The notes under the pieces: generated by a model
Told to the model about the DNA's origin: nothing
The model's input: the letters and a program-made list of their open reading frames with translations, nothing else
Database searches by the model: none
Assembly: GCF_000186365.1 (NCBI RefSeq)
Contig: NC_014961.1
Location: forward strand, 62,001-126,000
Direction of reading: 5' to 3'
Source: Desulfurococcus mucosus DSM 2162
GTDB lineage: Archaea > Thermoproteota > Thermoprotei_A > Sulfolobales > Desulfurococcaceae
DNA length: 64,000 bases
Translations under genes and position numbers: made by a program
Shown: positions 1-64,000 of the stretch, in pieces
How the letters are laid out: every line of letters starts with the position of its first letter
Numbering within the stretch: the first letter of the stretch is position 1

Positions 1-402
<402 letters not shown>

Positions 403-549
403 TGGCTTCACCCAGGGGACGAGCTGCACTATACTACGGTTTGGCGGGGTCTCATGGATTCGGGTATAAACCCTGTCTGCAGGCACCTCTGCAGCGCTCG
501 TAACGGTTTTATTCCTCTCCTGGCTTTTCATCAACTAGTAGTGGTGGGT

Positions 550-1401
550 ATGGGTGTCTTAGATTATTTTTCAATGATGAGGATACCTAACTCCCTTATG
601 AGTGGTGTTGGAGCAGTATTCATGTCGTTGATGTTCAGCAACTACTGTGTTGACTGCCTAGGTGTTGTAAGGCTTGCCGCCGGCTTCGCCACAGGCTTCA
701 CGGTTACAGCCGCCTCGATGCTGGTTAACGATGTGGTGGATCTAGGTGTTGACAGGGTTAACAAGCCCTGGAAGCCCCTGCCCAGCGGGAGGGCGTCTCC
801 AAGGGTGGCTCTAGCACTCTCCATACTTCTCCCCCTTATAGCCCTAGCCGTAAACCTGCCTGTGGATAAGGGTTTAGCATTGGTGACAGTGGTTTACTCG
901 GCTCTCGGCCTAGGCTACAGCTTCCTCAGGAAGCACTGGTGGAGCCAGCTGATAGTAGCGGCTTCTACAACGGGGCCCATAGCCTACGGCTATGTGGCTG
1001 CTGGATCCCCCTCCAGCAGTATCCATGTAGCCCTCGGGTTATCCATCACGATATTCGTGGTCACCCTCGGCAGGGAGGTGTTGAAGGCCATGCAGGATGT
1101 GGAGGGCGACAGGCTCCATGGTTACAGCACCATACCGTTGAAGCTCGGCGTCGAGGAGTCAGCCAAGCTACTGGTCTTCGCAGGGATCGCTGGGCCGGCT
1201 GCAGGCATCACTACTGGGGTGGTAGCGGGCTCAGGCATAGTCTACAAGGCCGTTATATCGGTTGCCGGCGGCCTCTACCTGTACTCCATGGTGAAGGCCT
1301 ACAGGAAGCCCCGTGAGAAGAACGTGCTTGAGGAAGCGAGGAAGGAGACCCTTCTCGAAATGATGCTGGGGCTAGTTGCCTTCTGGATGTTCAGGGTTTG
1401 A
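550..1401 (+). CDS. UbiA-family prenyltransferase (probable digeranylgeranylglyceryl phosphate synthase-like)
   Basis: Polytopic membrane protein of about 283 residues. It carries the two Asp-rich UbiA signatures: NDVVDLGVDRVNKPWKPLPSG near the N-terminus (NDxxDxxxDxxNxP form) and QDVEGDRLHGYSTIP later (DxxxD form). These bind Mg-diphosphate of the polyprenyl donor. In archaea this family attaches the second geranylgeranyl chain during membrane-lipid synthesis, or prenylates quinones; the precise substrate is inferred. The reading frame is open upstream to 454, but residues before the Met at 550 are not family-like. GTG at 541 is an alternative start. A lipid role fits the PAP2 phosphatase that follows on the same strand. 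Confidence 0.85.
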   Translation: MGVLDYFSMMRIPNSLMSGVGAVFMSLMFSNYCVDCLGVVRLAAGFATGFTVTAASMLVNDVVDLGVDRVNKPWKPLPSGRASPRVALALSILLPLIALAVNLPVDKGLALVTVVYSALGLGYSFLRKHWWSQLIVAASTTGPIAYGYVAAGSPSSSIHVALGLSITIFVVTLGREVLKAMQDVEGDRLHGYSTIPLKLGVEESAKLLVFAGIAGPAAGITTGVVAGSGIVYKAVISVAGGLYLYSMVKAYRKPREKNVLEEARKETLLEMMLGLVAFWMFRV

Positions 1402-1524
1402 TCAGCTAGGAGAACGATCTTCACCGGCTCCGCCTACCGTCATGTCATCATCTGCCCGCCTGAAGGACACGGGCATGCGGTAAGGCCTAGGGACCCCCCG
1501 GGGCTCTAGGCGTGTGTTAGCCTA

Positions 1525-1552
1525 CTACACCTATAAATTTTTATACGTGTAG
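1525..1552. promoter_or_regulatory. Palindromic TATA region upstream of the PAP2 gene
   Basis: Arms CTACACCTATAAA (1525-1537) and TTTATACGTGTAG (1540-1552) form an inverted repeat with one mismatch, centred on an AT-rich TATA-like core. The position, about 45-70 nt before the ATG at 1596, suits a promoter. The symmetry suggests a dimeric regulator site or bidirectional TBP binding. Confidence 0.5.
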
Positions 1553-1595
1553 CAGTGTCAAGTGAGATAAACAACCCAGCTCCTCGGGTGAAGGC

Positions 1596-2459
1596 ATGCC
1601 TGGGAAAATGCGTAGTGTGAAGTGCCAGGCGGCATTATACATGGGGGTAGCCCTCGCATTAAGCATGCTTCTCAACAACACGGCTGCTTGGAAGGTATGG
1701 AGCCTCCTGGGGGAGGAATACATCTACCTGTTCACCGGCATAATACTCTTCTACCTAGTGGACCCCTACATAGGCGTATACACGGTTCTCGCGACAACCG
1801 CCTCAGGCGCACTCAACCTGGCGTTAAAGCACTTGTTCAACACTCCTAGACCCCCCAACCCCCTTGTAAAAGTGGAGGGACCCGGCTTCCCAAGCGGCCA
1901 TGCACAGGTCTCAGCATCCTTCTGGAGCATGCTGACACTACTCAGGAGGGAGGCGTGCCTAGCAGCCCTGTCGCTGGTAATGGTTACAGGTGTCTCGCTG
2001 AGCAGACTCTACCTCCGGGCACACTACCCTATCGATGTTGCAGGTGGAGTAGTGGTAGGGCTAACCGTATCAGTAGCATTAAACCAGGCGGGGACCAGGC
2101 TTTCCCTGGGGAAAACAATGCTCGCCACAGGCACGGCGGTTTCAGCCTTATCACTCATAGCACTAGTGTTGAACCCGGGTGGCACCACAGCCCAAGGACT
2201 ACTGGGAGTCGGGGCTGCCACAGCGATCTCAGCAGTATTCATCGAGGAATCGGTTAAGGCGTTGAGGAATTCAGCCCTGAGACCCCGCTTAGAGATGCTG
2301 GCCGCGTCAGGCGTACTTATAGCAGTACTATACCTTGCCGCCAGAACCGGGGGAATCCTGAAGATACCCTTATACACAGCCATGGGACTAGTATTATACG
2401 GCACACCGTTAATCTACACAGGCCTCCACGGGAAGGCGGAGAAGAGTAGGCGAGGGTAG
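1596..2459 (+). CDS. PAP2-superfamily membrane phosphatase
   Basis: 287-residue membrane protein with all three PAP2 acid-phosphatase motifs. KHLFNTPRP (KxxxxxxRP) is near residue 81, PSGH near residue 100, and SRLYLRAHYPID (SRxxxxxHxxxD) near residue 138. The conserved Arg, His and Asp of the vanadium-peroxidase-type active site are all present. Such enzymes dephosphorylate lipid phosphates or polyprenyl diphosphates on the membrane. A GGTG-type ribosome binding site (about 1587-1592) precedes the ATG. The C-terminal half adds several further hydrophobic segments beyond the core domain. The substrate is not determinable here. Confidence 0.88.
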   Translation: MPGKMRSVKCQAALYMGVALALSMLLNNTAAWKVWSLLGEEYIYLFTGIILFYLVDPYIGVYTVLATTASGALNLALKHLFNTPRPPNPLVKVEGPGFPSGHAQVSASFWSMLTLLRREACLAALSLVMVTGVSLSRLYLRAHYPIDVAGGVVVGLTVSVALNQAGTRLSLGKTMLATGTAVSALSLIALVLNPGGTTAQGLLGVGAATAISAVFIEESVKALRNSALRPRLEMLAASGVLIAVLYLAARTGGILKIPLYTAMGLVLYGTPLIYTGLHGKAEKSRRG

Positions 2460-2487
2460 TCAACTACACTGGTCTCGGAGTAGTGAA

Positions 2488-2562
2488 TGGGGCCGCGGGG
2501 ATTTGAACCCCGGGTCACGGGGGCCCAAGCCCCGCATCCTAGCCAGGCTAGACTACGGCCCC
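2488..2562 (-). tRNA. tRNA-Pro (UGG), no intron
   Basis: Full cloverleaf on the minus strand. The acceptor stem is GGGGCCG/CGGCCCC with discriminator A, the anticodon stem CGGGG/CCCCG, and the loop CUUGGGC gives anticodon UGG. The T-arm has GGGGTTCAAATCCCC. The 3' CCA is not encoded. It lies between the PAP2 gene and a convergent methyltransferase gene. Confidence 0.96.
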
Positions 2563-2603
2563 TTGATTCATTATTGATAAGGATCCACCAGGGTGTTTTT
2601 AAG

Positions 2604-3248
2604 CTATAGTGCATGTTTCTTCCCAGCCTTCACAACTATGAAGCCGGCGCCCTCCACATATCCCTCCACAGGTGTCTCAGCAAATCTAACATCGCCGGGT
2701 CCCTGGAGAAGGGTTGACACAACTGACACAGTCTTAAATCCCGATGCCTCCAGCATCTCGTACACCTCGCTCACACTGTAGAATCTCGCCAGCCTATAGA
2801 ACCGGTGTCCCTTCGCCTTCTTCTCCACGTAGAGCCTCCCCCACGGGCTCTCCCTCGGCACGAAGCCCACGATAACATACCCATCATCCCTGAGAACCCT
2901 CCACGACTCCTTGAGAACCCTCAGCGGGTTATCCACGAAGCACAAGGTCACTATAATGAAGACCCCGCCGAAGCATGAATCCCTGAACGGGAGCTCCTCG
3001 CCAACCCCTACAACAGACTCAACACCTCTTTCGTATGCCAGTGAAATAATTCTCTCAGATGGATCGATGCCCACGTCTATTCTGAGCGGTGATGAAAACC
3101 TCCCGCTTCCAACACCGATCTCGAGCCACGGCCTTGGGACACGTGTTGAGGCTTTCTCAACAGCCCTGAGCTCCGACTCGTATATCAACCTGTTTGATTC
3201 ATACCACTCATCATACTCCATGTAGAAGTCGTTGAAAGGGTTCTCCAT
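2604..3248 (-). CDS. Class I SAM-dependent methyltransferase
   Basis: About 214 residues with a Rossmann-type methyltransferase core. Motif I LEIGVGSGRFSS is followed by the acidic turn GIDPS, and the late strand FIIVTLCFVDNP resembles motif IV. The family acts on many small molecules, lipids or proteins, so the substrate is unknown. I chose the ATG at 3248 (protein beginning MENPFNDFY) because GGAGGAGTC lies immediately upstream. The frame stays open to 3338, but that extension overlaps the divergent radical SAM promoter and looks non-coding. The start is about 70-90 nt from the divergent gene. Confidence 0.82.
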   Translation of the reverse strand: MENPFNDFYMEYDEWYESNRLIYESELRAVEKASTRVPRPWLEIGVGSGRFSSPLRIDVGIDPSERIISLAYERGVESVVGVGEELPFRDSCFGGVFIIVTLCFVDNPLRVLKESWRVLRDDGYVIVGFVPRESPWGRLYVEKKAKGHRFYRLARFYSVSEVYEMLEASGFKTVSVVSTLLQGPGDVRFAETPVEGYVEGAGFIVVKAGKKHAL

Positions 3249-3318
3249 GACTCCTCCAGGGATAGGTTGAGTGGTCGTATAGGTAAAAATATTTTCAGCG
3301 GGCGCCCCAGGCATACCG

Positions 3319-4137
3319 GTGGAATATAAGGGATGCATGATGCATATGTATGGTTTGAAGGAGAGGCTAATGCATGAAGCAGGCTACGATCCTTTAAGGC
3401 TCGGGGTCGAGGTCGAGAAACACGTTGCGAGGGGAGACAAGAGGAAGTACTACAGGTTCAGGGGAGGCAGGTGGTATGGTGGAATCGCCACGGCAGACTG
3501 CGTGGGGTGTAATCTCAGATGCAGGTTCTGCTGGGGCTGGATACCGAGGGACAACTACTCCAGCTACGGGGAGTTCTACTCGCCTAGAGAAGTATATGGG
3601 AGGCTTGTAGCAATAGCGTCTAGGAGAGGCTACAGATATGTAAGGGTTTCAGGGAACGAGCCCACCCTTGCATGGCAGCATCTCCTGGAACTCCTCGAGC
3701 TCTTCGAGCAGGACGGCAGGTACACCTTCATACTGGAGACAAACGGGATAATCATAGGTGCCGACAAGGCTAAAGCCAGGGATCTCGCCGGGTTCAAGCA
3801 CCTACACGTCAGGGTATCGTTGAAAGGGGTGAACGAGGACGAGTTCCACAGGCTTACAGGGGCTCGCCGGGAGTTCTTCTCCCTGCAGCTCAAAGCCCTT
3901 GAAAACCTCCTTAATGAAGGCGTGAGCACTCATCCAGCAGTAATGCTCTCCTTCTCAGAACCCAGGGGAGTAGATATATTGAAGGAGAGGCTAAGGGAAA
4001 TAGACAAGGGGCTTGCAGACAACCTGGAGGAAGAATACGTCTTCCTCTACCCTCACGTAGTAGAGCTCATGGCGAGGACGGGTCTGAAACCCAGAGTAGC
4101 ATATAGTCCAGACGGTATACCAGGTGACCTAGTGTAG
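3319..4137 (+). CDS. Radical SAM protein
   Basis: About 270 residues with the radical SAM cluster motif CNLRCRFC (CxxxCxxC), preceded by another Cys (CVGCNLRC). The GNEP segment (VSGNEPTL) and the strand ILETNG are typical of MoaA/activase-like radical SAM domains. The enzyme would cleave S-adenosylmethionine with a 4Fe-4S cluster; the substrate is unknown. The start is uncertain: GTG 3319, ATG 3337/3340/3346, or ATG 3370, which has GGAGAGG just upstream. The region 3338-3353 shares 16 identical bases with the start of the aldehyde oxidoreductase gene at 48008-47993 (minus), hinting at common control. Confidence 0.82.
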   Translation: MEYKGCMMHMYGLKERLMHEAGYDPLRLGVEVEKHVARGDKRKYYRFRGGRWYGGIATADCVGCNLRCRFCWGWIPRDNYSSYGEFYSPREVYGRLVAIASRRGYRYVRVSGNEPTLAWQHLLELLELFEQDGRYTFILETNGIIIGADKAKARDLAGFKHLHVRVSLKGVNEDEFHRLTGARREFFSLQLKALENLLNEGVSTHPAVMLSFSEPRGVDILKERLREIDKGLADNLEEEYVFLYPHVVELMARTGLKPRVAYSPDGIPGDLV

Positions 4138-4151
4138 CGGCAGCCGGCTTC

Positions 4152-4195
4152 CCCCCGCCCTAAAAGGGTTTCCCTTAGGGCGGAGAGGAGGCCAG
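4152..4195 (+). repeat. Eroded IS605-type right-end palindrome (or terminator)
   Basis: CCGCCCTAA (4155-4163) pairs with TTAGGGCGG (4175-4183), followed by AGAGGAGGCCAG. The 17-base string TTAGGGCGGAGAGGAGG is also present at the right end of the mini-element at 45824-46092. It sits between two convergent genes, so it may also act in termination. The upstream hairpins of the full right end are not visible. Confidence 0.45.
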
Positions 4196-4211
4196 CTCCA
4201 CGTGGAGGCTG

Positions 4212-5204
4212 CTAGGCCTGAAGTAAGCTGTCAACGGACTCCTTGTACCTTTTAATGCTCTTTGTCTCAAGCGGGTCAATTCCTCTGAGCCTTGCAAGCC
4301 TACAGCTAGCCAACCCTAGGACAAGGCTGCCGTACATCATCTTCTCTAGTAGGGTGCCTCCCCTCAGAGCCAACCTATATGTTGACGCACCGGTCTCCAC
4401 GTATACTCCATGCATGAATTCAACGAGCCCGCGTCCCACTCTATCACTTGGATCAACGACCTCAACCACCCTGAGGGGGATCCCGGGTTGCTCGTATCCC
4501 ACTATATCGTTGTGCATCCATTCAGGCGCGACGTCAACCTTAACGGGGATCTTGCTGTTCTCGTTGAACTCGTTCTTACCTCTAACAGCTAGGGGTTCAA
4601 GGGGTGTGTGAGTGGCGATGACGAGGAGGCCCTGGACGCTGTTAATCCATTCAGCCAGTCTCCGTGCTTCCTCCTCGGCCCCGCCCATGTTATCCTTGAT
4701 GAAGGCGAACGCCTCCTCAGCCTCCCCCCTGCCCACGATCCTTAAGCCACTTGAGTCAAGTAAGCCGAGGATCTTGAAGAGCATGGATGGGAGAGACGCC
4801 CTGGGGGCTAGCCCAGAGGGCAACGGGATGAATGGTATGCCGTGCTTTAAAGCCAACTCCCTTAGGTAGCCTCCACTGGAAACAACGGCGACACCGCCAG
4901 CCCTCCCAAGGACACCCATGGTGGCCAGAATAGTCTCCCTGGTGTTGCCACTGTAACTAACCGATATAGCCAGCGTGCCGGAATCAATGAAACCCGGTGA
5001 CACATGGCTCTTCAACGTGAAAACCGGGAGGCCTCCATGAATCATTGAGAGCGCTGACAGGAAGTCGCCGACTATGCCGCTGCCCCCCATGCCTAGAACA
5101 ACTATCTTGTTGAACACCCCGTGAATCCTATACCTCCCCCACTCCATGAGGGCTCCTCTAAGCTGTTCAACCCACCCTCTGTACATCTCCTCCAAGCATA
5201 TCAC
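4212..5204 (-). CDS. Bifunctional phosphoglucose/phosphomannose isomerase
   Basis: 330 residues of the SIS-fold PGI/PMI family of Crenarchaeota. It interconverts glucose 6-phosphate and fructose 6-phosphate, and mannose 6-phosphate with fructose 6-phosphate, in the cytoplasm. The sugar-binding signatures VVLGMGGSGIVGDF (near residue 35) and SVSYSGNTRET (near residue 81) are clear. The segment NEFNENSK, with a Glu likely to serve in catalysis, and the late HNDIVGYE segment match the family. Length is typical. A TATA-like AT-rich stretch lies just upstream (5210-5235). The enzyme feeds gluconeogenic hexose phosphates and sugar precursors for surface glycans. Confidence 0.9.
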   Translation of the reverse strand: MICLEEMYRGWVEQLRGALMEWGRYRIHGVFNKIVVLGMGGSGIVGDFLSALSMIHGGLPVFTLKSHVSPGFIDSGTLAISVSYSGNTRETILATMGVLGRAGGVAVVSSGGYLRELALKHGIPFIPLPSGLAPRASLPSMLFKILGLLDSSGLRIVGRGEAEEAFAFIKDNMGGAEEEARRLAEWINSVQGLLVIATHTPLEPLAVRGKNEFNENSKIPVKVDVAPEWMHNDIVGYEQPGIPLRVVEVVDPSDRVGRGLVEFMHGVYVETGASTYRLALRGGTLLEKMMYGSLVLGLASCRLARLRGIDPLETKSIKRYKESVDSLLQA

Positions 5205-5263
5205 CGAGTAAACTATTATTCCTAGACAAGAAAATAATGGTAGTGTTGAAGCATTGAGAGCGT

Positions 5264-5902
5264 GTGAACATGGTTCCTCTACAACTCTTCACAAGGGGCT
5301 TCAAGGCTGTGGTAAGCCACTATATGGTTATAAAGCTGAAACTGGCATCCGAGATAATTGCGGAAGCCGGTTCCAGGGTTACACTGCTAGACCCAGGTAA
5401 CATGCTGCAGGGAGCAGTTGACACAGCATACATAAATGCACCTGACAGCGGTGAACGGGCTCCGGGTGGAGGCAGCCTCCTCATAGTGTTCGAGCCTACT
5501 CAGGACATGGATCTAGAGGGGCTCGCCGAGGGACACGACAACATACTCGTCTTCACGACTCCCGGTTCACCCATTAGGATACCCAGGTTCTTCGCGAAGA
5601 TGTTCATCGATAGGATCGATGAGAGGACATACATCATGAGGATGCAGGGCGGCAGGACCCTAAGGATACTCGTCAACCCGGAGGGATTGCGCTTCATAGA
5701 TAAGCCTGAGGGAGCCTATGGACGCGCATACGACCTTGTTACAGGGCTCATGGCTGAGCACGGCGAGGTAACGGTGAAGGATGCCGTGAGAGCGATATCA
5801 CTGGAGCTCGGTGTGAGCCGTGAAGCAGCTAGGAGGATACTCTACAGGCTTGTCGAGGAGAGGTATCTTAGAATAGTGCGTGGAAGAATATCGCTGGGTT
5901 GA
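5264..5902 (+). CDS. Unknown protein with C-terminal winged-helix-like region
   Basis: 212 residues; I do not recognise the family. The N-terminal two thirds look alpha/beta, including a strand-rich segment LLIVFEPTQDMDLEGL and an Arg-rich stretch near residues 105-130 (RIPRFFAKMFIDRIDER). The last 60 residues (EHGEVTVKDAVRAISLELGVSREAARRILYRLVEE, in two parts) strongly resemble a winged helix-turn-helix, so a DNA-associated role is possible. It starts with GTG at 5264 or ATG at 5270, and is convergent with the gene ending at 5913. The function is not inferred further. Confidence 0.75.
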   Translation: MNMVPLQLFTRGFKAVVSHYMVIKLKLASEIIAEAGSRVTLLDPGNMLQGAVDTAYINAPDSGERAPGGGSLLIVFEPTQDMDLEGLAEGHDNILVFTTPGSPIRIPRFFAKMFIDRIDERTYIMRMQGGRTLRILVNPEGLRFIDKPEGAYGRAYDLVTGLMAEHGEVTVKDAVRAISLELGVSREAARRILYRLVEERYLRIVRGRISLG

Positions 5903-5912
5903 CGGATACACG

Positions 5913-6380
5913 CTAGGCGTTCGCAAGGGACTCGTCGAAGAACACCTTGTAAATGCCGAGCTTCTTGAGAACCACATTAATGTAGTCGTCTACTACATTC
6001 CTCGGAACCCCCATGCGCTCAGCCCTCGAGATCACGATGTTCTCGACAACGGAATACTTCTTATACTTCTCGTTCAACTCCTTCCACGGTATGCCCGTGA
6101 ACGCCTTCACCACTGTGTTATCCACTGGGAGGAGTCCTTTAAGGATCATGAAGGCTATAATAGGGTATCCAATGTAGCCCCTGTGAATAGTTCCATTATC
6201 ATCACTATACACCCTGAAGACGCCTGCCTCCTCCTGGATCAAGACAACCCTGTAACTCCTCTCCCCAGTGCTCGAAGTGACAACAGCATGTGTGGAGTCA
6301 ACCACCCTAACCCTGTTGTCCCCGATGCTTCCAGCCGCTTCTAAAACCTTGATCCTCGGGGGTTTCTCCAGGGGCTTCAC
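5913..6380 (-). CDS. Conserved-type hypothetical protein, second gene of a two-gene unit
   Basis: 155 residues, family not recognised. The N-terminal half is predicted beta-rich (SYRVVLIQEEAGVFRVYSD), and a central hydrophobic stretch YIGYPIIAFMILKGLLPV could pack internally. The C-terminal half is helical and Lys-rich. The start follows only 2 nt after the stop of the upstream 78-residue gene, so they are probably cotranscribed and translationally coupled. Codon use resembles its neighbours, so it is judged real. Confidence 0.7.
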   Translation of the reverse strand: MKPLEKPPRIKVLEAAGSIGDNRVRVVDSTHAVVTSSTGERSYRVVLIQEEAGVFRVYSDDNGTIHRGYIGYPIIAFMILKGLLPVDNTVVKAFTGIPWKELNEKYKKYSVVENIVISRAERMGVPRNVVDDYINVVLKKLGIYKVFFDESLANA

Positions 6381-6382
6381 GC

Positions 6383-6619
6383 TTACACCACCAGCTTCCT
6401 TAGTACAAGGGGGCTTCCAGACTCCTCTACCCCAACCCCCTCAATCCTCTGCCCTATCCCAAGCCTCATGTAGTTCTCTAACTCCTCGTCCGGTACGAGA
6501 ACATAGAACTCCCCCTCATAGCCCTCTGCCTCACCATGCACATATAGGAGCGGCTTATCGTAGCCCTCCACCTGTTCGATCCCGATGACTACGCCTGAGA
6601 AACTCTTCTTCGAAGTCAA
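6383..6619 (-). CDS. Small beta-rich hypothetical protein
   Basis: 78 residues with alternating hydrophobic strands (FSGVVIGIEQV, LLYVHGEAEGY, EFYVLVPDEE, RIEGVGVEESGS) suggestive of an OB-like or SH3-like barrel; the fold is inferred. It is the first gene of a tight pair with the gene at 5913-6380 (2 nt gap). The start has an AT-rich upstream region around 6640-6660. No catalytic motif is visible and no function is proposed. Confidence 0.68.
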   Translation of the reverse strand: MTSKKSFSGVVIGIEQVEGYDKPLLYVHGEAEGYEGEFYVLVPDEELENYMRLGIGQRIEGVGVEESGSPLVLRKLVV

Positions 6620-6664
6620 CCCGGTACACCATGATAAAAGTAGGGTTCACCAAGTAATAAAGCC

Positions 6665-6703
6665 TTACAGCCGAAGGCCTCGCCTTTTAAGGCGGGGGGT
6701 CAG
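6665..6703 (+). repeat. Solo left end of an IS200/IS605-like element
   Basis: TTAC (6665-6668) is followed by AGCCGAAGGCCTCGCC, then TTTTAAGGCGGGG. This aligns base for base, with a few substitutions, to the left end of the mini-element read on the minus strand from 46096 (TTAC, then AACCGAAAGCCTCG, then TCTTTCAAGGCGGGG). No right end follows before the next gene at 6773, so it is a solo terminus. TTAC is the known target of IS608-type single-strand transposases. Confidence 0.6.
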
Positions 6704-6772
6704 AGTCCTCTCAACGGGCTGTGGATAAATATTAATATCACGCCGGTGATCAAATAATACTGGGGATCATTT

Positions 6773-7564
6773 ATGAGTGAGAAAACCAGCGGAGAGCTGA
6801 ACACCGGTATAATCATAGCTGGTGCATACGCTGGCAAGGTTCGTAGAACACTCTACGCCCAGCTGTCAAGCAGGGTTAAAACGGATAAGGAGTTCGCGAG
6901 AGAAGTGGCACGGGCCTCCGGAGAACTCAACATGCTACTCTACCACATACTTGTCGGGGAGCTAAAGGTGAATAAAGGCGACGCTGTAAGGGTCAGGGTA
7001 AAGTACGTGGTGGAAGGGGAACCCGGGAGGATAAAGTGGCTCTACGACTCACTGAGACTCGAAGTATTCAAGAGGGTTCCCGACGAGGAAGTAGAGGGCG
7101 CTGTCAACAAGGTTATCGCTGAAAAGCTCAGGGAGATCCAGGAGCAGTACAAGGAGGCGCCGAGCCGTGAAGAAGCGGAGAAAATACTCAGCGGTGAGGA
7201 AGCCGGGGAAACAGGTCTCGAGGCAGTTAAGCCCGGTGGAGACCCGCTTGACTCAGTGGGTTCGCTTGACGTGATCGGGGAGACAGTGGAGGGCGGATAC
7301 CTCTTGAAGATCACTGGGAAGGACGGCTCGTCAATGGGGGTGGTCACACTCGCACCCAGCGGGGAGGACGTAGCGCTCGACGCAATACTACTGGGGGATG
7401 GAGACAAGGTGTACAGGTATCTAGCCAGGGTGCGTGGCAGGGTGGATCAATATATTGAGGCTCCTGGAAAAATAATTGAGGAGTTGAGGAAGGCTAAGCC
7501 CTCCCAGTTGAACAGGGAGGATGCTGCGAAACTCATAGAGGAGAAAATGAAGTTATTGATCTAA
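6773..7564 (+). CDS. Crenarchaeal protein of DUF2258-like type
   Basis: 263 residues. The N-terminal region (residues 1-105) is Lys/Arg-rich and begins SGELNTGIIIAGAYAGKVRRT, which I recall from the archaeal DUF2258 family; the family name is from memory. A helical Glu-rich linker (about 115-150) leads to a second alpha/beta region. The family's biochemical role is not established to my knowledge, although a nucleic-acid role is plausible from the basic N-terminus. A TATA-like ATAAATATTAATATC (6725-6739) and GGGGATCA lie before the ATG. Its 3' end overlaps the convergent DHH gene by 12 bp. Confidence 0.72.
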   Translation: MSEKTSGELNTGIIIAGAYAGKVRRTLYAQLSSRVKTDKEFAREVARASGELNMLLYHILVGELKVNKGDAVRVRVKYVVEGEPGRIKWLYDSLRLEVFKRVPDEEVEGAVNKVIAEKLREIQEQYKEAPSREEAEKILSGEEAGETGLEAVKPGGDPLDSVGSLDVIGETVEGGYLLKITGKDGSSMGVVTLAPSGEDVALDAILLGDGDKVYRYLARVRGRVDQYIEAPGKIIEELRKAKPSQLNREDAAKLIEEKMKLLI

Positions 7565-8530
7565 GGGGTAACCAGCAGCCTCATTCAGCTTAGTGAGGAA
7601 GTCTTTGAAGAGCCTTTTTTCAAGCCTGGCGCCAGCTGCAAATGGGTGTCCTCCACCCATAACCGGTATCTCCCTGGACATCAGCCTGAGCACCTTGTTC
7701 AAGTCCACTGATCCATCGCTCCTCAAGCTCATCACGTATGTTTCCCCACGCTCCTCCACTGCCACCCCTATCCTTGCCCTCCCATAAACCCTTGCATAGT
7801 TGGCTGCTTTACCGACACTGCCCGGCGGATTCACCACGTATCCTACGGCCCCGTAAACCACCGTATTCGCTTTAACCCATAGCCTGAGCTCCTCGTCGCG
7901 TCTAGCCTGCTCCAGGGCTCTCTCAACCATGGCGGTGTTCAAGCTTGGGAGACTATTCTTGGACAGGTATTCGACAACCCTGCGTTTAAACTCGTGGTCT
8001 CTCCGGGTGCCCTCCAATGCCTGGGTTAGTACGCCTGCCTCAAGGTAGACGGCCCTCTTATCCCATTCACCCAGGGTCTTTTTAACCCATGGCGTTTCAT
8101 CAAGGTAATCCCCTATAGCACCATAGAGTGCTACACGGGAGTATTCTTCATCCAACCCGTTCTCAACAAGATACCTGAATGTGAGCTCTGATGCTGAGCA
8201 ACAGGTGTCGTGAACTATGTTAATGCTTTCCACACTGCTGAGAGATACCCCAAGGGGCTCCGGATGGTGATCAATGTAGACAACGTTACCGTAGCGTCCC
8301 CGCTCCTCGAGGAGCCTGAGGACGTCTACAGCGGTTGTCTCGTTCAAAGCTATGTCAGCGATCAACAAGTCGTCACCGTTACGCGTAAACTCCTTGAGGT
8401 CGCCTAATAAGCCAACAGGGTGGGTGAAGAATACCTGTGTATCTGTCCTCGCACTGAAGAAAGCGTATGCCAGTGCACCCGACGCGACGCCGTCACTATC
8501 ACCATGGACTAGTATTATGCGTCTAGACAT
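7553..8530 (-). CDS. DHH/DHHA1-family phosphoesterase
   Basis: 325 residues. It carries the DHH-superfamily metal-binding motifs: LVHGDSDGVASGAL (motif I, residues 4-17), LLIADIALNE (motif II), IDHHPEPLG (motif III, DHH), and the C-terminal DHHA1 signature GGGHPFAAGAR. Such proteins hydrolyse phosphodiesters in short oligonucleotides, cyclic dinucleotides or single-stranded nucleic acid using Mn2+. It differs in sequence from the second DHH gene at 51406-52425. Start is the ATG at 8530, with the divergent recombinase gene about 210 nt away. Confidence 0.87.
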   Translation of the reverse strand: MSRRIILVHGDSDGVASGALAYAFFSARTDTQVFFTHPVGLLGDLKEFTRNGDDLLIADIALNETTAVDVLRLLEERGRYGNVVYIDHHPEPLGVSLSSVESINIVHDTCCSASELTFRYLVENGLDEEYSRVALYGAIGDYLDETPWVKKTLGEWDKRAVYLEAGVLTQALEGTRRDHEFKRRVVEYLSKNSLPSLNTAMVERALEQARRDEELRLWVKANTVVYGAVGYVVNPPGSVGKAANYARVYGRARIGVAVEERGETYVMSLRSDGSVDLNKVLRLMSREIPVMGGGHPFAAGARLEKRLFKDFLTKLNEAAGYPLDQ

Positions 8531-8743
8531 GGGTTACACCTGTCGCAATCAATGGATGGTCAGCCCCGCGCGGCGTCTTCATCCCCTCTAGGGGTTTAAC
8601 CTGCCACGCCTCCTCATCCCATCTCAACGCATCTAGCCTACTCCCCAAGCTTCCATTTTCAGCTCCAATCTATATAAACCTACCCTAGTAGACCCGCTCC
8701 TTAAAACACTGGCTCCATGGATTCCATGAAGGTGGGGTAAGGT

Positions 8744-9748
8744 TTGCCAGGCAGAATAGACCTAGGCAGGGCTCCTCAAGGCATACTTGAACTAGGCAAC
8801 GATGAAATACTGGAGGAGTTCAAGGTCTCCCTTGAGGCTTCAGGTGCTTCCAGTGAAACCGTTAAAGCCTACTTATCGGCCGTCAAGGACTTCCTCAGCT
8901 TCATAGGTGGCAAACCACTTAGAGAGGTTACATTGAAGGATGTAGTGGCGTGGCGTAATGAACGGTTGAGAAACGGGTTCCCGAACAGGAAGATGGAGGG
9001 GAGGGAGAAATGGCAGGTCACACTCCACTATTACACCATGTTCCTTAAAAGGTTCTTCGAGTGGCTCGGGTTGAATATCGGTGTATCATCGGTTAAGAAG
9101 CCCCCGGCCCGTATCAACGCTTTGAGCGATGAAGAAATCGAGAAGCTGATGAATGCCGCCAGAACCCCCTTGGATAAATTGATATTGAGACTCCTCGTCG
9201 ACACAGGGTTGAGAAGCCGGGAGCTCCTCGGGCTCCGCGTAGAGGACGTGGACTTCCACAGCAGGGTGATAAGGGTTTCATCAGCTAAGTACGGTAAGGA
9301 AAGGTATGTCACCGCCACAGGGGAAACCTTCGAGATGCTGCGCTCATGGATAGCGTTGAACGGTCTCAAGCCAGGGGACAGGCTCTTCAACCTGACGTAC
9401 AGCGGCCTCTACAAGAAGCTCAAGAGGCTTGCGGCGAGAGCAGGCATTCCTCCGGAAAAGATCCGTCCACACGTGTTGAGACACACGTTCGCAACCAGGG
9501 CGCTGAGGCGTGGCCTGAGCCTGCCAAGCCTCCAGAGGCTGCTCGGCCACGCTGACATCAAGACAACCCAGGTCTACCTCCACCTCTCAATAGAGGACCT
9601 GAAGAAGGAGTACCAGGAGAAGATAGGGGGAGGCACAGGCGGGTTGAGGCGTTGCGTGAAATGCGGCAGGGAGATCCCTGCCGACGCATTGTACTGCCCT
9701 TACTGTGGCAGTAGCCAACAGGCGGCTTCACCGGCCCTTGAGGCTTAG
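8744..9748 (+). CDS. xerA: Tyrosine recombinase (XerA-like) with C-terminal zinc ribbon
   Basis: 334 residues. The N-terminal SAM-like core-binding domain occupies about residues 20-115 and the catalytic domain about 125-300. The catalytic set is complete: Arg in DTGLRSRELLGL, Lys in SAKYGKERYV, HVLRHTFATR (HxxR), LLGHADIKTT (His) and the Tyr of QVYLHLS. Archaeal XerA resolves chromosome dimers at dif. Unusually, a zinc ribbon (CVKCGRE, then CPYCGSS) is appended after residue 300. Start is TTG at 8744 behind GGTGGGG; an upstream ATG frame is closed by a stop. A TATA-like CTATATAAA lies near 8669-8677. Confidence 0.88.
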   Translation: MPGRIDLGRAPQGILELGNDEILEEFKVSLEASGASSETVKAYLSAVKDFLSFIGGKPLREVTLKDVVAWRNERLRNGFPNRKMEGREKWQVTLHYYTMFLKRFFEWLGLNIGVSSVKKPPARINALSDEEIEKLMNAARTPLDKLILRLLVDTGLRSRELLGLRVEDVDFHSRVIRVSSAKYGKERYVTATGETFEMLRSWIALNGLKPGDRLFNLTYSGLYKKLKRLAARAGIPPEKIRPHVLRHTFATRALRRGLSLPSLQRLLGHADIKTTQVYLHLSIEDLKKEYQEKIGGGTGGLRRCVKCGREIPADALYCPYCGSSQQAASPALEA

Positions 9749-10212
9749 GCCTCATCCAGGAGTCTTGCCACGATGATCCTCGGTATCTCCTTGTAGCTCG
9801 GGTTGCTTTCACGATACTTTTCCACGAGGAGCCCTCCATCGCTAACAGGGTAGTCGTCGCTGTAGCCTTCGAGATCCCTTGTAACACCCTCGTCGAGGAC
9901 GGCTATGAAAACCGGGTTAACCGGTATACTCCACTTCTCCCCGCTATACTTGATCCTCAGTAATTCCTCTAGGAACGCCTGATCCTCCTTATACCCGTTG
10001 CTCAACACCGCCCTGTAATACTGCGAGATATAGTGTGCAATAATGATGAAGGCTGGTTTACCATCCTTAAACCCCTTGAATACGGCGACCTCGCTGTGAT
10101 CCTCCATAACGGCGTGGGGACCCACCTCAATCCTATATCCCTTGCTACTCAGGCTCCCTAGCAGGGAGTCAAGGTTCTTAACGCTCTCCAGCTCCAGTAT
10201 GGTTGCCGCCAT
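9745..10212 (-). CDS. Hypothetical protein
   Basis: 155 residues, family not recognised. The sequence is a mix of strands and helices (YRIEVGPHAVMEDHSEVAVF, PAFIIIAHYISQYYRAVL) without catalytic motif, signal peptide or membrane segment. Its 3' end overlaps the recombinase gene by 4 bp (convergent). Its ATG lies only 2 nt from the start of the divergent peptidase gene, so the promoters of the two must lie inside each other's coding sequence. Considered real from its codon pattern and fit into the gap. Confidence 0.68.
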   Translation of the reverse strand: MAATILELESVKNLDSLLGSLSSKGYRIEVGPHAVMEDHSEVAVFKGFKDGKPAFIIIAHYISQYYRAVLSNGYKEDQAFLEELLRIKYSGEKWSIPVNPVFIAVLDEGVTRDLEGYSDDYPVSDGGLLVEKYRESNPSYKEIPRIIVARLLDEA

Positions 10213-10214
10213 GA

Positions 10215-11837
10215 ATGCTTCTCCCCGTGAATCCTCATATAAGGTATCACCATATTAAAGCTCTTGAAGCAGCCAAGGGGGGTAGCGTGGCAGGGTACGT
10301 GGAGCCGGGTTCAACCATGGAGAGAAGGGTGGTTGAGAAGCTGAAAGGAATAATAGAGGAACACGTGGACTGGACAACGCTTCACACGATACCAGTAGTC
10401 AAATGGGAGTGGAGTAAATGCATGGTTAGGGTTAACGGGGAGGAGTACGAGTGCAACCCACTACCATATGCATCTAAATCCATTGGAGAGGGCCTGGCAC
10501 TGCAAGCTAGTACACTCCGCGTGGTCGCAGGGGGCTTAAACGGCAGGGTGCTCCTTTACAAGTATCCTGAATCCATACTAGAGCTAAGATTCATGGTTGG
10601 CGAGGCACTTAAAGCAGGGGCAGAGGCAGTGGTATTGATTGGTGGAAAAGGCAGGCGGATGAGTGATGCAGTGTTATCTAGCAGCATACCCGTAATGAAC
10701 CCGGATACTCCTCCAGGTATCCCAGTGGTGGTCCTCGAGGCGGATGCTGCGAGGAATCTCCAGCGTGAAGAAGCGAGGATCACTGTAGAGGTTGACGCTG
10801 GTTTAAGCGAGGCAACAGGGAGAACACTCGTGGCAGGGGTTAACGGGGATGAGGGAAACGTGATACATGTGTCAACGCATCACGACGGGTTACCGGGTGA
10901 CGCCGGCTTCATAGAGAGGTATTCAGAGATGCTGAGGGATATAGTTGCCTCTGCCGCAACGGTTGGTGGAAGCAGCGTTATTCTCATCTCCTTCACGGCT
11001 AAAGAACACGGTGACCCATGGTTAAACAGCTATACATGGTCCTGGGGCTCTAGACACCTCCTCGGGATCCTCAGCTCTAAGAGTGAACTCGAAAAAGTGG
11101 TTCTAGACATAAATGTAGAGGCTGGTGGCGGGGACAACGCATCAATAGTGGATAACCCGGCACCCATACTCAGCTACAACAGTATCCCTACAGGCATCCA
11201 CCTCAATGAAGCCGGAGCACACTTCGCCCTAGATAGCCTAACGTACCTCGGCCACGGGGTTCCAGCAGTGGCTTTAACCGGGTTAAAGCCTGACGTAATA
11301 ATCAACCACGAAGGCTTGAAGAGGCTCACACAACACCTAGTGGAGGCGGCAAGGGACCCGGAGGCAATGCTTAGAAGCATGTGGCGTGGATTAATCGGTA
11401 AACTTGGAGACACCCCTCTAGAACACAGGGATCTCCTTGCCAGGATACATGAGTCAAGTAGACTCCTAGGGCCCCGGGGCGCTGTGAGAGCCTTAACCAG
11501 GTATGTGTCAACCCTGTCGTCAATCTACTTGGTTACAGGCACCGGGTTCCATGCCTGCATAAGTCACATGGGTTACTCCGCTGCACTCAGGGGATGCCGC
11601 GGCATCCTTGAAGAAGCCTCCGAGATGTATGGCAGGGTTGTGGCATGGGGTCTAAGCGGCATAGTCCTGGATGCCAGGGTTAAGCTGAAGATACTCGAGG
11701 ATGTGGCTAGGAGGATTGACTCAGCCACGCTTATTAAGTCTAATGAACTGTTTAATAAGACCCTGGAGCTGGAGGCATGTAGGCAAAGCCTCAAAGGTGT
11801 AGTGGATGAGCGCCAGGAAGAGCATCGGGATAGATAA
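10215..11837 (+). CDS. M28-like zinc aminopeptidase
   Basis: 540 residues. The central part matches the M28 fold: VIHVSTHHDGLPGDAG supplies the first His/Asp metal ligands, LISFTAKEHGDP the catalytic Glu region, and VVLDINVEAGG a later Asp ligand. A preceding insertion (about residues 95-190) resembles a PA-like domain. A helical C-terminal region (about 400-540) follows. No signal peptide is visible, so it is probably cytosolic. Start is ATG 10215 or GTG 10227. The 3' end overlaps the ProRS gene by 32 bp, suggesting cotranscription. Confidence 0.75.
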   Translation: MLLPVNPHIRYHHIKALEAAKGGSVAGYVEPGSTMERRVVEKLKGIIEEHVDWTTLHTIPVVKWEWSKCMVRVNGEEYECNPLPYASKSIGEGLALQASTLRVVAGGLNGRVLLYKYPESILELRFMVGEALKAGAEAVVLIGGKGRRMSDAVLSSSIPVMNPDTPPGIPVVVLEADAARNLQREEARITVEVDAGLSEATGRTLVAGVNGDEGNVIHVSTHHDGLPGDAGFIERYSEMLRDIVASAATVGGSSVILISFTAKEHGDPWLNSYTWSWGSRHLLGILSSKSELEKVVLDINVEAGGGDNASIVDNPAPILSYNSIPTGIHLNEAGAHFALDSLTYLGHGVPAVALTGLKPDVIINHEGLKRLTQHLVEAARDPEAMLRSMWRGLIGKLGDTPLEHRDLLARIHESSRLLGPRGAVRALTRYVSTLSSIYLVTGTGFHACISHMGYSAALRGCRGILEEASEMYGRVVAWGLSGIVLDARVKLKILEDVARRIDSATLIKSNELFNKTLELEACRQSLKGVVDERQEEHRDR

Positions 11838-13248
11838 ATACAAGGATTTCCCGGAGTGGTATCACAGTGTTCTGAAGGAAGCCGGCATCATAGATATACG
11901 GTACCCTGTTAAAGGCATGAATGTCTGGATGCCCTATGGCTTGAAAGCATTGAGGTTGACTCAGAGGATACTCATGGATCTACTGGAGGAGACAGGCCAC
12001 CAGGAGGCCTACTTCCCCACAATGGTTCCAGAGAGCGTGTTCTCAAGGGAGAAAGACTTCCTGAAGGGCTTCGGCGGTGAAACATTCGTGGTAGAGGGGA
12101 CGGTTACAAGGAAGTTTAACGAGAGGCTGTTTGTCAGGCCAACCAGTGAAACAGTAATGTACTACATGTGGAACATGTGGATAAAGGGGAGAAAGGATCT
12201 ACCGCTCAAGATGTACCAGGTAGTAAACGTGTTCAGATATGAAACGAAGATGACTCACCCCATACTAAGGGTAAGGGAGATAATGGGCTTCATAGAGGCT
12301 CATACAGCACATGCAACCATGGAGGAGGCTGAGAAGCAGATTAGTGAAGCAATAGCGATATACAAGGAGTTCTTCAACAGGCTCCAGCTACCATACTTCA
12401 TAGTGAAGACACCTCCATGGGACACTTTCGCCGGGGCAGAATACAACTATGACTTCATAACCGTGATGCCCGATGGTAAAGGCCTCGAACTAGGAAGCGT
12501 CATTAACCTAGGGCAGAAGTTCGCCAAGGCATTCGAGATAAAGTACATGGACACCGACGGCGTAGAGAAACATGTCTACCAGACATGCTACGGTGTGAGT
12601 GAAAGGGTTCTGGGAGCCGTTATAGGGATACACGGGGATGAAACAGGCCTGTTCTTCCCGCCGGATATCGCGCCAATACAAGTAGTCATAGTACCCGTGA
12701 TGAAGCCCGGTGAAAACCAGGTCTTGGAATACGCGTTCAAAGTCAGCAACATCCTTAAGGCGCATGGTGTAAGGGTCTTCGTGGACACGGATCAAGAGCA
12801 CACGCCTGGATGGAAATACTACTACTGGGAGATGAAGGGGGTCCCAACAAGGATAGAAGTGGGTAGAAAGGAGCTCGATGCATCCACGGTAACCATTGCT
12901 AGGCGGGATAAGAGGGAGAAACACGTGGTCAAGCTCGAGGAGGCAGTAGATCTACTCCGTAAAATATGGTCGGAGATAAACGAGTACCTCAGAAGCAGAG
13001 CCCTGGAGCACTTGGCCAGGAAGACAGTGTTCCTCCCAGAACACCCGGAGGACAAGGGGTTCGATGGACTGGTGATCGCGCCATGGGATGGAAGCAGGGA
13101 GTGTGCTGAGGAGCTCGAGAAGGAAACCGGTAAGAACGTCCTAGGGGAGATAACGGAGTCACCGTTAAACCTGCCGCCGCCCTCACAATACACGGCGTGC
13201 GGTAAGGCTAAGGCGGACAGATACGCGTTGCTAGGCGTAACCTATTAA
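11806..13248 (+). CDS. proS: Prolyl-tRNA synthetase
   Basis: 480 residues of the archaeal/eukaryotic-type class II ProRS. Motif 1-2 region (FVRPTSETVMYYMWNMW, then VFRYETKMTHPILRVREI), motif 3 (GVSERVLGAVIGIHGDE), the anticodon-binding domain (PIQVVIVPV) and the C-terminal zinc-like domain ending in the characteristic Gly-Val-Thr-Tyr are all visible. It charges tRNA-Pro with proline. It overlaps the upstream peptidase gene. The 3' end lies 3 nt from the terminus of an IS605-like mini-element on the opposite strand. Confidence 0.96.
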   Translation: MSARKSIGIDKYKDFPEWYHSVLKEAGIIDIRYPVKGMNVWMPYGLKALRLTQRILMDLLEETGHQEAYFPTMVPESVFSREKDFLKGFGGETFVVEGTVTRKFNERLFVRPTSETVMYYMWNMWIKGRKDLPLKMYQVVNVFRYETKMTHPILRVREIMGFIEAHTAHATMEEAEKQISEAIAIYKEFFNRLQLPYFIVKTPPWDTFAGAEYNYDFITVMPDGKGLELGSVINLGQKFAKAFEIKYMDTDGVEKHVYQTCYGVSERVLGAVIGIHGDETGLFFPPDIAPIQVVIVPVMKPGENQVLEYAFKVSNILKAHGVRVFVDTDQEHTPGWKYYYWEMKGVPTRIEVGRKELDASTVTIARRDKREKHVVKLEEAVDLLRKIWSEINEYLRSRALEHLARKTVFLPEHPEDKGFDGLVIAPWDGSRECAEELEKETGKNVLGEITESPLNLPPPSQYTACGKAKADRYALLGVTY

Positions 13249-13251
13249 TGT

Positions 13252-13388
13252 CTGAGCCCCCGTCTTAAAGGGGGTTTTCCTTCAGGGAGTTCACTGGTTC
13301 CCCATATCTCTTCGGGTTTACATACGTCATCTGCGGGGGTGGGCAGAGATTCTTCATTTCCGCGAGGGACGGGGCTTTCAGTTGTGAC
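13252..13388 (-). mobile_element. Short IS200/IS605-derived mini-element (left and right ends, no transposase)
   Basis: Read on the minus strand, TCAC then AACTGAAAGCCCCG (left end, from 13387 down) is followed about 40 nt later by GCAGATGACGTATGTAAACC, a GGGGAACCAGTGAACTCCC hairpin, and a CCCCCTTTAAGACGGGGG palindrome ending near 13252. The order and motifs match the element at 45824-46092, with the interior reduced to almost nothing. There is no coding capacity. The right terminus stops 3 nt beyond the proS stop codon. Confidence 0.65.
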
Positions 13389-13498
13389 AGCATGGACGCT
13401 TGCTATGCTCCTGTAGCCCGAGGCTTCTTACTTACCGTGATTATTTTTAAACCCTGAATTAAATCCCTTAATCAAGAAATGTTTCCAAGGTGTTATCG

Positions 13499-13747
13499 AT
13501 GAGTGAGTACATAAAGCAACTGAAGATCCAGGTAGCCGGCAAGGTGCCAGGCGTGAAATTCCAGGATAAGTCGGCGATGGAGGTCATGATCATGAAGGAG
13601 GGGAAGACTCTTCTCACGATACGAGACGAGAAGGACTATATTACGTTGACCACCGCCGACGGCAAATCATTCAAATATGATAAATGGTACACTAAACCGG
13701 AGAACCTTGCTGAAACGATAAAGGTCTATGTTGAGAGGTTGAAGTAG
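13499..13747 (+). CDS. Small hypothetical protein
   Basis: 82 residues, family unknown. It is basic and strand-rich (KQLKIQVAGKVPGVKF, EVMIMKEGKTLLTIRDEKDYITLTT in part), ending in a helix ETIKVYVERLK, which suggests a compact alpha/beta fold. The start is the ATG at 13499 with AAGGTG (13487-13492) as ribosome binding site. A TATA-like TATTTTTAAACC lies at about 13441-13452. Its last 56 bp overlap the convergent PP-loop gene. Confidence 0.72.
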   Translation: MSEYIKQLKIQVAGKVPGVKFQDKSAMEVMIMKEGKTLLTIRDEKDYITLTTADGKSFKYDKWYTKPENLAETIKVYVERLK

Positions 13748-14426
13748 GTTTTTTAACGAGTCTCACCGCGGAGGGCTCATAGTAACCCTCGTACTCCGAT
13801 AATATCTTCTTCTCACCCGCTATGAGTAGCCTGTATTTGAATAAGGGCGAGTCAACAACTATTGTTTCAGCGTCTCCCCCCTCGAAGGATGGGTCAAACC
13901 CGTATTTCCGTGCCAGCTTGATCAGCCTTTCAACATCCTCCGCCTCTATCTCCCTGCCCAGTATTTCCAACGGTATACCCATGCTGGTTATAGACATGAT
14001 AATGAACCTGATACCGTTTTCAAGGAGCTCCCCCAAGTACTTGTAGGGGTTCCTACCCCATAGGGGAGTATAGAGTTCAAGCCCTAGTTCCCCTACAACT
14101 TGTTCAAACCTCTTTCTCTGATAGTTGCTGGCTATGGCTCCGCTCACAACTACCTTCACACCATACCTGTCCCGAACCCTTGTAAGCAACATCCTCAACG
14201 CGTCTATCTCCATCTCTCCCTCACTAACTCCAATGGTTTCGAGAGGTATGCCAAGCGACTGCGACTGTGCCTGCAGGATATTGAAGTAGGGTTGATGATA
14301 CAGCATAGAGTACCTGTAAAGCGGGATAATCGATGAGAGAACAACAATCCTATATCCTGCCTCGGCGGCCTTGTGAAGAGCGTAAACAGAGTCCTTTCCA
14401 CCAGTGAACAGTACCGTGGCATTCAT
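13692..14426 (-). CDS. PP-loop ATPase, diphthine-ammonia ligase family
   Basis: About 244 residues. The N-terminal PP-loop ATVLFTGGKDSVYALHKA (SGGKDS-like, here TGGKDS) starts at residue 3. VVVSGAIASNYQRKRFEQV and LYTPLWGRNPYKYLGELL match the Dph6/MJ0570 family, which amidates diphthine on elongation factor 2. The family match is strong. The start is the ATG at 14426; the frame is open upstream to 14504, but that extension runs through a repeat-like palindrome and is not family-like. Its 3' end overlaps the 82-residue gene on the other strand by 56 bp. Confidence 0.85.
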   Translation of the reverse strand: MNATVLFTGGKDSVYALHKAAEAGYRIVVLSSIIPLYRYSMLYHQPYFNILQAQSQSLGIPLETIGVSEGEMEIDALRMLLTRVRDRYGVKVVVSGAIASNYQRKRFEQVVGELGLELYTPLWGRNPYKYLGELLENGIRFIIMSITSMGIPLEILGREIEAEDVERLIKLARKYGFDPSFEGGDAETIVVDSPLFKYRLLIAGEKKILSEYEGYYEPSAVRLVKKPTSTSQHRPLSFQQGSPV

Positions 14427-14445
14427 GCTCCACGCCTCAAGGGAT

Positions 14446-14486
14446 TCAACTTCTTCCCACCCTAAAAGGGTGAGGGTTTCCCACAG
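14446..14486 (-). repeat. Diverged right-end-like palindrome upstream of the PP-loop gene
   Basis: On the minus strand, CACCCTTTTAGGGTGGGAAG followed by AAGTTGA resembles the terminal palindrome of the IS605-like right ends (CCGCCCTTTAGGGCGGGAAG followed by GAGGTCAG at 60509-60530). The two upstream hairpins are not recognisable. It lies about 20-60 nt before the PP-loop start codon. It may be an eroded copy or an independent hairpin. Confidence 0.35.
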
Positions 14487-14594
14487 GGTGGCTAGGCCTA
14501 GCATACGGGGTATTCTCGGCTTGGAGAACGGGTCGAGGGAGCAGTGATCACGGGTCTCGTGTGCGGGGAAGGATTACTGGTTGAAAAGAACTAT

Positions 14595-16007
14595 TCAACC
14601 GGCCTGAGAGTTCCTCCCCCTGTATCCTGGATGATACTTTCTTATGTGTTCTACCTTAACCTTCTTCAACTCGTCCTCGGGCAGTATGGCTAGGAGTTCC
14701 CATCCCTTGTTCAAGGTCTCCTCGATTGTTCGATGCTCGTACTCCCCCTGTCCAATGAATTCTCTCTCGAACCTGTCGGCGAACTCAAGGTACTTCTTAT
14801 CTCTCTGCGTTAATGCCTCGGTGCCAACTATTACTGAAAGCTCTCTCAGCCTTGTTCCCTCTGCATAGGCGCTCATGAGCTGCATGAATACACCGTGATG
14901 GTCCTCCCTTGTCTTACCGGCACCTATACCGTCCTTCATCAATCTCGACAAGCTCATCAACGGGTCGAAGGGCGGGTATATGCCTTTCATCCATAGCTGT
15001 CTCGATAAGACGAGCTGGCCCTCCGTGATGTAACCGGTTAAGTCGGGTATTGGATGGGTGATGTCGTCGTCGGGCATTGTGAGTATGGGTAGCTGGGTTA
15101 CACTCCCCTTCTTGCCTCGTACACGTCCAGCACGCTCGTATATTGTGGCTAGATCCGTGTACATGTATCCTGGGTAACCCCTCCTGCCTGGAACCTCCTC
15201 CCTTGCAGCGCTAAGCTCTCTGAGGGCTTCACAGTAGAACGTCATATCCGTCAACACTACTAGGACATGCATGTCATGCGTCCAGGCCAGGTGTTCAGCT
15301 ATGGTTAACGCTACGCGTGGCGTCGCAATTCTCTCGATGACTGGTGAGCTGGCAGTGTTGATTAGTGCAACGGTTCTCTCAAGCGCTCCAGTCCTCCTGA
15401 AGTTTTCTATGAAGAACATGGCGTCATCGTAGGGTACACCTATGGCTGCGAACACCATGGCGAACTTCTCCTCCTTACCGAGCACTCTCGCCTGCCTAAC
15501 TATTTGCGCGGCTATCCTGTTATGTGGTAGGCCTGAGCCACTGAAGATCGGGAGCTTCTGTCCTCTCACAATACTGAATAATCCGTCGATGGCTGAGATA
15601 CCTGTCTCAATGAACTCTGAGGGCGGGAGCCTTGAAGCAGGGTTGAGTGGGGCACCATTGATGTCAAGGTAGTCTTCGGGTACTATCCTTGGACCATTGT
15701 CGATGGGTCTGCCGAGGCCGTCGAAGACCCTCCCCAGCATGTCTATGCTTACCGGTATCCTGAGTGTTTCCCCACGGTACTTGACACGCGACTTGAGTAG
15801 GTCTACGTCTGCTACTCCACCGAATACCTGTATAACTGTGGCATCCCTGCTGACGTCTATCACCTGTCCCAGCTTGGCTTCACCCGTGGGCAGGAGTACC
15901 TCGACTATTTCACCGTATGTTACACCCGGTATTGTTTCAGCAAATAATAGTCCACCCTGTGCTTTGAGGAGCCGGCTGGATACTCTCGTGGCGAGCTTGG
16001 ACTCCAC
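14595..16007 (-). CDS. atpB: A-type ATP synthase subunit B
   Basis: 470 residues of the non-catalytic nucleotide-binding subunit of the A1 head. Hallmarks include [34 protein letters not shown] (in the N-terminal third; no canonical P-loop, as expected for B) and [16 protein letters not shown]. The C-terminal domain begins near [14 protein letters not shown]. Length is typical. It is the last gene of the ATP synthase run on the minus strand and overlaps the upstream atpA stop by 1 bp, giving tight coupling of the A and B subunits that alternate in the head. Confidence 0.97.
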
Positions 16008-17764
16008 TATCTACCACCCTCCATGAGCGCCTTGAACTCGTTCTCCATGTCTGAGAGTATGCCCTCGAACTCTTTATCGTTGTCGCCGAACGGTATATCC
16101 TTCATCCTAGCTATCCTCTCCCTAATCCTCATGCTACGTATCTTCTCGAAGGCTACTCCCTGCTTCACTGCTTCAATGGATTTCTCGTAGAACCTGACGA
16201 TTACAGCCGCCATCCTTGATGTTTTAACCGGGTGGGAGAACGCGTCAACAGTGCTGAACGCGTCCTGCTGAAGGAAGTCCTCCCTAATCATCCTGGCCAC
16301 CTCGAGGACGAGTCTATCCTCGACTGGCAGTGCATCCGCCCCTACTAGTCTCACTAGTTCCTCGAGCTCGGCCTCCCTCTGGAGAAGCCACGATATCTTC
16401 TCCCTGAGATACGAGTACTCCGGGCTTATCTTAGACCACCATTCACGCACATTATCCACGTAGAGGCTGAAGCTCGTCAACCAGTTGATGGAGGGGTAGT
16501 GTCTCCTATACGCTAGGTTCACGTCCAGCGCGTAGAGTGCCCTGATCAACCTGAGGGTAGCCTGGGTCACGGGCTCACTGAAGTCCGCCCCGGGTGGGGA
16601 TACAGCGCCCATTATGGTGAGGCTGCCCAGCCTCTCAGCGGAGCCAATGGTCTTAACATAACCGCTTCTCTCGTAGAACTGTGCAAGCCTTGAAGCCAGG
16701 TAGGCTGGGAACCCCTCCTCGCCTGGGAGTTCTTCTAGACGCCCGCTGATCTCCCTCATGGCCTCAGCCCACCTACTCGTGGAGTCGGCTACGAGCAGGA
16801 CATTGTACCCCATGTCCCTGAAGTACTCCCCGATGGTGACTCCGAGGAAGACGCTTGCCTCCCTGGCTGCCACCGGCATGTTACTCGTGTTCGCGATGAA
16901 GATGCTTCTCTCCATCATGGGTTTACCCGTCCTTGGATCAACGAGTTTTATGAAGCTGTTCAATGCGTCGGCCATCTCGTTCCCCCGCTCACCGCACCCT
17001 ATGTAGATCGTTATATCGGCTTCACTCCACTTTGTAATGCTGTGGAGTAGGACGGTTTTACCTGTCCCAAACCCGCCTGGCACAGCTGCTTTACCGCCCT
17101 TGGCCAGCGGGAAGAGGAAGTCTATGACTCTGACACCCGTTATGAATGGTTCCCGTGGATCAAGCTTCTCCCTGAAGGGCCTCGGTCTTCTAACCGGCCA
17201 TTCCTGCAGCATCGTTACATCTCTCCCATTGATCCTGGCAACCGGCTCCACCATCGTGTAGTCTCCTTCGCCGGCAACCCACTCAACGCTCCCCTTGACG
17301 CCTGGTGGAACCATTATGTAGTGTCTAACTACATCGGTTTCATTAACGTAACCGATGAAGTCTCCCTCGCTCACCTTTTCCCCTGGTTTAACCAGTGGTG
17401 TGAAATACCATTTCTTGTCACGGGGTAGTGGCGGCGCCTTAATCCCCTTCCTTACGAAGATGCCTGAGAGGGCTTCAAGCACTGGCAGGGGGCGTTGAAT
17501 ACCGTCGAATATGGATTTTATGAGTCCTGGGCCCAGCTCAGCTGATAACGGGTGGCCTGTTGGGTAAACGGGGTCTCCTACCTTCAGTCCTGAGGTATCC
17601 TCGTAGACCTGTATGATGGCTTTATCGCCTTCAACCCCTATGGCTTCACCTATCAGTTTCTCCTCACCGATCTCTATGACCTCGTAGACGCTTACGCCGC
17701 GCATGCCTTCAGCCACTACGAGGGGGCCTGAGACACGGTATATTCTTCCAGCAGGCCTACTCAT
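16007..17764 (-). CDS. atpA: A-type ATP synthase subunit A (catalytic)
   Basis: 585 residues. The catalytic subunit has the Walker A motif GGFGTGKT near residue 231, the Glu of the GERGNE segment, and Walker B-type [14 protein letters not shown]. The archaeal non-homologous insertion before the P-loop is present (roughly residues 110-190). It hydrolyses or makes ATP at the A/B interface. There is a 59 nt gap to the upstream atpF gene, the largest within the run, containing an AT-rich stretch that could hold an internal promoter. Confidence 0.97.
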
Positions 17765-17823
17765 ACCGTTAACCTCTCATGGTTAAAACATGGTTCTATC
17801 TGATTAGGATTACGGGATTCAAG

Positions 17824-18141
17824 TTATATAGGTATCTCTATGCCGAGGTATTTCCTAGCGATCTCAGCATAGTATTGTTTAACATTGATCCTGGATGCTT
17901 CCTCAGGCTTCTCGAGTTCGACGACAAGGGTTTTCGCCTCATCCACCAGGTTCCTTAATTCAGGGCACTCATCTAATACATGTCTATAAGTGATCAGCAC
18001 CACGTAGTTCGCTATGGAGCCGCGGAGCTTTTCAACCAAATTACTGCAACCGCCACTGTAAACCACTGAGTCAGCACCGCCTGCAACACCTATTAGGGAG
18101 AGATATTCGTCACCTATGACCAGTACCCTACCCCTGTACAT
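17824..18141 (-). CDS. atpF: A-type ATP synthase subunit F
   Basis: 105 residues. The small stalk subunit has a Rossmann-like N-terminus (GRVLVIGDEYLSLIGVAGGAD), a VVLITYRHVL strand and a C-terminal helical tail. It binds the central rotor beside subunits C and D. The start follows the atpC stop by 1 nt. Length and position between C and A match other archaeal ATP synthase operons. Confidence 0.9.
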   Translation of the reverse strand: MYRGRVLVIGDEYLSLIGVAGGADSVVYSGGCSNLVEKLRGSIANYVVLITYRHVLDECPELRNLVDEAKTLVVELEKPEEASRINVKQYYAEIARKYLGIEIPI

Positions 18142-18142
18142 G

Positions 18143-19090
18143 CTATCCCACCCATCTATTAACGAATTGAACAGCCTCCTGCCTGTAGAGGCCGGAGTGG
18201 ACTACTGTTAGAGAGAGTTTTAAAAGCACGTACTGGCCGAGCAACTTGAGAAGTAGCCTGGCAACAGTCTCAGGCTCCGACCCCTTTAGCACGAGTGAGG
18301 CTAAGTGTGATGCACCAGTGTATGTGGCTAAGTCGAGGGCCTCAACCCCCGGTGAGAACCTTAATGCATCGCTGAGGACGCTTGCGAATACTCCTGCAGC
18401 CGGCCTGGCTCGTGAAAGTATTGGTATGAGCTCGCTTACACCTCTTCCACAACCCTCGTATAAATCCTCGGGGCTCAGTGAGAAAGCCCTTGGCTGCAGC
18501 GGCCTCACATCGGCTACCCCGATGCAGACCTTGATAACTAGTAGGTCGTGGAGCAGCCCAGTTAACACACCTAGCTCGTAGCCCTTCACCTTCTCGAAGC
18601 CTTGTGCAAGTGCGTCGAGGGTCTTGACGAGCTGTTGCAGGGAAACATTCTTCTTATCGATGTACTCGTTGATCATGCCGTGTAGCTCCCTTGGCAGAGA
18701 CTTCTTCAGCTCCTGGAGTCGCCCAGGATCCAGGTTCCCTGGGAGCACGGCTGGAAGCGGGGATGTAAGCAAGGGGGGCTTCACATTCGTTGAGAGCGCG
18801 TTGAGGGAGAGGTAGAGATCCGGTGCTGCCAGGAGCCACAGTATTCTCCTGGCAGCTACCCTGCCTACACCAGTCCCGTCTAGAAGGTCTTCCACGACCC
18901 TGCTGTATCCTTGATCGATCGCTATGTATAGGGATCTTAAATCCATCCTGTGTGGCTCGGCCAGTCTACCTATGTCCGTTGCGAGGAATTTATCGCTTAA
19001 ATACCCCACGGCTGTCTCAAGGCTCTGCGATGAGAGTATGTTAAGGTAGTCGCTCTTAGTTAAAAAGAACCTGCTCGATTCAACCAGCAT
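18143..19090 (-). CDS. atpC: A-type ATP synthase subunit C (rotor-stalk adaptor)
   Basis: 315 residues. It is the all-helical funnel-shaped subunit (V-type d homologue) that connects the central stalk to the membrane c-ring. It carries the typical repeat architecture, with the phrase LETAVGYLSDKFLATDI near residue 23 and YELGVLTGLLHDLLVIKVC in the middle. Identification rests on length, helix pattern and position between E and F. Start is ATG at 19090, 8 nt after atpE. Confidence 0.88.
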   Translation of the reverse strand: MLVESSRFFLTKSDYLNILSSQSLETAVGYLSDKFLATDIGRLAEPHRMDLRSLYIAIDQGYSRVVEDLLDGTGVGRVAARRILWLLAAPDLYLSLNALSTNVKPPLLTSPLPAVLPGNLDPGRLQELKKSLPRELHGMINEYIDKKNVSLQQLVKTLDALAQGFEKVKGYELGVLTGLLHDLLVIKVCIGVADVRPLQPRAFSLSPEDLYEGCGRGVSELIPILSRARPAAGVFASVLSDALRFSPGVEALDLATYTGASHLASLVLKGSEPETVARLLLKLLGQYVLLKLSLTVVHSGLYRQEAVQFVNRWVG

Positions 19091-19098
19091 GCTGTTTC

Positions 19099-19674
19099 TC
19101 AGCCCCAGAGAATCCTTCTTACCTCATCCATGTGCTTACTCTGGAACTCTCTCAGCCTCGACTCATAGGTGTTGTCAACCACTATGCCGGACTCCGACTC
19201 CACTATGACGCCTCCATCAATGTCGCCTGCCTCCACTACCACGCCCGGCAACCCTAGCTCGGCGACTATCCTTCTGGCTGCCTCCAAGTCGCCTTTACTC
19301 ACAACTATTTTCTTCGGTGCATTGACAAGCCTCAGGGACTCCCTTATCAGGTTCCTGATGGAGTTCTCGATGTCGAAGCTGCGTTTCCTCACGGAGTCAT
19401 AGGCCTCTCTCAACACGTCTTCCACGGCTTTCTCATACTCCTTTGACACGAGTAGCCTCGCCTCTCTCAGGGCTTCAGAAATGATTGTGTTGGCTTCTCG
19501 CTCGGCTTCACTAGTGATCCTCTTTCTTTCCGCTTCAGCTCTCTCCCTCCACTTCGCCTCCGCTTCCTTAACTATTCTTTCCGCTTCAGCTTCAGCATCC
19601 CTAACTATTTGCTCGGCTCTCGCCTCCGCCTCCCTCAGCAGCTTCGCCTTGGCATCCTCCTGCATCTTCTGCAA
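19099..19674 (-). CDS. atpE: A-type ATP synthase subunit E (peripheral stalk)
   Basis: 191 residues. The first 85 are a long charged coiled coil (repeated AEAEAERI-type heptads), and the remaining part is the globular head (IVVSKGDLEAARRIV, GGVIVESESGIVVDNTYESRL). The latter segment is diagnostic for subunit E. With subunit H it forms the peripheral stalk. It starts about 6 nt after the atpK stop. Confidence 0.93.
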   Translation of the reverse strand: MQKMQEDAKAKLLREAEARAEQIVRDAEAEAERIVKEAEAKWRERAEAERKRITSEAEREANTIISEALREARLLVSKEYEKAVEDVLREAYDSVRKRSFDIENSIRNLIRESLRLVNAPKKIVVSKGDLEAARRIVAELGLPGVVVEAGDIDGGVIVESESGIVVDNTYESRLREFQSKHMDEVRRILWG

Positions 19675-19680
19675 GCAGTG

Positions 19681-20160
19681 TCACCCTAGCAGTGAGAGCC
19701 CGAGTATTGTGAACACTATTCCCAGTATACCCCAGAGCTCAACATACGCGGCGAGGACTATCGAGCTCATCAGGTTCTTGCCTTTGGTTCTAGGTAGCTC
19801 AGCTATGCCGCTTGCACATATTATGCCCTGAGCCCAGGCCGACAGCCACTCGGCGAGGAACCCGGCTAACCCTATGCCTAGGAGTGCCAGTGCCTTCACC
19901 ATGTTTATGGAATCCTGTGGGAGGCCTGGGATATACATTATCATCATGTAGATCATCTGTATCAAGCCGTAGAACGTCTGCGTCATTGGCAGAGCAGCCA
20001 GGATCAAGACGTTTCTAAACTGGGTTGGGTCCTCTGAGAGCACTGATGCACCCACACTGGCCGCATGTCTCATTCCAGTTGTGGATCCTATGATACCGCC
20101 TGCTAATGGTAGGGCAGCGGCTAAATACATTAATCCCTGAGCCAGTGGATCCATGGCCAT
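19681..20160 (-). CDS. atpK: A-type ATP synthase subunit K (c-ring proteolipid), duplicated hairpin
   Basis: 159 residues with two alpha-hairpins (four membrane helices), the result of an internal duplication. The ion-binding Glu is present in the second hairpin (E141 in AAYVELWGILG) but the equivalent position of the first hairpin is Met (M59 in AALPMTQTFYG). The rotor therefore has half the usual number of carboxylates, as known for Pyrococcus furiosus and eukaryotic V-ATPases. Start is ATG 20160 behind GGAGGGAAT; an upstream open stretch to 20217 overlaps atpI and is unlikely to be translated. Confidence 0.93.
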   Translation of the reverse strand: MAMDPLAQGLMYLAAALPLAGGIIGSTTGMRHAASVGASVLSEDPTQFRNVLILAALPMTQTFYGLIQMIYMMIMYIPGLPQDSINMVKALALLGIGLAGFLAEWLSAWAQGIICASGIAELPRTKGKNLMSSIVLAAYVELWGILGIVFTILGLSLLG

Positions 20161-20213
20161 ATTCCCTCCAGTCAACACGGAATACCTGATTAAACCAGGG
20201 AAATAAAAACATG

Positions 20214-22184
20214 TCATGTAATCACTATGCGTTTAAACGCTATGATCGAGAATGGACTGTACTCCCGGCCGGAGCCATCGTAGAACTTCATAAGGAACTC
20301 CAGCATGCAGAGTCTAAGCGAGTGCACGAACGCACCGAGCTCTGAGAGTATCATTATGACGAGATGTATCATGAATAGTAGTGGGGCTGAGACCACGTAT
20401 GCTAATGCAACCCCTGCTGCACCCGGTATGAAGCCTGCTACACTGTTTATCGCCAACTTAACCATCATGTTGAAGGAGACAGCCATGTAGAAGGATGCGA
20501 GGCTTACCCCTGCAAGCCTCACATAGCTCATCACGTCGCCTAGGACGCCTGTTAACTGGAATATCCACATGAGGAAGCCTAGTCCACGCATTGCCACATA
20601 GTTGCCCACTATTACCATGGCAACGCCTAGTAGTGTAAGGTACAATAGTATGTTTAGAGGTATGTATGAGAGGACTGGCACCTGGTACTTGAAGAACACC
20701 TGTAGCACGTAGGGTATTCCGAAGAGCTGCGATATGAATAATCCTGCCTCGTTAAGTAAGTCGCCTTTCCTCTCCTCCCTAGCGAACTTCACGGTTGCCA
20801 GCGCATGCGCTATGTTTATGTGGATTAACCCTATCAGTAGGGCAAGCTTTATGAATTCAACCGGTTGACTGAACACAGGTATTAGGGCCGGTACATTCAC
20901 ACCGAAGACTGAGGGAAGTAAATCCCCGAATATTGAGCCACCCAGCAACCCGAGAACCAGGGACACGGCGTTCGATACCAGTAATGCCCCCTTGAACTCC
21001 CTGTACACCGGGTTATAGGGGTTTTCCACCAGTTTATCCATTACCAGTGCGATTGCTAGGAGTCCCGCTAAAGCGTATCCAGCGTCACTATTCATTAATC
21101 CAAAGAAGAATGCGAAGGAGTATGCTATCAGTGGCGTGGGGTCGGGCTCCCAGTACCCTGGCACCCCGTAAAGCCTTGTTATAACCTGGAAGTATCTCAA
21201 TACCCCCTTATTGTTGAACCTTGACGGAGGGTTGTCCACGCCTCTCAATGGATCCTTGTACTCTATGAAGACAGGTATGCCAGAACTCTTCACGAGGTCT
21301 TCTAGCAGCCTAATGGAGTCCCGCGGGATCCACCCGGTTACGGCTGAGAGGTGTCGTAAACCCACTACGGCACCGGAAACCCGGTAGTACTCTAAACGGT
21401 TCTCCGCGAATAAAAGGTATTTGCCTAGGGTGATCCCGTTGGCCTTAACTATTTCAGCGATCCGGGCTTCCACCCTTGAGGCCTCAGCATCCAGCTCACT
21501 GATCCTCCTAGCCAAATGCTCCCGCAACGAGCCTATGGATCCATGTAGCTGAAGGGCTTCAACTAGTTGCTTGCTCGGACACCATAGCCCCATGGAGTGT
21601 GCTGCTGAGACGACCTGGCCTAGATCCCCAGCTGGGAGATACACTATGACGGATACGCGTTCCCCTCCCTGATACATCTTTGAAGCCTTCAACACTCTAC
21701 TCTTCTCGAGGAGCTCCATTACAGCCTCCTGCTTACCGCTGAGCAGGATGGATGATACATGTCTACCCTCATAGTATATCTCGGCTGCATCCATGGAGTC
21801 CGGCAGTGGAGCTAGAGACGAGAGGAGCATTCTCAAGGACTCTATGCTCTCCCTCAGGTGTCTAGCCTTCTCCTCGAGTAGCGTCGCCTCCCCGTACAGG
21901 TCAGCCACGTGTTTCTCCACCTTATCCACGTCGAGGGATGCGAGCTCCACCCCGGTTATGGATGCATCGATCACGAGGCCCTTGGCCTTCTGGAGGAGAT
22001 TGTTTATTCTTTCCCTCAGCGACTGCAGCCTCTCATACTCTCCTATGACTTTCTCTGCTTCCACAGGTTCTACTTCAACTACCCCTGCTTCCTGGAGTAC
22101 ACGCAGGACTTTCTCTCTGTCCCCGCTGAGGAACGCTACATTAACCCTTAACATATCGCTCGGCTTGCTCAGGAGGACCCCCAT
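20214..22184 (-). CDS. atpI: A-type ATP synthase subunit I (membrane stator)
   Basis: 656 residues. The soluble N-terminal half is coiled-coil rich, and from about residue 320 at least seven membrane helices follow. The essential channel Arg is in VHSLRLCMLEFLMKFY, followed by the family signature SPF near the C-terminus. It forms the ion half-channels against the c-ring and anchors the peripheral stalks. The ATG at 22184 overlaps the atpH stop by 1 nt. Confidence 0.95.
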   Translation of the reverse strand: MGVLLSKPSDMLRVNVAFLSGDREKVLRVLQEAGVVEVEPVEAEKVIGEYERLQSLRERINNLLQKAKGLVIDASITGVELASLDVDKVEKHVADLYGEATLLEEKARHLRESIESLRMLLSSLAPLPDSMDAAEIYYEGRHVSSILLSGKQEAVMELLEKSRVLKASKMYQGGERVSVIVYLPAGDLGQVVSAAHSMGLWCPSKQLVEALQLHGSIGSLREHLARRISELDAEASRVEARIAEIVKANGITLGKYLLFAENRLEYYRVSGAVVGLRHLSAVTGWIPRDSIRLLEDLVKSSGIPVFIEYKDPLRGVDNPPSRFNNKGVLRYFQVITRLYGVPGYWEPDPTPLIAYSFAFFFGLMNSDAGYALAGLLAIALVMDKLVENPYNPVYREFKGALLVSNAVSLVLGLLGGSIFGDLLPSVFGVNVPALIPVFSQPVEFIKLALLIGLIHINIAHALATVKFAREERKGDLLNEAGLFISQLFGIPYVLQVFFKYQVPVLSYIPLNILLYLTLLGVAMVIVGNYVAMRGLGFLMWIFQLTGVLGDVMSYVRLAGVSLASFYMAVSFNMMVKLAINSVAGFIPGAAGVALAYVVSAPLLFMIHLVIMILSELGAFVHSLRLCMLEFLMKFYDGSGREYSPFSIIAFKRIVIT

Positions 22185-22480
22185 TAGAGTCCCACCACTT
22201 TTCTAACAATGTATTCTACTGCCTTCCTCTTCTTCTCCGGGGGGATTTTCGCGATTTCTTCAGCCTCCCTTCGAGCCTTCTCAAGTATCTCGTTGCGACG
22301 CTTCACGGCTTCAGCTAGGATGGCTTCAGCCTCCCTCCGGTATTCCTCAACAGGTATTGGCCTCCCTAGGATTTCAGCGGCTTTTTTCTCGGCTTCTTTA
22401 AGGATCACCAGCTTCTTCCTCTCGGCTTCCTTAAGGATATTGTCAATGGCTTCATCAATGTCCTTGATGGACTCCATCAA
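22184..22480 (-). CDS. atpH: A-type ATP synthase subunit H (peripheral stalk)
   Basis: 98 residues, almost entirely a charged coiled coil (KKLVILKEAEKKAAEILGRP and similar heptads). This is expected for subunit H, the partner of subunit E in the peripheral stalk. Start could be either of two adjacent Met codons. It lies directly before atpI, the normal place in archaeal operons. Confidence 0.88.
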   Translation of the reverse strand: MMESIKDIDEAIDNILKEAERKKLVILKEAEKKAAEILGRPIPVEEYRREAEAILAEAVKRRNEILEKARREAEEIAKIPPEKKRKAVEYIVRKVVGL

Positions 22481-22501
22481 ACCACCCTTTAAGCATCGTA
22501 T

Positions 22502-22915
22502 TTAGCTTAGGGGGCCTGGGTTTAATAGTATTGTCGTCGTTGTCCTCAATACACGCCTCAACTCAAGGATCTGTACGCGGCTGAGGAACAGGGGCTCCGA
22601 GTACGTGTTCAAGCCTATGGCTGCTGCCACAGCCCTAGCCTCCACCCCGCCTCTTACAACATATACTCCTTCCCCGTTGCTTGGAGTATATTCTACTATT
22701 ATGGGGAGTTCAAGCCGGCATGCGTCATCGCCCAGTATCTCGGTGAGCATGGCTAGTTCACGGGGATTGAATAGGTGGCTGCTTCCATCCCTGAGCACTA
22801 TGTATGGTACCTCCATTTTAAGCAGGTCGCAGAGGTTCTTCCTCTCGTAGGGTGCATGCTTGTTTACAAGCCTCAGTTCCTCGATAAGGAATCTATCTAT
22901 GTACTCGTCACTCAC
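22502..22915 (-). CDS. DUF61-family protein inside the ATP synthase gene set
   Basis: 137 residues. The segments APYERKNLCDLLKMEVPYIVLRDGSSHLF (abridged) and ELAMLTEILGDDACRLELPIIVEY match my memory of the archaeal DUF61 family, whose role is unknown. It overlaps the atpD stop by 8 bp and precedes atpH by 21 nt, so it is cotranscribed with rotor and stalk subunits. No membrane segment or catalytic motif is evident. Whether it has any ATP synthase role is open. Confidence 0.75.
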   Translation of the reverse strand: MSDEYIDRFLIEELRLVNKHAPYERKNLCDLLKMEVPYIVLRDGSSHLFNPRELAMLTEILGDDACRLELPIIVEYTPSNGEGVYVVRGGVEARAVAAAIGLNTYSEPLFLSRVQILELRRVLRTTTTILLNPGPLS

Positions 22916-23525
22916 CCTTCCTCCTCTCGAGACTTGCTTTCACCCTCTTCAACCTGGCTTTCTCCTCTCTTTCTCTTTCATCGAACTTCATTTGCAACAT
23001 CCTTATAGTGGACCTGAGCCTCGGTATCAGGATGTAGTCTAAGGCGTTGACCCTCCTTTTCGTCACACGTATTTCTCTACCCATTGTTTTCAAGGCGTTC
23101 TCGGCCTTAGCCAGCTCTATGACTTCCTCTATGAAGCGGGCTGACTCCTCTGCGAAATCGTCGAAGGGGGTTTTAACAGGCCTTGCTTCACCGCTCTTCA
23201 TGATCATGACTGTCTTCGTTTTAACCCCCATAATGTTCTCGACACCTATAATACACGTGGCCTTCGGGACTGTTTTCTCGAATAAATCATAGATGTTCTC
23301 GCCGTAGATTCCTGAGAGGACTGTTGCTCTGGCAGAGAGGGTTGTGATCAACTGGGCTACTTTCTGCCTCCTGCTAACGCTCTCCCTGAGTAGAATCATG
23401 AACTCGTTGATCAATATGATTAGTCTTTCACGGAGTATTCTTTCAACCTTCACGCTTATTTGGAGCCTCTTCTTAAGCCTTATGAGCTCTATCTTTGTCG
23501 GCCTCACCCTCTGGAGGCTTGACAC
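22908..23525 (-). CDS. atpD: A-type ATP synthase subunit D (central rotor)
   Basis: 205 residues. The N-terminal signature VRPTKIELIRLKKRLQISVK and the C-terminal VTKRRVNALDYILIPRLRSTI are diagnostic of the antiparallel coiled-coil rotor shaft subunit D. It rotates inside the A3B3 head. It is the first ATP synthase gene transcribed in this run, ahead of DUF61 and H, rather than following B as in many euryarchaea. Confidence 0.95.
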   Translation of the reverse strand: MSSLQRVRPTKIELIRLKKRLQISVKVERILRERLIILINEFMILLRESVSRRQKVAQLITTLSARATVLSGIYGENIYDLFEKTVPKATCIIGVENIMGVKTKTVMIMKSGEARPVKTPFDDFAEESARFIEEVIELAKAENALKTMGREIRVTKRRVNALDYILIPRLRSTIRMLQMKFDEREREEKARLKRVKASLERRKGE

Positions 23526-23579
23526 AGCCTAGACACCACCATCCTGATTCCTGAGTAAGGCTCCGGGGGCACTAATATA

Positions 23580-23942
23580 TTATTCACCTCCAGCAGCCTC
23601 CACCAGCCTATACAGGCTGAACTCGAAGGTGTTCTCCCCCCTGATAAGCCTGTAGAGCACGTAACCCACGTGCCTACCAGTGTCCCCTGCATACAACCCT
23701 ACGACAACCAGCTGGTTGCACGCCTCCCCTGGGAAGAGGCGGCAGGGGTCGCCTCTGAGCACCGATGCCTCGAGCCCGAAGGGCTCGATCAAGCTGTTCA
23801 CTATCATGGGAAGCCTCTCCATCAAGTAGTCTTCTACAGCGTCTATGAGCTCTCTCACAGCCCAGCTACTGCCCCCCTCAAATATAAGCCTCATGGAGAG
23901 GACGCGTTTCAACGCATCAGTATCAATGCTCAACTCCGCCAC
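23580..23942 (-). CDS. Hypothetical protein between Nudix gene and atpD
   Basis: 120 residues, family unknown. Probable helices come first (DALKRVLSMRLIF, AVRELIDAVEDYLMERLP), then strand-rich segments with two Cys (DPCRLFPGEACNQLVVVGLY). Its start overlaps the Nudix gene by 20 bp and it ends 54 nt before atpD, so the three may form one transcript. No motif supports a function. Confidence 0.68.
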   Translation of the reverse strand: MAELSIDTDALKRVLSMRLIFEGGSSWAVRELIDAVEDYLMERLPMIVNSLIEPFGLEASVLRGDPCRLFPGEACNQLVVVGLYAGDTGRHVGYVLYRLIRGENTFEFSLYRLVEAAGGE

Positions 23943-24471
23943 CTCTTAAGGCGTGATCATAGAGCAGGATTAACAGTGCTGTCTTCATATCGCTTATCAC
24001 GCCTCTGTGAACCATGGCGAGCGCGTCTTGAAACATGGTCTTGAAGGGCTCGAGGACCTCGTACCTCTCGGGCTTCGCACCCCTGTACTCTAGTCTCGTA
24101 GCATAGTAGAAATGTATCACCTCGCTACTGTATCCGGGTGAAGGTGTGAATGAGCCGAGTCTAACTAGTCTCCCCGCGTGGTACCCGGTTTCCTCCTCCA
24201 GCTCTCTCTCAGCAGCCTCTTCCGGTGTCTCACCTGGATCCACGACGCCTGCGGGAGCCTCGATTATCGTGTCGTTTAATGGAGCCCTGAACTGTCTCAG
24301 CAGGATCACACTTCCGTCATCCAGCACTGGTAGCACGGCCACGGCTTCCGGGAACGCTACTACATCCCTCGCAAACTCCTCGCCGTTAGCCTTCCTATAG
24401 TACCTGCGGATGACATTGAACCTCAACCCCTTGAGAAGCAACTCCTCTCTGAGCAGTTGCGGCTTATCCAT
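23923..24471 (-). CDS. Nudix hydrolase (ADP-ribose pyrophosphatase-like)
   Basis: 182 residues. The Nudix box is complete (GETPEEAAERELEEETGY, with the REL and EETG core), preceded by APAGVVDP as in ADP-ribose/sugar-nucleotide pyrophosphatases. The SFTPSPGYSSEVIHFYYA segment matches the same subgroup. It hydrolyses nucleoside-diphosphate-linked compounds with Mg2+. Start is ATG 24471 with GAGGGGAGGT just upstream. It leads the run of minus-strand genes that includes the ATP synthase. Confidence 0.9.
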   Translation of the reverse strand: MDKPQLLREELLLKGLRFNVIRRYYRKANGEEFARDVVAFPEAVAVLPVLDDGSVILLRQFRAPLNDTIIEAPAGVVDPGETPEEAAERELEEETGYHAGRLVRLGSFTPSPGYSSEVIHFYYATRLEYRGAKPERYEVLEPFKTMFQDALAMVHRGVISDMKTALLILLYDHALRGGGVEH

Positions 24472-24810
24472 TTACCTCCCCTCGGGTTGACGCATGCCCT
24501 ACGTTTGACACGACCCGGGCACCCTTCTCTGCGACCGCCCCGCCAAGCTACCCGGGCTACTTCTACATGGATGAATCGCTTACTGTAAGCCAGCATTATT
24601 TCCACTGGCTTAAAGCACAGGGGCGGCCGCTTCAAGGTGTCCCGGCCCCGAGTCAGTAGGATACATTCAAGAAAATATTTAAGCGTGACTACACCGGTCT
24701 AAGGCAGCGGGATGTGTGGAAAGGAATACATCCTGGCACATGGTTCAAGATTTATAATGCTTCACGTGCCGTAAGTATGGCATCAGTGCTTCTACATCGG
24801 TGAAGCATGC
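24472..24810. other. Intergenic region between divergent Nudix and ABC genes
   Basis: About 340 bp with no gene that I can support. It holds promoter-like elements for both sides: GCTTTAAGCC-type sequence near 24610-24620 for the minus direction, and TTTATAAT at 24751-24758 for the ABC exporter. GC-rich repeats of CCCGGG (about 24520-24570) could form a weak hairpin, but no tRNA or other RNA family fits. Confidence 0.5.
24757..24808 (+). promoter_or_regulatory. Inverted repeat in the 5' leader of the ABC exporter operon
   Basis: ATGCTTCAC (24757-24765) and GTGAAGCAT (24800-24808) are perfect 9-base complements. They directly follow the TATA-like element (24751-24758) and the second arm contains the ribosome binding site GGTGAAG before the ATG at 24811. 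In RNA the arms would close a loop of 34 nt and occlude translation; in DNA they could be an operator. Confidence 0.45.
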
Positions 24811-25749
24811 ATGGTTAACGCTGTCGAGATACGCTCCTTCACGAAGAAATTCGGTGATTTCACGGCTGTCGAGGATTTAAACCTCGACATACGGGAGGGA
24901 GAGGTTTTCGGATTACTGGGACCCAACGGCTCCGGGAAAACCACCACATTGCTCACGGTGGCAACGATATACAGGCCGACGAGCGGGGATATATATGTCT
25001 ACGGTCACAGTGTTGTACGGGAGGACTACATTGTTAGGAAGATGATTGGGATAGCGTTCCAGGATCCCAAGGCGCTATGGGTTGACAAACCCTATGACTT
25101 GCTAATATGGCATGCGAAGGTCGTCGGGTATAGTGGTGAAGAGGCTAGAAGGGTTGTCAGGGAGGTCATGGAGGCACTTGGGCTCTGGGAGCACAGGAAT
25201 AAATACTTCTACCAGTTGAGCGGTGGAACACGCAAGAAAGTGGAGCTAGCCAAGGTCCTGGTTCAGAAACCCAGGCTCGCAATACTTGATGAGCCGACAG
25301 CGCAGGTAGACGTGTTAGCTAAGCATGCATTATGGGATGTCATCAAGAGGCTGAAGAGGGAAGGCGTCACAGTCATACTGGCCACCAACGATATGTTTGA
25401 AGCGGAGAGAGTCTGCGAGAGGGTTGCCATAATACATAAAGGCAGGCTGAGGGCTCTTGGAACAATCGACGAGCTCAAAGACCTGATACCCGGAGGAGAT
25501 GTTGTTGAGATACAGGTAGGAGGCACTGGGATACCGGTTTCCATCATGGAGAAGCTCGGCGAATACGGGAGGGTTGAAGCCGGTAACGGATCCCTAAGGA
25601 TATATCTCGAGAAAGGAGAGGAAAAAGTGGTTGACATCGTTGACTTGTTGAGGAGGAATAACATCGCTGTATCGAGGCTCATGATCAAGGAGCCTACACT
25701 GGACGATGTCTTCACGTATCTCACAGGGGCAAGGCTCAGAGGCGAGTAG
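24811..25749 (+). CDS. ABC exporter ATP-binding protein
   Basis: 312 residues. Walker A GPNGSGKTT (near residue 35), signature LSGGTRKKVELAK (Gln-less variant of LSGGQ), Walker B RLAILDEPTAQVD and a switch region (ILATND, with Asn-Asp where a His is usual) are seen. The C-terminal extension (about 230-312) is typical of ABC-2 drug/lipid exporter subunits. It energises the two permeases encoded next. Start is ATG 24811 with GGTGAAG upstream. Note that the usual switch His is replaced. Confidence 0.92.
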   Translation: MVNAVEIRSFTKKFGDFTAVEDLNLDIREGEVFGLLGPNGSGKTTTLLTVATIYRPTSGDIYVYGHSVVREDYIVRKMIGIAFQDPKALWVDKPYDLLIWHAKVVGYSGEEARRVVREVMEALGLWEHRNKYFYQLSGGTRKKVELAKVLVQKPRLAILDEPTAQVDVLAKHALWDVIKRLKREGVTVILATNDMFEAERVCERVAIIHKGRLRALGTIDELKDLIPGGDVVEIQVGGTGIPVSIMEKLGEYGRVEAGNGSLRIYLEKGEEKVVDIVDLLRRNNIAVSRLMIKEPTLDDVFTYLTGARLRGE

Positions 25750-25750
25750 A

Positions 25751-26548
25751 GTGGGGGTCCCAGGGGACCTAAGGGATATAGTTCACATCATAGAGTGGGA
25801 TTTAGAGAGGTTGAAGAGTCAGCGGGTTTTCCTAGCTATGAGGCTCAGCTGGTTCATAATACAGGTCTTCATATTTGCTAGGGCTATATCCCTCATAGTT
25901 AGACAGTTAACCGGGGTAAGCTACTACGAATTCTACCTCCTCGGCATCTACGTCTCAATCCTCTACTCGACAAGCATATCGAGGGGATACGTTATCGCCG
26001 ACGAGTTCGACGATGGCATAGTAGAGTATCACTTATCCCTCCCGGTTAAGAGGTGGGTTCTAGTCCTCGGCAGGGTGCTCGGATGCTCCCTGGCAGCCAC
26101 TATCTTTACACTGCCCATGATGCTTGTTGTACTACTGGCAGTCAACGCGCTCAGCCTACCTGGTCTACTGCTCTCCACTCTCATAGCGTATGTCTTCTCC
26201 ACCGGGGTAGTTGGGTTCGTTATATTCGTTGTGACAAGGGTTAAGTCCACTGATGTCACAGACATACTCTTCGGAACCATCGACGCAATACTTGTCAGGC
26301 TGAGCACAGTGTTCTACCCGTTGCCAGTGATAGAGGCACTGGGATTCGCACCCTACTACTACGCCGCCCTCCTGAATCCCTTAACCAGTATGGCTGATGC
26401 CATCAGGCTCATCTTCCTCCCGGAGTACGTAGCCTACACAGTGTCGCCCCATGCACTACTGCTCTATCTAGTGGGCTTCAGCCTCGGGATGATGGTGCTG
26501 GCACTGGAGCACTACACTAAGAGGCTTGAAGCAGGTGGGTGGAAGTAA
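25751..26548 (+). CDS. ABC-2 type permease
   Basis: About 265 residues with six predicted membrane helices, typical of ABC-2 exporters (for example RVFLAMRLSWFIIQVFIFARAISLI, VLGCSLAATIFTLPMMLVVLLA in parts). I chose GTG 25751, two bases after the upstream stop, because the earlier open frame overlaps the ATPase gene. The next permease start overlaps its stop codon (TAATG). Substrate unknown. Confidence 0.82.
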   Translation: MGVPGDLRDIVHIIEWDLERLKSQRVFLAMRLSWFIIQVFIFARAISLIVRQLTGVSYYEFYLLGIYVSILYSTSISRGYVIADEFDDGIVEYHLSLPVKRWVLVLGRVLGCSLAATIFTLPMMLVVLLAVNALSLPGLLLSTLIAYVFSTGVVGFVIFVVTRVKSTDVTDILFGTIDAILVRLSTVFYPLPVIEALGFAPYYYAALLNPLTSMADAIRLIFLPEYVAYTVSPHALLLYLVGFSLGMMVLALEHYTKRLEAGGWK

Positions 26549-27315
26549 TGATGGAAGACCTCAAGTCTGCTGCATTAATAGCGCAACGGGATCTAGCCCG
26601 TTTCTGGCGGTATAAGTACTGGCTCGCCGGCCAAGTCGCAATGAACCTGGCCGACATCTTCATCTTTGGATTGATTTTCAGGGGCATGGTTAACCCAGCC
26701 CTCATCCCTGACTACATAAAGTTCATAACCCCTGGGATACTGAGCCTGTCGATATTCATCTCCTCATTCAGCATAGGTAGAGAGGTAGGGGTCGAGTTAA
26801 GGAGGGAGGTTACATTATACCTGGTGTCTCTTCCAGTGAAGAGAACTGTACTGGTGGCTGGCCGCATACTAGGCGGGTTACTGAGGGGGCTAATATACCA
26901 GTTAGGCTTCCTGTTTTTCGCTGCACTATTACTGGGGATCCCCAACCCCTCCAAGTGGATCATAATACTCTACACAACCCTCCTGCTGGCTGCATCCATG
27001 TCGGGTCTCTCAATATCGCTGTCAACTGTTACACGGGACTTTAATCTCCAGGCAACCATAAGGTCCCTCACATACAACGTCCTCTTCTTCGTGTCAAACA
27101 TATTCTACCCTGAGAGCGTTGTAAAAGCCAGGCTAGGGTTCGCGGCCCCAGTAGTCAAGTATTCCCCTCTCTCAATGGCTACAAGCATATACAGGTGGGG
27201 CTTCAACTACACCGGGGATGTAGACGTATTGTTTAATGCGGTCGGGCTCCTCATGTGGAGCATTATTATACTTGCCGTAGCCTGTAAACTATACTTGAGA
27301 AACCTTGCGGGGTGA
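26548..27315 (+). CDS. ABC-2 type permease
   Basis: 255 residues, six predicted membrane helices, homologous in layout to the preceding permease (REVTLYLVSLPVKRTVLVAGRILGG parallels the LSLPVKRWVLVLGRVLG segment of the first). The pair probably forms a heterodimeric exporter. The ATG at 26548 overlaps the previous stop (TAATG), with GGTGGGTGG upstream; GTG 26539 is an alternative. Confidence 0.83.
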   Translation: MMEDLKSAALIAQRDLARFWRYKYWLAGQVAMNLADIFIFGLIFRGMVNPALIPDYIKFITPGILSLSIFISSFSIGREVGVELRREVTLYLVSLPVKRTVLVAGRILGGLLRGLIYQLGFLFFAALLLGIPNPSKWIIILYTTLLLAASMSGLSISLSTVTRDFNLQATIRSLTYNVLFFVSNIFYPESVVKARLGFAAPVVKYSPLSMATSIYRWGFNYTGDVDVLFNAVGLLMWSIIILAVACKLYLRNLAG

Positions 27316-27321
27316 GGATGT

Positions 27322-27864
27322 GTGAACCCGAGGCTCCTGGTGCTGGCATCCGTGGCCGTTCCCCTTTCCTCAATAGCCATTGCAGCCCTTCTCTCAAACT
27401 GGTTTAACCCACTCGAGAACGCTCTCAGCGACCTCGGCCATGCGGCGAGGAGCAGCGTAGCAGCAGTTTTCAACGGTGGACTAGTATTCGGCGGGCTTCT
27501 AACCTACACTGTGGCCGTGACCTCGAGGCAGACCCGTAGATCCTACAACATGCTTCTAGCGTTGACCGCGGTCTTCCTAATCCTGATCGGGGTGTACGAC
27601 GAGATATATGGTAGACTCCACTTCGCGGTTTCCGTGGCATTCTTCACGGGTACGATGATCTTCATGGCGTGGATCACGGTGAAAGAGACCAGCAAGGTCA
27701 TCAGGGCATACTCGGTGTCAGCACTACTCATAGAGCTTGCTGCCTGGATAATATACTTCATGTACAGGATTCCACGTGGGGCAGCCATACCCGAGTTGAT
27801 CTCCGTCGCCTCATTCACACCCCTCTACATATACATATATTCGCGGGGCAACCAGCACGCATAG
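27322..27864 (+). CDS. DUF998-family membrane protein
   Basis: 180 residues with about six membrane segments. The segment NPLENALSDLGHA followed by NGGLVFGGLL resembles the DUF998 family of archaea and bacteria, of unknown role. It starts 6 nt after the second ABC permease, so it is probably part of the exporter operon. Start codon is GTG at 27322 with GAGGATGTG upstream. Confidence 0.78.
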   Translation: MNPRLLVLASVAVPLSSIAIAALLSNWFNPLENALSDLGHAARSSVAAVFNGGLVFGGLLTYTVAVTSRQTRRSYNMLLALTAVFLILIGVYDEIYGRLHFAVSVAFFTGTMIFMAWITVKETSKVIRAYSVSALLIELAAWIIYFMYRIPRGAAIPELISVASFTPLYIYIYSRGNQHA

Positions 27865-28170
27865 AACAGGTTCAGCATGCTTGAATCCATGGAGGCTCAC
27901 AGGGCGGTTCAGATACAACCCTACGTGTTAACCGCCCCTCCCTGGATGTCCATCATCATGTCTACAGGCAGCTCAGCGGGCCTGGAGCAACACCCTCCCA
28001 CCGCCTAGAGCCCGCCCTAGCATTTCCAAACCCATGATTGTCTCGTTATCAAGAAAACAAGTAACCTCGAAGCCTATAAAGTTCCCAGCAGTCACCGGAA
28101 CGAAAGCAATGTGATCAATAGAATAGAAACAGTTGGTTCAAAAGCTCAGTACTCATTAGTTAATGATCTC
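27865..28170. other. Intergenic region, convergent gene ends
   Basis: About 305 bp between two converging genes. I see no credible coding sequence or RNA gene. It contains a loose inverted repeat, GTTCC (28081-28085) and GGAACGAAAG (28097-28106), slightly reminiscent of archaeal origin-recognition boxes, but not enough to call one. Confidence 0.4.
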
Positions 28171-30546
28171 CTAGGGCTTCCACCACAGGAGTGACAGCGA
28201 GTTTAGGATAACTGTTACATCGCTCAGAATCATTGCTAAAGCAGCCATCTCTGGCATCAGCATCAACCCGTTAAACGGGTAGAGGACGCCGGCCGCCACT
28301 GGGATAAGGACACCATTATATATGAATGCCCATGCGAGGTTCTCCCTAGCCTTCCTCAGCACTCTTTTTGAAAGCTTATGAAGGGTTATCATTGTCTCGA
28401 GGGAGTCCCTGAGGAGTATAGCATCCCCCGACTCCCTCGCTATGTCCGTTGCGTTTCCAACAGCTATGCCAACGAATGCTGCACTCAGTGCGATTGCATC
28501 GTTCACACCGTCTCCAACATACAGGACTCTCTGCCCGCCGCCCTGGATCCCGTGGATAAGCCTTCCCTTATCCTCAGGCCTTAGTCCTGAGTAGAAGAAG
28601 TCTAGTCCCAGCTCCTTTCCCACGTGCTTCACGTTTTCCTCGATATCTCCACTAGCTATTCCCACCTTAAAGCCAACTGATTTAAAGTATTTGACTACAT
28701 TGAGAGCATCCTCTCTTACCTCATCCCTGATCTCGAGGACGGCTGCAACCTCATCACCTATCACGACTAGCACCGGGGTTCCACCGGATCTACCGATTTC
28801 ATCTATTAGGGTTTGAGTTCCACTATTTATCTCAACCCCGAGTCCCTTAACAAGGTTGATGCTGCCTACACCTACCCTCTTACCCATAACTACTCCTAGG
28901 ACTCCGAGACCCGGAAGATGCTCGAAGAACTCTGGATCTTCAACGCTTACACCAGCGTCTCTGCAGTAATTGCTGATGGCCCTGGCCAAGGGATGCTCAC
29001 TTCTCTGTTCAACGCTACAGACATATTTCATGATCTCTTCCCTACTGTAACCACCTAGCGTCACTACGCCTTTCAAGGAGGGCTTGCCTACGGTTATAGT
29101 CCCCGTCTTATCAAGGAGGAGTATATTTGAGGCCGGGATCCTCTCGAAGACATCCCCTTTCTTCACTAGTATTCCTTCCCTGGAGGCCTTTATGACACCT
29201 ATTGAAACAACCATGGGGATAGCTATCCCCAGGGGACATGGACATGAAACAGCGAGTACCGATGCAGCGAAAAGCAGGGAGAGGAATATGTCTCCACTAT
29301 AAATGTACCATGAGAACACAGTCACTAACGCTGAAGCCGTCACGATCCAGGTTAGCTTGCCCACTGCTTTATCAGCTAGCTGCTGAAACCCTGGCCTATG
29401 GAGAACCGCCTCTCTGGCTGATGCCAGCAGGTTGTATAAGGCAGTATCCCTCCCCTTCCTGGTCACCCTAACCCTTATGTATCCGGAGGTCAGGATCGTG
29501 CCTGCCAGCACCCTATCCCTGTTCTCGGAGGACTTCAGGACTGGTATGGGTTCACCGGTGAAAGTGGATTCATCCACATACCCCCATCCATCAACAACTA
29601 TACCGTCGACTAGGATTTTTTCTCCGGCTTTTACTTCGATAATGGAGTTCAGGCTCACGGCATCAGCGCTAACCTCCTCTACCCTACCGTCTTCGACGAC
29701 CCTGACCTTCGAGTTAAGCGAGGTTTCAAGCACGGTTAAGTGGGTTAAAGCCCTCTTTCTAAGGGAGTCCTCGAGGTATCTCCCTAGGTTTACGAACCCG
29801 AGAACCCCGGCTGACGCCTCGAGGAACATGGCCTGGTATCGTGTGGCTGAACCAGTGATACATAACAGTATGCCTGATACAAATGTTATCCCAGCTGAGA
29901 GAGCGATAAGGGACTCCATGGTTGGTGCCCACATGAAAAGGGATTTGAACCCCTTCAGGAATACATCATATGAGAGAAGCACTGTCAGTGATGACAAGGC
30001 TAGGAGAACAGGGATACCGGCATCATGGGGAAGGATATGGGACATTGAAATAATGAGAACGGTTAACCCGGTTGCGAACGCTGCGAACCTACGTGCAATA
30101 TGTGCTTTGGTTCCCCCGCGACCTCCCCTGGGTTCTTCCCTGAGAGATAAACCCATGTTGTCTAGGAGCGAGAGGATATAGTGTTTCTCCACTGTACGAG
30201 GGTTGAAGCGCACCAGGATTCTGCAAGTTAATGTGTCAACCCTTACATCTAGGATCCCCGGTAGTCTACGTATCTCTTTCTCTACTGCTACAGCGGTTTC
30301 AGGTTGAATCTCCTCGGCGAAGACCTCGAGCTCCTCCTTGACTAGATCGTAGCCTGCATCCCTTATAGCATGATATATTTCGCTCAGGCTAACGTATTCG
30401 TCGTCGTACTCGATTACTGCGTTGCCCAGGAAGTCAGATTCTAATTTGACATTCCCCCTCAGGTCGGCGAGCCTCCTCTTTATAGCATAGATGCATGTTG
30501 AGCAGTCAACGCCTATAATCTCTACGGGTTCCCTTCTTCTCATCAT
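28171..30546 (-). CDS. copA: Copper-type P1B ATPase (CopA-like)
   Basis: 791 residues. An N-terminal heavy-metal-associated domain carries CSTC (residues 15-18, in GVDCSTCIYAIKRR). A second ferredoxin-like region, without CxxC, follows (about 75-135). The membrane metal site SCPCPLG, phosphorylation site DKTGT, HP motif SEHPLARAI, and hinge GDGVNDAIAL are all present. CPC indicates Cu+/Ag+ transport, probably efflux. The start has GGGAGGT before ATGATG. The small YHS-domain gene 31 nt upstream is the likely partner. Confidence 0.93.
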   Translation of the reverse strand: MMRRREPVEIIGVDCSTCIYAIKRRLADLRGNVKLESDFLGNAVIEYDDEYVSLSEIYHAIRDAGYDLVKEELEVFAEEIQPETAVAVEKEIRRLPGILDVRVDTLTCRILVRFNPRTVEKHYILSLLDNMGLSLREEPRGGRGGTKAHIARRFAAFATGLTVLIISMSHILPHDAGIPVLLALSSLTVLLSYDVFLKGFKSLFMWAPTMESLIALSAGITFVSGILLCITGSATRYQAMFLEASAGVLGFVNLGRYLEDSLRKRALTHLTVLETSLNSKVRVVEDGRVEEVSADAVSLNSIIEVKAGEKILVDGIVVDGWGYVDESTFTGEPIPVLKSSENRDRVLAGTILTSGYIRVRVTRKGRDTALYNLLASAREAVLHRPGFQQLADKAVGKLTWIVTASALVTVFSWYIYSGDIFLSLLFAASVLAVSCPCPLGIAIPMVVSIGVIKASREGILVKKGDVFERIPASNILLLDKTGTITVGKPSLKGVVTLGGYSREEIMKYVCSVEQRSEHPLARAISNYCRDAGVSVEDPEFFEHLPGLGVLGVVMGKRVGVGSINLVKGLGVEINSGTQTLIDEIGRSGGTPVLVVIGDEVAAVLEIRDEVREDALNVVKYFKSVGFKVGIASGDIEENVKHVGKELGLDFFYSGLRPEDKGRLIHGIQGGGQRVLYVGDGVNDAIALSAAFVGIAVGNATDIARESGDAILLRDSLETMITLHKLSKRVLRKARENLAWAFIYNGVLIPVAAGVLYPFNGLMLMPEMAALAMILSDVTVILNSLSLLWWKP

Positions 30547-30576
30547 ACCTCCCGTTAGGTACCAATACTGGTTGCC

Positions 30577-30747
30577 CTAGCCAGGCATACCTCTGGGTCC
30601 ATGGGACAGGTAGTATTCAGGGTTCCTTTCAAACTCCTCCTTACATCTACTGCTGCAGAAATAGTAGATTCTTCCCTTGTATAGTGTTTTATGCTTCGAC
30701 TTCGAGGGATCGACCCGCATACCGCACACAGGATCCACATATTCCAC
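30577..30747 (-). CDS. YHS-domain metal-binding mini-protein
   Basis: 56 residues, easily missed because of its size. The sequence contains DPVCGMRVDPSKS, then YKGRIYYFCSSRCKEEF and NPEYYLSHG, the complete YHS signature with three Cys that bind a metal ion (DPVCGM...YYFCSSRCKEEF). Such small proteins often accompany copper ATPases as chaperones or sensors. Start is GTG 30747 behind GGGGTGG. It ends 31 nt before copA, so the two are probably cotranscribed. A longer frame on the same strand (30555-30740) is a shadow of this gene. Confidence 0.85.
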   Translation of the reverse strand: MEYVDPVCGMRVDPSKSKHKTLYKGRIYYFCSSRCKEEFERNPEYYLSHGPRGMPG

Positions 30748-30780
30748 GGGTTTCCACCCCGTGAACGGGGATAGTCAAAC

Positions 30781-30792
30781 CTTATTATAAAC
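30781..30792 (-). promoter_or_regulatory. TATA-box promoter of the YHS-copA unit
   Basis: On the minus strand, GGTTTATAATAAGG lies about 35-45 nt upstream of the YHS start, at the spacing expected for a TATA box. Between it and the start is the short inverted repeat CCCCGTTCACGGGG (30755-30768), a candidate metal-regulator site or leader hairpin. Confidence 0.55.
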
Positions 30793-30884
30793 CCGGCGAC
30801 TTAAACTACGTGTGTCAGGGCTTGAACCACACGTACAACCTGCTTCAGGCAGGCGATGCGACCAGGGTATCCCGGTGGTTTTGA

Positions 30885-31721
30885 ATGAGGAGTGGGTTGA
30901 TAGCTCTGTTAACGGATTTCGGGTATAGGGATCCATATGTTGGCGTGATGAAGGGCGTTATAAAGAGTATTAATCCAGCGGCTGAGATAGTGGATCTCAC
31001 GCACGGCGTTACCAGGCATAGCATTGTTGAAGCAGCCGTTGTGTTGCTTGTTTCGGCGAAGTATTTCCCGCACGGCACGATATTCGTAGTGGTAGTAGAC
31101 CCCGGTGTTGGTAGTGAGAGAAGGGCCCTGGTGGTTGAGACAAATAATTATATACTGCTGGGACCCGACAACGGGTGCCTAAGTCTGCTTGCCGCGAGGG
31201 ATGGTGTTAAAAGAGCCTTCGACATATCAAACACCAGGTTTAAGCTGAGGGATACCTCCCACACGTTTCACGGACGTGATGTTTTCGCACCTGTGGCCGC
31301 GTGGATCAGCCTGGGTGTGCCCCTCGAGGAGGTAGGAGTAGAGGTCCCAGCGGGTTCCTTGAGAATGCTTGACATCGAAGCCCCTAGAGTTGGAGGGGAT
31401 CATTCCGTGGAGGGAAGCGTGATATACATCGATGTCTACGGCAATATTATGACGAATATAGGTCCGGCTGAGATCACTGAGGCGGGCTTCCTACAAGGCG
31501 ATAAACTCAAGGTAGTCGGCCCTACCGGTGTCACCGGGACATGTGTTTTCACAACAAGCTTCAGCCTCGTGGCCCCCGGCGAGTTAGCGTGCTACATGAA
31601 CTCCTGGGGCTACCTAGAGGTCGCTGTGAACATGGGTGATGCAGCAAGGATGCTGGGGGTTGCACAGGGCTCGAGAATAATGTTTGCGAAGGCGGGTCAT
31701 GAGGTTAGATCAGGGATTTAG
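30885..31721 (+). CDS. SAM hydroxide adenosyltransferase (DUF62 family)
   Basis: 278 residues. The N-terminus LIALLTDFGYRDPYVGVMKG and the later HGRDVFAPVAAWI and SVIYIDVYGNIMTNIG segments are the conserved blocks of this family, which hydrolyses S-adenosylmethionine to adenosine and methionine using a water-derived hydroxide (known for archaeal members; related to fluorinases). Start ATG 30885. The 3' end overlaps the end of the Mrp-type subunit gene by 17 bp (convergent). Confidence 0.9.
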   Translation: MRSGLIALLTDFGYRDPYVGVMKGVIKSINPAAEIVDLTHGVTRHSIVEAAVVLLVSAKYFPHGTIFVVVVDPGVGSERRALVVETNNYILLGPDNGCLSLLAARDGVKRAFDISNTRFKLRDTSHTFHGRDVFAPVAAWISLGVPLEEVGVEVPAGSLRMLDIEAPRVGGDHSVEGSVIYIDVYGNIMTNIGPAEITEAGFLQGDKLKVVGPTGVTGTCVFTTSFSLVAPGELACYMNSWGYLEVAVNMGDAARMLGVAQGSRIMFAKAGHEVRSGI

Positions 31722-33288
31722 CTAGGTGGTTTATGTAGGTCATCAGGTCGGATACCTGGTCGACTGGTTTAATGAACACTGTGTTAAAGAACCCTGGGTT
31801 GAAGAGGCATGCGGCCCCCACCACTAGGAGTATCAGTGATGCGGTGAGGGCAGATGCCTCTGCCAACCTGTATCTCGTATCCCTAGGCTTCCTGACCGGT
31901 GCCTCGAAGAGCAGTGTGAAGAATAGCTTCATATATGCTAGTAGCCCTATGGCGCTTGCAACTATCATGGCTATAGCGAAGACAGGATTATAGTTGAAGA
32001 GCGCCTCGTACATTAACAGTTTGCTAAGGAAGCCCGGTAGCGGCGGGATCCCTGCGAGGGTCAGCACGGATACGCCTATAGCTATCCCTGGCAATGGGTG
32101 TATTCTTCCAAAGCCAGCTAATTCATTGATTCTACGGGTCCCAGCATATCTGACCAGCACCCCTATCCCTAGGAACAGCGTGGACTTAGCTAGTGAATGC
32201 ACCACGGTATGGTAGAGGAATGCCAGTAGGCCGCCCGCGTTCAAGACCCCTAACGACATGAATATGTACCCTGTATTCATGACAGTCGAGTAGGCTATTA
32301 TCCTCTTGACATCCTGCTGAATGCCCATTAGTAATGCGCCTATGATCGCTGAAACCATCCCGGTTGACACAACTAGGAGCGAGGCGAGGTCTCTCACGGG
32401 GGTAACCCGGGCTGGCAGTGTTCCCCCGTACATCATGTAGAGAACCTTGTATAGTCCGATAGCACCCACATTCACCACGAGGCCGCTTAACATGGCTGAA
32501 ACCGGTGCCGGGGCGGCTGGATGTGCATCCGGGAGCCAGAAGTGGTTGGGGAACACACCGCTTTTAATGCTGAAAGTCCAGAGCGCTAGCACCATGATTA
32601 TGCCTGCAGAGATCACGCTGTAGCCTGCATCCTCCAGCGTTATGCTGCTACCGGGATACCCATGGATCTTAAGGGATAGATCCACCAGGTTCAGGGAGCC
32701 GTAGGTGTTGTATATTAATGCCAGGGCCAGCAGGTAGAGCGTTGTCCCCATCGCTCCGATGAACGCGTACTTCAAGCCTGAGACTATGGAGCCGGCTTTA
32801 CTCCTGTAATACATGACGAGGCCGTATGATGAGACACCTGTGACCTCCAGCATGACGAATAAGTTGAAGACATCAGACGTCATTATGACTCCAAGCATGC
32901 CTGAGAACGCTCCAAGCATGAGTGTCACGTACCACGGGTATCCTTCATCCACGATGTACTCGGCGCTGTAAGCCATGATAATAGTCATGACTAGGCTTGT
33001 GGTTAACGCTAAGAGGGCTGACACCATGTCAAGCGTATACGTTATACCGAGGGGAGGCGGCCACCCGCCCATAATGTAGAATGAAGGCGTGCCTTCCCTG
33101 TATGCTTGAACCACTGCTATAAGCGATAACACTAGCGTAATCAAGCTGAACGCTACCCCCTGTGCGAAAACCACACGCCTACTCCTTGAGACTATGTAGG
33201 TGAGCGGTGTAATGAAGGCTCCTAGAACAGGTAGGAAGGGGATTAAGCCAACTACGTGTTGAAGCATCGCATCACCCCTGTTAATCAA
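31705..33288 (-). CDS. mnhD: Mrp/Mnh-type antiporter subunit D (proton-translocating, NuoN/L-like)
   Basis: 527 residues, about 14 membrane helices. The proton-channel core of complex I-like antiporters is visible: MLEVTGVSSYGLVMYYR with its Glu, FALWTFSIKSGVFPNHFWLPDAHPAAPAPVSAMLSGLVV (in parts) and HTVVHSLAKSTLFL. It is the last gene of the cluster and overlaps mnhE by 8 bp. It would exchange Na+ for H+ across the membrane with subunits B, C, E, F and G. Confidence 0.92.
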   Translation of the reverse strand: MINRGDAMLQHVVGLIPFLPVLGAFITPLTYIVSRSRRVVFAQGVAFSLITLVLSLIAVVQAYREGTPSFYIMGGWPPPLGITYTLDMVSALLALTTSLVMTIIMAYSAEYIVDEGYPWYVTLMLGAFSGMLGVIMTSDVFNLFVMLEVTGVSSYGLVMYYRSKAGSIVSGLKYAFIGAMGTTLYLLALALIYNTYGSLNLVDLSLKIHGYPGSSITLEDAGYSVISAGIIMVLALWTFSIKSGVFPNHFWLPDAHPAAPAPVSAMLSGLVVNVGAIGLYKVLYMMYGGTLPARVTPVRDLASLLVVSTGMVSAIIGALLMGIQQDVKRIIAYSTVMNTGYIFMSLGVLNAGGLLAFLYHTVVHSLAKSTLFLGIGVLVRYAGTRRINELAGFGRIHPLPGIAIGVSVLTLAGIPPLPGFLSKLLMYEALFNYNPVFAIAMIVASAIGLLAYMKLFFTLLFEAPVRKPRDTRYRLAEASALTASLILLVVGAACLFNPGFFNTVFIKPVDQVSDLMTYINHLAKSLI

Positions 33289-33766
33289 ATATCTTGGATG
33301 CGTAGCGCTCGAATTCCTCGCTTATAAGTAGCCTGGCCTGCCATGGTTCAGTAGTCGACACATCTATCCAGTTCACGTAGAAGAAGCCATCTCTCTCATC
33401 CACTACGACTGTGCCAGGTGTATTCGTGATGGAGTTTGCCACCAGTAGCCTAGCGTAGTCGGATACCACCGTGACAGGTACCTTAACTATCCCTGGCCTA
33501 ATATTCATGTTGAAGATCCTCTTCACTACATCCATGTGAGCCTTGAACTCTATCACCGTCATGTACTTCAGGAAGTAGAGCAGGGATACGAGGAGCCGGC
33601 TTGGCTGAAGCAGCTTACCCGGGTTTCTGACAAGGTATCTTCCAGTGACCCAGCCGGCTACGGATGCAACTATTACTCCTGTAGCGATGTCGTAGGGGGT
33701 GAGGCTACCGGCTATGAGTATGTATATTATGAATACGAGTAGTGAGGCGGCTAATCTATCGATCAC
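33281..33766 (-). CDS. mnhE: Mrp/Mnh antiporter subunit E
   Basis: 161 residues. Two or three N-terminal membrane helices are followed by a cytoplasmic domain with the family phrase LLVANSITNTPGTVVVD (residues near 110) and a short conserved acidic tail. It overlaps neighbours on both sides (mnhC by 4 bp, mnhD by 8 bp), as in compact Mrp operons. Confidence 0.92.
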   Translation of the reverse strand: MIDRLAASLLVFIIYILIAGSLTPYDIATGVIVASVAGWVTGRYLVRNPGKLLQPSRLLVSLLYFLKYMTVIEFKAHMDVVKRIFNMNIRPGIVKVPVTVVSDYARLLVANSITNTPGTVVVDERDGFFYVNWIDVSTTEPWQARLLISEEFERYASKIFD

Positions 33767-34176
33767 TCCTCCGGCACCTCCTCTGAGACCGCTTCAACGA
33801 GTCTTCTGGCGTCAGTCGTACCCTTCAACCGGTAGGCCTGTATTATCCCGAAGGCTATCAACGCGTTGACCGCCATGCCTATCACTATCCCTGTTAACAC
33901 TAGGGCCTGCGGCAAGGGGTCTACGCCATGTTGCTTCACGTATTCAAGGTTCTCGGGGGTTAGCTCGACTAGGATGGGGGGTATGGAGGGGTAGACCAGC
34001 CTATACCCTATCATTATGAACACCACGAAAACGGTGTCGGAGAGCATGGTTAAAGAAATCAGCTTCTTAACAAGGCTCCTTCTGTAAACTATGCCATATA
34101 TGGAGATCAACGCGTTCAAGACGAGCACTATCAGGAGCAGAGACCATGTGAAAGCGGATTCACTCACTTCCCTCAC
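33763..34176 (-). CDS. mnhC: Mrp/Mnh antiporter subunit C (NuoK-like)
   Basis: 137 residues with three membrane helices. It includes LPQALVLTGIVIGMAVNALIAF, the NuoK/MnhC signature (ALVLTxIVIGxA). The loop between helices 2 and 3 is longer than usual (VYPSIPPILVELTPENLEY and following). It overlaps mnhB by 17 bp and mnhE by 4 bp. Confidence 0.91.
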   Translation of the reverse strand: MREVSESAFTWSLLLIVLVLNALISIYGIVYRRSLVKKLISLTMLSDTVFVVFIMIGYRLVYPSIPPILVELTPENLEYVKQHGVDPLPQALVLTGIVIGMAVNALIAFGIIQAYRLKGTTDARRLVEAVSEEVPEE

Positions 34177-34894
34177 CCTCCTCGATCAGTGAAAGGTAGA
34201 GGAATACGGCTGCGAAACCAGCTGCCACGGCTATATACTCGAAGAAATTATAAAGGAAGAGGCTTCCACTGATCAACATGCCTGCCACATGTGAGGGATA
34301 AAACCTGGTGTTAGAGGCTAATTCAAGCCCCTTGAAAACCGGTAGCAACGCTACAATCCCTATTGATGCAAGCGCTAATCCTCTAACAGCTATAAGCTTC
34401 TCGGATGTCACGCCTTTACTCAGCACAGCGTACACCGAGTAAACAGGTATCAGTAGCAGGAATGCCACTCCCAGAGTGGATCCTCCTTGGAAGCCTCCTC
34501 CAGGCGTGAGGTGCCCGTGGAGTGCTATGCTTGCGGATGCACCGATGATCATCACAGACACTATCTTCGTTGAGGTCCTAGCTATACCTGTGAGGCCTTC
34601 GCCTCTACCGGGTCTCAGGGGTTTGAGACCCCTGAATACAGCGAGCCCCCCGACGATCGCGAGGAAGAACACGGCGGTCTCGTAAACTGTGTCCAGCCCC
34701 CTGTAGTCCCATACTATGGCTGTAACGGACTCCGGACTCATTGAAGAGTAGTTTCCATAGTAGGAGTTCTCAATATAGAATAATCCAAGCTTCTTAATCG
34801 TGGTTGAGGGCTCAACGCACCCTGTGTATGTGAGGATGAAGGCGCCTGCGATTGTTAATACTAGTAACACTGCCAGCAGGCGGTGTCTCTCCAA
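34160..34894 (-). CDS. mnhB: Mrp/Mnh antiporter subunit B-type protein
   Basis: 244 residues. The first half (about 1-95) carries two hydrophobic segments and an intervening loop, typical of the MbhE-like extension fused before the MnhB domain. The second half has HGHLTPGGGFQGGSTLGVAFLL, the MnhB hallmark. About six membrane helices in total. It is spaced 2 nt after the DUF4040 gene. Confidence 0.88.
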   Translation of the reverse strand: MERHRLLAVLLVLTIAGAFILTYTGCVEPSTTIKKLGLFYIENSYYGNYSSMSPESVTAIVWDYRGLDTVYETAVFFLAIVGGLAVFRGLKPLRPGRGEGLTGIARTSTKIVSVMIIGASASIALHGHLTPGGGFQGGSTLGVAFLLLIPVYSVYAVLSKGVTSEKLIAVRGLALASIGIVALLPVFKGLELASNTRFYPSHVAGMLISGSLFLYNFFEYIAVAAGFAAVFLYLSLIEEGEGSE

Positions 34895-34896
34895 GG

Positions 34897-35148
34897 CTAT
34901 CCCTCCTCGAATCTCTCAGTCTTACTAACCACGTAGACCAGTAGGGCTGAGTAGATTCCAACTGAGACAGCTATGTATGTTAACACTATGTCCGTGGCGG
35001 CAAAGACATGTAGTAGGATAGTGTACGCTATGCTCTGGCCTGCTGAGAACCCCACGGCTTTTAAGAGGTCTCTCTCGGTGACAGTGAGGTACACGAATAC
35101 AAGGCTCAGCAGGCTACCCAGGATTATTAGGAGTAGCGTGAGGCTCAC
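34897..35148 (-). CDS. DUF4040 (MbhD/MnhA C-terminal-like) membrane subunit
   Basis: 83 residues with three hydrophobic helices. The segment ERDLLKAVGFSAGQSIAYTILL and LTYIAVSVGIYSALLVYVV match DUF4040, equivalent to the C-terminal part of MrpA in bacteria. In archaea it is a separate gene in Mrp-like and hydrogenase-linked antiporter modules. It overlaps mnhG by 4 bp. Confidence 0.87.
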   Translation of the reverse strand: MSLTLLLIILGSLLSLVFVYLTVTERDLLKAVGFSAGQSIAYTILLHVFAATDIVLTYIAVSVGIYSALLVYVVSKTERFEEG

Positions 35149-35501
35149 TTCTCATCCTCCTCGAGTGCGTCGTATACGGGATTCCATTCAACGCTTCTAG
35201 ATTTATGCGCGGCGTAAGCTAGTACATGGCTTCCCACGGGCGCTATTATCATCAGTATTATAGCGGTGGCGAATGCGCCGCCGGCTATTATAAACCTCCC
35301 ATCTAGCTCCGGCGTTCCCAGCGCGATCAATGCGACACCAATCAATGGGAACACAGCGCCATATATGGCGCCGATTGTCGCTGCATGGAGCCGCACGTAG
35401 AAGTTGGGGAAGCGGAGGAGGCCTATTGCTGCTATTAGGTCGAATACTCCTCCAGTGAAGAGGAGGATTGAGCCGAGCCAGAAGAGGATGGCTTCAATCA
35501 T
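35145..35501 (-). CDS. mnhG: Mrp/Mnh antiporter subunit G
   Basis: 118 residues with three helices; the MnhG signature GLLRFPNFYVRLHAATIGAIYG is complete. Start is ATG 35501 with GGGTGG upstream; the longer frame to 35654 overlaps mnhF and lacks family similarity. It overlaps the mnhF stop by 4 bp. Confidence 0.92.
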   Translation of the reverse strand: MIEAILFWLGSILLFTGGVFDLIAAIGLLRFPNFYVRLHAATIGAIYGAVFPLIGVALIALGTPELDGRFIIAGGAFATAIILMIIAPVGSHVLAYAAHKSRSVEWNPVYDALEEDEK

Positions 35502-35776
35502 GCTTCCACCCGTTTCGAGGCAAGGTGCTTCGAGATAAAGATGTCGAGGAGGTATGCCCATAGAGCTAGGAGCATGGAGGGCGTGATCATGAGGGGGGAG
35601 CGATAGTAGAGGGCTATGAGTGCTAGGAACACGGCTAGGTCGTATGCTATGCAATCGATTGCCAGCACTATGTCAGGTATAGTGGGTCCCTTGACGGCTC
35701 GCAGAGTGTAGAGCACGATTGCGGCGATGTAGAGTGGCGCCGATATCACTGCTATATACTCTATATACTGGAACAT
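35498..35776 (-). CDS. mnhF: Mrp/Mnh antiporter subunit F
   Basis: 92 residues, three membrane helices, with the MnhF hallmark VKGPTIPDIVLAIDCIAYDLAV. It is the first gene of the seven-gene cluster (F, G, DUF4040, B, C, E, D). No hydrogenase or oxidoreductase subunits lie beside it, so it is probably a free-standing Na+/H+ antiporter here, or the membrane arm of a complex encoded elsewhere. A TATA-like region lies at about 35812-35825. Confidence 0.9.
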   Translation of the reverse strand: MFQYIEYIAVISAPLYIAAIVLYTLRAVKGPTIPDIVLAIDCIAYDLAVFLALIALYYRSPLMITPSMLLALWAYLLDIFISKHLASKRVEA

Positions 35777-35857
35777 ACTCTTTGACCCGATTGATCCCTA
35801 GAGATAGGATGCAAGTATAAATATGTTTCGGCCATGAGGAGCACGGTTGAAAAAAGC

Positions 35858-38800
35858 CTAGCTACGCTTCAAGCGTAGCAGGTATACCAGTATAGATACA
35901 GAGGCCGCTACCACTACGGCTACAGCAACGGGAAGTAAGGGCATACCACCCTCCTGACCCGGCTGAGTGATTGTCGTCTGCGGTGTGCTCGTAGTCGTTG
36001 TGGTTGTAGTTGTTGTAGTAGTCGTTGTTGTAGTGGTTGTGGTTGTAGTGGTAGTTGTCGTCGTAGTTGTAGATGGAGGCGTCGCCCCATATCCCCGTAG
36101 CAGAGCCTGCCTACCGTTTGCTGCATCAAAGCTTGTTAACATCTGGTACTGCTCCTGTGGTGTTGGCGCGAGCACGTCCAGTATGTAGGGGATGACGTTG
36201 GCGAGCATCGCCACAGAGTAGTTTGAGGGTACGTTGACCTGCCACTCTCCCCCACCTATCGAGAACCCCCTGATCCTGTTTGTTCCAAACCCATCATGGC
36301 TTGTCACAGCCACCGTGAACACCCATTTATCAAGGTTCCCTGAATCGTAGAGCACCTTCTTCGATACCTCTGCTATGATGCTGTTGCTCGCCTGATCAGC
36401 GTAGACCTTGAAGTCTCCGTCCTGCGTGACCGGTGTGTCTTTATCATAGTAGTAGAGTGCTGACCTCTCTCCAACCGGGATCGGGTCGTTGCCCCATCCA
36501 GGTGCAAGTATGAGGGCCATGTGCCACTCGTAACCCTGCGCTATGGCGGCGTTCAACCCTATGGTACTGGAATTCCCCCCGTTCAACGTCGTGTGTATGT
36601 AGATGTGAACTTGCTGCATGCTCCAGCCATTGGGGCCTGACCAGGGGTTCCCTCCGAGATCCCTGAACGTTATCTTGAACACTACTTTATCTCCCTGGTC
36701 GATAACTGTGAAGCCGGTCATGTCGAAGACACCTGGCTTAAACACCGCGTTAGTAGGGTATTTGAAGCCACCGGGTCCGTCGTCGTCGCCCACTGGGTCG
36801 TTCATTTTGAACACCACGTTTCCACCTATGGCTCCACGGGGCACCTGTATCTGGTAGACCAGCCCGAACCTGGAGGAGTATTCTTTCACCATGCTACCAT
36901 TGTAGAGTACGACTGCGAGGAACGCCATGCTTCCCTCGGGTAAGCCTAGGGTGGATGTATCAATAGAGAACTCGCCAGTGGTGGATGAACCGCTCCTGCT
37001 TACTCTGAGCTCGCCTGCGGCCACCTTGCTCCAACCGTTACCCGTAGCGTTAGATAGGGTTACACTAGCACTGGAGACTTCTACAAGCACCTCTTTAACC
37101 AGGTATATACCTAGATCAACCCTGTTGCCACGTGGATATACCTGGTAGCCTGGGTTAAACGGTGAGAGGGATGTTGACGGAGTAGCGAAGTAAACCCCTA
37201 TCTTCAAGTCGCTGATGCTAGTGGTCGACAAGTTGAAGGCGAAGTATAGCTTGCCAGGCTCCACGAGTAGCAGCATGGAGTCAAGGGTTGCCCCTACAGG
37301 TATCCTGAGCCCATTACCGCTTGAGACTTCCGTAAACCACTGTGGTTCAATTACTCCGTCAATTGAAGGCGTGTAGCCTGAGGGCTTCGGCACATTCGTG
37401 TTCAACACGCCCACCGGGGTTCCATCAGGGTATGCTGTGACACCTAGGTAGTCTGGAGGTGTTAGCCCAGCCAGCTCGTAGGCTTTCCGCAGGTATGCCT
37501 TAAACAACGGGTCGAAGGTCTGCGGGGATCCCCCGCCGTCCCCGCCGTACCACCACCACCAGTCGCTGGCCTCAGCCTTCAGGAGGTTCCGTGCGATCTC
37601 GGGGAACTTAGTGTAGAGCTCCTTGAAGCTTTGGAGGCCGAGTTTTCCTAGAACATCGCTTCTCGCCTTGACGAGCCACATCCATGCAATGTTCTCTTGT
37701 CTATCACCTATCCATGTAGCGAGCTCTCCACCAGACCACGAGCCCTCCGGTATGCGTGCCTGGATACTCTTCCTCGGGAGGTCACTGTAGCCGTTGCCAT
37801 AGCTGTCCCGCGGTATATTAGAGATATCCTTCCCGGAGAGATCCAGGTAGGAGTATGTCTTCAAGGGTAGTTGCTGCGCGGTATCAGGGTACCTGGCTAT
37901 GAATGCTCCGGGTGTAGTTGTCTCAACCTGCCCCTGGGATTGGAGCTCTGAAAGCCTCTTGTAGAGCTCGTTGAGGAATAAGTCACCGAATTTCTCGTAG
38001 TTCTCCCAGGGGTTTTCACCATCTAACGCTATCACGATCATCCTGGGACCGTTCACAGAGGCCCTTAAAGAGAGTATCCTGTTAACCAGGTCGTTCACGG
38101 CGTCAACGTAGCTTCGCCCACTATACTGGAAGCTTATAAGGTTGCTTAGCTCGGTGCTCCTGAAAACCACGTATATCCTGCCGGCTTGTAGATCAATGTA
38201 CCAGGGTGTTCCAAGCATGTTCACGTCCGCAGTATTCACGCCTGCCTTACCGAGTATGGATTCATCGGTTATAGTCCAGTTCACGCCAGCCCTCTTGAAT
38301 GCTGCCAACACCTCTTCGTTCACAGCTTGCTCAGCTGGCCATACCCCGGCTGGCGTTACATTGAAGTACTTTTTGAATAGCCTCATGCTCTCAGAGATAT
38401 GGATCTCCAGGTCCTCCGAGAACCCTAGGTCGGCGACTATTGGGGCCAATGGATGACTGTAGGGCACCGGTATGAGTTCAACCTGCCCTCTGGACACTAG
38501 ATCCCTGTAGGCGGGCACCACGTTGGCGAGAATGTCCCTATGCACTAGCAGAACCGCTCTCAGGTCGCTTGTAGTGTAGGATGGCTTGCTCTGAGAGTAC
38601 GCTTTCTCCATCAACGAGTAGATATCCGGGTACTTCTCCTTGGCAACCTGGGGGTCTATCCATAGGAGGTTGAATAACACTGCAAGGTCGATCACGTTTT
38701 GACCCGTTAGATTACCGCCTGTGAAGGAGTCCACTACACACGACATTAGCTCGCTTTCCGAGCGCGTAATAGTGGAGCAGTTAGACCATGCGGACTGGGC

Positions 38801-39256
38801 TAGTGAGCGTAGCTCACGGAACCTCGGGGAGTTATCGATTATTCTACCCCAGTTTATATCGAAGAACCCGCCGGGTATCTGGAGCATCCGGAACACGTCT
38901 TCCCTTGTCACGGTGCCGTTAACAATCTTCCACGCTATGATTTCACGGGCATCCATCTTATTGTTTTCAACCATGTCCGTCAACTGCTCCAGGAGCGACC
39001 CTGAGAAAGTGAAGGTCACCCTTATATCGGGGTATTTTGAGAGTATATACGCCATCTTATAGTAGTTTCCGACGGCATGCATCCTGACCCAGGGGAGAAC
39101 CAGGTAGGATTCATCAGCACTATAATACCATGGCTGGTGGTAATGCCACACTATTGCAACATATATCTTGTTGCTGAGGCCGCTGGTCACCGGTAGCGTT
39201 GGCTGTAGCATGGATAATAGTAATAGGGATAGGGCGAGCAAGAGTATAATCCTCAT
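35858..39256 (-). CDS. Cell-surface GH57 amylopullulanase-type glycosidase
   Basis: About 1132 residues. It has a signal peptide, then a GH57 domain: WHYHQPW at the start, GVWPAEQAVNEEVL with the likely nucleophile Glu, and IALDGENPW with the likely acid/base Asp. It cleaves alpha-1,4 and probably alpha-1,6 links in starch-like glucans. After about residue 620 come beta-sandwich carbohydrate-binding-like modules (glucodextranase C-like). A stretch of about 28 consecutive Thr codons near residue 1070 forms an O-glycosylation stalk before a C-terminal membrane anchor (VAVAVVVAASVSILVYLL). ATG 39256 is preferred; 39271 is possible. Confidence 0.9.
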   Translation of the reverse strand: MRIILLLALSLLLLSMLQPTLPVTSGLSNKIYVAIVWHYHQPWYYSADESYLVLPWVRMHAVGNYYKMAYILSKYPDIRVTFTFSGSLLEQLTDMVENNKMDAREIIAWKIVNGTVTREDVFRMLQIPGGFFDINWGRIIDNSPRFRELRSLAQSAWSNCSTITRSESELMSCVVDSFTGGNLTGQNVIDLAVLFNLLWIDPQVAKEKYPDIYSLMEKAYSQSKPSYTTSDLRAVLLVHRDILANVVPAYRDLVSRGQVELIPVPYSHPLAPIVADLGFSEDLEIHISESMRLFKKYFNVTPAGVWPAEQAVNEEVLAAFKRAGVNWTITDESILGKAGVNTADVNMLGTPWYIDLQAGRIYVVFRSTELSNLISFQYSGRSYVDAVNDLVNRILSLRASVNGPRMIVIALDGENPWENYEKFGDLFLNELYKRLSELQSQGQVETTTPGAFIARYPDTAQQLPLKTYSYLDLSGKDISNIPRDSYGNGYSDLPRKSIQARIPEGSWSGGELATWIGDRQENIAWMWLVKARSDVLGKLGLQSFKELYTKFPEIARNLLKAEASDWWWWYGGDGGGSPQTFDPLFKAYLRKAYELAGLTPPDYLGVTAYPDGTPVGVLNTNVPKPSGYTPSIDGVIEPQWFTEVSSGNGLRIPVGATLDSMLLLVEPGKLYFAFNLSTTSISDLKIGVYFATPSTSLSPFNPGYQVYPRGNRVDLGIYLVKEVLVEVSSASVTLSNATGNGWSKVAAGELRVSRSGSSTTGEFSIDTSTLGLPEGSMAFLAVVLYNGSMVKEYSSRFGLVYQIQVPRGAIGGNVVFKMNDPVGDDDGPGGFKYPTNAVFKPGVFDMTGFTVIDQGDKVVFKITFRDLGGNPWSGPNGWSMQQVHIYIHTTLNGGNSSTIGLNAAIAQGYEWHMALILAPGWGNDPIPVGERSALYYYDKDTPVTQDGDFKVYADQASNSIIAEVSKKVLYDSGNLDKWVFTVAVTSHDGFGTNRIRGFSIGGGEWQVNVPSNYSVAMLANVIPYILDVLAPTPQEQYQMLTSFDAANGRQALLRGYGATPPSTTTTTTTTTTTTTTTTTTTTTTTTTTTSTPQTTITQPGQEGGMPLLPVAVAVVVAASVSILVYLLRLKRS

Positions 39257-39298
39257 TATTTCACACCTCATTACAAAATCTACCTTAGGGATGGAAAA

Positions 39299-39308
39299 CT
39301 ATATAAGT
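39299..39308 (-). promoter_or_regulatory. TATA box of the GH57 gene
   Basis: On the minus strand ACTTATATAG lies about 45 nt before the ATG at 39256, the expected spacing for a short-leader archaeal mRNA. Confidence 0.5.
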
Positions 39309-39415
39309 ATTAGTTTCATCATTCAAGTAAAATAGTACTCGGAAGCCCTGCACAGGCGCCCATTGACCCAGGGTAAACGTTAAAAATCCCTCTTCAACCC
39401 ATTAGATAACCCTGT

Positions 39416-39507
<92 letters not shown>

Positions 39508-39650
39508 TTCACTCACCGCCACAGGCGTATCCTGCCAACGGCTAAGTATAAAAAGACGCGACAAGTAATATTCTATCCCCTGGAAAGGGCCCGGACTAGA
39601 GCGTGAAGCTGTGACGAGCCCAGGCCACGGGACCCGGCTCCATGGAAAGT

Positions 39651-39760
39651 GGCCCGGGTAGCTCAGCCTGGTTAGAGCGCCGGGCTGTGGACGTATCCCC
39701 GATGATCACGAGGGGATGGTGGAAACCCGGAGGTCCCGGGTTCAAATCCCGGCCCGGGCC
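39651..39760 (+). tRNA. tRNA-His (GUG) with 34-nt intron
   Basis: The genome encodes G-1 (39651) opposite discriminator C73 (39760), the His identity pair. Acceptor GCCCGGG/CCCGGGC, T-stem CCGGG/CCCGG, anticodon stem CCGGG/CCCGG, and loop CUGUGG-A with anticodon GUG. The intron after position 37 spans 39691-39724 and contains its own CCCC/GGGG hairpin. Mature length 76 nt including G-1. Confidence 0.92.
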
Positions 39761-39812
39761 CTTACGCTTATGGCGGGTTGTTTAATGATGCTAGGTAGGG
39801 TTGGTGTCTGAG

Positions 39813-40037
39813 ATGAGCGTGCAGAAGCCGAGGGAGATATATGTTCCCATACATGCCTTACCGACTTGCAGCCTGACGGATCCATGCCCTAACCTGGAGC
39901 TGGTTGAGCTCGAGAGGGAGGGGGAGAAGTACTGTGTTGCATACTGCAAGGTGCTCGAGAGGTATTTAACTAAGTCTGCTGCGAGGAAATGCGAGTCCAC
40001 GTGGAGGGGTTGCCCATTCGCGAAGCTCGTCATGTAG
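39813..40037 (+). CDS. Small Cys-rich hypothetical protein
   Basis: 74 residues with six Cys (PTCSLTDPCPNLE, YCVAYCKVLE, KCESTWRGCPF), a spacing suited to a metal or Fe-S site, though no named family fits. It starts at ATG 39813 behind GGTTGGTG. It lies downstream of the tRNA-His gene and is convergent with the Orc1/Cdc6 gene. Function unknown. Confidence 0.68.
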   Translation: MSVQKPREIYVPIHALPTCSLTDPCPNLELVELEREGEKYCVAYCKVLERYLTKSAARKCESTWRGCPFAKLVM

Positions 40038-40084
40038 TGTGTTGAAGCCTACCGGATACACACTGGCGCCTCCAGCGTGTTGAA

Positions 40085-41320
40085 CTAGTATTCGACATCC
40101 TTCTTCCTCCATATCAATGCATCCAGGTATTTTTCGAGCTCCTCGAGGGGGCCGTATGGTATTGATATAATGGTTGTTCTACCTCTGTTCTCCACATTCT
40201 TGACTGTTGTATCCACTATGCCTAGTCTGCGGAGATTCCTCACGTATTCATAGAGCTGGGTGTGCCTCCTCGGTGTTTCACCATAAGTGTTGCAGAGCAA
40301 CCTATACTCCTCCTCCACCTCCCCCATCTCAACCCCTTTAACATTCCTTCTGCGCAGTAAGCGGACTATGCTCAGTAAGAGGAGGAGCTCGTGTAGGGGG
40401 CTATACCTTATGGCATCGCTCACCCTTTCAATCTCCCTGCTTAACCTGGATATGGCTTTCCTCACGTGTTCCACTGTGAGCCTTCTAGCCCCCTCCCTTT
40501 CAGCTATGTCGCCGGCTACTAGGAGCGTTGTCAACGCGTGGCGAGCGTTTCCCTCACCATTCTTGTCGACTCCCTCGTATTCAGCGATGAATTCAAGGGC
40601 TTCCTCATCGTATGCGTCATCTTGGAATGCAAGCCTCGCCCGGTACCTTAGGATACCGAGTAGCTGGCTCGAAGAATATGGTTGCAGCCTCACCACGTGT
40701 CTATCCAAGTAGGACTCTGTGACAGGGTCGAAGAAACCCGTTGTACTGGTGTTGGCTGAGATGAATACTAGGTTCAAGCGCCTTGATCCATCACCGGCTT
40801 CATGCATTCTCGCAATAAAGTACACTGATTCCCTGCCCACCACGCTGGCGAAGTAGTGGAAGTCGTCGAGAACCATGATGGCATACCTGTCGTTCTCTTC
40901 GAGGAACGATAGAATCATATCCACAATCTCCCTGGGTGAAAAACCCCTCGAGGGAGTGGTTAAACCGAGTTGTGAGGCTGCATCGTGGACTATGCTGAAT
41001 AACGTTCTACTCCTATAGCAGTTTACATGTATGTAGTCTAGTGAAACCCCTCTCTCCCTCGCTACATGGGTGAAGCCCGTGGCAAACATTCTCACAAGAG
41101 TTGTCTTACCCGTACCCAGTCCACCTGTTACGAGGACGCGTTGCGCAATTGAGCCTGGATCCGTCACCAAGTGCCTGAAATAGGAGGCCAGGGACCGGAG
41201 CTCCTCATCACGGTAGGGTAGCGCGTCTGGCACATACTCTGGTGCAAGGCTTTCACGGTTCTTGAAGAGCGTGGGCCTCCTCAACTCATCCTCAATTATC
41301 CTCCTTACATCCCGCTCCAT
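40085..41320 (-). CDS. Orc1/Cdc6-family replication initiator ATPase
   Basis: 411 residues. The N-terminal phrase YVPDALPYRDEELRSL is the classical Orc1/Cdc6 lead-in. Walker A is GGLGTGKTT, and the Walker B region is IMVLDDFHYF, where the usual DE is DD. Sensor-like SANTSTTGF, an AAA+ lid and a C-terminal winged helix (about 325-405) follow. Archaea often carry several paralogues; this looks like a diverged one. Such genes commonly lie near origins, but no origin-like repeat was found next to it. Confidence 0.88.
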   Translation of the reverse strand: MERDVRRIIEDELRRPTLFKNRESLAPEYVPDALPYRDEELRSLASYFRHLVTDPGSIAQRVLVTGGLGTGKTTLVRMFATGFTHVARERGVSLDYIHVNCYRSRTLFSIVHDAASQLGLTTPSRGFSPREIVDMILSFLEENDRYAIMVLDDFHYFASVVGRESVYFIARMHEAGDGSRRLNLVFISANTSTTGFFDPVTESYLDRHVVRLQPYSSSQLLGILRYRARLAFQDDAYDEEALEFIAEYEGVDKNGEGNARHALTTLLVAGDIAEREGARRLTVEHVRKAISRLSREIERVSDAIRYSPLHELLLLLSIVRLLRRRNVKGVEMGEVEEEYRLLCNTYGETPRRHTQLYEYVRNLRRLGIVDTTVKNVENRGRTTIISIPYGPLEELEKYLDALIWRKKDVEY

Positions 41321-41348
41321 GACCTATTCCTCAACGCCCGGTGGCTGC

Positions 41349-41837
41349 TTAAAAACACCTTCGAATAGCTTCACAATACCCTACACCAATATAGACTTTA
41401 TCCCCTATGCTCTCTATGAAGAGGCATCGCGTTGACGCAGGATCATGGATTATCCCCCTTTCCTTCAACTCCTTCACTAACGATGTGAATACATCCCTGC
41501 TCACACCTCTAACCCCCCTCATCCTAACCCTCACTTTGACTCTTTCAGGTAGCTCTAGGCCGCTGAGGGAGCCCAGGGGATCCCTTAAGAGCCCTGTAAG
41601 CGGTACAACGCGTTGCACTGGAATAATGTTCTCCACGAAGCCGTACTCGCCGCTGAGGGCTCTGCCATAGATCCTTCCAGCATCGATGCAGCTGCGCACC
41701 TGGAGCACTCCCGGGAACCCTGTCTCCTCCACTATTACATTACTGTCTAGGCTGAACAAGAAGTCCCCGATCTCGCGGGCACACCATTCATCACTACCTG
41801 TTCTACATGTAACCAGTAGAACCACACTGCACTCCAA
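41349..41837 (-). CDS. THUMP-domain-like RNA-binding protein
   Basis: 162 residues. The start LLVTCRTGSDEWCAREIGDFLF and the central GLLRDPLGSLSGLELPERVKVRVRMRGVRGVSRDVF (abridged) resemble the THUMP domain of Tan1-like tRNA modification partners. Cys occurs at both ends. It may assist acetylation or another tRNA modification; the partner is not in this window. Start ATG 41837. It lies 28 nt before the Orc1/Cdc6 gene. Confidence 0.72.
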   Translation of the reverse strand: MECSVVLLVTCRTGSDEWCAREIGDFLFSLDSNVIVEETGFPGVLQVRSCIDAGRIYGRALSGEYGFVENIIPVQRVVPLTGLLRDPLGSLSGLELPERVKVRVRMRGVRGVSRDVFTSLVKELKERGIIHDPASTRCLFIESIGDKVYIGVGYCEAIRRCF

Positions 41838-41875
41838 GATATCCCCCTCTTTCCCGATGCATCGGGGAGGAGTAA

Positions 41876-41951
41876 TGCGGCGGCCGGGATTTGAACCCGG
41901 GATCTCCGGCTTGGGGGGCCGGCGTCCTAGTCCAGGCTAGACGACCGCCGC
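41876..41951 (-). tRNA. tRNA-Gly (CCC) with C33
   Basis: Acceptor GCGGCGG/CCGCCGC, discriminator A, T-arm CCGGGTTCAAATCCCGG, anticodon stem CCGGC/GCCGG. The loop reads CCCCCAA, so the anticodon is CCC and position 33 is C instead of the near-universal U. D-arm GTCTAGCCTGG is normal. CCA not encoded, no intron. Confidence 0.92.
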
Positions 41952-42057
41952 ATCCATGCTCAAAATAATCAAGGGTGGTCGGCTTATAAAACTTCACGCT
42001 ACCCAGGGATCCCGGGAGGCTTCCAGCATGGGAGGAGAAAAAAGTCTAAGTGTTCGA

Positions 42058-44601
42058 CTACTCTCCCTTCACGAGGAAGCGTAGTACTGCGGCTAGAACT
42101 ACTGCTACTCCGAGGCCTACACCGGCTGACACCGCGTAGTCTATCTCGGTCTTGACCTCGGTTACAGTGGTGGTTGTCGTGGCTGGCTGAGTAGTCGTCG
42201 AGGTAACGGTTGTAGTCTGCGTCACTGTAGCTGTGGTTGTTTCTCTTGCCGTAGTCGTATGGGTGGTTGTTTCCCTCACCGTTGAGGTGGCGGTGGTTGT
42301 AACGGGGGAAGTCACGGTGGTTGTGTAGGTCACCGTGTGGGTGGTGGTCACCGGTATAGTTGTTGTCACAGTCGTCGTGGTCGTTGTGGGGGATATGATG
42401 GTGGCTGTCGACGTAACAGTGGTCGTTGTAACAAGGATCACTGTGGCGGTGCTAGTCTTGGTTACAGTCGTGGTCTGCGTCACGGTTGTCGTTGCCTGCG
42501 GTTGCGTACTCGTGGTTGTAGTGGTGTCAGGCTGCGTTGTAGTTGTTGTCGTGGCTGGCTGAGTAGTCGTCGTAGTTGTCGTCGGCGTTGTGATTGTAGT
42601 TGTTGTAGTAGTCGTTGTTGTAGTGGTTGTAGTGGTAGTTGTTGTCGTGGTTGTTGACGTCGGGGTTATCACCTGGGGTGACTTGTAGATGTCCCTGATG
42701 GTCACCACCTGGGTGCTACCTACTGAAAGTATCATTAGAGAGCTCTGGGCTGTGGGCACAGGGTAGAGGGGTATCGACTGCAAGGGGGTGTTGTTCACTA
42801 ATGGCACAATAGTGTAGTTTGATGGGGTGAGGTCCAAGGTATACATGGATATAGCTGTATAGTTACCGGCCTTGAAGCTTACGAGTATCTTACCGCTGGA
42901 CGCATCATACGTGCCTCTAACCCAGCTAATGTCTCTGCCAACCTGTATCGTTTTCACGAGATTACCGTTGAAGTCTATGAGACTCATACTGTAGTTGCCG
43001 TAGCCATCCCTGTACAACACCACCCACCCGTTTCCGCCAAGAGGTATCACGTATGGATAGTACGAGGCGTTCACGGCTAGCCCGGTGGCTAAGGAAAGCG
43101 GGCCTGCAACAGTGTAATTGTTGGTGACATCGTAGACGAAGTAGTCGAGGCTACTGCTAGTTGCATTATATACTACTAGTACACGGGAGGAGCTGGCCCC
43201 CGTGCTCATACCTGCATGTATGTTACCGTAGAGAGCATTATAGTAGAAGGCAGAAGTGGTTGAAGCCAGCTGGGGTATGGGCCCCTGATCCCCGGTTCTA
43301 CTATCCACCGGGATCCATGCCATGTCCGGTGCACCGGAGGAGTTAAGGTAGTACATTACTAGTCCAATGTCCCGTGAGGTAGAGGGGTTCCAGCTACTGG
43401 AAGCTATCACGGCTCTACCGCTCAACGGGTCAACCATTACTTTGGCAAGGTATTCGAAGCCTACGGCGGTGAAGTTGCCGTACTGCGTTGTGTCAGCTGT
43501 TGGAGCGATAACTAAGGTATTCAGCAATGCGGCGGGCGAGTCTAGGTTGTCGTTTACTACGGCTAGCTTAACGGTGACATTATATGTGGTTCCACTCCTA
43601 TAGGTAGCGATGTATGAGACCAGCCATCCACTATACCCCGGTAGCCTGAAGACCACGGGGGCGTACGCGTAGCTCTCTATACCGACATATCCCTGCTTAA
43701 CGATCGTGTTGCCGGTTATGAAGGCGAACTCCAGTCCCCTAAGGTACCTTGTTCCACTAATAGTGTCCTCGTACTGGTTCCATATAACGAGGAACCCGGT
43801 TTTATTCGCTGAGATACCTGTGAACCCCTGGAACACATTCGCCGATGAACCATTGTAACACGTCAGGATGGAGGGCGTGAACGCTATGTCACCCGTCGTC
43901 GAGTTTACTATGGCCACGTAGACCTTGGGCTTCGTGTTGCTGGCGCTATTATACTCCTCGGCTATTGCGAAAGCCTGGTATGCTTCCTGCACAGCGTATG
44001 CGAACCCGTTATGTGAACCGTAGTAGGCAGGACTCCATGACGTGATCGTTGCGACGTATGTTGACGGGTTATTATCGTATTCCACAGGGTATGCCTCGTA
44101 GAGCTCCCAGCTAGCTGGGTCGAACTCGTTATCGGTGAAGTTAACTATCTGTGCATACCCGTTGTCAACCAGCCACTTGTTAACATTGAGCAGGTGTGTT
44201 GAATTATACCTAATGTAGACTACGCCTATAATCCTCCCGTAGTCGTCGACTCCTCTAACGGAGTCTATGTCAAGGTAGAGGACTGGGCCATACTGGCCGA
44301 GGAGGATGCTTAGGTTGCCGGCAGCCCAAGCGCCTTCACTAGTGTTGATCTCCGGTGCATCTATGTCTGCAAGCCTCACAGTGTCCCTGAACCCGCCTGC
44401 CACAAGCAGGGCTGGAGCGATCCTCAACGTGTCGCCATCCACCACGCCGGCCACGGGGACCCTGGCGTCTGGAAACGGGAGCTGATACTTGCCTAGCACG
44501 CTCGGCGCCTGATATAGGAGTAGTGATGCTAGTGAGATTAACAGTGGGATCAAGAGTACTATCGTTATGGAGAGTCTTACGCCAGGCATAGAATACACCA
44601 T
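42058..44601 (-). CDS. Surface-anchored protein with staphylococcal-nuclease-like domain
   Basis: 847 residues. After a signal peptide, an SNase/thermonuclease-like domain spans about residues 45-155: VVDGDTLRI, VRLADIDAPEINT and DDYGRIIG retain the Arg, Glu and Arg needed for catalysis. A large beta-rich region (about 165-600, possible propeller) follows, then about 190 residues dominated by Thr, and a C-terminal membrane anchor (VGLGVAVVLAAVLRFLV). It would display a nuclease outside the cell. The start is near the TATA box at 44634-44643, giving an almost leaderless mRNA. Confidence 0.85.
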   Translation of the reverse strand: MVYSMPGVRLSITIVLLIPLLISLASLLLYQAPSVLGKYQLPFPDARVPVAGVVDGDTLRIAPALLVAGGFRDTVRLADIDAPEINTSEGAWAAGNLSILLGQYGPVLYLDIDSVRGVDDYGRIIGVVYIRYNSTHLLNVNKWLVDNGYAQIVNFTDNEFDPASWELYEAYPVEYDNNPSTYVATITSWSPAYYGSHNGFAYAVQEAYQAFAIAEEYNSASNTKPKVYVAIVNSTTGDIAFTPSILTCYNGSSANVFQGFTGISANKTGFLVIWNQYEDTISGTRYLRGLEFAFITGNTIVKQGYVGIESYAYAPVVFRLPGYSGWLVSYIATYRSGTTYNVTVKLAVVNDNLDSPAALLNTLVIAPTADTTQYGNFTAVGFEYLAKVMVDPLSGRAVIASSSWNPSTSRDIGLVMYYLNSSGAPDMAWIPVDSRTGDQGPIPQLASTTSAFYYNALYGNIHAGMSTGASSSRVLVVYNATSSSLDYFVYDVTNNYTVAGPLSLATGLAVNASYYPYVIPLGGNGWVVLYRDGYGNYSMSLIDFNGNLVKTIQVGRDISWVRGTYDASSGKILVSFKAGNYTAISMYTLDLTPSNYTIVPLVNNTPLQSIPLYPVPTAQSSLMILSVGSTQVVTIRDIYKSPQVITPTSTTTTTTTTTTTTTTTTTTTTITTPTTTTTTTQPATTTTTTQPDTTTTTSTQPQATTTVTQTTTVTKTSTATVILVTTTTVTSTATIISPTTTTTTVTTTIPVTTTHTVTYTTTVTSPVTTTATSTVRETTTHTTTARETTTATVTQTTTVTSTTTQPATTTTTVTEVKTEIDYAVSAGVGLGVAVVLAAVLRFLVKGE

Positions 44602-44633
44602 GGGTGGCCTTAGGATTTACTTCACCGTGGTCC

Positions 44634-44643
44634 ATATAAAAAC
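44634..44643 (-). promoter_or_regulatory. TATA box of the surface nuclease-domain gene
   Basis: TTTTTATATG on the minus strand, about 33-42 nt before the ATG at 44601. The spacing implies a leader of about ten bases or fewer. Confidence 0.5.
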
Positions 44644-44864
44644 ATTTTGTCAACAAGGCGGCTGCCGGGGAGATTGAATTGGCATGCTGGAGAGAACTAT
44701 TCGACTCCCGGTATCCCTGTCAAGCCCGTGCTTCACGGAACACCTAGAGTACTTGTATCTAAAAGCACGACTATTTCAGTAGGGCGGTTCACCCCGTGCA
44801 GGCAGAGTACCACTATGGTTATCATGAATACTGTGGAATAACCCTTTAAGGAGTGCAGGGAGCA

Positions 44865-45134
44865 CTATTGTGCTGGGATGTAGACCGGTGCACGTCTACC
44901 GCCACTGTAGAGCTTCACTATGCCTCTCTTCTCAGCCTCCCTGAGCAGCTTCCTGGCGACGCTTATCCTGATGTTCAGCTCTTGTGCCAGTGTATATGGG
45001 GTATAGTATTTTACACCCTGCTTGGAAACAGCTGTCTTCAACCTCTTCAACAAGTCCTCGCTGGGCTCGAATATGTTTGCCCTAGCCCCCTTCTCGCTTG
45101 GTGTCTGCGGGGCAGGCTTCTTCTTCTCCGACAT
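44865..45134 (-). CDS. rps25e: Small ribosomal subunit protein eS25
   Basis: 89 residues. Basic N-terminus (SEKKKPAPQ), then the winged-helix-like eS25 core LLKRLKTAVSKQGVKYYTPYTLAQELNIRISVARKLLREAEKRG (abridged here in pieces) and a beta tail VKLYSGGRRAPVYIP. A 30S component specific to archaea and eukaryotes. Start ATG 45134 with GGTGG upstream; TATA-like TTTTTAAAG at about 45174-45182 serves the minus direction. Confidence 0.92.
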   Translation of the reverse strand: MSEKKKPAPQTPSEKGARANIFEPSEDLLKRLKTAVSKQGVKYYTPYTLAQELNIRISVARKLLREAEKRGIVKLYSGGRRAPVYIPAQ

Positions 45135-45213
45135 GTTAACCACCCTGCTAGACTCAACTATGGGTTAGCGGGGCTTTAAAAACATAAAGGGTGCTGTTGT
45201 TAATAATTCAATT

Positions 45214-45280
45214 GTGCCGGGGATGGATTCGACGGGCGGCCTGAGGAGTGATGAGCCATTGTAGCTCACTACCCGGCACA
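45214..45280 (+). ncRNA. Candidate structured small RNA (C/D- or H/ACA-like)
   Basis: GTGCCGGG (45214-45221) pairs perfectly with CCCGGCAC (45272-45279). Inside are CTGA-gga-GTGATGA (45241-45254), matching the D'/C' kink-loop arrangement bound by L7Ae, and an inner hairpin GTGATGAGC/GCTCACTAC with one mismatch. The outer stem ends in ACA. A TATA-like CTTTAAAAAC (45173-45182) lies about 30 nt upstream. Exact class undetermined; either strand could be the RNA because the outer stem is palindromic. Confidence 0.42.
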
Positions 45281-45394
45281 TTTAATTTCCTGTGAACCAG
45301 TAGTGCTCCACGAGGCCCTATGAGGTGCAGCGGATAATCTGAGCAGGGTGACGAGTAGTTTCTCCGAGGGCCCACCCCTGGTGAACCAGTTGCT

Positions 45395-45811
45395 TCAGTC
45401 CTTGGGGGCGTGTGATCCCTCCTCAACCTGGATCTCAATGATGTCTCCTGTCCTGATGCCGAGGCTCCTCCTCAAATTATGCTGTGAGACCACCTCTATG
45501 ATGCTTGCTGGATGCCGTGTTTTAACCGGCCTTATAATGTATACTGGGATACTATTGATCCACGCCTTCACTGCTAAGACGTCACCGTACTCTGGGCCAG
45601 GGGACTCCACCCTGATGGCTTCCCCCATGTTAATGTTGAAGACCGGTGGATCGATGAGCTCTATGTTGAGTGTGCCGGGGTATGGTTCTATCCCGAGGGC
45701 CCTACGTATGGCGTCACGGTAAAGGCTGATATACCTGCATCCCTCGCCTAATCCTTCAATCACCCTTCCCCTCAGCGTTCTGGCTCGCCTAGTACGGCTG
45801 GATGCCTCCAT
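45395..45811 (-). CDS. ribK: CTP-dependent riboflavin kinase
   Basis: 138 residues of the archaeal DUF120/RibK family, which makes FMN using CTP. Signatures: GRVIEGLGEGCRYISLY (glycine-rich loop), LGIEPYPGTLNIEL (the Thr-Leu-Asn metal/substrate site), and IIEVVSQHNLRRSLGIRTGDIIEI at the C-terminus. Some members fuse an N-terminal HTH domain, absent here. The start lies 12 nt beyond the right terminus of the mini-element at 45824-46092, so its upstream control region was probably replaced by that insertion. Confidence 0.9.
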   Translation of the reverse strand: MEASSRTRRARTLRGRVIEGLGEGCRYISLYRDAIRRALGIEPYPGTLNIELIDPPVFNINMGEAIRVESPGPEYGDVLAVKAWINSIPVYIIRPVKTRHPASIIEVVSQHNLRRSLGIRTGDIIEIQVEEGSHAPKD

Positions 45812-45823
45812 GCTGTGGCCCCT

Positions 45824-46092
45824 CTGACCTCCTCTCCGCCCTAAAGGGCGAGGATTCCCCTAGGGGGTTCACTGGTTCCCCGCATTTGTTCGGGGCTACA
45901 TCTGTCATCTGCGGGGCAGTCGGGGTGGTCAGAGATCCCCCCATCTGGTTATCTCTGCTCGGGAACAACCCCTCGTGAACGAGGGGTTGCAGCCCCCTCA
46001 CCGCTAAATACCTTTCCTCATCACCACTACCCATACATAAAAAACAAACTTATAAACCTTCAACCCCGCCTTGAAAGACGAGGCTTTCGGTT
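45824..46092 (-). mobile_element. IS200/IS605-derived mini-element with both ends
   Basis: On the minus strand: TTAC target (46096-46093), left end AACCGAAAGCCTCG and a TCTTTCAAGGCGGGG palindrome, a TATA-like GTTTATAAG, then a short frame (starting near 46034) whose end EPVNPLGESSPF recalls TnpB C-termini. The right end follows: ACAGATGT, GGGGAACCAGTGAACCCCC hairpin, and CGCCCTTTAGGGCGGAGAGG ending in AGGTCAG at 45824. No transposase domain is left. It is a non-autonomous deletion derivative. Confidence 0.7.
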
Positions 46093-46173
46093 GTAAAGCT
46101 ATAAGTAAAGTAAAGTAATATTGATTATTGATTTATTTTAGTGATCGCGGCTTCGACTGGTTTATCCGCAGTG

Positions 46174-48009
46174 TCAGCCTAGTTCAACTATTTTCTCGAG
46201 TATTGGTATCGTGAAGTCTAGCCCGAGCTTCAGGAGGGTTTCCCTTCTAGGTATGCCGTTCTCGTTCCAGCCTCTCATTTCATAGTATGCTTCAAGCATT
46301 TTCTCATATCTTAATGGATCCAGGTGGTGGCCTGCGTAGGGTCCCTTGGTGAGCGGGTGCTTGAACCATCTTGCGGGCGGGTAGTCCATGGAGCGACTCC
46401 ACCCTGAGTGCTCGCGTATCCAGAACGCTCTTATCAACGTGTATATTCTATCTGCTACGGTGTGCATGTCGTTGATGCTCCATTCCAGCCCGGTTACCGC
46501 TGACAGCATCTTCGGGTAGTACTCGATGTTGAGGCCTAGTTCAACCCAGGGTAGCCTGCATGTGGTCAGGGACTCGAACATTCCGCCACGTATATTCTGC
46601 AGGAAGATGAGGCGTTCCACTTTCTCTCTGCTATAGGATGTCCTGTCTGTTTTAACCTCGTAGCTTATGATCCATGCATCCTTATGGTGTGCACCTATTG
46701 ATGAAGTTGCGTATGCCAGAGCCATTCCAGGGGTTGTATGACAGTTGTAAGCTGACACCTCGAGCCCCTTAACATGCATAGCGAAATCCAATGCCTCGCC
46801 ACCGAGGCTGGTCGACATCCTCATTACTCCCTCAGCTATGAATGCGCCTAGTCCACGCCTGTATGCTGTATCCACTACTATTTCTCGGACAGCCTTGAAG
46901 TCACCCCACTCCAGTCTCTCCCTGACCAGTCCTCTCTCACTCGCCTCCATGTAGAATCCTATCGCGTTCCCCAGGCTTATAGTGTCCAAGCCGAGTTTGT
47001 CAGCCATCTTGTTTACCTCCCCTACCCTCCTAAGGTCCTCTAGCAATATGTTGCTGCCCAGCATCGCAACGTTCTCGTAGTCTAGCTCGCTTTCCTCGCC
47101 TGCATCATCTGCTATAACGTTTCCACACTGCATGTTGCAGTATGGGCAACCCCTTCTATCGGTCTTCAGCTTCTCCATTAGGTCTCCGCTTATGGTTTCA
47201 TAGAGTTCCCAGACTCCTTCCCTATAGTTCATGGTTGGTAAGACGCTGTTCTGCTGACTCCACTGTATTGTCGCCATGGTGCCCTGTCTAATCCAGTAGT
47301 CGTATCCCTCGCTTTCAAGCAGCTTCCTATATGCCTCCTCCGAGATGCTTCGAAGAGAGTTCTTGTCGGCTATGGGTGGTTCCCTCGTCCCCTTTACCAC
47401 GATCGCCTTCAACCTCTTACTCCCCATTACTGCACCGATACCGGGGCGCCCGCCGCTCCTCCCCTTCTGGGAAATCACCGTGGCGTATTTCACCATGTGT
47501 TCCCCGGCGGGCCCTATCTCCAATATACCTATGTTTCTTCCATGCTCCCTTACCAGTTTATCCTCCGTTGTGAAGGTGTCAAGCCCCCAGAGGTGTTCAG
47601 CACTCCTCACCTCGACCTTTTCGTTCTCAACATATATGTAGACGGGTTTACGGGACGCCCCTGTCACCACGATCGCGTCGAAACCACTGTGCTTCAGATG
47701 GTGGCTCGCCATGGTGCCTATGTTACCGTCGCCGTAGCCGTTTGTCAACGGGCTTTTAGAGGCGACTACTAGTTTACCACTGCTCGGCAAGGGTAGGCCT
47801 GAGAGCGGGCCTGATGCAACTACTAGTGCATTATATGGTGAAAGCGGGTCTGCTCCCGGTGGAACGAGATCCCATAGGAGTCTCACAGCGAGGCCCCTGC
47901 CCCCTATGTACGACCTATATGTCTCGGGGTCAAGGATTATTTCACGCGTCTTCATCCTCGTTAAATCGACTAAGAGTACCTTACCCCACCATCCATACAT
48001 ATGCATCAC
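46174..48009 (-). CDS. Aldehyde ferredoxin oxidoreductase (tungsten-type)
   Basis: 611 residues. Early conserved blocks SYIGGRGLAVRLLWD and VVASGPLSGLPLPSSGK bind the tungstopterin. The Fe-S cluster is bound by CPYCNMQC (near residue 290) and a late Cys (TCRLPW). It oxidises aldehydes to acids with ferredoxin reduction in peptide and sugar fermentation. Which of the AOR subtypes it is cannot be told here. Start: GTG 48009 or ATG 48006, virtually leaderless relative to the TATA box at 48032-48041. Confidence 0.92.
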   Translation of the reverse strand: MMHMYGWWGKVLLVDLTRMKTREIILDPETYRSYIGGRGLAVRLLWDLVPPGADPLSPYNALVVASGPLSGLPLPSSGKLVVASKSPLTNGYGDGNIGTMASHHLKHSGFDAIVVTGASRKPVYIYVENEKVEVRSAEHLWGLDTFTTEDKLVREHGRNIGILEIGPAGEHMVKYATVISQKGRSGGRPGIGAVMGSKRLKAIVVKGTREPPIADKNSLRSISEEAYRKLLESEGYDYWIRQGTMATIQWSQQNSVLPTMNYREGVWELYETISGDLMEKLKTDRRGCPYCNMQCGNVIADDAGEESELDYENVAMLGSNILLEDLRRVGEVNKMADKLGLDTISLGNAIGFYMEASERGLVRERLEWGDFKAVREIVVDTAYRRGLGAFIAEGVMRMSTSLGGEALDFAMHVKGLEVSAYNCHTTPGMALAYATSSIGAHHKDAWIISYEVKTDRTSYSREKVERLIFLQNIRGGMFESLTTCRLPWVELGLNIEYYPKMLSAVTGLEWSINDMHTVADRIYTLIRAFWIREHSGWSRSMDYPPARWFKHPLTKGPYAGHHLDPLRYEKMLEAYYEMRGWNENGIPRRETLLKLGLDFTIPILEKIVELG

Positions 48010-48011
48010 AG

Positions 48012-48030
48012 TAGATACCTACGGTATCTA
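48012..48030. promoter_or_regulatory. Palindromic operator candidate of the AOR gene
   Basis: TAGATACC-TAC-GGTATCTA is a perfect 8+3+8 inverted repeat between the TATA box (48032-48041) and the start codon. A second, outer inverted repeat ATGCATCA (48001-48008)/TGATGCAT (48051-48058) brackets the promoter. A repressor bound here would block transcription initiation. Confidence 0.55.
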
Positions 48031-48031
48031 G

Positions 48032-48041
48032 AGATATAAAT
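48032..48041 (-). promoter_or_regulatory. TATA box of the AOR gene
   Basis: GATTTATATC on the minus strand, 23-32 nt before the start codons at 48009/48006. This spacing implies a leaderless transcript. Confidence 0.6.
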
Positions 48042-48223
48042 CTTTAGGAATGATGCATCTCAAGCCATGGGGCAGCCTGCTTGACGCGGCGACCCACATA
48101 TTTCCAAACCGTGCCCGGGAACACTCCTCAACACGCCGATGCGGTAGAATCCTGGTTCCCCAAGCAATAATAGGGAGTCCAGCCTAGAGAGCTGTTTGGA
48201 ACACTGCTGCAGGCGATACAGCC

Positions 48224-49537
48224 TTGCATCGTGGACGAGTAGTGGATGAGGGCTGGCTTTGCTGGGATGTGAGGAGGAATGCGCCGAGGCTAAACTGCAG
48301 GAAGTGGAGGATGAAACACGACTACTGGTTAGCAGGGTCATATGAAAGGAGGCTCGTGGAAGACATGGTGAGACGGGAATTCAATGCATCCTATAGTCTT
48401 CAGGGAAAGGTAATGGTGGTTCACCGAGCCCCGAAACCATCACCTGATGCCGCATTAGCCCTCGAGCTTTTCGCAGATGGAGTGAGGCTTGGCGTAGTAG
48501 AATACAGGCTTGGTGAGGGTTGGAGGCTTCACCCAAGCGGTGGATTAGCCAGCTTACTCCACAGTACAGGAGTACAGGTGGTTGAGGCTGAGTCAAGCGG
48601 GAGGAGGGTGAAGGGTAAGAAGGTGAGGGTCTCCGGGGATGTCCATGGTGCTAAATGGGTTATCCTAGACCTAGGTAGACACGTGGGTGTAGGCAGGGTT
48701 ATCGATGCAGATGGAAGAGTAGTCAAGGTGAAGGATGTAGTGCCAAAGGGGTTTAAACCTCTGCAAGCCTCCAGCAGTAGCATTGTTGTCGACGTGAACA
48801 GGGATATAGTTGAGGAGGCTGTTGAAGAGGCCTCGGTGTTCCTTGAGAAAGCTACTGGAAGGGTGACCGGCAGCATAGCTGTATCTTACAGTGGCGGCGC
48901 AGACTCCACAGCTACACTGATGCTGGCTGGGAGGGTCATAGACCCCGGGAGACTAATAGTCGTCTACGTTGATACAGGGATGGATCTGCCCGGCGTCAAA
49001 GAGTACTCTATGAGAGTGTTAGGGAGGCTTGGCGTCAACCCATATGTGGTGTCATCCGGCCTCGATCCCCTTGCGGAGATAGCCTCCAGGGGGCTGCCCA
49101 CCCGTGAAAACAGGTGGTGTACAAGGATATTGAAGCTTGAACCCCTGAGGAGGTTCTACAGTGAGCACGGTGTGAAACTCGTCATAGAGGGAGCCAGGAG
49201 CAGGGAGAGCAGTGGGAGGGCTGCGACGCCGAGAATAGGGGAGAATCCATTGATACCAGGGGTGATCAGGGTGTTACCGATTAAGCACTGGAGCAGGCTG
49301 CTTGTCCAACTATACTTGATCAGTGAGGGCGTCGAGTTAAACCCGCTTTACGATGAGGGCTTCACCAGGCTGGGATGCATACTGTGCCCTGCTATGCACC
49401 CCCACGAGCTTGAACTATCCTTCAGCAAGCACCGCGAATGGTTCACGATGCTCGAGGAGCGGACTGGATTAACATTGAGGGACATAGTGGAGGCGTTCTA
49501 CTCGGTTAAACATGTTAATGGGCCCGGCGGGATTTGA
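48224..49537 (+). CDS. PAPS-reductase-like PP-loop protein with PUA domain
   Basis: 437 residues. N-terminal segment LCWDVRRNAPRL aligns with the zinc knuckle of archaeal relatives but lacks most Cys. A PUA-like part follows (WVILDLGRHVGVGRVIDADGRVV, residues near 140-165). The PP-loop domain begins IAVSYSGGADSTATLML (near 220), with CTRILKLEPLRRF and a C-terminal LGCILCPAMHPHE Cys pair. PUA plus PP-loop suggests RNA thiolation or modification rather than sulfate reduction. Start TTG 48224 is tentative. The 3' end runs into the tRNA-Ile gene. Confidence 0.75.
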   Translation: MHRGRVVDEGWLCWDVRRNAPRLNCRKWRMKHDYWLAGSYERRLVEDMVRREFNASYSLQGKVMVVHRAPKPSPDAALALELFADGVRLGVVEYRLGEGWRLHPSGGLASLLHSTGVQVVEAESSGRRVKGKKVRVSGDVHGAKWVILDLGRHVGVGRVIDADGRVVKVKDVVPKGFKPLQASSSSIVVDVNRDIVEEAVEEASVFLEKATGRVTGSIAVSYSGGADSTATLMLAGRVIDPGRLIVVYVDTGMDLPGVKEYSMRVLGRLGVNPYVVSSGLDPLAEIASRGLPTRENRWCTRILKLEPLRRFYSEHGVKLVIEGARSRESSGRAATPRIGENPLIPGVIRVLPIKHWSRLLVQLYLISEGVELNPLYDEGFTRLGCILCPAMHPHELELSFSKHREWFTMLEERTGLTLRDIVEAFYSVKHVNGPGGI

Positions 49538-49592
49538 ACCCGCGTCCTCCCGGTTATCAGCCGGGCGCTCCACCAAGCTGAGCTACGGGCCC
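49519..49592 (-). tRNA. tRNA-Ile (GAU), no intron
   Basis: Acceptor GGGCCCG/CGGGCCC with discriminator A, anticodon stem CCCGG/CCGGG, loop CUGAUAA giving GAU, T-arm GCGGGTTCAAATCCCGC. The last 19 bp (3' end) overlap the 3' end of the converging PP-loop coding sequence. CCA not encoded. Confidence 0.95.
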
Positions 49593-49668
49593 GCATCAAT
49601 CAATATTCAGTAGCATGGCATATATAAGGCTTAATAACTTTTCCACAGGGCACTCGGCCCTGGGTTGC

Positions 49669-50565
49669 CTAGGGGGAGAGGCGGTTGGCGAGCTTGCCAA
49701 GGATACCGGTTATACTCCTCAGGGGCTTAATCAAGTACTCGCCTTTCTCGTACACCACCTCTCCATGGATCAGCACGAGGTCGGGGCTCGTGAAACGTGA
49801 CGCCGTCGACCAGAAGTCTTCCTCCCCCCTGATAATCGACGCTTTCACCGGGTTCCTTAAGTCGACAACCTGGAGATCCGCGGTTTCACCCCGGTCGACA
49901 TATCCTTCTCCGGCCCCGATCAACCTGTAGGGCTCGGTTAGAATCCTGTATAGTCTCGCCGCGTCGACTCCTGCACTGTGGAGGATTGCAAGCGGTTGAG
50001 GCGTGGATCCAGCGCTCCTTAAATCCATTATTCTACAGGTACTGCGGGTTGAGAGAGGGCTACATAAGACATCGTCAAGGGGTCCCAGGGGCTTGTCGTC
50101 AACGTAGAGCCTGCCGTTCCTCAATGTGAAGCTGTGGATGCCTCCGTGCACCCGGGCTTCTCCCCCGTGTATGACTATTAATGGGACCCCGAGTTCCCTA
50201 GCGGCTTCTACAGCCGCCTCCGAGTGGTCGCTATGTATTATCGGCATGGTAATACCGTTTGACACAGCATTGATGAGCCCAACCTCCGCCACGGTTTTCA
50301 ACTCGTCCCTGGAGAGCACTGAGAGATCGCCTACCCTCAGCCTCCTCAAGGGGTATTCCACCACGTCCACTATGGTGCTGAAGCCGTGGAGGGCCATCGC
50401 GTATCCTTGGAAATCATACTGTAGCTCGCTTAGCTCGTGCTCCGGCTCCGGGTGTTCCCCTATGAACCCTATTCGCCCTTTTTCAATGAAGATGCATCCC
50501 TTGACTACACCGGTCTTCACGGGAAACCATAGGTTGCTGAACAATACTCTAACACTCTCACTCAT
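49669..50565 (-). CDS. Amidohydrolase-like protein lacking the metal-binding HxH
   Basis: 298 residues. The N- and C-terminal composite domain strands (GCIFIEKGRIGFIGE; ADLQVVDLRNP; DLVLIHGEVVYEKGEYL) are those of imidazolonepropionase-type amidohydrolases. The canonical GxIDxHxH is replaced by ALHGFSTIVDVVEYPL, and length is about 100 residues below full-size enzymes. HSDHSE and VIHGG keep some His. It may be inactive or repurposed. Start ATG 50565. Confidence 0.7.
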   Translation of the reverse strand: MSESVRVLFSNLWFPVKTGVVKGCIFIEKGRIGFIGEHPEPEHELSELQYDFQGYAMALHGFSTIVDVVEYPLRRLRVGDLSVLSRDELKTVAEVGLINAVSNGITMPIIHSDHSEAAVEAARELGVPLIVIHGGEARVHGGIHSFTLRNGRLYVDDKPLGPLDDVLCSPLSTRSTCRIMDLRSAGSTPQPLAILHSAGVDAARLYRILTEPYRLIGAGEGYVDRGETADLQVVDLRNPVKASIIRGEEDFWSTASRFTSPDLVLIHGEVVYEKGEYLIKPLRSITGILGKLANRLSP

Positions 50566-50759
50566 ACTACTGGCACCCGTTATCTGGGATCAATCCAGGT
50601 CTTTTTATCCCTCTACTCAGGGATCCAGGAAGCCTGCGGCTTGGCATACGTGGGAGATGAGGTAGTGGCGTATATGGGTGCACTCCCAGGAGCCTGTATA
50701 ACCCTAAAAACCCGTTGAGCAATGATGAGGAAACATATTCATGCATGTGGTGAAGGCGG

Positions 50760-51344
50760 TTGCTGAACAAGCTGCGTGGGAGAATAGTATTGGTCATGGA
50801 GAGGCTGGCGAAACCCCTTGTACTCCTAGGTGTATCGCCCCACGCCCTTACGGTTTCCTCGATGCTGGTGCTCCTGGTAGGTGTATTTGTCTTCGCGTAC
50901 ACCTCTAACACCCTCCTCTACCTTATTTTCATAGCTGCGTCAAGCATGCTGGACGCGCTTGATGGAACGGTTGCCCGGGTAACCGGCAGGACGAGTAGGT
51001 TTGGAGCCTTTCTGGATTCAACCGTGGACAGGGTTAATGACGCGGCAATGATATGGTCTCTCAGCATCCTTGGATTCAACCAAACATACATAGTCCTGCT
51101 CCTCGTATCCTCGATGCTGGTAAGCTATGTTAGGGCTCGCGGTGAAAGCCTTGGTGCACAGTTGATGGGTATCGGGCTCATTGAGAGACCTGAGAGGATC
51201 CTTGGGATCGTATTGATACTGCTACTCTACAATGCATCAATCCACCTGGCTGAGATCCTCCTGTTGATCCTTGCAATCCTTTCAGCTGCAACGGTCCTCC
51301 AGAGGATCCTACAAGTGTACAGGTTTCTAGGCACCGGGGACTAA
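50760..51344 (+). CDS. CDP-alcohol phosphatidyltransferase (archaetidyl transferase)
   Basis: 194 residues, about six membrane helices. The catalytic CAP motif is intact: DALDGTVARVTGRTSRFGAFLDSTVD (DxxDGxxAR...GxxxDxxxD). These enzymes attach a head group such as inositol phosphate to CDP-archaeol. The family's archaeal members include archaetidylinositol phosphate synthase, the likely role here. Start is TTG 50760 behind GGTGAAGGCGG. Confidence 0.86.
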   Translation: MLNKLRGRIVLVMERLAKPLVLLGVSPHALTVSSMLVLLVGVFVFAYTSNTLLYLIFIAASSMLDALDGTVARVTGRTSRFGAFLDSTVDRVNDAAMIWSLSILGFNQTYIVLLLVSSMLVSYVRARGESLGAQLMGIGLIERPERILGIVLILLLYNASIHLAEILLLILAILSAATVLQRILQVYRFLGTGD

Positions 51345-51405
51345 GGTTTTAATTATTGAAAAGACATGTATGAGGTATACATTACATCTGAGAGGGGTGC
51401 TTACT

Positions 51406-52425
51406 GTGTCTGGAAGCGTGAAGAGAGTGTTCGTGGCAGGTGACTGGGATGCAGACGGCGTTATTGCAGCAGCCCTCATAGTGTACAGTCAGGAGAAAGC
51501 CGGGCAATACCCTTTAGAATCCAAGGCGGTGGTTGACAAGACTCCTCTGGACCCGGATAGGGCTAAGTACTTCCTGGCTAACTTCAAGGGGGGATACGAT
51601 GTAGCAGTATTCCTCGACATACCGTACAGTGAGCACCTCGGTAACGCCATTAAGATGATGAGGAACCACTTCGGGGTTTCAAAGATAATATTCGTCGACC
51701 ACCATGTCACAAGCCTCCAGAAGGCGAAGGAGCTGCAGAGCATAGTTGACGTGGCGCTCATCGATCACAGGATGCCTACAGCAGGGCTCGTACTAGAGGA
51801 GCTGAATAGGAGAGGTATAAGTGTTCACCAGAGGCTGCGGAGCTTTGTTGAAGTCGTCAAATACATGGATACTGGGAGAAGAGTGCCCGATCAATACATG
51901 AAGCTATTCGAGCTAACCAAGATGTTCTCGAAAGCCCTCACGGTTGTAAGGGATGAGGCACTCTGGTCCAAGATCGTTGACTGGCTTGCCACGCCAACCC
52001 CTATGCCGATGCCACTTGACGAAGCCCTCTGGAGCAAGGTTAAAGCAGTCATAGAGGAGAGGGATAAGGAGGTAGCTGAGAAGGCCGTTGAACTCGCGGT
52101 TGGCGCAATCAAGATAGGGGACTTCCGCTTCATTGACGCGAGGAACAAGTGGAAGAAAAGAGGGGTTACAGCATTAGCGTCGAAGCTTTCAACGATACTT
52201 AAGGCACCTGTAATACTCTTAGCTGGAACCAACAGGGAGTACTTCCTCCTGGTGATAAAGGCATCGCATGGAAGAGCATACAGGATAGCGAAATACCTTG
52301 TAGGAGAGGGGATAGCCTTAGATATAGCAGGCCACCCCAACCTAGCCATCGTGAGGCTGCCGAAGGATCTCGAGAAGCAGGACCTGGTGGATAAACTCCA
52401 CCATGCAATATATTATTCATCATAG
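51406..52425 (+). CDS. DHH-family phosphoesterase (RecJ/Cdc45-like)
   Basis: 339 residues. VFVAGDWDADGVIAAALI (motif I DxD), VAVFLDIPYS (motif II) and IIFVDHHVTSL (DHH motif III) are clear; the C-terminal part is helical with a DHHA1-like end (IALDIAGHPNLAIVRLP). Homologues include crenarchaeal RecJ-like nucleases. GTG 51406 is preferred, because GAGAGGGGTG lies 6 nt upstream and a TATA-like TTTTAATTATT (51346-51356) would place the transcript start downstream of the earlier ATG at 51370. Confidence 0.83.
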   Translation: MSGSVKRVFVAGDWDADGVIAAALIVYSQEKAGQYPLESKAVVDKTPLDPDRAKYFLANFKGGYDVAVFLDIPYSEHLGNAIKMMRNHFGVSKIIFVDHHVTSLQKAKELQSIVDVALIDHRMPTAGLVLEELNRRGISVHQRLRSFVEVVKYMDTGRRVPDQYMKLFELTKMFSKALTVVRDEALWSKIVDWLATPTPMPMPLDEALWSKVKAVIEERDKEVAEKAVELAVGAIKIGDFRFIDARNKWKKRGVTALASKLSTILKAPVILLAGTNREYFLLVIKASHGRAYRIAKYLVGEGIALDIAGHPNLAIVRLPKDLEKQDLVDKLHHAIYYSS

Positions 52426-52455
52426 CCCAACCAGCCACCGAAGATCCCTGGGAAG

Positions 52456-52557
52456 CCGGGTGAATGGGTTTACAGATGTAAACCTGGGGGGATGCGGGGG
52501 ACCAGTGAACCCCCTAAACGGGGAAACCTCACTCCTTTAGGGCGGGGAGGAGGTCGG
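52456..52557 (+). repeat. Solo IS605-type right end (orphan omega-RNA-like module)
   Basis: Three consecutive hairpins: GTTTAC-AGAT-GTAAAC (52468-52483), GGGGG-ACCAGTGAA-CCCCC, and a CTCCTTTAGGGCGGGG segment ending GAGGAGGTCGG. Arm 1 covaries with the copy at 60436-60530 (GTTCAC/GTGAAC), supporting RNA-level selection. No left end or transposase nearby. The final GGAGGAGGTC lies directly before the ATG at 52558. Confidence 0.65.
52547..52556 (+). promoter_or_regulatory. Shine-Dalgarno of the HDAC-like gene, supplied by the repeat
   Basis: GGAGGAGGTC, the conserved terminus of the right-end repeat, lies 1-2 nt before ATG 52558. The strong complement to the 16S 3' end suggests it acts as ribosome binding site, although spacing is shorter than usual for some of its bases. 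Confidence 0.5.
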
Positions 52558-53592
52558 ATGGTTAGGGTGATAGTATCAGCTAGGTCAGCATACATGCATA
52601 GGCCGGTGGGGTATCACCCGGAGAACCCGGGGCGGATTCCAAGAATAGTTGAAAGCCTCCGGAGAAGCAGTATTGATTACGAGTGGCTGGAGTCAAGTGT
52701 GCTGAATACGCGTGAGGCACTTGAGATCGCCACGAGGATACATAGTAGGAGCTATGTTGGGAAGATACTGGAGATGGCTGGTAGAGCACCATTGAATATA
52801 GATGAAGACACCTATATCTCCAAGGATAGCGTGGAGCTAGCATTGGAAACACTTGGTGAGTCATATAGACTTGCCCTGCAACAAGGCAACGGGGTGGTCT
52901 TCTACATAGCGAGGCCGCCGGGCCACCATGCAGGGGTGAGGGGGAGGGCTACAGGTGCACGCACCCAGGGATTCTGCATATTCAACAATGCCGTAGCAGC
53001 CGTGAAGGGATTCATGGATAGAGGGTTGGGGAAAGTAGCTGTATTAGACTTCGACGCGCACTACGGGAACGGCTCCATGGAGATACTCTACGGTGCAAGA
53101 GTACTCCAAGTGGACCTTCATCAGGATACCCGTACAATACCTGTGTTCCCCTTGCTACCCGGTTCAGTTGGATCCGGGGAGGGCTACGGCTTCAAAGTAG
53201 GGATTCCACTGGAGCCCGGTACCGGCGATGACTCCTACGTGGAGGTCTTGGAGGCAGTGTGGAGGGTCATTGAGAGATATAATCCAGAGGCCTTCGTGGT
53301 GTCAGCAGGGTTCGACGGCTTCAGGGGCGATGGGTTAACGGATCTAGTTCTCACCGAGTACACCTTTCATAGGCTGGGAGAGATGATCAGGGGCCTCGGG
53401 GTTCCAACAGTGGTGGTTTTAGAAGGCGGGTATTCAAGCGGCCTAGACAAAGGTGTGGCAGCATTCATCAAAGGGTTGAAGGGTGTTGCCGCAGGATATA
53501 AGCCTGCTAGGACGGTTCACCGTGTTGTCCGCCGGGTTAACTTGGAGAGAGCCATTAGCATAATTAGCTGGGTTGAGAAACATGTGTATTGA
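52558..53592 (+). CDS. Histone-deacetylase-family protein (AcuC-like)
   Basis: 344 residues. The zinc-hydrolase core is intact: RPPGHHAGVRG (the His-His pair), FCIFNNAVAAVK, VLDFDAHYGNGSME (Asp and His ligands), VSAGFDGFRGD and LEGGYSSG. Such enzymes remove acetyl groups from lysine (for example of chromatin proteins or acetyl-CoA synthetase) or from polyamines. ATG 52558 is the first start downstream of the repeat; the frame is open to 52492, but through repeat sequence. The 3' end overlaps the CYTH gene frame by a few bases. Confidence 0.9.
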   Translation: MVRVIVSARSAYMHRPVGYHPENPGRIPRIVESLRRSSIDYEWLESSVLNTREALEIATRIHSRSYVGKILEMAGRAPLNIDEDTYISKDSVELALETLGESYRLALQQGNGVVFYIARPPGHHAGVRGRATGARTQGFCIFNNAVAAVKGFMDRGLGKVAVLDFDAHYGNGSMEILYGARVLQVDLHQDTRTIPVFPLLPGSVGSGEGYGFKVGIPLEPGTGDDSYVEVLEAVWRVIERYNPEAFVVSAGFDGFRGDGLTDLVLTEYTFHRLGEMIRGLGVPTVVVLEGGYSSGLDKGVAAFIKGLKGVAAGYKPARTVHRVVRRVNLERAISIISWVEKHVY

Positions 53593-53606
53593 GGAGGCTG
53601 CGGGCC

Positions 53607-54197
53607 GTGTCACATGGGTTGCAGGTGGAAACAGAGGTCAAGTTAAGGATAACCGGGGATCCAGGCATCGTTGAGGAAAACTTGTTGAGCCACGGCTTCA
53701 TAAAGGTTGACGAATGCGTTGAAAGAGACATATACTTCAAGCATCCATGCAGGGATCTATCGCTGAGCGATGAAGCCGTGAGGTTACGCTACAGGTCGTG
53801 CAGGAACAGCGGTGAACACTTGGTCTTAACCTATAAGGGGCCGAGGATCAGCAGGGAAGGAGTGCTCAAAGCGAGAATGGAGGTGGAGGCAAGGCTTCAG
53901 CCCGGTGAGATACACAGCATGGTCAAGCTCCTGGAATACATTGGCTTCCCCAAGCTAGCATCCTTCACAAAGAAGCGGTTCATCTTCCATAAGGATGGCT
54001 TGGAGGCAACTATAGACGAGCTCATGGGTGTCGGCTTCTTCCTCGAGGTAGAGTTAAAGAAGCCTGATGCCGTGAAAGCCCTGCAAGACTTACTAAGGGG
54101 ACTCTCCAATGTAACAGTGATGGTTAAGGAAACATACCTCGAGATATGCTTAGAGACAGGGAGGTGTATTGATGAGCAGGGTTCTTTCCCTACTTGA
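53607..54197 (+). CDS. CYTH-domain protein (class IV adenylate cyclase-like)
   Basis: About 196 residues. N-terminal EVKLRI is the CYTH strand with its conserved Glu, followed by ERDIYFKHPC, AVRLRYRSC, VLTYKGPRIS and KARMEVEARL, the acid and base rich tunnel strands. Archaeal CyaB-like members bind triphosphate compounds. GTG 53607 follows GAGGAGG (53590-53596); TTG 53589 and 53619 are alternatives. It is tightly linked to the HDAC-like gene. Confidence 0.82.
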   Translation: MSHGLQVETEVKLRITGDPGIVEENLLSHGFIKVDECVERDIYFKHPCRDLSLSDEAVRLRYRSCRNSGEHLVLTYKGPRISREGVLKARMEVEARLQPGEIHSMVKLLEYIGFPKLASFTKKRFIFHKDGLEATIDELMGVGFFLEVELKKPDAVKALQDLLRGLSNVTVMVKETYLEICLETGRCIDEQGSFPT

Positions 54198-54356
54198 CTA
54201 CCTCTAGGCTATGGCTCAACGCATGTGTGCCGTGAGGGATTTAAGTGAGTGAAGCAATACTTGTATCGCGGGATTTCATCTACGATGGCCTCCCCGGGCA
54301 AGCGGTTGCCTCAGGGGTGGCTGTGGATGCGTAAAGTAGACCCCTGGGTGGGCTGA

Positions 54357-55004
54357 ATGTATAGGGCGTCATCACTGGTTACAGAGGCCCTCTACAGGCG
54401 TGTCATAGGGGAGCACATGGCTAGGATGGGTGAGTTGAGGGACGGTAGCACAATATATGTAACGGATCTAGTTGCATGCAGCCACAAGTACCACATGAGG
54501 AGAAAGTACCCGGAGCTGACAATAGGCTTCGAGCCCTCCATGGTTCTAGGGGAGCTCCTCCATAAAGGGTTAGAGGAGGTGTTGAAGGGCGAGGGCTACG
54601 AGGTTGAGAAAAGCGTTGAAGTACCAGTGGAGATAGATGGAGCCAGGTACATTGTTAAAGGAAGGGTTGACGCCTATAATCCCGGTACTAGAACCGTGGT
54701 TGAAATAAAGAGCTCCAGGACCTCTAGAGGCATTCCTAAGCCACACCATGTTGAACAGTTGAATATATACCTGAACATCATGGATGTCGAATCAGGGATC
54801 CTGGTGTATGTTACAAGCGATAAGATAGTGGAATACGTTATTCCACGGGAAAGAGTCGACGTAACTGGCCTAGTCAGGAACACGTTGGGCAACCTAGTCC
54901 ACCCGCGATACGAGTGGGAATGCGAGTACTGCGTGTTCAGGAGGCTGTGTCCATATGCTAGAGAGGAAGGGGAGAAGCTCTACACGGATACTGGTAGGAA
55001 GTGA
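54357..55004 (+). CDS. Cas4-family Fe-S exonuclease (solitary)
   Basis: 215 residues. N-terminal Cys (DLVACSHKYHMRRKYPE) and a C-terminal trio (CEYCVFRRLC) form a 4Fe-4S ligand set typical of Cas4. The PD-(D/E)xK core is GRVDAYNPGTRTVVEIKSS, with QLNIYL following (QxxxY motif). It would cut single-stranded DNA. No CRISPR array, Cas1 or Cas2 is present in the window, so it is probably a free-standing repair nuclease or a CRISPR gene detached from its array. Start: ATG 54357 (TG at 54360 region preceded by GGTGGGC). Confidence 0.8.
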   Translation: MYRASSLVTEALYRRVIGEHMARMGELRDGSTIYVTDLVACSHKYHMRRKYPELTIGFEPSMVLGELLHKGLEEVLKGEGYEVEKSVEVPVEIDGARYIVKGRVDAYNPGTRTVVEIKSSRTSRGIPKPHHVEQLNIYLNIMDVESGILVYVTSDKIVEYVIPRERVDVTGLVRNTLGNLVHPRYEWECEYCVFRRLCPYAREEGEKLYTDTGRK

Positions 55005-55077
55005 TGAACTCGGGTGAGCGGAGCCTAGGCGATGAAGACGGTCTTGAGTACTGAACATGCCCCACGGACACAACCCA

Positions 55078-56337
55078 TTAGTTGAGAAGGGTTCTCAGAC
55101 TCCTGAAGACCAGGTAGAGATATATGAATGCTGCCACGCTGAGAACGCTTGAAGCCAGCAGGCTTCCCACGGCGCCAAGCCACACGTAGAGTAATCCACC
55201 GATGTAGCTTGCAAGAGCCCAACCCATGTTTTCAATGAATCTCTGGATGCCTGCAGCTCTTCCACGGAGCTCTACTGGGAGTATCCTTGTAAGCATTGCG
55301 GAAATCACCGGTCCCATGAGGGCTCCACCTATAGCCCCACTCACACTGCCGGCTACCAGAGCAGTCATCGGGCTCACCCCCATCAGCGTAGGGGAGGCGA
55401 AGAACAGGTATGATGCAGCTGAGAGAACACTTGTTGTAACCATTACTGCAACATAGTTTTCACTGATCACGGATGCCAGTATCAGCGATGCAATGATCGA
55501 GGAGGCCGTGCCCACCGTGCTTACAATACCCCACTCGGTGTTCGAGACACCTAGTATCCTGACAGAGTATATGGAGCCATAGGTGTTCCATACTGATGAT
55601 GCAAGCGGCGCTATAAAGCCTGTGAACAAGTAGATGAGGATGACGTGCTTCATCATTTTAAACCTGAATAACTCGGTGAGATCCTTCACCAGGTTGAAGC
55701 CTCCCCTGTTAGCCACGGTGAGGGTCTCCTTCAGGGCCCGTGCCCTTAGAAGAAGCACCATCAAGCTCAGTACACCGGAGACCAGGAACCCGTACCTGAT
55801 GCCTTGCACACCATAGATATCGTATAGTCTCCCCCCGATTACAGGCATGAATAGCCATGGTATACTTGGAAACACGTTTAACGCTATGAAACCCTTGAGC
55901 TCCTTCCTCGATGGAATGGAATCCATGATTATTGCCGTCAGCGCGGGCTGGTAGAAGTGTGCGGCTTCATCTATCACCCATACGACGGCGAGCTGGCTCC
56001 AGGACCCCACTAGTGCATAGGCGAACTGCGTCAGTGAAACTAGTAGTGTTCCAGCAAGAATCATCTTAACTCTCCCTACACGATCCGTTAGAAGCCCCCC
56101 TACGACTGTGAAAACCCCTAGGACAACCATGCCAATGGATTTTACCACGGCGATCTCCAGGTCTCCTGCCCCAAGGCTCTTAGCGTAGAGTGAGAAGAAG
56201 GGCTGTACAAGGGCACCGCTTAAACCATAGAGGAACCATGATATAGCCATGACTAGCACGTTCCCGCTTAATACATTCCTCAACTCCCTGAAGCCGTTTG
56301 CGACGCTCTCCATAAGCACCCCCATGTAGCTCATCAT
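55078..56337 (-). CDS. Major facilitator superfamily transporter
   Basis: 419 residues with about twelve membrane helices. The MFS loop 2-3 signature GGLLTDRVGRVKMIL (DRxGR) is present and the C-terminal half repeats the fold (RGRAAGIQRFIENMG). The substrate (drug or small organic) is unknown. Start ATG 56337; TATA-like GTTTTTAAC at about 56351-56359. The gene lies opposite to the sugar ABC importer, with a 114-nt gap to its start codon. Confidence 0.87.
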   Translation of the reverse strand: MMSYMGVLMESVANGFRELRNVLSGNVLVMAISWFLYGLSGALVQPFFSLYAKSLGAGDLEIAVVKSIGMVVLGVFTVVGGLLTDRVGRVKMILAGTLLVSLTQFAYALVGSWSQLAVVWVIDEAAHFYQPALTAIIMDSIPSRKELKGFIALNVFPSIPWLFMPVIGGRLYDIYGVQGIRYGFLVSGVLSLMVLLLRARALKETLTVANRGGFNLVKDLTELFRFKMMKHVILIYLFTGFIAPLASSVWNTYGSIYSVRILGVSNTEWGIVSTVGTASSIIASLILASVISENYVAVMVTTSVLSAASYLFFASPTLMGVSPMTALVAGSVSGAIGGALMGPVISAMLTRILPVELRGRAAGIQRFIENMGWALASYIGGLLYVWLGAVGSLLASSVLSVAAFIYLYLVFRSLRTLLN

Positions 56338-56407
56338 CTATTCATGTGGCGTTAAAAACACGTGTGATTAGTGCTGTGGTTGCCTGCTTGTTGGAAGATC
56401 AGGGACA

Positions 56408-56441
56408 GTTTTATAAGTGGGGCCACTGTAAATTTTATAAC
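56408..56441 (+). promoter_or_regulatory. Two tandem TATA-like boxes before the sugar ABC operon
   Basis: GTTTTATAAG (56408-56417) and AATTTTATAA (56431-56440) lie 23 nt apart. The first is at the usual distance for the start at 56452; the second would be too close unless the first translated codon is further downstream. Confidence 0.45.
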
Positions 56442-56451
56442 GGGTGTGTGT

Positions 56452-57972
56452 ATGAGCCAGGCCCTCACGAAGACGCAAGCCCTGATACTCGTCTTCCTCA
56501 TCATTGTAGCTGTCGCCGGAGTCTTCATCGCGATGCAGTGGCTCTCATCCTCGCAGTCCTCGACGACAACAACACCGCCTCTTACAACGACAACCACTAC
56601 TGGTACAACAACTACCACCGCGACAACAACGACTACCACGCCCGCTGGAAACACGATAGTCATAGGCAGCACCGTCATCCATGTATCAAGCGAGTTCAAG
56701 CAGTTCGTTGAAGACGCGAAGGCTGGGCGGGTCAGTGTCAAGATATACTTCGGCCATGCTTTAACGGAGAACGAGCGTAAGGCGTTCCAGGACATAATAA
56801 GCATGTTTAAGAACGAGTACCCAGGCATAGAGGTGGTTGAGGTAGCGTACTCGGGAATGGACGTGTTAAAGAGCCAGATTAGTGCGATAGCCACGTTGTC
56901 TCCTGAGCAGAGAAGCAACTACATAGGCAAGGTTCCCGACCTCTTCACATGGGCGCACGACTGGATAGGGAGTTTCGCTGATAAAGGCTACATACTTCCA
57001 CTGGAAGAGGTTCTCAGCTCCGACACCATCATAAATGACATTGCGCCAAACCTGCTGCCCATAGCTCTCTCCGCTGTAACATACAACCTGAAAACATATG
57101 GGTTACCCTACGCTGGTGAAACTATTGCACTGATAGTCAATAAGAATCTTGTACCAAACCCGCCGGCATCCTTTGACGAGATGCTTCAGGTAATGAAGTC
57201 CTTCACGAACAGGAACACGGGTAGCTATGGTCTCTCATATCAGGCTGACCCATACCACTTATATCCATTCGTCACGGCTTTCGGAGGCTACTACTATGAT
57301 GAAGCCACTAAGAGCATAGGTGTGAACTCGACTGGCACTAAGCAGGGAATAAAATTCTATATACAGAACGTCCTACCATATGTGGATGTATCGGACTTAG
57401 GGCTAACCTACCAGACAAACCTCTTCCTGAACGGGAAGACACCAATGATGATTACTGGGCCCTGGAACATTGCAACAATAAACAAGTCACTTGGACTCAG
57501 CAACATAGCGATCGCGCCTCTACCAAACATAGGTGACAAGGTGCCTAAGCCGTTCAGCGGATATAGGGGGATTTATATTACCCTGATGGCTAATGTGGGC
57601 GGCAGGGAGCGCCTCTATGCTTCGGTCCTCTTCACACTATATGTTGCATTGAATGATAATGCGTTGAAGATATTGGTGGACAAGAACAACTATGTGCCGG
57701 TGAAGAACACGATGATAACATATATCCAGGAGAATAAGGACAAGTATCCAATAGTCTACGGCTTCCTCACGCAGCTCATGAGGAGTGTACCCATGCCAAA
57801 GGATCCGATGATGGATAAAGTGTGGAATGTCGGAACATACATTAACGCTATACTGGGGAAGTACAGTGAGGCATTACAGTCCGGTAAAACAGTCGATCAG
57901 GCTGTGGCAGAGACACTCAGCGTTGTCGACCAGCAGTTGGATGAGGCCTACGCTAGTATTGTTGGCAAGTAG
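56452..57972 (+). CDS. Sugar-type ABC transporter substrate-binding protein
   Basis: 506 residues. An N-terminal membrane helix (ALILVFLIIVAVAGVFIAM) is followed by a Thr-rich linker (about residues 37-65) and a MalE-like solute-binding domain (VKIYFGHALTENERKAF, PMMITGPWNIATIN, GYRGIYITL). The binding protein is tethered by the helix rather than lipidated, common in archaea. With two permeases downstream it imports an oligosaccharide, perhaps products of the GH57 enzyme at 35858-39256. ATG 56452 chosen; GTG 56446 possible. Confidence 0.9.
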   Translation: MSQALTKTQALILVFLIIVAVAGVFIAMQWLSSSQSSTTTTPPLTTTTTTGTTTTTATTTTTTPAGNTIVIGSTVIHVSSEFKQFVEDAKAGRVSVKIYFGHALTENERKAFQDIISMFKNEYPGIEVVEVAYSGMDVLKSQISAIATLSPEQRSNYIGKVPDLFTWAHDWIGSFADKGYILPLEEVLSSDTIINDIAPNLLPIALSAVTYNLKTYGLPYAGETIALIVNKNLVPNPPASFDEMLQVMKSFTNRNTGSYGLSYQADPYHLYPFVTAFGGYYYDEATKSIGVNSTGTKQGIKFYIQNVLPYVDVSDLGLTYQTNLFLNGKTPMMITGPWNIATINKSLGLSNIAIAPLPNIGDKVPKPFSGYRGIYITLMANVGGRERLYASVLFTLYVALNDNALKILVDKNNYVPVKNTMITYIQENKDKYPIVYGFLTQLMRSVPMPKDPMMDKVWNVGTYINAILGKYSEALQSGKTVDQAVAETLSVVDQQLDEAYASIVGK

Positions 57973-58065
57973 TAGAGGTGTGTCCATGTAATGATAGAAG
58001 CTTTTTTACCAGGTCACCTGGGACAGGTATCCTGGCCACAGTGCTCTCGGTGAAAGGTGCTTCTC

Positions 58066-59511
58066 ATGTCCAGTAGGCGACACCTTTACCCGGCTAGAAT
58101 AGGGTTCTTGATGGCTATCGCAAGCATAGTCCTCTACTTCTTCTTCAACATATGGCCCCTTGCATTCTCAATCGGCATGGCCTTCACCAATGCTAGGGAA
58201 GACAATTTATTCGTGGCACCGGAGGTCATGAGGAACTATGATAACGCCATAGCGTGCGCCAGCTTCATGAAGACCAATGTGACTCTAAGTCTAGCGGTCT
58301 CCAGGGTCTTCGCCGATATAGCGGATACTATGGATAGACTATCCAGTAGTACTAGTGCATTGATGAGCCTAGTGAACAAGTCCCAGAACCCCTCGGAGGA
58401 TCCGATGGTACTACTTGGAATACAATCGCTTTACGCTGAGTCACTGAGGCTTAGAACCATACCGGGCACAGTTAACTCGGTGTTGAATTGCAGTAGCTAC
58501 GGGTTCGCCACCTCGAAGAGCTTGATTGAACCCAGGATCCTGGACGACCTCAACAACATCTACAATGTGGTCTCAGAGATCTCCTCGTACTATGCCTCGA
58601 TGTCCAGGGACAGCTTGTTGAGCAGGCTCTCACAGATCCTTGAACTGAGTAAAGGCGCCTCCACATACTTCAGGAACATGTCGAGCGATTTCCAAGGCTA
58701 CCTGGACAACTATATTGAAAGCGTTAGGGGTGAGAAGGAGTCAAAGATGCTTCGATTCATCGGGCTCGACAATTTTGCCAGACTATTCACCGACCCAAGG
58801 TTCTACTACTCACTATATAAGACAACGGTATTCGTTGCAACCAGCGTGCCCCTCAAGCTACTCCTTGGAATAGGGTTGGCTTTCTTCTACTCAACACCAC
58901 TCATATATGGGAGAAGGGTGCTAAGGGGACTCGCACTGGCTCCATGGGCTCTACCACTATTGCTTTCAGGGTTGACTTGGCGCTTCTTGTTCTCCCCCAG
59001 CGGGCAACTGGGTAGGCTGTTTGGAATACAGTTGTTCACCGATGAATGGCAGGCCTTCCTAGTATACAACCTGTTCGAGGCATGGTTAGCCTACCCCTTC
59101 ATAATGACTGTTACCATGGGGGCTCTCTCAGGGGTTTCCAGGGAAGTCATTGAAGCCTCCTACATAGATGGGGCATCCCTGTGGCAGCGCCTCAGACACG
59201 TTGTCCTCCCACTAGTCTCCAAACCCCTCATGTTGGCCGCGATACTTACAACCGGTGCATCGCTCCAGGCTTTCATGGTGCCATTGCTCCTGAACGGGGG
59301 TGGACCCACCAGGGTGATAACAGTACCGTACTTCGGGAGCAAGACGGGTAATGTCAACGAGATGATAATTCTATTCGGATACAACAGGGCTATAACTGAT
59401 AAGGAGTGGGGTTATGCAGCAGCCACGTATCTAATCGTAGTATTGATAATAATGGTCTATGTAGCGGTCTGGATGTATGTCTCGAGACGAGGTGGGAAGA
59501 GTGGCCTCTAA
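58066..59511 (+). CDS. Sugar ABC transporter permease (MalF-like)
   Basis: 481 residues. The first helix (IGFLMAIASIVLYFFFNIWPLAF) is followed by about 190 residues of charged helical sequence presumed external, then five further helices. The inner coupling motif EASYIDGASLWQRLRHVVLP (EAA loop) contacts the ATPase. The long external insertion is reminiscent of MalF P2 but is probably coiled and helical. ATG 58066 has GAAAGGTG upstream; GTG 58057 is an alternative. Confidence 0.88.
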   Translation: MSSRRHLYPARIGFLMAIASIVLYFFFNIWPLAFSIGMAFTNAREDNLFVAPEVMRNYDNAIACASFMKTNVTLSLAVSRVFADIADTMDRLSSSTSALMSLVNKSQNPSEDPMVLLGIQSLYAESLRLRTIPGTVNSVLNCSSYGFATSKSLIEPRILDDLNNIYNVVSEISSYYASMSRDSLLSRLSQILELSKGASTYFRNMSSDFQGYLDNYIESVRGEKESKMLRFIGLDNFARLFTDPRFYYSLYKTTVFVATSVPLKLLLGIGLAFFYSTPLIYGRRVLRGLALAPWALPLLLSGLTWRFLFSPSGQLGRLFGIQLFTDEWQAFLVYNLFEAWLAYPFIMTVTMGALSGVSREVIEASYIDGASLWQRLRHVVLPLVSKPLMLAAILTTGASLQAFMVPLLLNGGGPTRVITVPYFGSKTGNVNEMIILFGYNRAITDKEWGYAAATYLIVVLIIMVYVAVWMYVSRRGGKSGL

Positions 59512-60352
59512 GGTAATGTGGCTTGTATTCAGGGTCTCCCTGACCGTGGCAGGCTTCCTAGTGTTATTCGCATTGCTCTACCCAGTGTTCTTCATAGTTC
59601 TACAGTCTTTCTACTCTAAGCCAAGCCTTATCGAGGACCCGGTCAAGGCCCTGGGTATGCTGACGATTGAGAACTATGTTAGAGCTGTGGCTAGCCCTGA
59701 GTTCGCGAGCGCCATCCAGATGAGCCTGCTGATAAGTTTACTCACAGTATTGGTCTCAGTGGTCGTGATAACTCCGGCGGCATACGCGTTCTCGAGGTTC
59801 CATTTCAAGGGCAGGGACATGGTGCTCTACATATATCTCATACTGAGCCAGGCGGGAGGAGGCTTCGGCGTCGTCGCCGTAATAGCCCTGCTAATGTTCC
59901 TCCTGGTGTTAAGCTCCTATGGTGTGCCAGCGTATGGTTGGCATGTCCTCCCCTTGATCTACAGTGCCGGGCTCGTCCCATTCCAGACATGGCTGCTTAA
60001 ATCATACTTCGACAACCTTCCCAGAGAGCTGGATGAAGCGGCATTCATTGATGGTGCTGACTGGGGCACCATAATATATAGGATAGTGCTGCCTTCATCC
60101 AGGCCAGCGGTAATAATCATCACCCTGTTCGCATTCATGAGTGCGTGGGGAGAGTTCTTCATAGCGAACCTCCTACGCGTCAACACTATAGGTGCATACA
60201 TATACATGACGGCTTTCGGCGAGCGCGGTCTCCAGGATCCATCAGTGTATGCTGCCCTCTCCCTGATCTACGCTTTCCCGATAATAGTGATATACATGGT
60301 TGCACAGAGATACATGGGAGAAGCCTACAGGCTCGGCATAGTTAAAGGCTAG
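59477..60352 (+). CDS. Sugar ABC transporter permease (MalG-like)
   Basis: 291 residues, six helices, EAA motif DEAAFIDGADWGTIIYRIVLPSSRP in the last third. It overlaps the MalF-like gene by 35 bp. No ABC ATPase gene follows; the ATPase must be supplied from elsewhere, as with multitask ATPases of other sugar importers. Ends 84 nt before the solo right-end repeat. Confidence 0.88.
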   Translation: MSRDEVGRVASKVMWLVFRVSLTVAGFLVLFALLYPVFFIVLQSFYSKPSLIEDPVKALGMLTIENYVRAVASPEFASAIQMSLLISLLTVLVSVVVITPAAYAFSRFHFKGRDMVLYIYLILSQAGGGFGVVAVIALLMFLLVLSSYGVPAYGWHVLPLIYSAGLVPFQTWLLKSYFDNLPRELDEAAFIDGADWGTIIYRIVLPSSRPAVIIITLFAFMSAWGEFFIANLLRVNTIGAYIYMTAFGERGLQDPSVYAALSLIYAFPIIVIYMVAQRYMGEAYRLGIVKG

Positions 60353-60435
60353 CCTGTGGGCTGAAGACGGTTTTTCAAAAGGTGAAACAAGTCCTCCACT
60401 GTATTCACGTATACGGGTGTATCATTGATCACGCG

Positions 60436-60530
60436 ATGCCGGTTCACAGATGTGAACCCGGAACAGATGCGGGGAACCAGTGAACCCCCTAAACGGGAGC
60501 CCCCGCCCTTTAGGGCGGGAAGGAGGTCAG
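60436..60530 (+). repeat. Solo IS605-type right end (orphan omega-RNA-like module)
   Basis: The best-preserved copy: GTTCAC-AGAT-GTGAAC (60442-60457), GGGGAACCAGTGAACCCCC, then CCGCCCTTTAGGGCGGG and AAGGAGGTCAG at 60530. Its terminus lies 2 nt from the end of the converging TFB gene. No left end or transposase is visible upstream to 60353. Confidence 0.65.
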
Positions 60531-60532
60531 CC

Positions 60533-61402
60533 CTACAATAATACATCTATGTCTAGGTTCCTCAGTATTGAGTCATAGGCGTTCCTTATGGCTACATCGG
60601 TGAGACCTATGGTTTCAGCTACTTCAAGCTGGTTTCTCTTGTTGTTGCTTATTATGCCAGCCAGGTATACTGATGCAGCTGCGAGACTAGCCGGGTTCTT
60701 ACCGCTCAGGAACCCGTAGCTCTCGGCGCTTGACGCGATGGAGTTAGCAAGGGTCTCCACCACGGGGGGTGCGTTCAACCTATGCGTTATGAAGCCTATG
60801 TAGTATCTGGGATCGTAGTGCTCATGTGTTAGTTTCACATCTTTTACTGCTTCACGTATTAAGCGTATTCCTTCCCATAGGTATCCGTCCTCAATGTTCA
60901 GCTCTGAGCAGAATACCTTGGCGGATCTAGGCTGCTTATTTATCTTGTAGGAGAGATAGATGGCGGCCACAATTATCTTTCTCACAGTATTCTCCTTGAA
61001 GTTCTTGTCTTTCACTGCTTCGCGGACGAGTAAAGCAGCGGTCTCCCTTACAGGGGTGGGTGGATCCAGGAGCTTCAGGTACTCGTTAAGCCATTGCAAA
61101 GCCTTCTTAAGCTTCCTATCCCTTTTGTCAACCTTTATCTCACTATTAGCTCTCACCCAGCTCCTTCCACGCCTCAGGTGCGCCTTGAAGCTGCCCGCTA
61201 TCTCCGTGCCGCCTACACCGTGATCGTGCACTCTATGGGTGAGTGCTCCACTGTTACGTGGTGTAGTGTTATTCTTCGGGAAGCCCTCGGTGCCCTGATA
61301 TGCTGGTCTCTCATCAACTACTGCTCCGCAAACCTGGCACACATACGTGTTGGAGTCGGAGTCGAAGATAACAGTGTCCCTGCCGCAGTGAGGGCACCTC
61401 AA
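60533..61402 (-). CDS. tfb: Transcription initiation factor IIB (TFB)
   Basis: 289 residues. Zinc ribbon CPHCGRD...CQVCGAVVD at the N-terminus, a B-reader/linker with SFKAHLRRGRSWVR near residue 70, and two cyclin folds (ALQWLNEYLKLLDPP; LAAASVYLAGI). It recruits RNA polymerase to TBP-bound promoters. The gene follows Gar1 with a 4 bp overlap, a classical archaeal arrangement. Its stop codon abuts the right-end repeat. Confidence 0.95.
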   Translation of the reverse strand: MRCPHCGRDTVIFDSDSNTYVCQVCGAVVDERPAYQGTEGFPKNNTTPRNSGALTHRVHDHGVGGTEIAGSFKAHLRRGRSWVRANSEIKVDKRDRKLKKALQWLNEYLKLLDPPTPVRETAALLVREAVKDKNFKENTVRKIIVAAIYLSYKINKQPRSAKVFCSELNIEDGYLWEGIRLIREAVKDVKLTHEHYDPRYYIGFITHRLNAPPVVETLANSIASSAESYGFLSGKNPASLAAASVYLAGIISNNKRNQLEVAETIGLTDVAIRNAYDSILRNLDIDVLL

Positions 61403-61662
61403 CGCTTCCTCCCCCCTCTCCCACGCTTCTTCTCAGCTAAGTGATAGTAGAGCACAGGGGATGGTTTGAAAGCCTTGTTCTCTAGTTTCACGATAACCCT
61501 GGGGTCGTCTACCCTCCCGATTACATCGACGACTCTCCCTATCCTCCTATAGTTGTCATCGTAGACAGAGGAGTTGACTAGTTTAAGGACATCTCTTGAA
61601 ACAGGTTTGACAACAATGAATCCATCCCTAGTGGAGGCCTCCACTATCCCCAACTTGTTCAT
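61399..61662 (-). CDS. gar1: H/ACA ribonucleoprotein subunit Gar1
   Basis: 87 residues. The start LGIVEASTRDGFIVVKPV and the core IGRVVDVIGRVDDPRVIVKL are the Gar1 beta-barrel; a basic C-terminal tail (EKKRGRGGRKR) follows. It is a structural subunit of pseudouridylation complexes. ATG 61662 is preferred over the open upstream frame, which has no family similarity. TATA-like CCTTATATAT (about 61706-61715). It overlaps tfb by 4 bp. Confidence 0.9.
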   Translation of the reverse strand: MNKLGIVEASTRDGFIVVKPVSRDVLKLVNSSVYDDNYRRIGRVVDVIGRVDDPRVIVKLENKAFKPSPVLYYHLAEKKRGRGGRKR

Positions 61663-61835
61663 GAGTATCACGCAGGTATTACTTTCGCAACATATTACTC
61701 CTACTACGGTTTGATATATAAGGAGAGTCCCATTTAAACACCACTTAATACAAAGAACATGTATCACTATAGTTTTTAAATGAAGTATTAAACCTTAAAG
61801 TAATACTTTATGGGAGCACCTTCACGGGTCGGCTT

Positions 61836-62135
61836 TCAGCTACGTGTATCGCCGCGCATACGCTTGATCTCCCTGGCTACGGCTATAAGTGTGCTCAGCT
61901 TACTCATCTTTTTATCCACGAGGACGCGTCCCCGTAATCCATGGATCCTTGGGTACTGTTTCTCCTCGTGAACCGGGTTCAATCCCAGCCTCCGGCAAGC
62001 CTCGAGTATTTCGTCAATGCCTGGGTTCGGTACGGCATCGCTTAAACGTATCTTCCTGCCCTCTCTACGGCTCTTCTTGGAATCTATGTATGATGGGTAA
62101 ACGACTATCTTCCTGCCCTTGTACTCTCTGCTCAA
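61836..62135 (-). CDS. srp19: Signal recognition particle subunit SRP19
   Basis: 99 residues. VVYPSYIDSKKSRREGRKI, EILEACRRLGLNP and the basic RIHGLRGRVLVDKK match SRP19, which folds 7S RNA so that SRP54 can bind. The S8e gene lies 33 nt upstream, so they probably share a transcript. No 7S RNA gene was found in the window. Confidence 0.93.
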   Translation of the reverse strand: MSREYKGRKIVVYPSYIDSKKSRREGRKIRLSDAVPNPGIDEILEACRRLGLNPVHEEKQYPRIHGLRGRVLVDKKMSKLSTLIAVAREIKRMRGDTRS

Positions 62136-62167
62136 AAAACTCCCCTTTTCAAGGGTTTATCGTGAAC

Positions 62168-62557
62168 CTATTTTTTCTCTACGAGAACCCCGTTTAAGAC
62201 ACCGTGTTGCCCAGGCCTCGAGGTAACCTTGACGAGTCCTAGCTCTGTTTTCACAACGGTGCCCTTCGAGATAATCTTGAACCGGGTGTTCTGCGGGTTT
62301 GAGGGCGTCTCAACAACGTCCAGTATCTTCACCTTCTTAGCCGTCTTCTCCCCTGGAAGGGCAACATTAATGTAGAGGGCCTTCTTCAGCTTCACCTTCA
62401 TGTTTCCCCCCAGTGTTCTCACAAACACCTTCTCCTCACTATTGCTCAGAGTAGTATTGGTTGGAGGTGAGCCTAGCTCGTGCTTTCTCTTACCTCTCTT
62501 CTCCCCTTTTAACCCGCCACTCGGCTTCCTTAAGTCATTGCCCTGGTAATACGACAT
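62168..62557 (-). CDS. rps8e: Small ribosomal subunit protein eS8
   Basis: 129 residues. MSYYQGNDLRKPSGGLKG and KRKHELGSPPTNT are the eS8 N-terminal blocks, and the late GTVVKTELGLVKVTSRPGQHGVLNG motif is characteristic. It belongs to the 30S subunit. The Met at 62557 is the probable start; the frame extends only 3 codons further. Confidence 0.95.
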   Translation of the reverse strand: MSYYQGNDLRKPSGGLKGEKRGKRKHELGSPPTNTTLSNSEEKVFVRTLGGNMKVKLKKALYINVALPGEKTAKKVKILDVVETPSNPQNTRFKIISKGTVVKTELGLVKVTSRPGQHGVLNGVLVEKK

Positions 62558-62682
62558 CCTAAACACCTGATACCTTTCTAAACAAGTATCTCCTGGTTAT
62601 AAATCTTTGGCGTTCACGAAACCGGGTTCTCATGTGTATTATCGCCCAGTCTCCTCCACGCCTACCACGGGGGTGAATAGCG

Positions 62683-63249
62683 TCATATTCCAAGCCCGTA
62701 CTTCAATAATAGGCTTACAGCAGCGGACACCAGTATCACTACTATTGGGTGCTGGTCACCCACATAGAGGAGTATGAAGGCTGTGACGAATATTGCTACA
62801 GCCACCAGGTTCAAGGCTCCCCCAGAGGCTATTAACACGCTCCTAGCCACCTTGATCAATGCGTAGAGTATTAGTGCTACAACAGCAGCGTTAATGCCCC
62901 TGAACATTATCTTCACTGCGTCGCTACCCATATATGGTTTAAGCGATGTAACTATGGCCATTATCACTAGGTAGGCGGGCATGACGACGCCTATGGTGGC
63001 GATTATGGAGCCGGGTAATCCTCCAAGGGAGTACCCTATCCATGTAGCTGAGTTTATTGCTATGGGTCCCGGCGTACTCTCAGCGACACCTAGGAGCTCG
63101 AGGAACTCTTCCTCGGAGACCCACTTCTTTATCTCGACGAGCTCCTTGTACATCAACGCTATGCCACCGTAGCCGCCTCCAAACATGAAGAACCCTATCT
63201 TCAGGAACTCGACGAATAACTCTGTTAGTGAAACCCCGCTTGCAGCCAT
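62683..63249 (-). CDS. Chromate-transporter-family (ChrA-like) membrane protein
   Basis: 188 residues, five or six helices. GFFMFGGGYGGIALM and VAESTPGPIAINSATWIGYSLGGLPGSII (abridged) are ChrA-type motifs. It equals one half of a full ChrA, so it probably works as a homodimer or with a partner not seen here. Start ATG 63249 follows GGAGGCG; the longer upstream frame is not hydrophobic and overlaps the divergent promoter region. Chromate as substrate is inferred from family name only. Confidence 0.85.
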   Translation of the reverse strand: MAASGVSLTELFVEFLKIGFFMFGGGYGGIALMYKELVEIKKWVSEEEFLELLGVAESTPGPIAINSATWIGYSLGGLPGSIIATIGVVMPAYLVIMAIVTSLKPYMGSDAVKIMFRGINAAVVALILYALIKVARSVLIASGGALNLVAVAIFVTAFILLYVGDQHPIVVILVSAAVSLLLKYGLGI

Positions 63250-63355
63250 ACTTGGACGCCTCCGCCTCCTGTAATGCTGACGTTTCCTCACGGTTTTTAA
63301 TTTATATCCCAGCACCCTTATCCAAGCATACATGACACGTGATAGGTGGTCATGC

Positions 63356-64000
63356 GTGTCAGCGATCACTAGGTTCTTCAACCCTAGTAGCGTCGCAGTG
63401 ATCGGTGCAACACCTAGGGAAGGGAAGGTGGGCAGGGTCATACTGGAGAACTTTACTAAGAGGTATAGGGGCCGGGTCTACCCGGTTAACCCGGGCTACG
63501 ATGAGATCCTGGGGCTCAAGTGCTACAGGAGTATAAGGGATCTACCTGAGGCACCGGATCTAGCCGTGATAGCCATACCGGCTCCAGGCGTGCCCGAGGT
63601 GCTTAGGGAGCTGGGTGAGAAAGGATGCAAGGCGGCAATAATAATAAGCGGCGGCTTCAGGGAGACTGGAACACCTGAAGGAGAGAGATTGGAGAACGAG
63701 GTCAAGGAGATAGCGTTAAAGTATGGGATAAGGATCATAGGTCCAAACTGCATCGGCATATATGACAGCTGGAGCGGTGTCGATACATTCTTCCTGCCCG
63801 AGGAGAAGATGAAGCGTCCTCCGAAAGGATATGTCGCATTCATCAGTCAGAGCGGTGCATTCGCCTCAGCCCTCATGGACTGGATGGCATACAACAACAT
63901 CGGGGTTTCAAGAGCCGTGAGCTACGGTAACAAGGTTGATGTGGACGATGTCGATATACTGGAGTACCTTGCAAGCGATGAGAAAACCAGGGTCATACTA
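63356..64000 (+). CDS. NDP-forming acyl-CoA synthetase, CoA-binding part (runs off the window)
   Basis: At least 215 residues, cut by the window end. FFNPSSVAVIGATPREGKVGRVIL and GLKCYRSIRDLPEAPDLAVIAIPA are the CoA-binding Rossmann domain of ADP-forming acetyl/acyl-CoA synthetases, and IGPNCIGIYD and FISQSGAFASALMDW continue into the succinyl-CoA-synthetase-like domain. It converts acyl-CoA to acid with ATP synthesis in fermentation, fitting the AOR. Start GTG 63356 after GGTGGTC; a TATA-like TTTTTAATTTATATC is at about 63295-63309. Confidence 0.88.
   Translation, partial: MSAITRFFNPSSVAVIGATPREGKVGRVILENFTKRYRGRVYPVNPGYDEILGLKCYRSIRDLPEAPDLAVIAIPAPGVPEVLRELGEKGCKAAIIISGGFRETGTPEGERLENEVKEIALKYGIRIIGPNCIGIYDSWSGVDTFFLPEEKMKRPPKGYVAFISQSGAFASALMDWMAYNNIGVSRAVSYGNKVDVDDVDILEYLASDEKTRVIL

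Follow-up and report, generated by a model that had tools for sequence, protein, structure and literature searches.

IS608 of Helicobacter pylori uses a TTAC target, carries subterminal hairpins and has an AAAG-type guide beside its left hairpin. In ISDra2, the omega-RNA is built of stem 1, whose loop region forms a pseudoknot with positions -5 to -3, a 7-bp stem 3a and, at -20 to -17, a loop of the sequence UUUA; the ISDra2 TnpB makes contact with stems 1, 3a and 4 and with the pseudoknot (PMC10097598). A third described system is the palindrome-associated transposable elements (PATEs) of Haloquadratum walsbyi, which derive from IS605-type transposons and are reported to arise by repeat-mediated deletion of the core, down to 52-bp terminal-only versions (PMC3119063).

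The present study concerns four loci in a 64,000-nucleotide stretch of the Desulfurococcus mucosus genome (the window). A sequence-only reading of the window had described them as IS605-type right ends sharing a conserved, covarying RNA-like fold, and had suggested that they may be orphan guide-like RNAs without a linked tnpB. Our analysis makes it highly likely that the four loci are copies of one IS200/IS605-type family at different stages of decay, the copies at 52 and 60 kb being remnants and the copy at 45 kb being intact (Table 1).

The repeat family, its tnpB genes and its insertion sites

The genome of D. mucosus comprises one contig of 1,314,639 bp. The sequences described were present at their positions in the window, and the four loci (52 kb, 60 kb, 45.8 kb, and 13.3 kb) proved to be copies of one repeat, far beyond chance, with genome-wide matches reaching E values down to 1e-26. 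With the 60 kb copy as the query, approximately 40 right-end copies were found in the genome, and family matches were obtained in 54 of 117 genomes of the archaeal order. An Rfam scan of the window gave no match at the repeat loci.

A profile search of the genome with PF07282 identified six full TnpB-type frames and three remnants. In four of the six (near 25.5, 211, 389, and 444 kb), the family right end and the 3' end of a tnpB gene overlap, the TnpB domain being intact, and the genome-wide search for tnpB genes with the same right end, a check proposed in the sequence-only reading, thus recovered four. The word orphan is therefore correct locally, as no tnpB is attached to any of the four window copies, but not for the genome as a whole. 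The fifth full frame (669 kb), which belongs to another TnpB lineage, has its terminal ~55 nt in common with the family, and the sixth (1,099 kb) lies in a different element. There (1097587-1100784 of the genome), a separate TnpB-type frame follows a serine-recombinase-like frame without the right end studied here, and the element is apparently of the IS607 type. It was also observed that in the tnpB copies at 389, 444, 211, and 25 kb no stop codon occurs within the right end and the frame continues into the genomic flank; every TnpB copy would get its own C-terminal tail. In the copy at 211 kb, the tnpB is full, the left-end hairpin is deleted, and TTAC lies directly at the junction.

No Y1 TnpA was found in the D. 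mucosus genome, and the Y1 transposase was found in only three of the 41 genomes searched. In one of the other genomes (G028), tnpA is directly followed by a tnpB-like frame, with the family left and right ends; in another (G035), the family left end, the only end seen there, stands upstream of tnpA. Autonomous members combining Y1 TnpA with family ends hence occur outside D. mucosus. Since the same ends are found on these tnpA elements and the target is TTAC, the family is of the IS200/IS605 type with an IS608-like target, and its resident copies are now without TnpA.

Behind TTAC, in most cases TTTAC, a full element opens with the sequence AACYGAAAGCC... or CACGAAAGAAAGCC... together with a hairpin, and it terminates in ...CGCCCTTTAGGGCGGGGAGGAGGTCAG; the family inserts 3' of TTAC and has the terminus ...GGAGGTCAG. 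The 45 kb element and its relatives have subterminal hairpins at both ends and no terminal inverted repeats, and the left hairpin is lost in the 52 and 60 kb copies. The element ends were shown inside the genome, because the flanks of a 269-bp element at 1,163,176-1,163,444, joined at GGGTTTAC|ACTCC, restore the family sequence. This in-genome empty site (TTTAC|ACTCC) and the TTAC-like motif before left ends show that the family inserts 3' of a short, specific target, which is not duplicated. The same 269-bp element sits within another family copy in the opposite orientation (1163107-1163444).

The orthologous spacer of the 52 kb copy contains no insert in four relatives (G001, G002, G007, and G010), and the 52 kb insertion is lineage-specific. 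The AFOR/riboflavin-kinase spacer, in which the 45 kb element resides, is likewise free of such an insert in two congeners, G001 and G002. For the 60 kb copy, the flanking genes are not neighbours in relatives, so that no empty site is readable. No convincing copies at common positions were found in D. mucosus and G001; in the sole spacer common to both (259952 and L116), the elements are in opposite orientation.

Table 1. Features of the family copies in the window and short repeats at the breakpoints of other left-deleted copies (genome coordinates in the last four lines)
Feature	Position	Strand	Evidence
Non-autonomous element of MITE/PATE type, complete at 269 bp with both ends, tnpB-less	45824-46092	-	
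Left end AACCGAAAGCC... with hairpin, after TTTAC at 46093-46097	46064-46092	-	same end in G028 and G035
TTTATAAG, archaeal TATA-box-like sequence, putative promoter	46049-46056	-	sequence
P0 hairpin (stem-1-like); loop CTGA 45929-45932 pairs with 3' TCAG 45824-45827	45922-45942	-	pair counts
P1, CCCCGCA 45910-45916 / TGCGGGG 45878-45884	45878-45916	-	pair counts
Terminal hairpin CGCCC-TTTA-GGGCG (stem-4-like), then GAGAGGAGGTCAG	45837-45850	-	pair counts, sequence
Degenerate element: left end after GTCAC (13384-13388), P1 mismatched, right terminus eroded	13252-13383	-	
TTTAC, left insertion-site motif (TAM/target) at remnant 5' boundary	52469-52473	+	sequence; TTAC stands before the left ends of full elements and was the target in the empty site inside the genome
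5' arm of hairpin 1, GTTTAC	52468-52473	+	sequence
84-nt 5'-deleted right-end remnant, abuts ATG (52558) of histone-deacetylase-family gene	52474-52557	+	
TTCAC, left insertion-site motif	60443-60447	+	sequence
5' arm of hairpin 1, GTTCAC	60442-60447	+	sequence
83-nt 5'-deleted right-end remnant	60448-60530	+	
Short repeat at breakpoint, ACCAC	640666, 782174		
Short repeat at breakpoint, CGAA	1179476		
Short repeat at breakpoint, CCGT	210814		
Short repeat at breakpoint, ACC	305108, 1107806		

Hairpins, the covarying fold and the intact elements

Covariation had been attributed to hairpin 1. The perfect 6-bp stems GTTTAC/AGAT/GTAAAC (52468-52483) and GTTCAC/AGAT/GTGAAC (60442-60457) are present, as are the GGGG..ACCAGTGAA..CCCC block of hairpin 2 and the palindrome followed by AGGAGGTC. 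Hairpin 1, however, is not conserved in the family: all six pairs were complete in two of 31 resident copies, and the other copies carry GATGAC or a similar 5' arm, which does not pair with GTAAAC. The minus-strand copies, said to show the same order, are without hairpin 1 and both have GATGAC as the 5' arm (GATGAC AGAT GTAGCC at 45.8 kb and GATGAC GTAT GTAAAC at 13.3 kb). In a 49-sequence alignment with relatives, 55.2% of the hairpin 1 cells were paired, compared with 54.6% in shuffled alignments, and the diagnostic pair (columns 81/90) was standard in two of the 49 rows. Hairpin 1 is an insertion-site motif next to an internal remnant, not a conserved stem, and its arms match because TTTAC/TTCAC now adjoins AGATGTAAAC/AGATGTGAAC (GTAAAC/GTGAAC). 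Nor did hairpin 2 covary: no pair changed on both sides in the alignment pair counts, and the sub-type GAACCGCCCTAAAGG..CCTTTTAGGGCGG no longer has this hairpin, its bases having become part of the terminal stem. Two copies with matched arms are thus insufficient to infer a conserved RNA stem, and the full-family test both reversed the result for hairpin 1 and revealed a stem that does covary.

Folding of single sequences gave a weak signal (z = -1.4 and -2.1), and for the 60 kb copy the prediction differed from the fold claimed. RNAalifold applied to the 31 own-genome copies returned just one 3-bp and one 5-bp stem, probably owing to a MAFFT alignment that mixed truncated and full copies. Counts of named stems on the wider sequence set were informative where RNAalifold was not; automatic stem finding copy by copy accepted too much to serve as the sole criterion.

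The covarying fold of the family comprises a 5' hairpin P0 (GGGG-ATCTCTGACCA-CCCC), a pseudoknot in which CTGA of the P0 loop pairs with the terminal TCAG at the 3' end, the 7-bp P1, and a terminal hairpin with a UUUA loop. In a plain MAFFT alignment, 88.9% of the cells in the 20 pairs of P0, the pseudoknot, P1, and the terminal stem were paired, with two-sided changes in 11 of these pairs. Two-sided cells numbered 35, compared with 12.5 in shuffled alignments and at most 11 in slid controls, an excess to be read with care, since the structure was picked after inspecting the same sequences and shuffles ignore relatedness. The best-covarying helix was P1, with 94.3% of cells paired and two-sided changes in four of seven pairs (CCCCGCA/TGCGGGG, CCCTCCA/TGGAGGG, CCCACCA/TGGTGGG, CCCTCGG/CCGAGGG, and CCCCCCA/TGGGGGG). 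The scaffold of stem 1, 3'-end pseudoknot, 7-bp stem, and terminal hairpin is conserved and covarying in the family. It can serve as a consensus omega-RNA fold for this TTAC-targeting group of TnpB elements, which is found across the archaeal order (54 of 117 genomes). A separate candidate, ACTG/CAGT as the equivalent of "stem 2", was rejected (72% of cells paired, no two-sided change).

Because the layout agrees with that of ISDra2 and the pairs covary, intact copies very probably encode omega-RNAs; an intact right end would supply P0, the pseudoknot, P1, and the UUUA hairpin, and the downstream genomic sequence would serve as the guide. The 45 kb element matches this fold. It is ~92% identical to five more full-length copies and 91% identical to a sixth, partly covered one, and the seven tnpB-less elements, ~92% identical, carry both ends and the whole fold. 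The guide-RNA idea thus suits the 45824-46092 element better than the 52 and 60 kb copies. D. mucosus does have tnpB-less copies in which the omega-RNA-like fold is intact, but the sequence-only reading had named the wrong, 5'-deleted copies and the wrong stem.

Elements of the 45 kb type may be transcribed, as suggested by the TATA-box-like sequence, and the RNA of 45824-46092 could then be used in trans by TnpB from the four resident tnpB genes that have a matching right end. A further step would be to regard the seven-copy ~269-bp family as an independent omega-RNA gene, driven from a promoter of its own (TTTATAAG, close to the left end) and reprogramming resident TnpB in trans in an organism now devoid of TnpA. 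We offer this tentatively, as a rather doubtful possibility; if true, guide RNAs would persist although the transposase that produced them is gone. In bacteria, tnpB-less omega-RNA elements working in trans have been the subject of work, and nothing on such use was found in the open-access literature searched. The 45 kb-type elements with an intact scaffold form a modestly interesting set near ordinary remnants, and tnpB-less elements with a whole guide-RNA scaffold in hyperthermophiles merit RNA-seq attention.

Micro-elements of ~41 nt were also observed, in which the left end runs directly into the right-end hairpin (TTTACAACYGAAAGCCCCGCCCTTTAGGGCGGGGAGGAGGTCAG). They are located in D. mucosus at 1142562 on the minus strand and at 930770 and 259952 on the plus strand (L059, L060, and L054), and in G001 at loci L114, L115, L118, L119, and L121; they occupy different sites in the two species and resemble the 52-bp terminal-only PATEs of Haloquadratum.

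The 5'-deleted copies at 52 and 60 kb

The description of these two copies as right ends was correct regarding the IS605/TnpB family, but they are not quite right ends only, as the left motif (TTTAC, TTCAC) stands at the 5' boundary. This motif runs straight into AGATGTRAAC, an internal position, and the internal breakpoint is identical in both copies. They lack the left end, P0, the 5' partner of the pseudoknot, and the 5' arm of P1; the omega-RNA scaffold is thus incomplete, and copies reduced in this way would be poor guide-RNA candidates. Everything between the left insertion-site motif and the internal ..ACA|GATG site appears to have been lost, probably via a short-repeat (ACA) deletion, which would have brought TTTAC/TTCAC next to its present partner sequence, with pairing by happenstance. 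The two copies are most likely ordinary, non-functional remnants of an IS605/TnpB-type element, although their conserved 3' block is nearly unchanged, which counts against the remnant view.

Left-deleted resident copies start at TTAC or TCAC. The other left-deleted copies have differing internal breakpoints with 3-5 nt in common with the left end (Table 1), a pattern that would be expected from short-repeat-mediated deletion, which is also how the PATEs of Haloquadratum are proposed to have formed (PMC3119063). The nearest relative of the 52 kb copy is at 640666 (90%), and that of the 60 kb copy is a tnpB-linked copy at 444111 (91%). Because these closest relatives differ, the two deletions were probably independent, although the tree behind this view was built on short sequences and is weak.

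The ..ACA|GATG breakpoint is seen in four copies of the D. mucosus genome and in one of G001, and the short right-end units could accordingly be mobile and not repeatedly eroded. TnpA would then have excised and inserted them with the internal ..GAC|AGATG as a substitute left end, and the TTAC-GTAA (TCAC-GTGA) pairing would represent a DNA target-recognition code like the guide sequences of IS608. Such a mobile sub-family would explain why five copies in two species begin at the same base after TTAC/TCAC and why TTAC goes with GTAA, and TCAC with GTGA, in the four resident copies. We nevertheless consider it unlikely, as the G001 copy has TTAC with GTGA, four copies are too few for a significant match, the copies do not cluster together, and the junctions are explained by short repeats.

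The right-end AGGAGGT (window 52548-52560) immediately precedes the ATG of the histone-deacetylase-family gene and may have taken the place of the gene's ribosome-binding site. If the right end were co-opted as a translation signal, with AGGAGGT as a Shine-Dalgarno sequence, this would be compatible, as a side effect, with the decay of an IS200/IS605-type family. The AGGAGGTCGGATG at 52548-52560 agrees with such a role, as does the lack of the element upstream of the orthologous gene in relatives; however, a plausible start codon within 45 nt follows just a minority of copies, and the terminus is set by the family in every context, which leaves co-option quite improbable. An automatic start-codon survey downstream of right ends gave no general pattern.

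It is hardly credible that resident TnpB uses the 52 and 60 kb copies in trans as working orphan guide RNAs whose 5' hairpin has formed anew. In favour of this reading, hairpin 1 is perfect in both, the 3' block is conserved, unique downstream sequence offers a potential guide, and tnpB genes with the same right end are present in the genome. Against it, the family does not conserve hairpin 1, the insertion at 52 kb is specific to its lineage, and the missing P0, pseudoknot partner, and P1 5' arm are the parts that covariation supports and that TnpB contacts in ISDra2 (PMC10097598).

Comparison with known systems

The likeness between IS608 and the D. mucosus family is one of described features, and no TnpA is left in the D. 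mucosus genome. The tnpB-less D. mucosus elements are of a known kind, namely non-autonomous IS605 derivatives (PATEs). Both they and the PATEs of Haloquadratum (PMC3119063) are transposase-free, with near-terminal palindromes and no terminal inverted repeats, whereas the latter occur in another archaeal phylum and have other sequences. In many D. mucosus copies the omega-RNA-like fold is still intact, something that the available text of that 2011 report does not mention for PATEs.

Compared with the omega-RNAs of TnpB systems, the D. mucosus family has the target TTAC and the right end TCAG, whereas ISDra2 has TTGAT and Sulfolobus islandicus has TTTAA with the right-end motif TTCAC; the stem sequences also differ, and the UUUA loop is at -22 to -19 in place of -20 to -17 in ISDra2. 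The organization is nevertheless alike, since in ISDra2 (PMC10097598) and S. islandicus TnpB7 (PMC11043419), as is predicted for the D. mucosus family, the RNA overlaps the tnpB 3' end and the right end, and the guide is the downstream flank. The predicted D. mucosus omega-RNA further shares with the ISDra2-type omega-RNA a stem 1 with a pseudoknot to the 3' end, a 7-bp stem, and a UUUA terminal hairpin.
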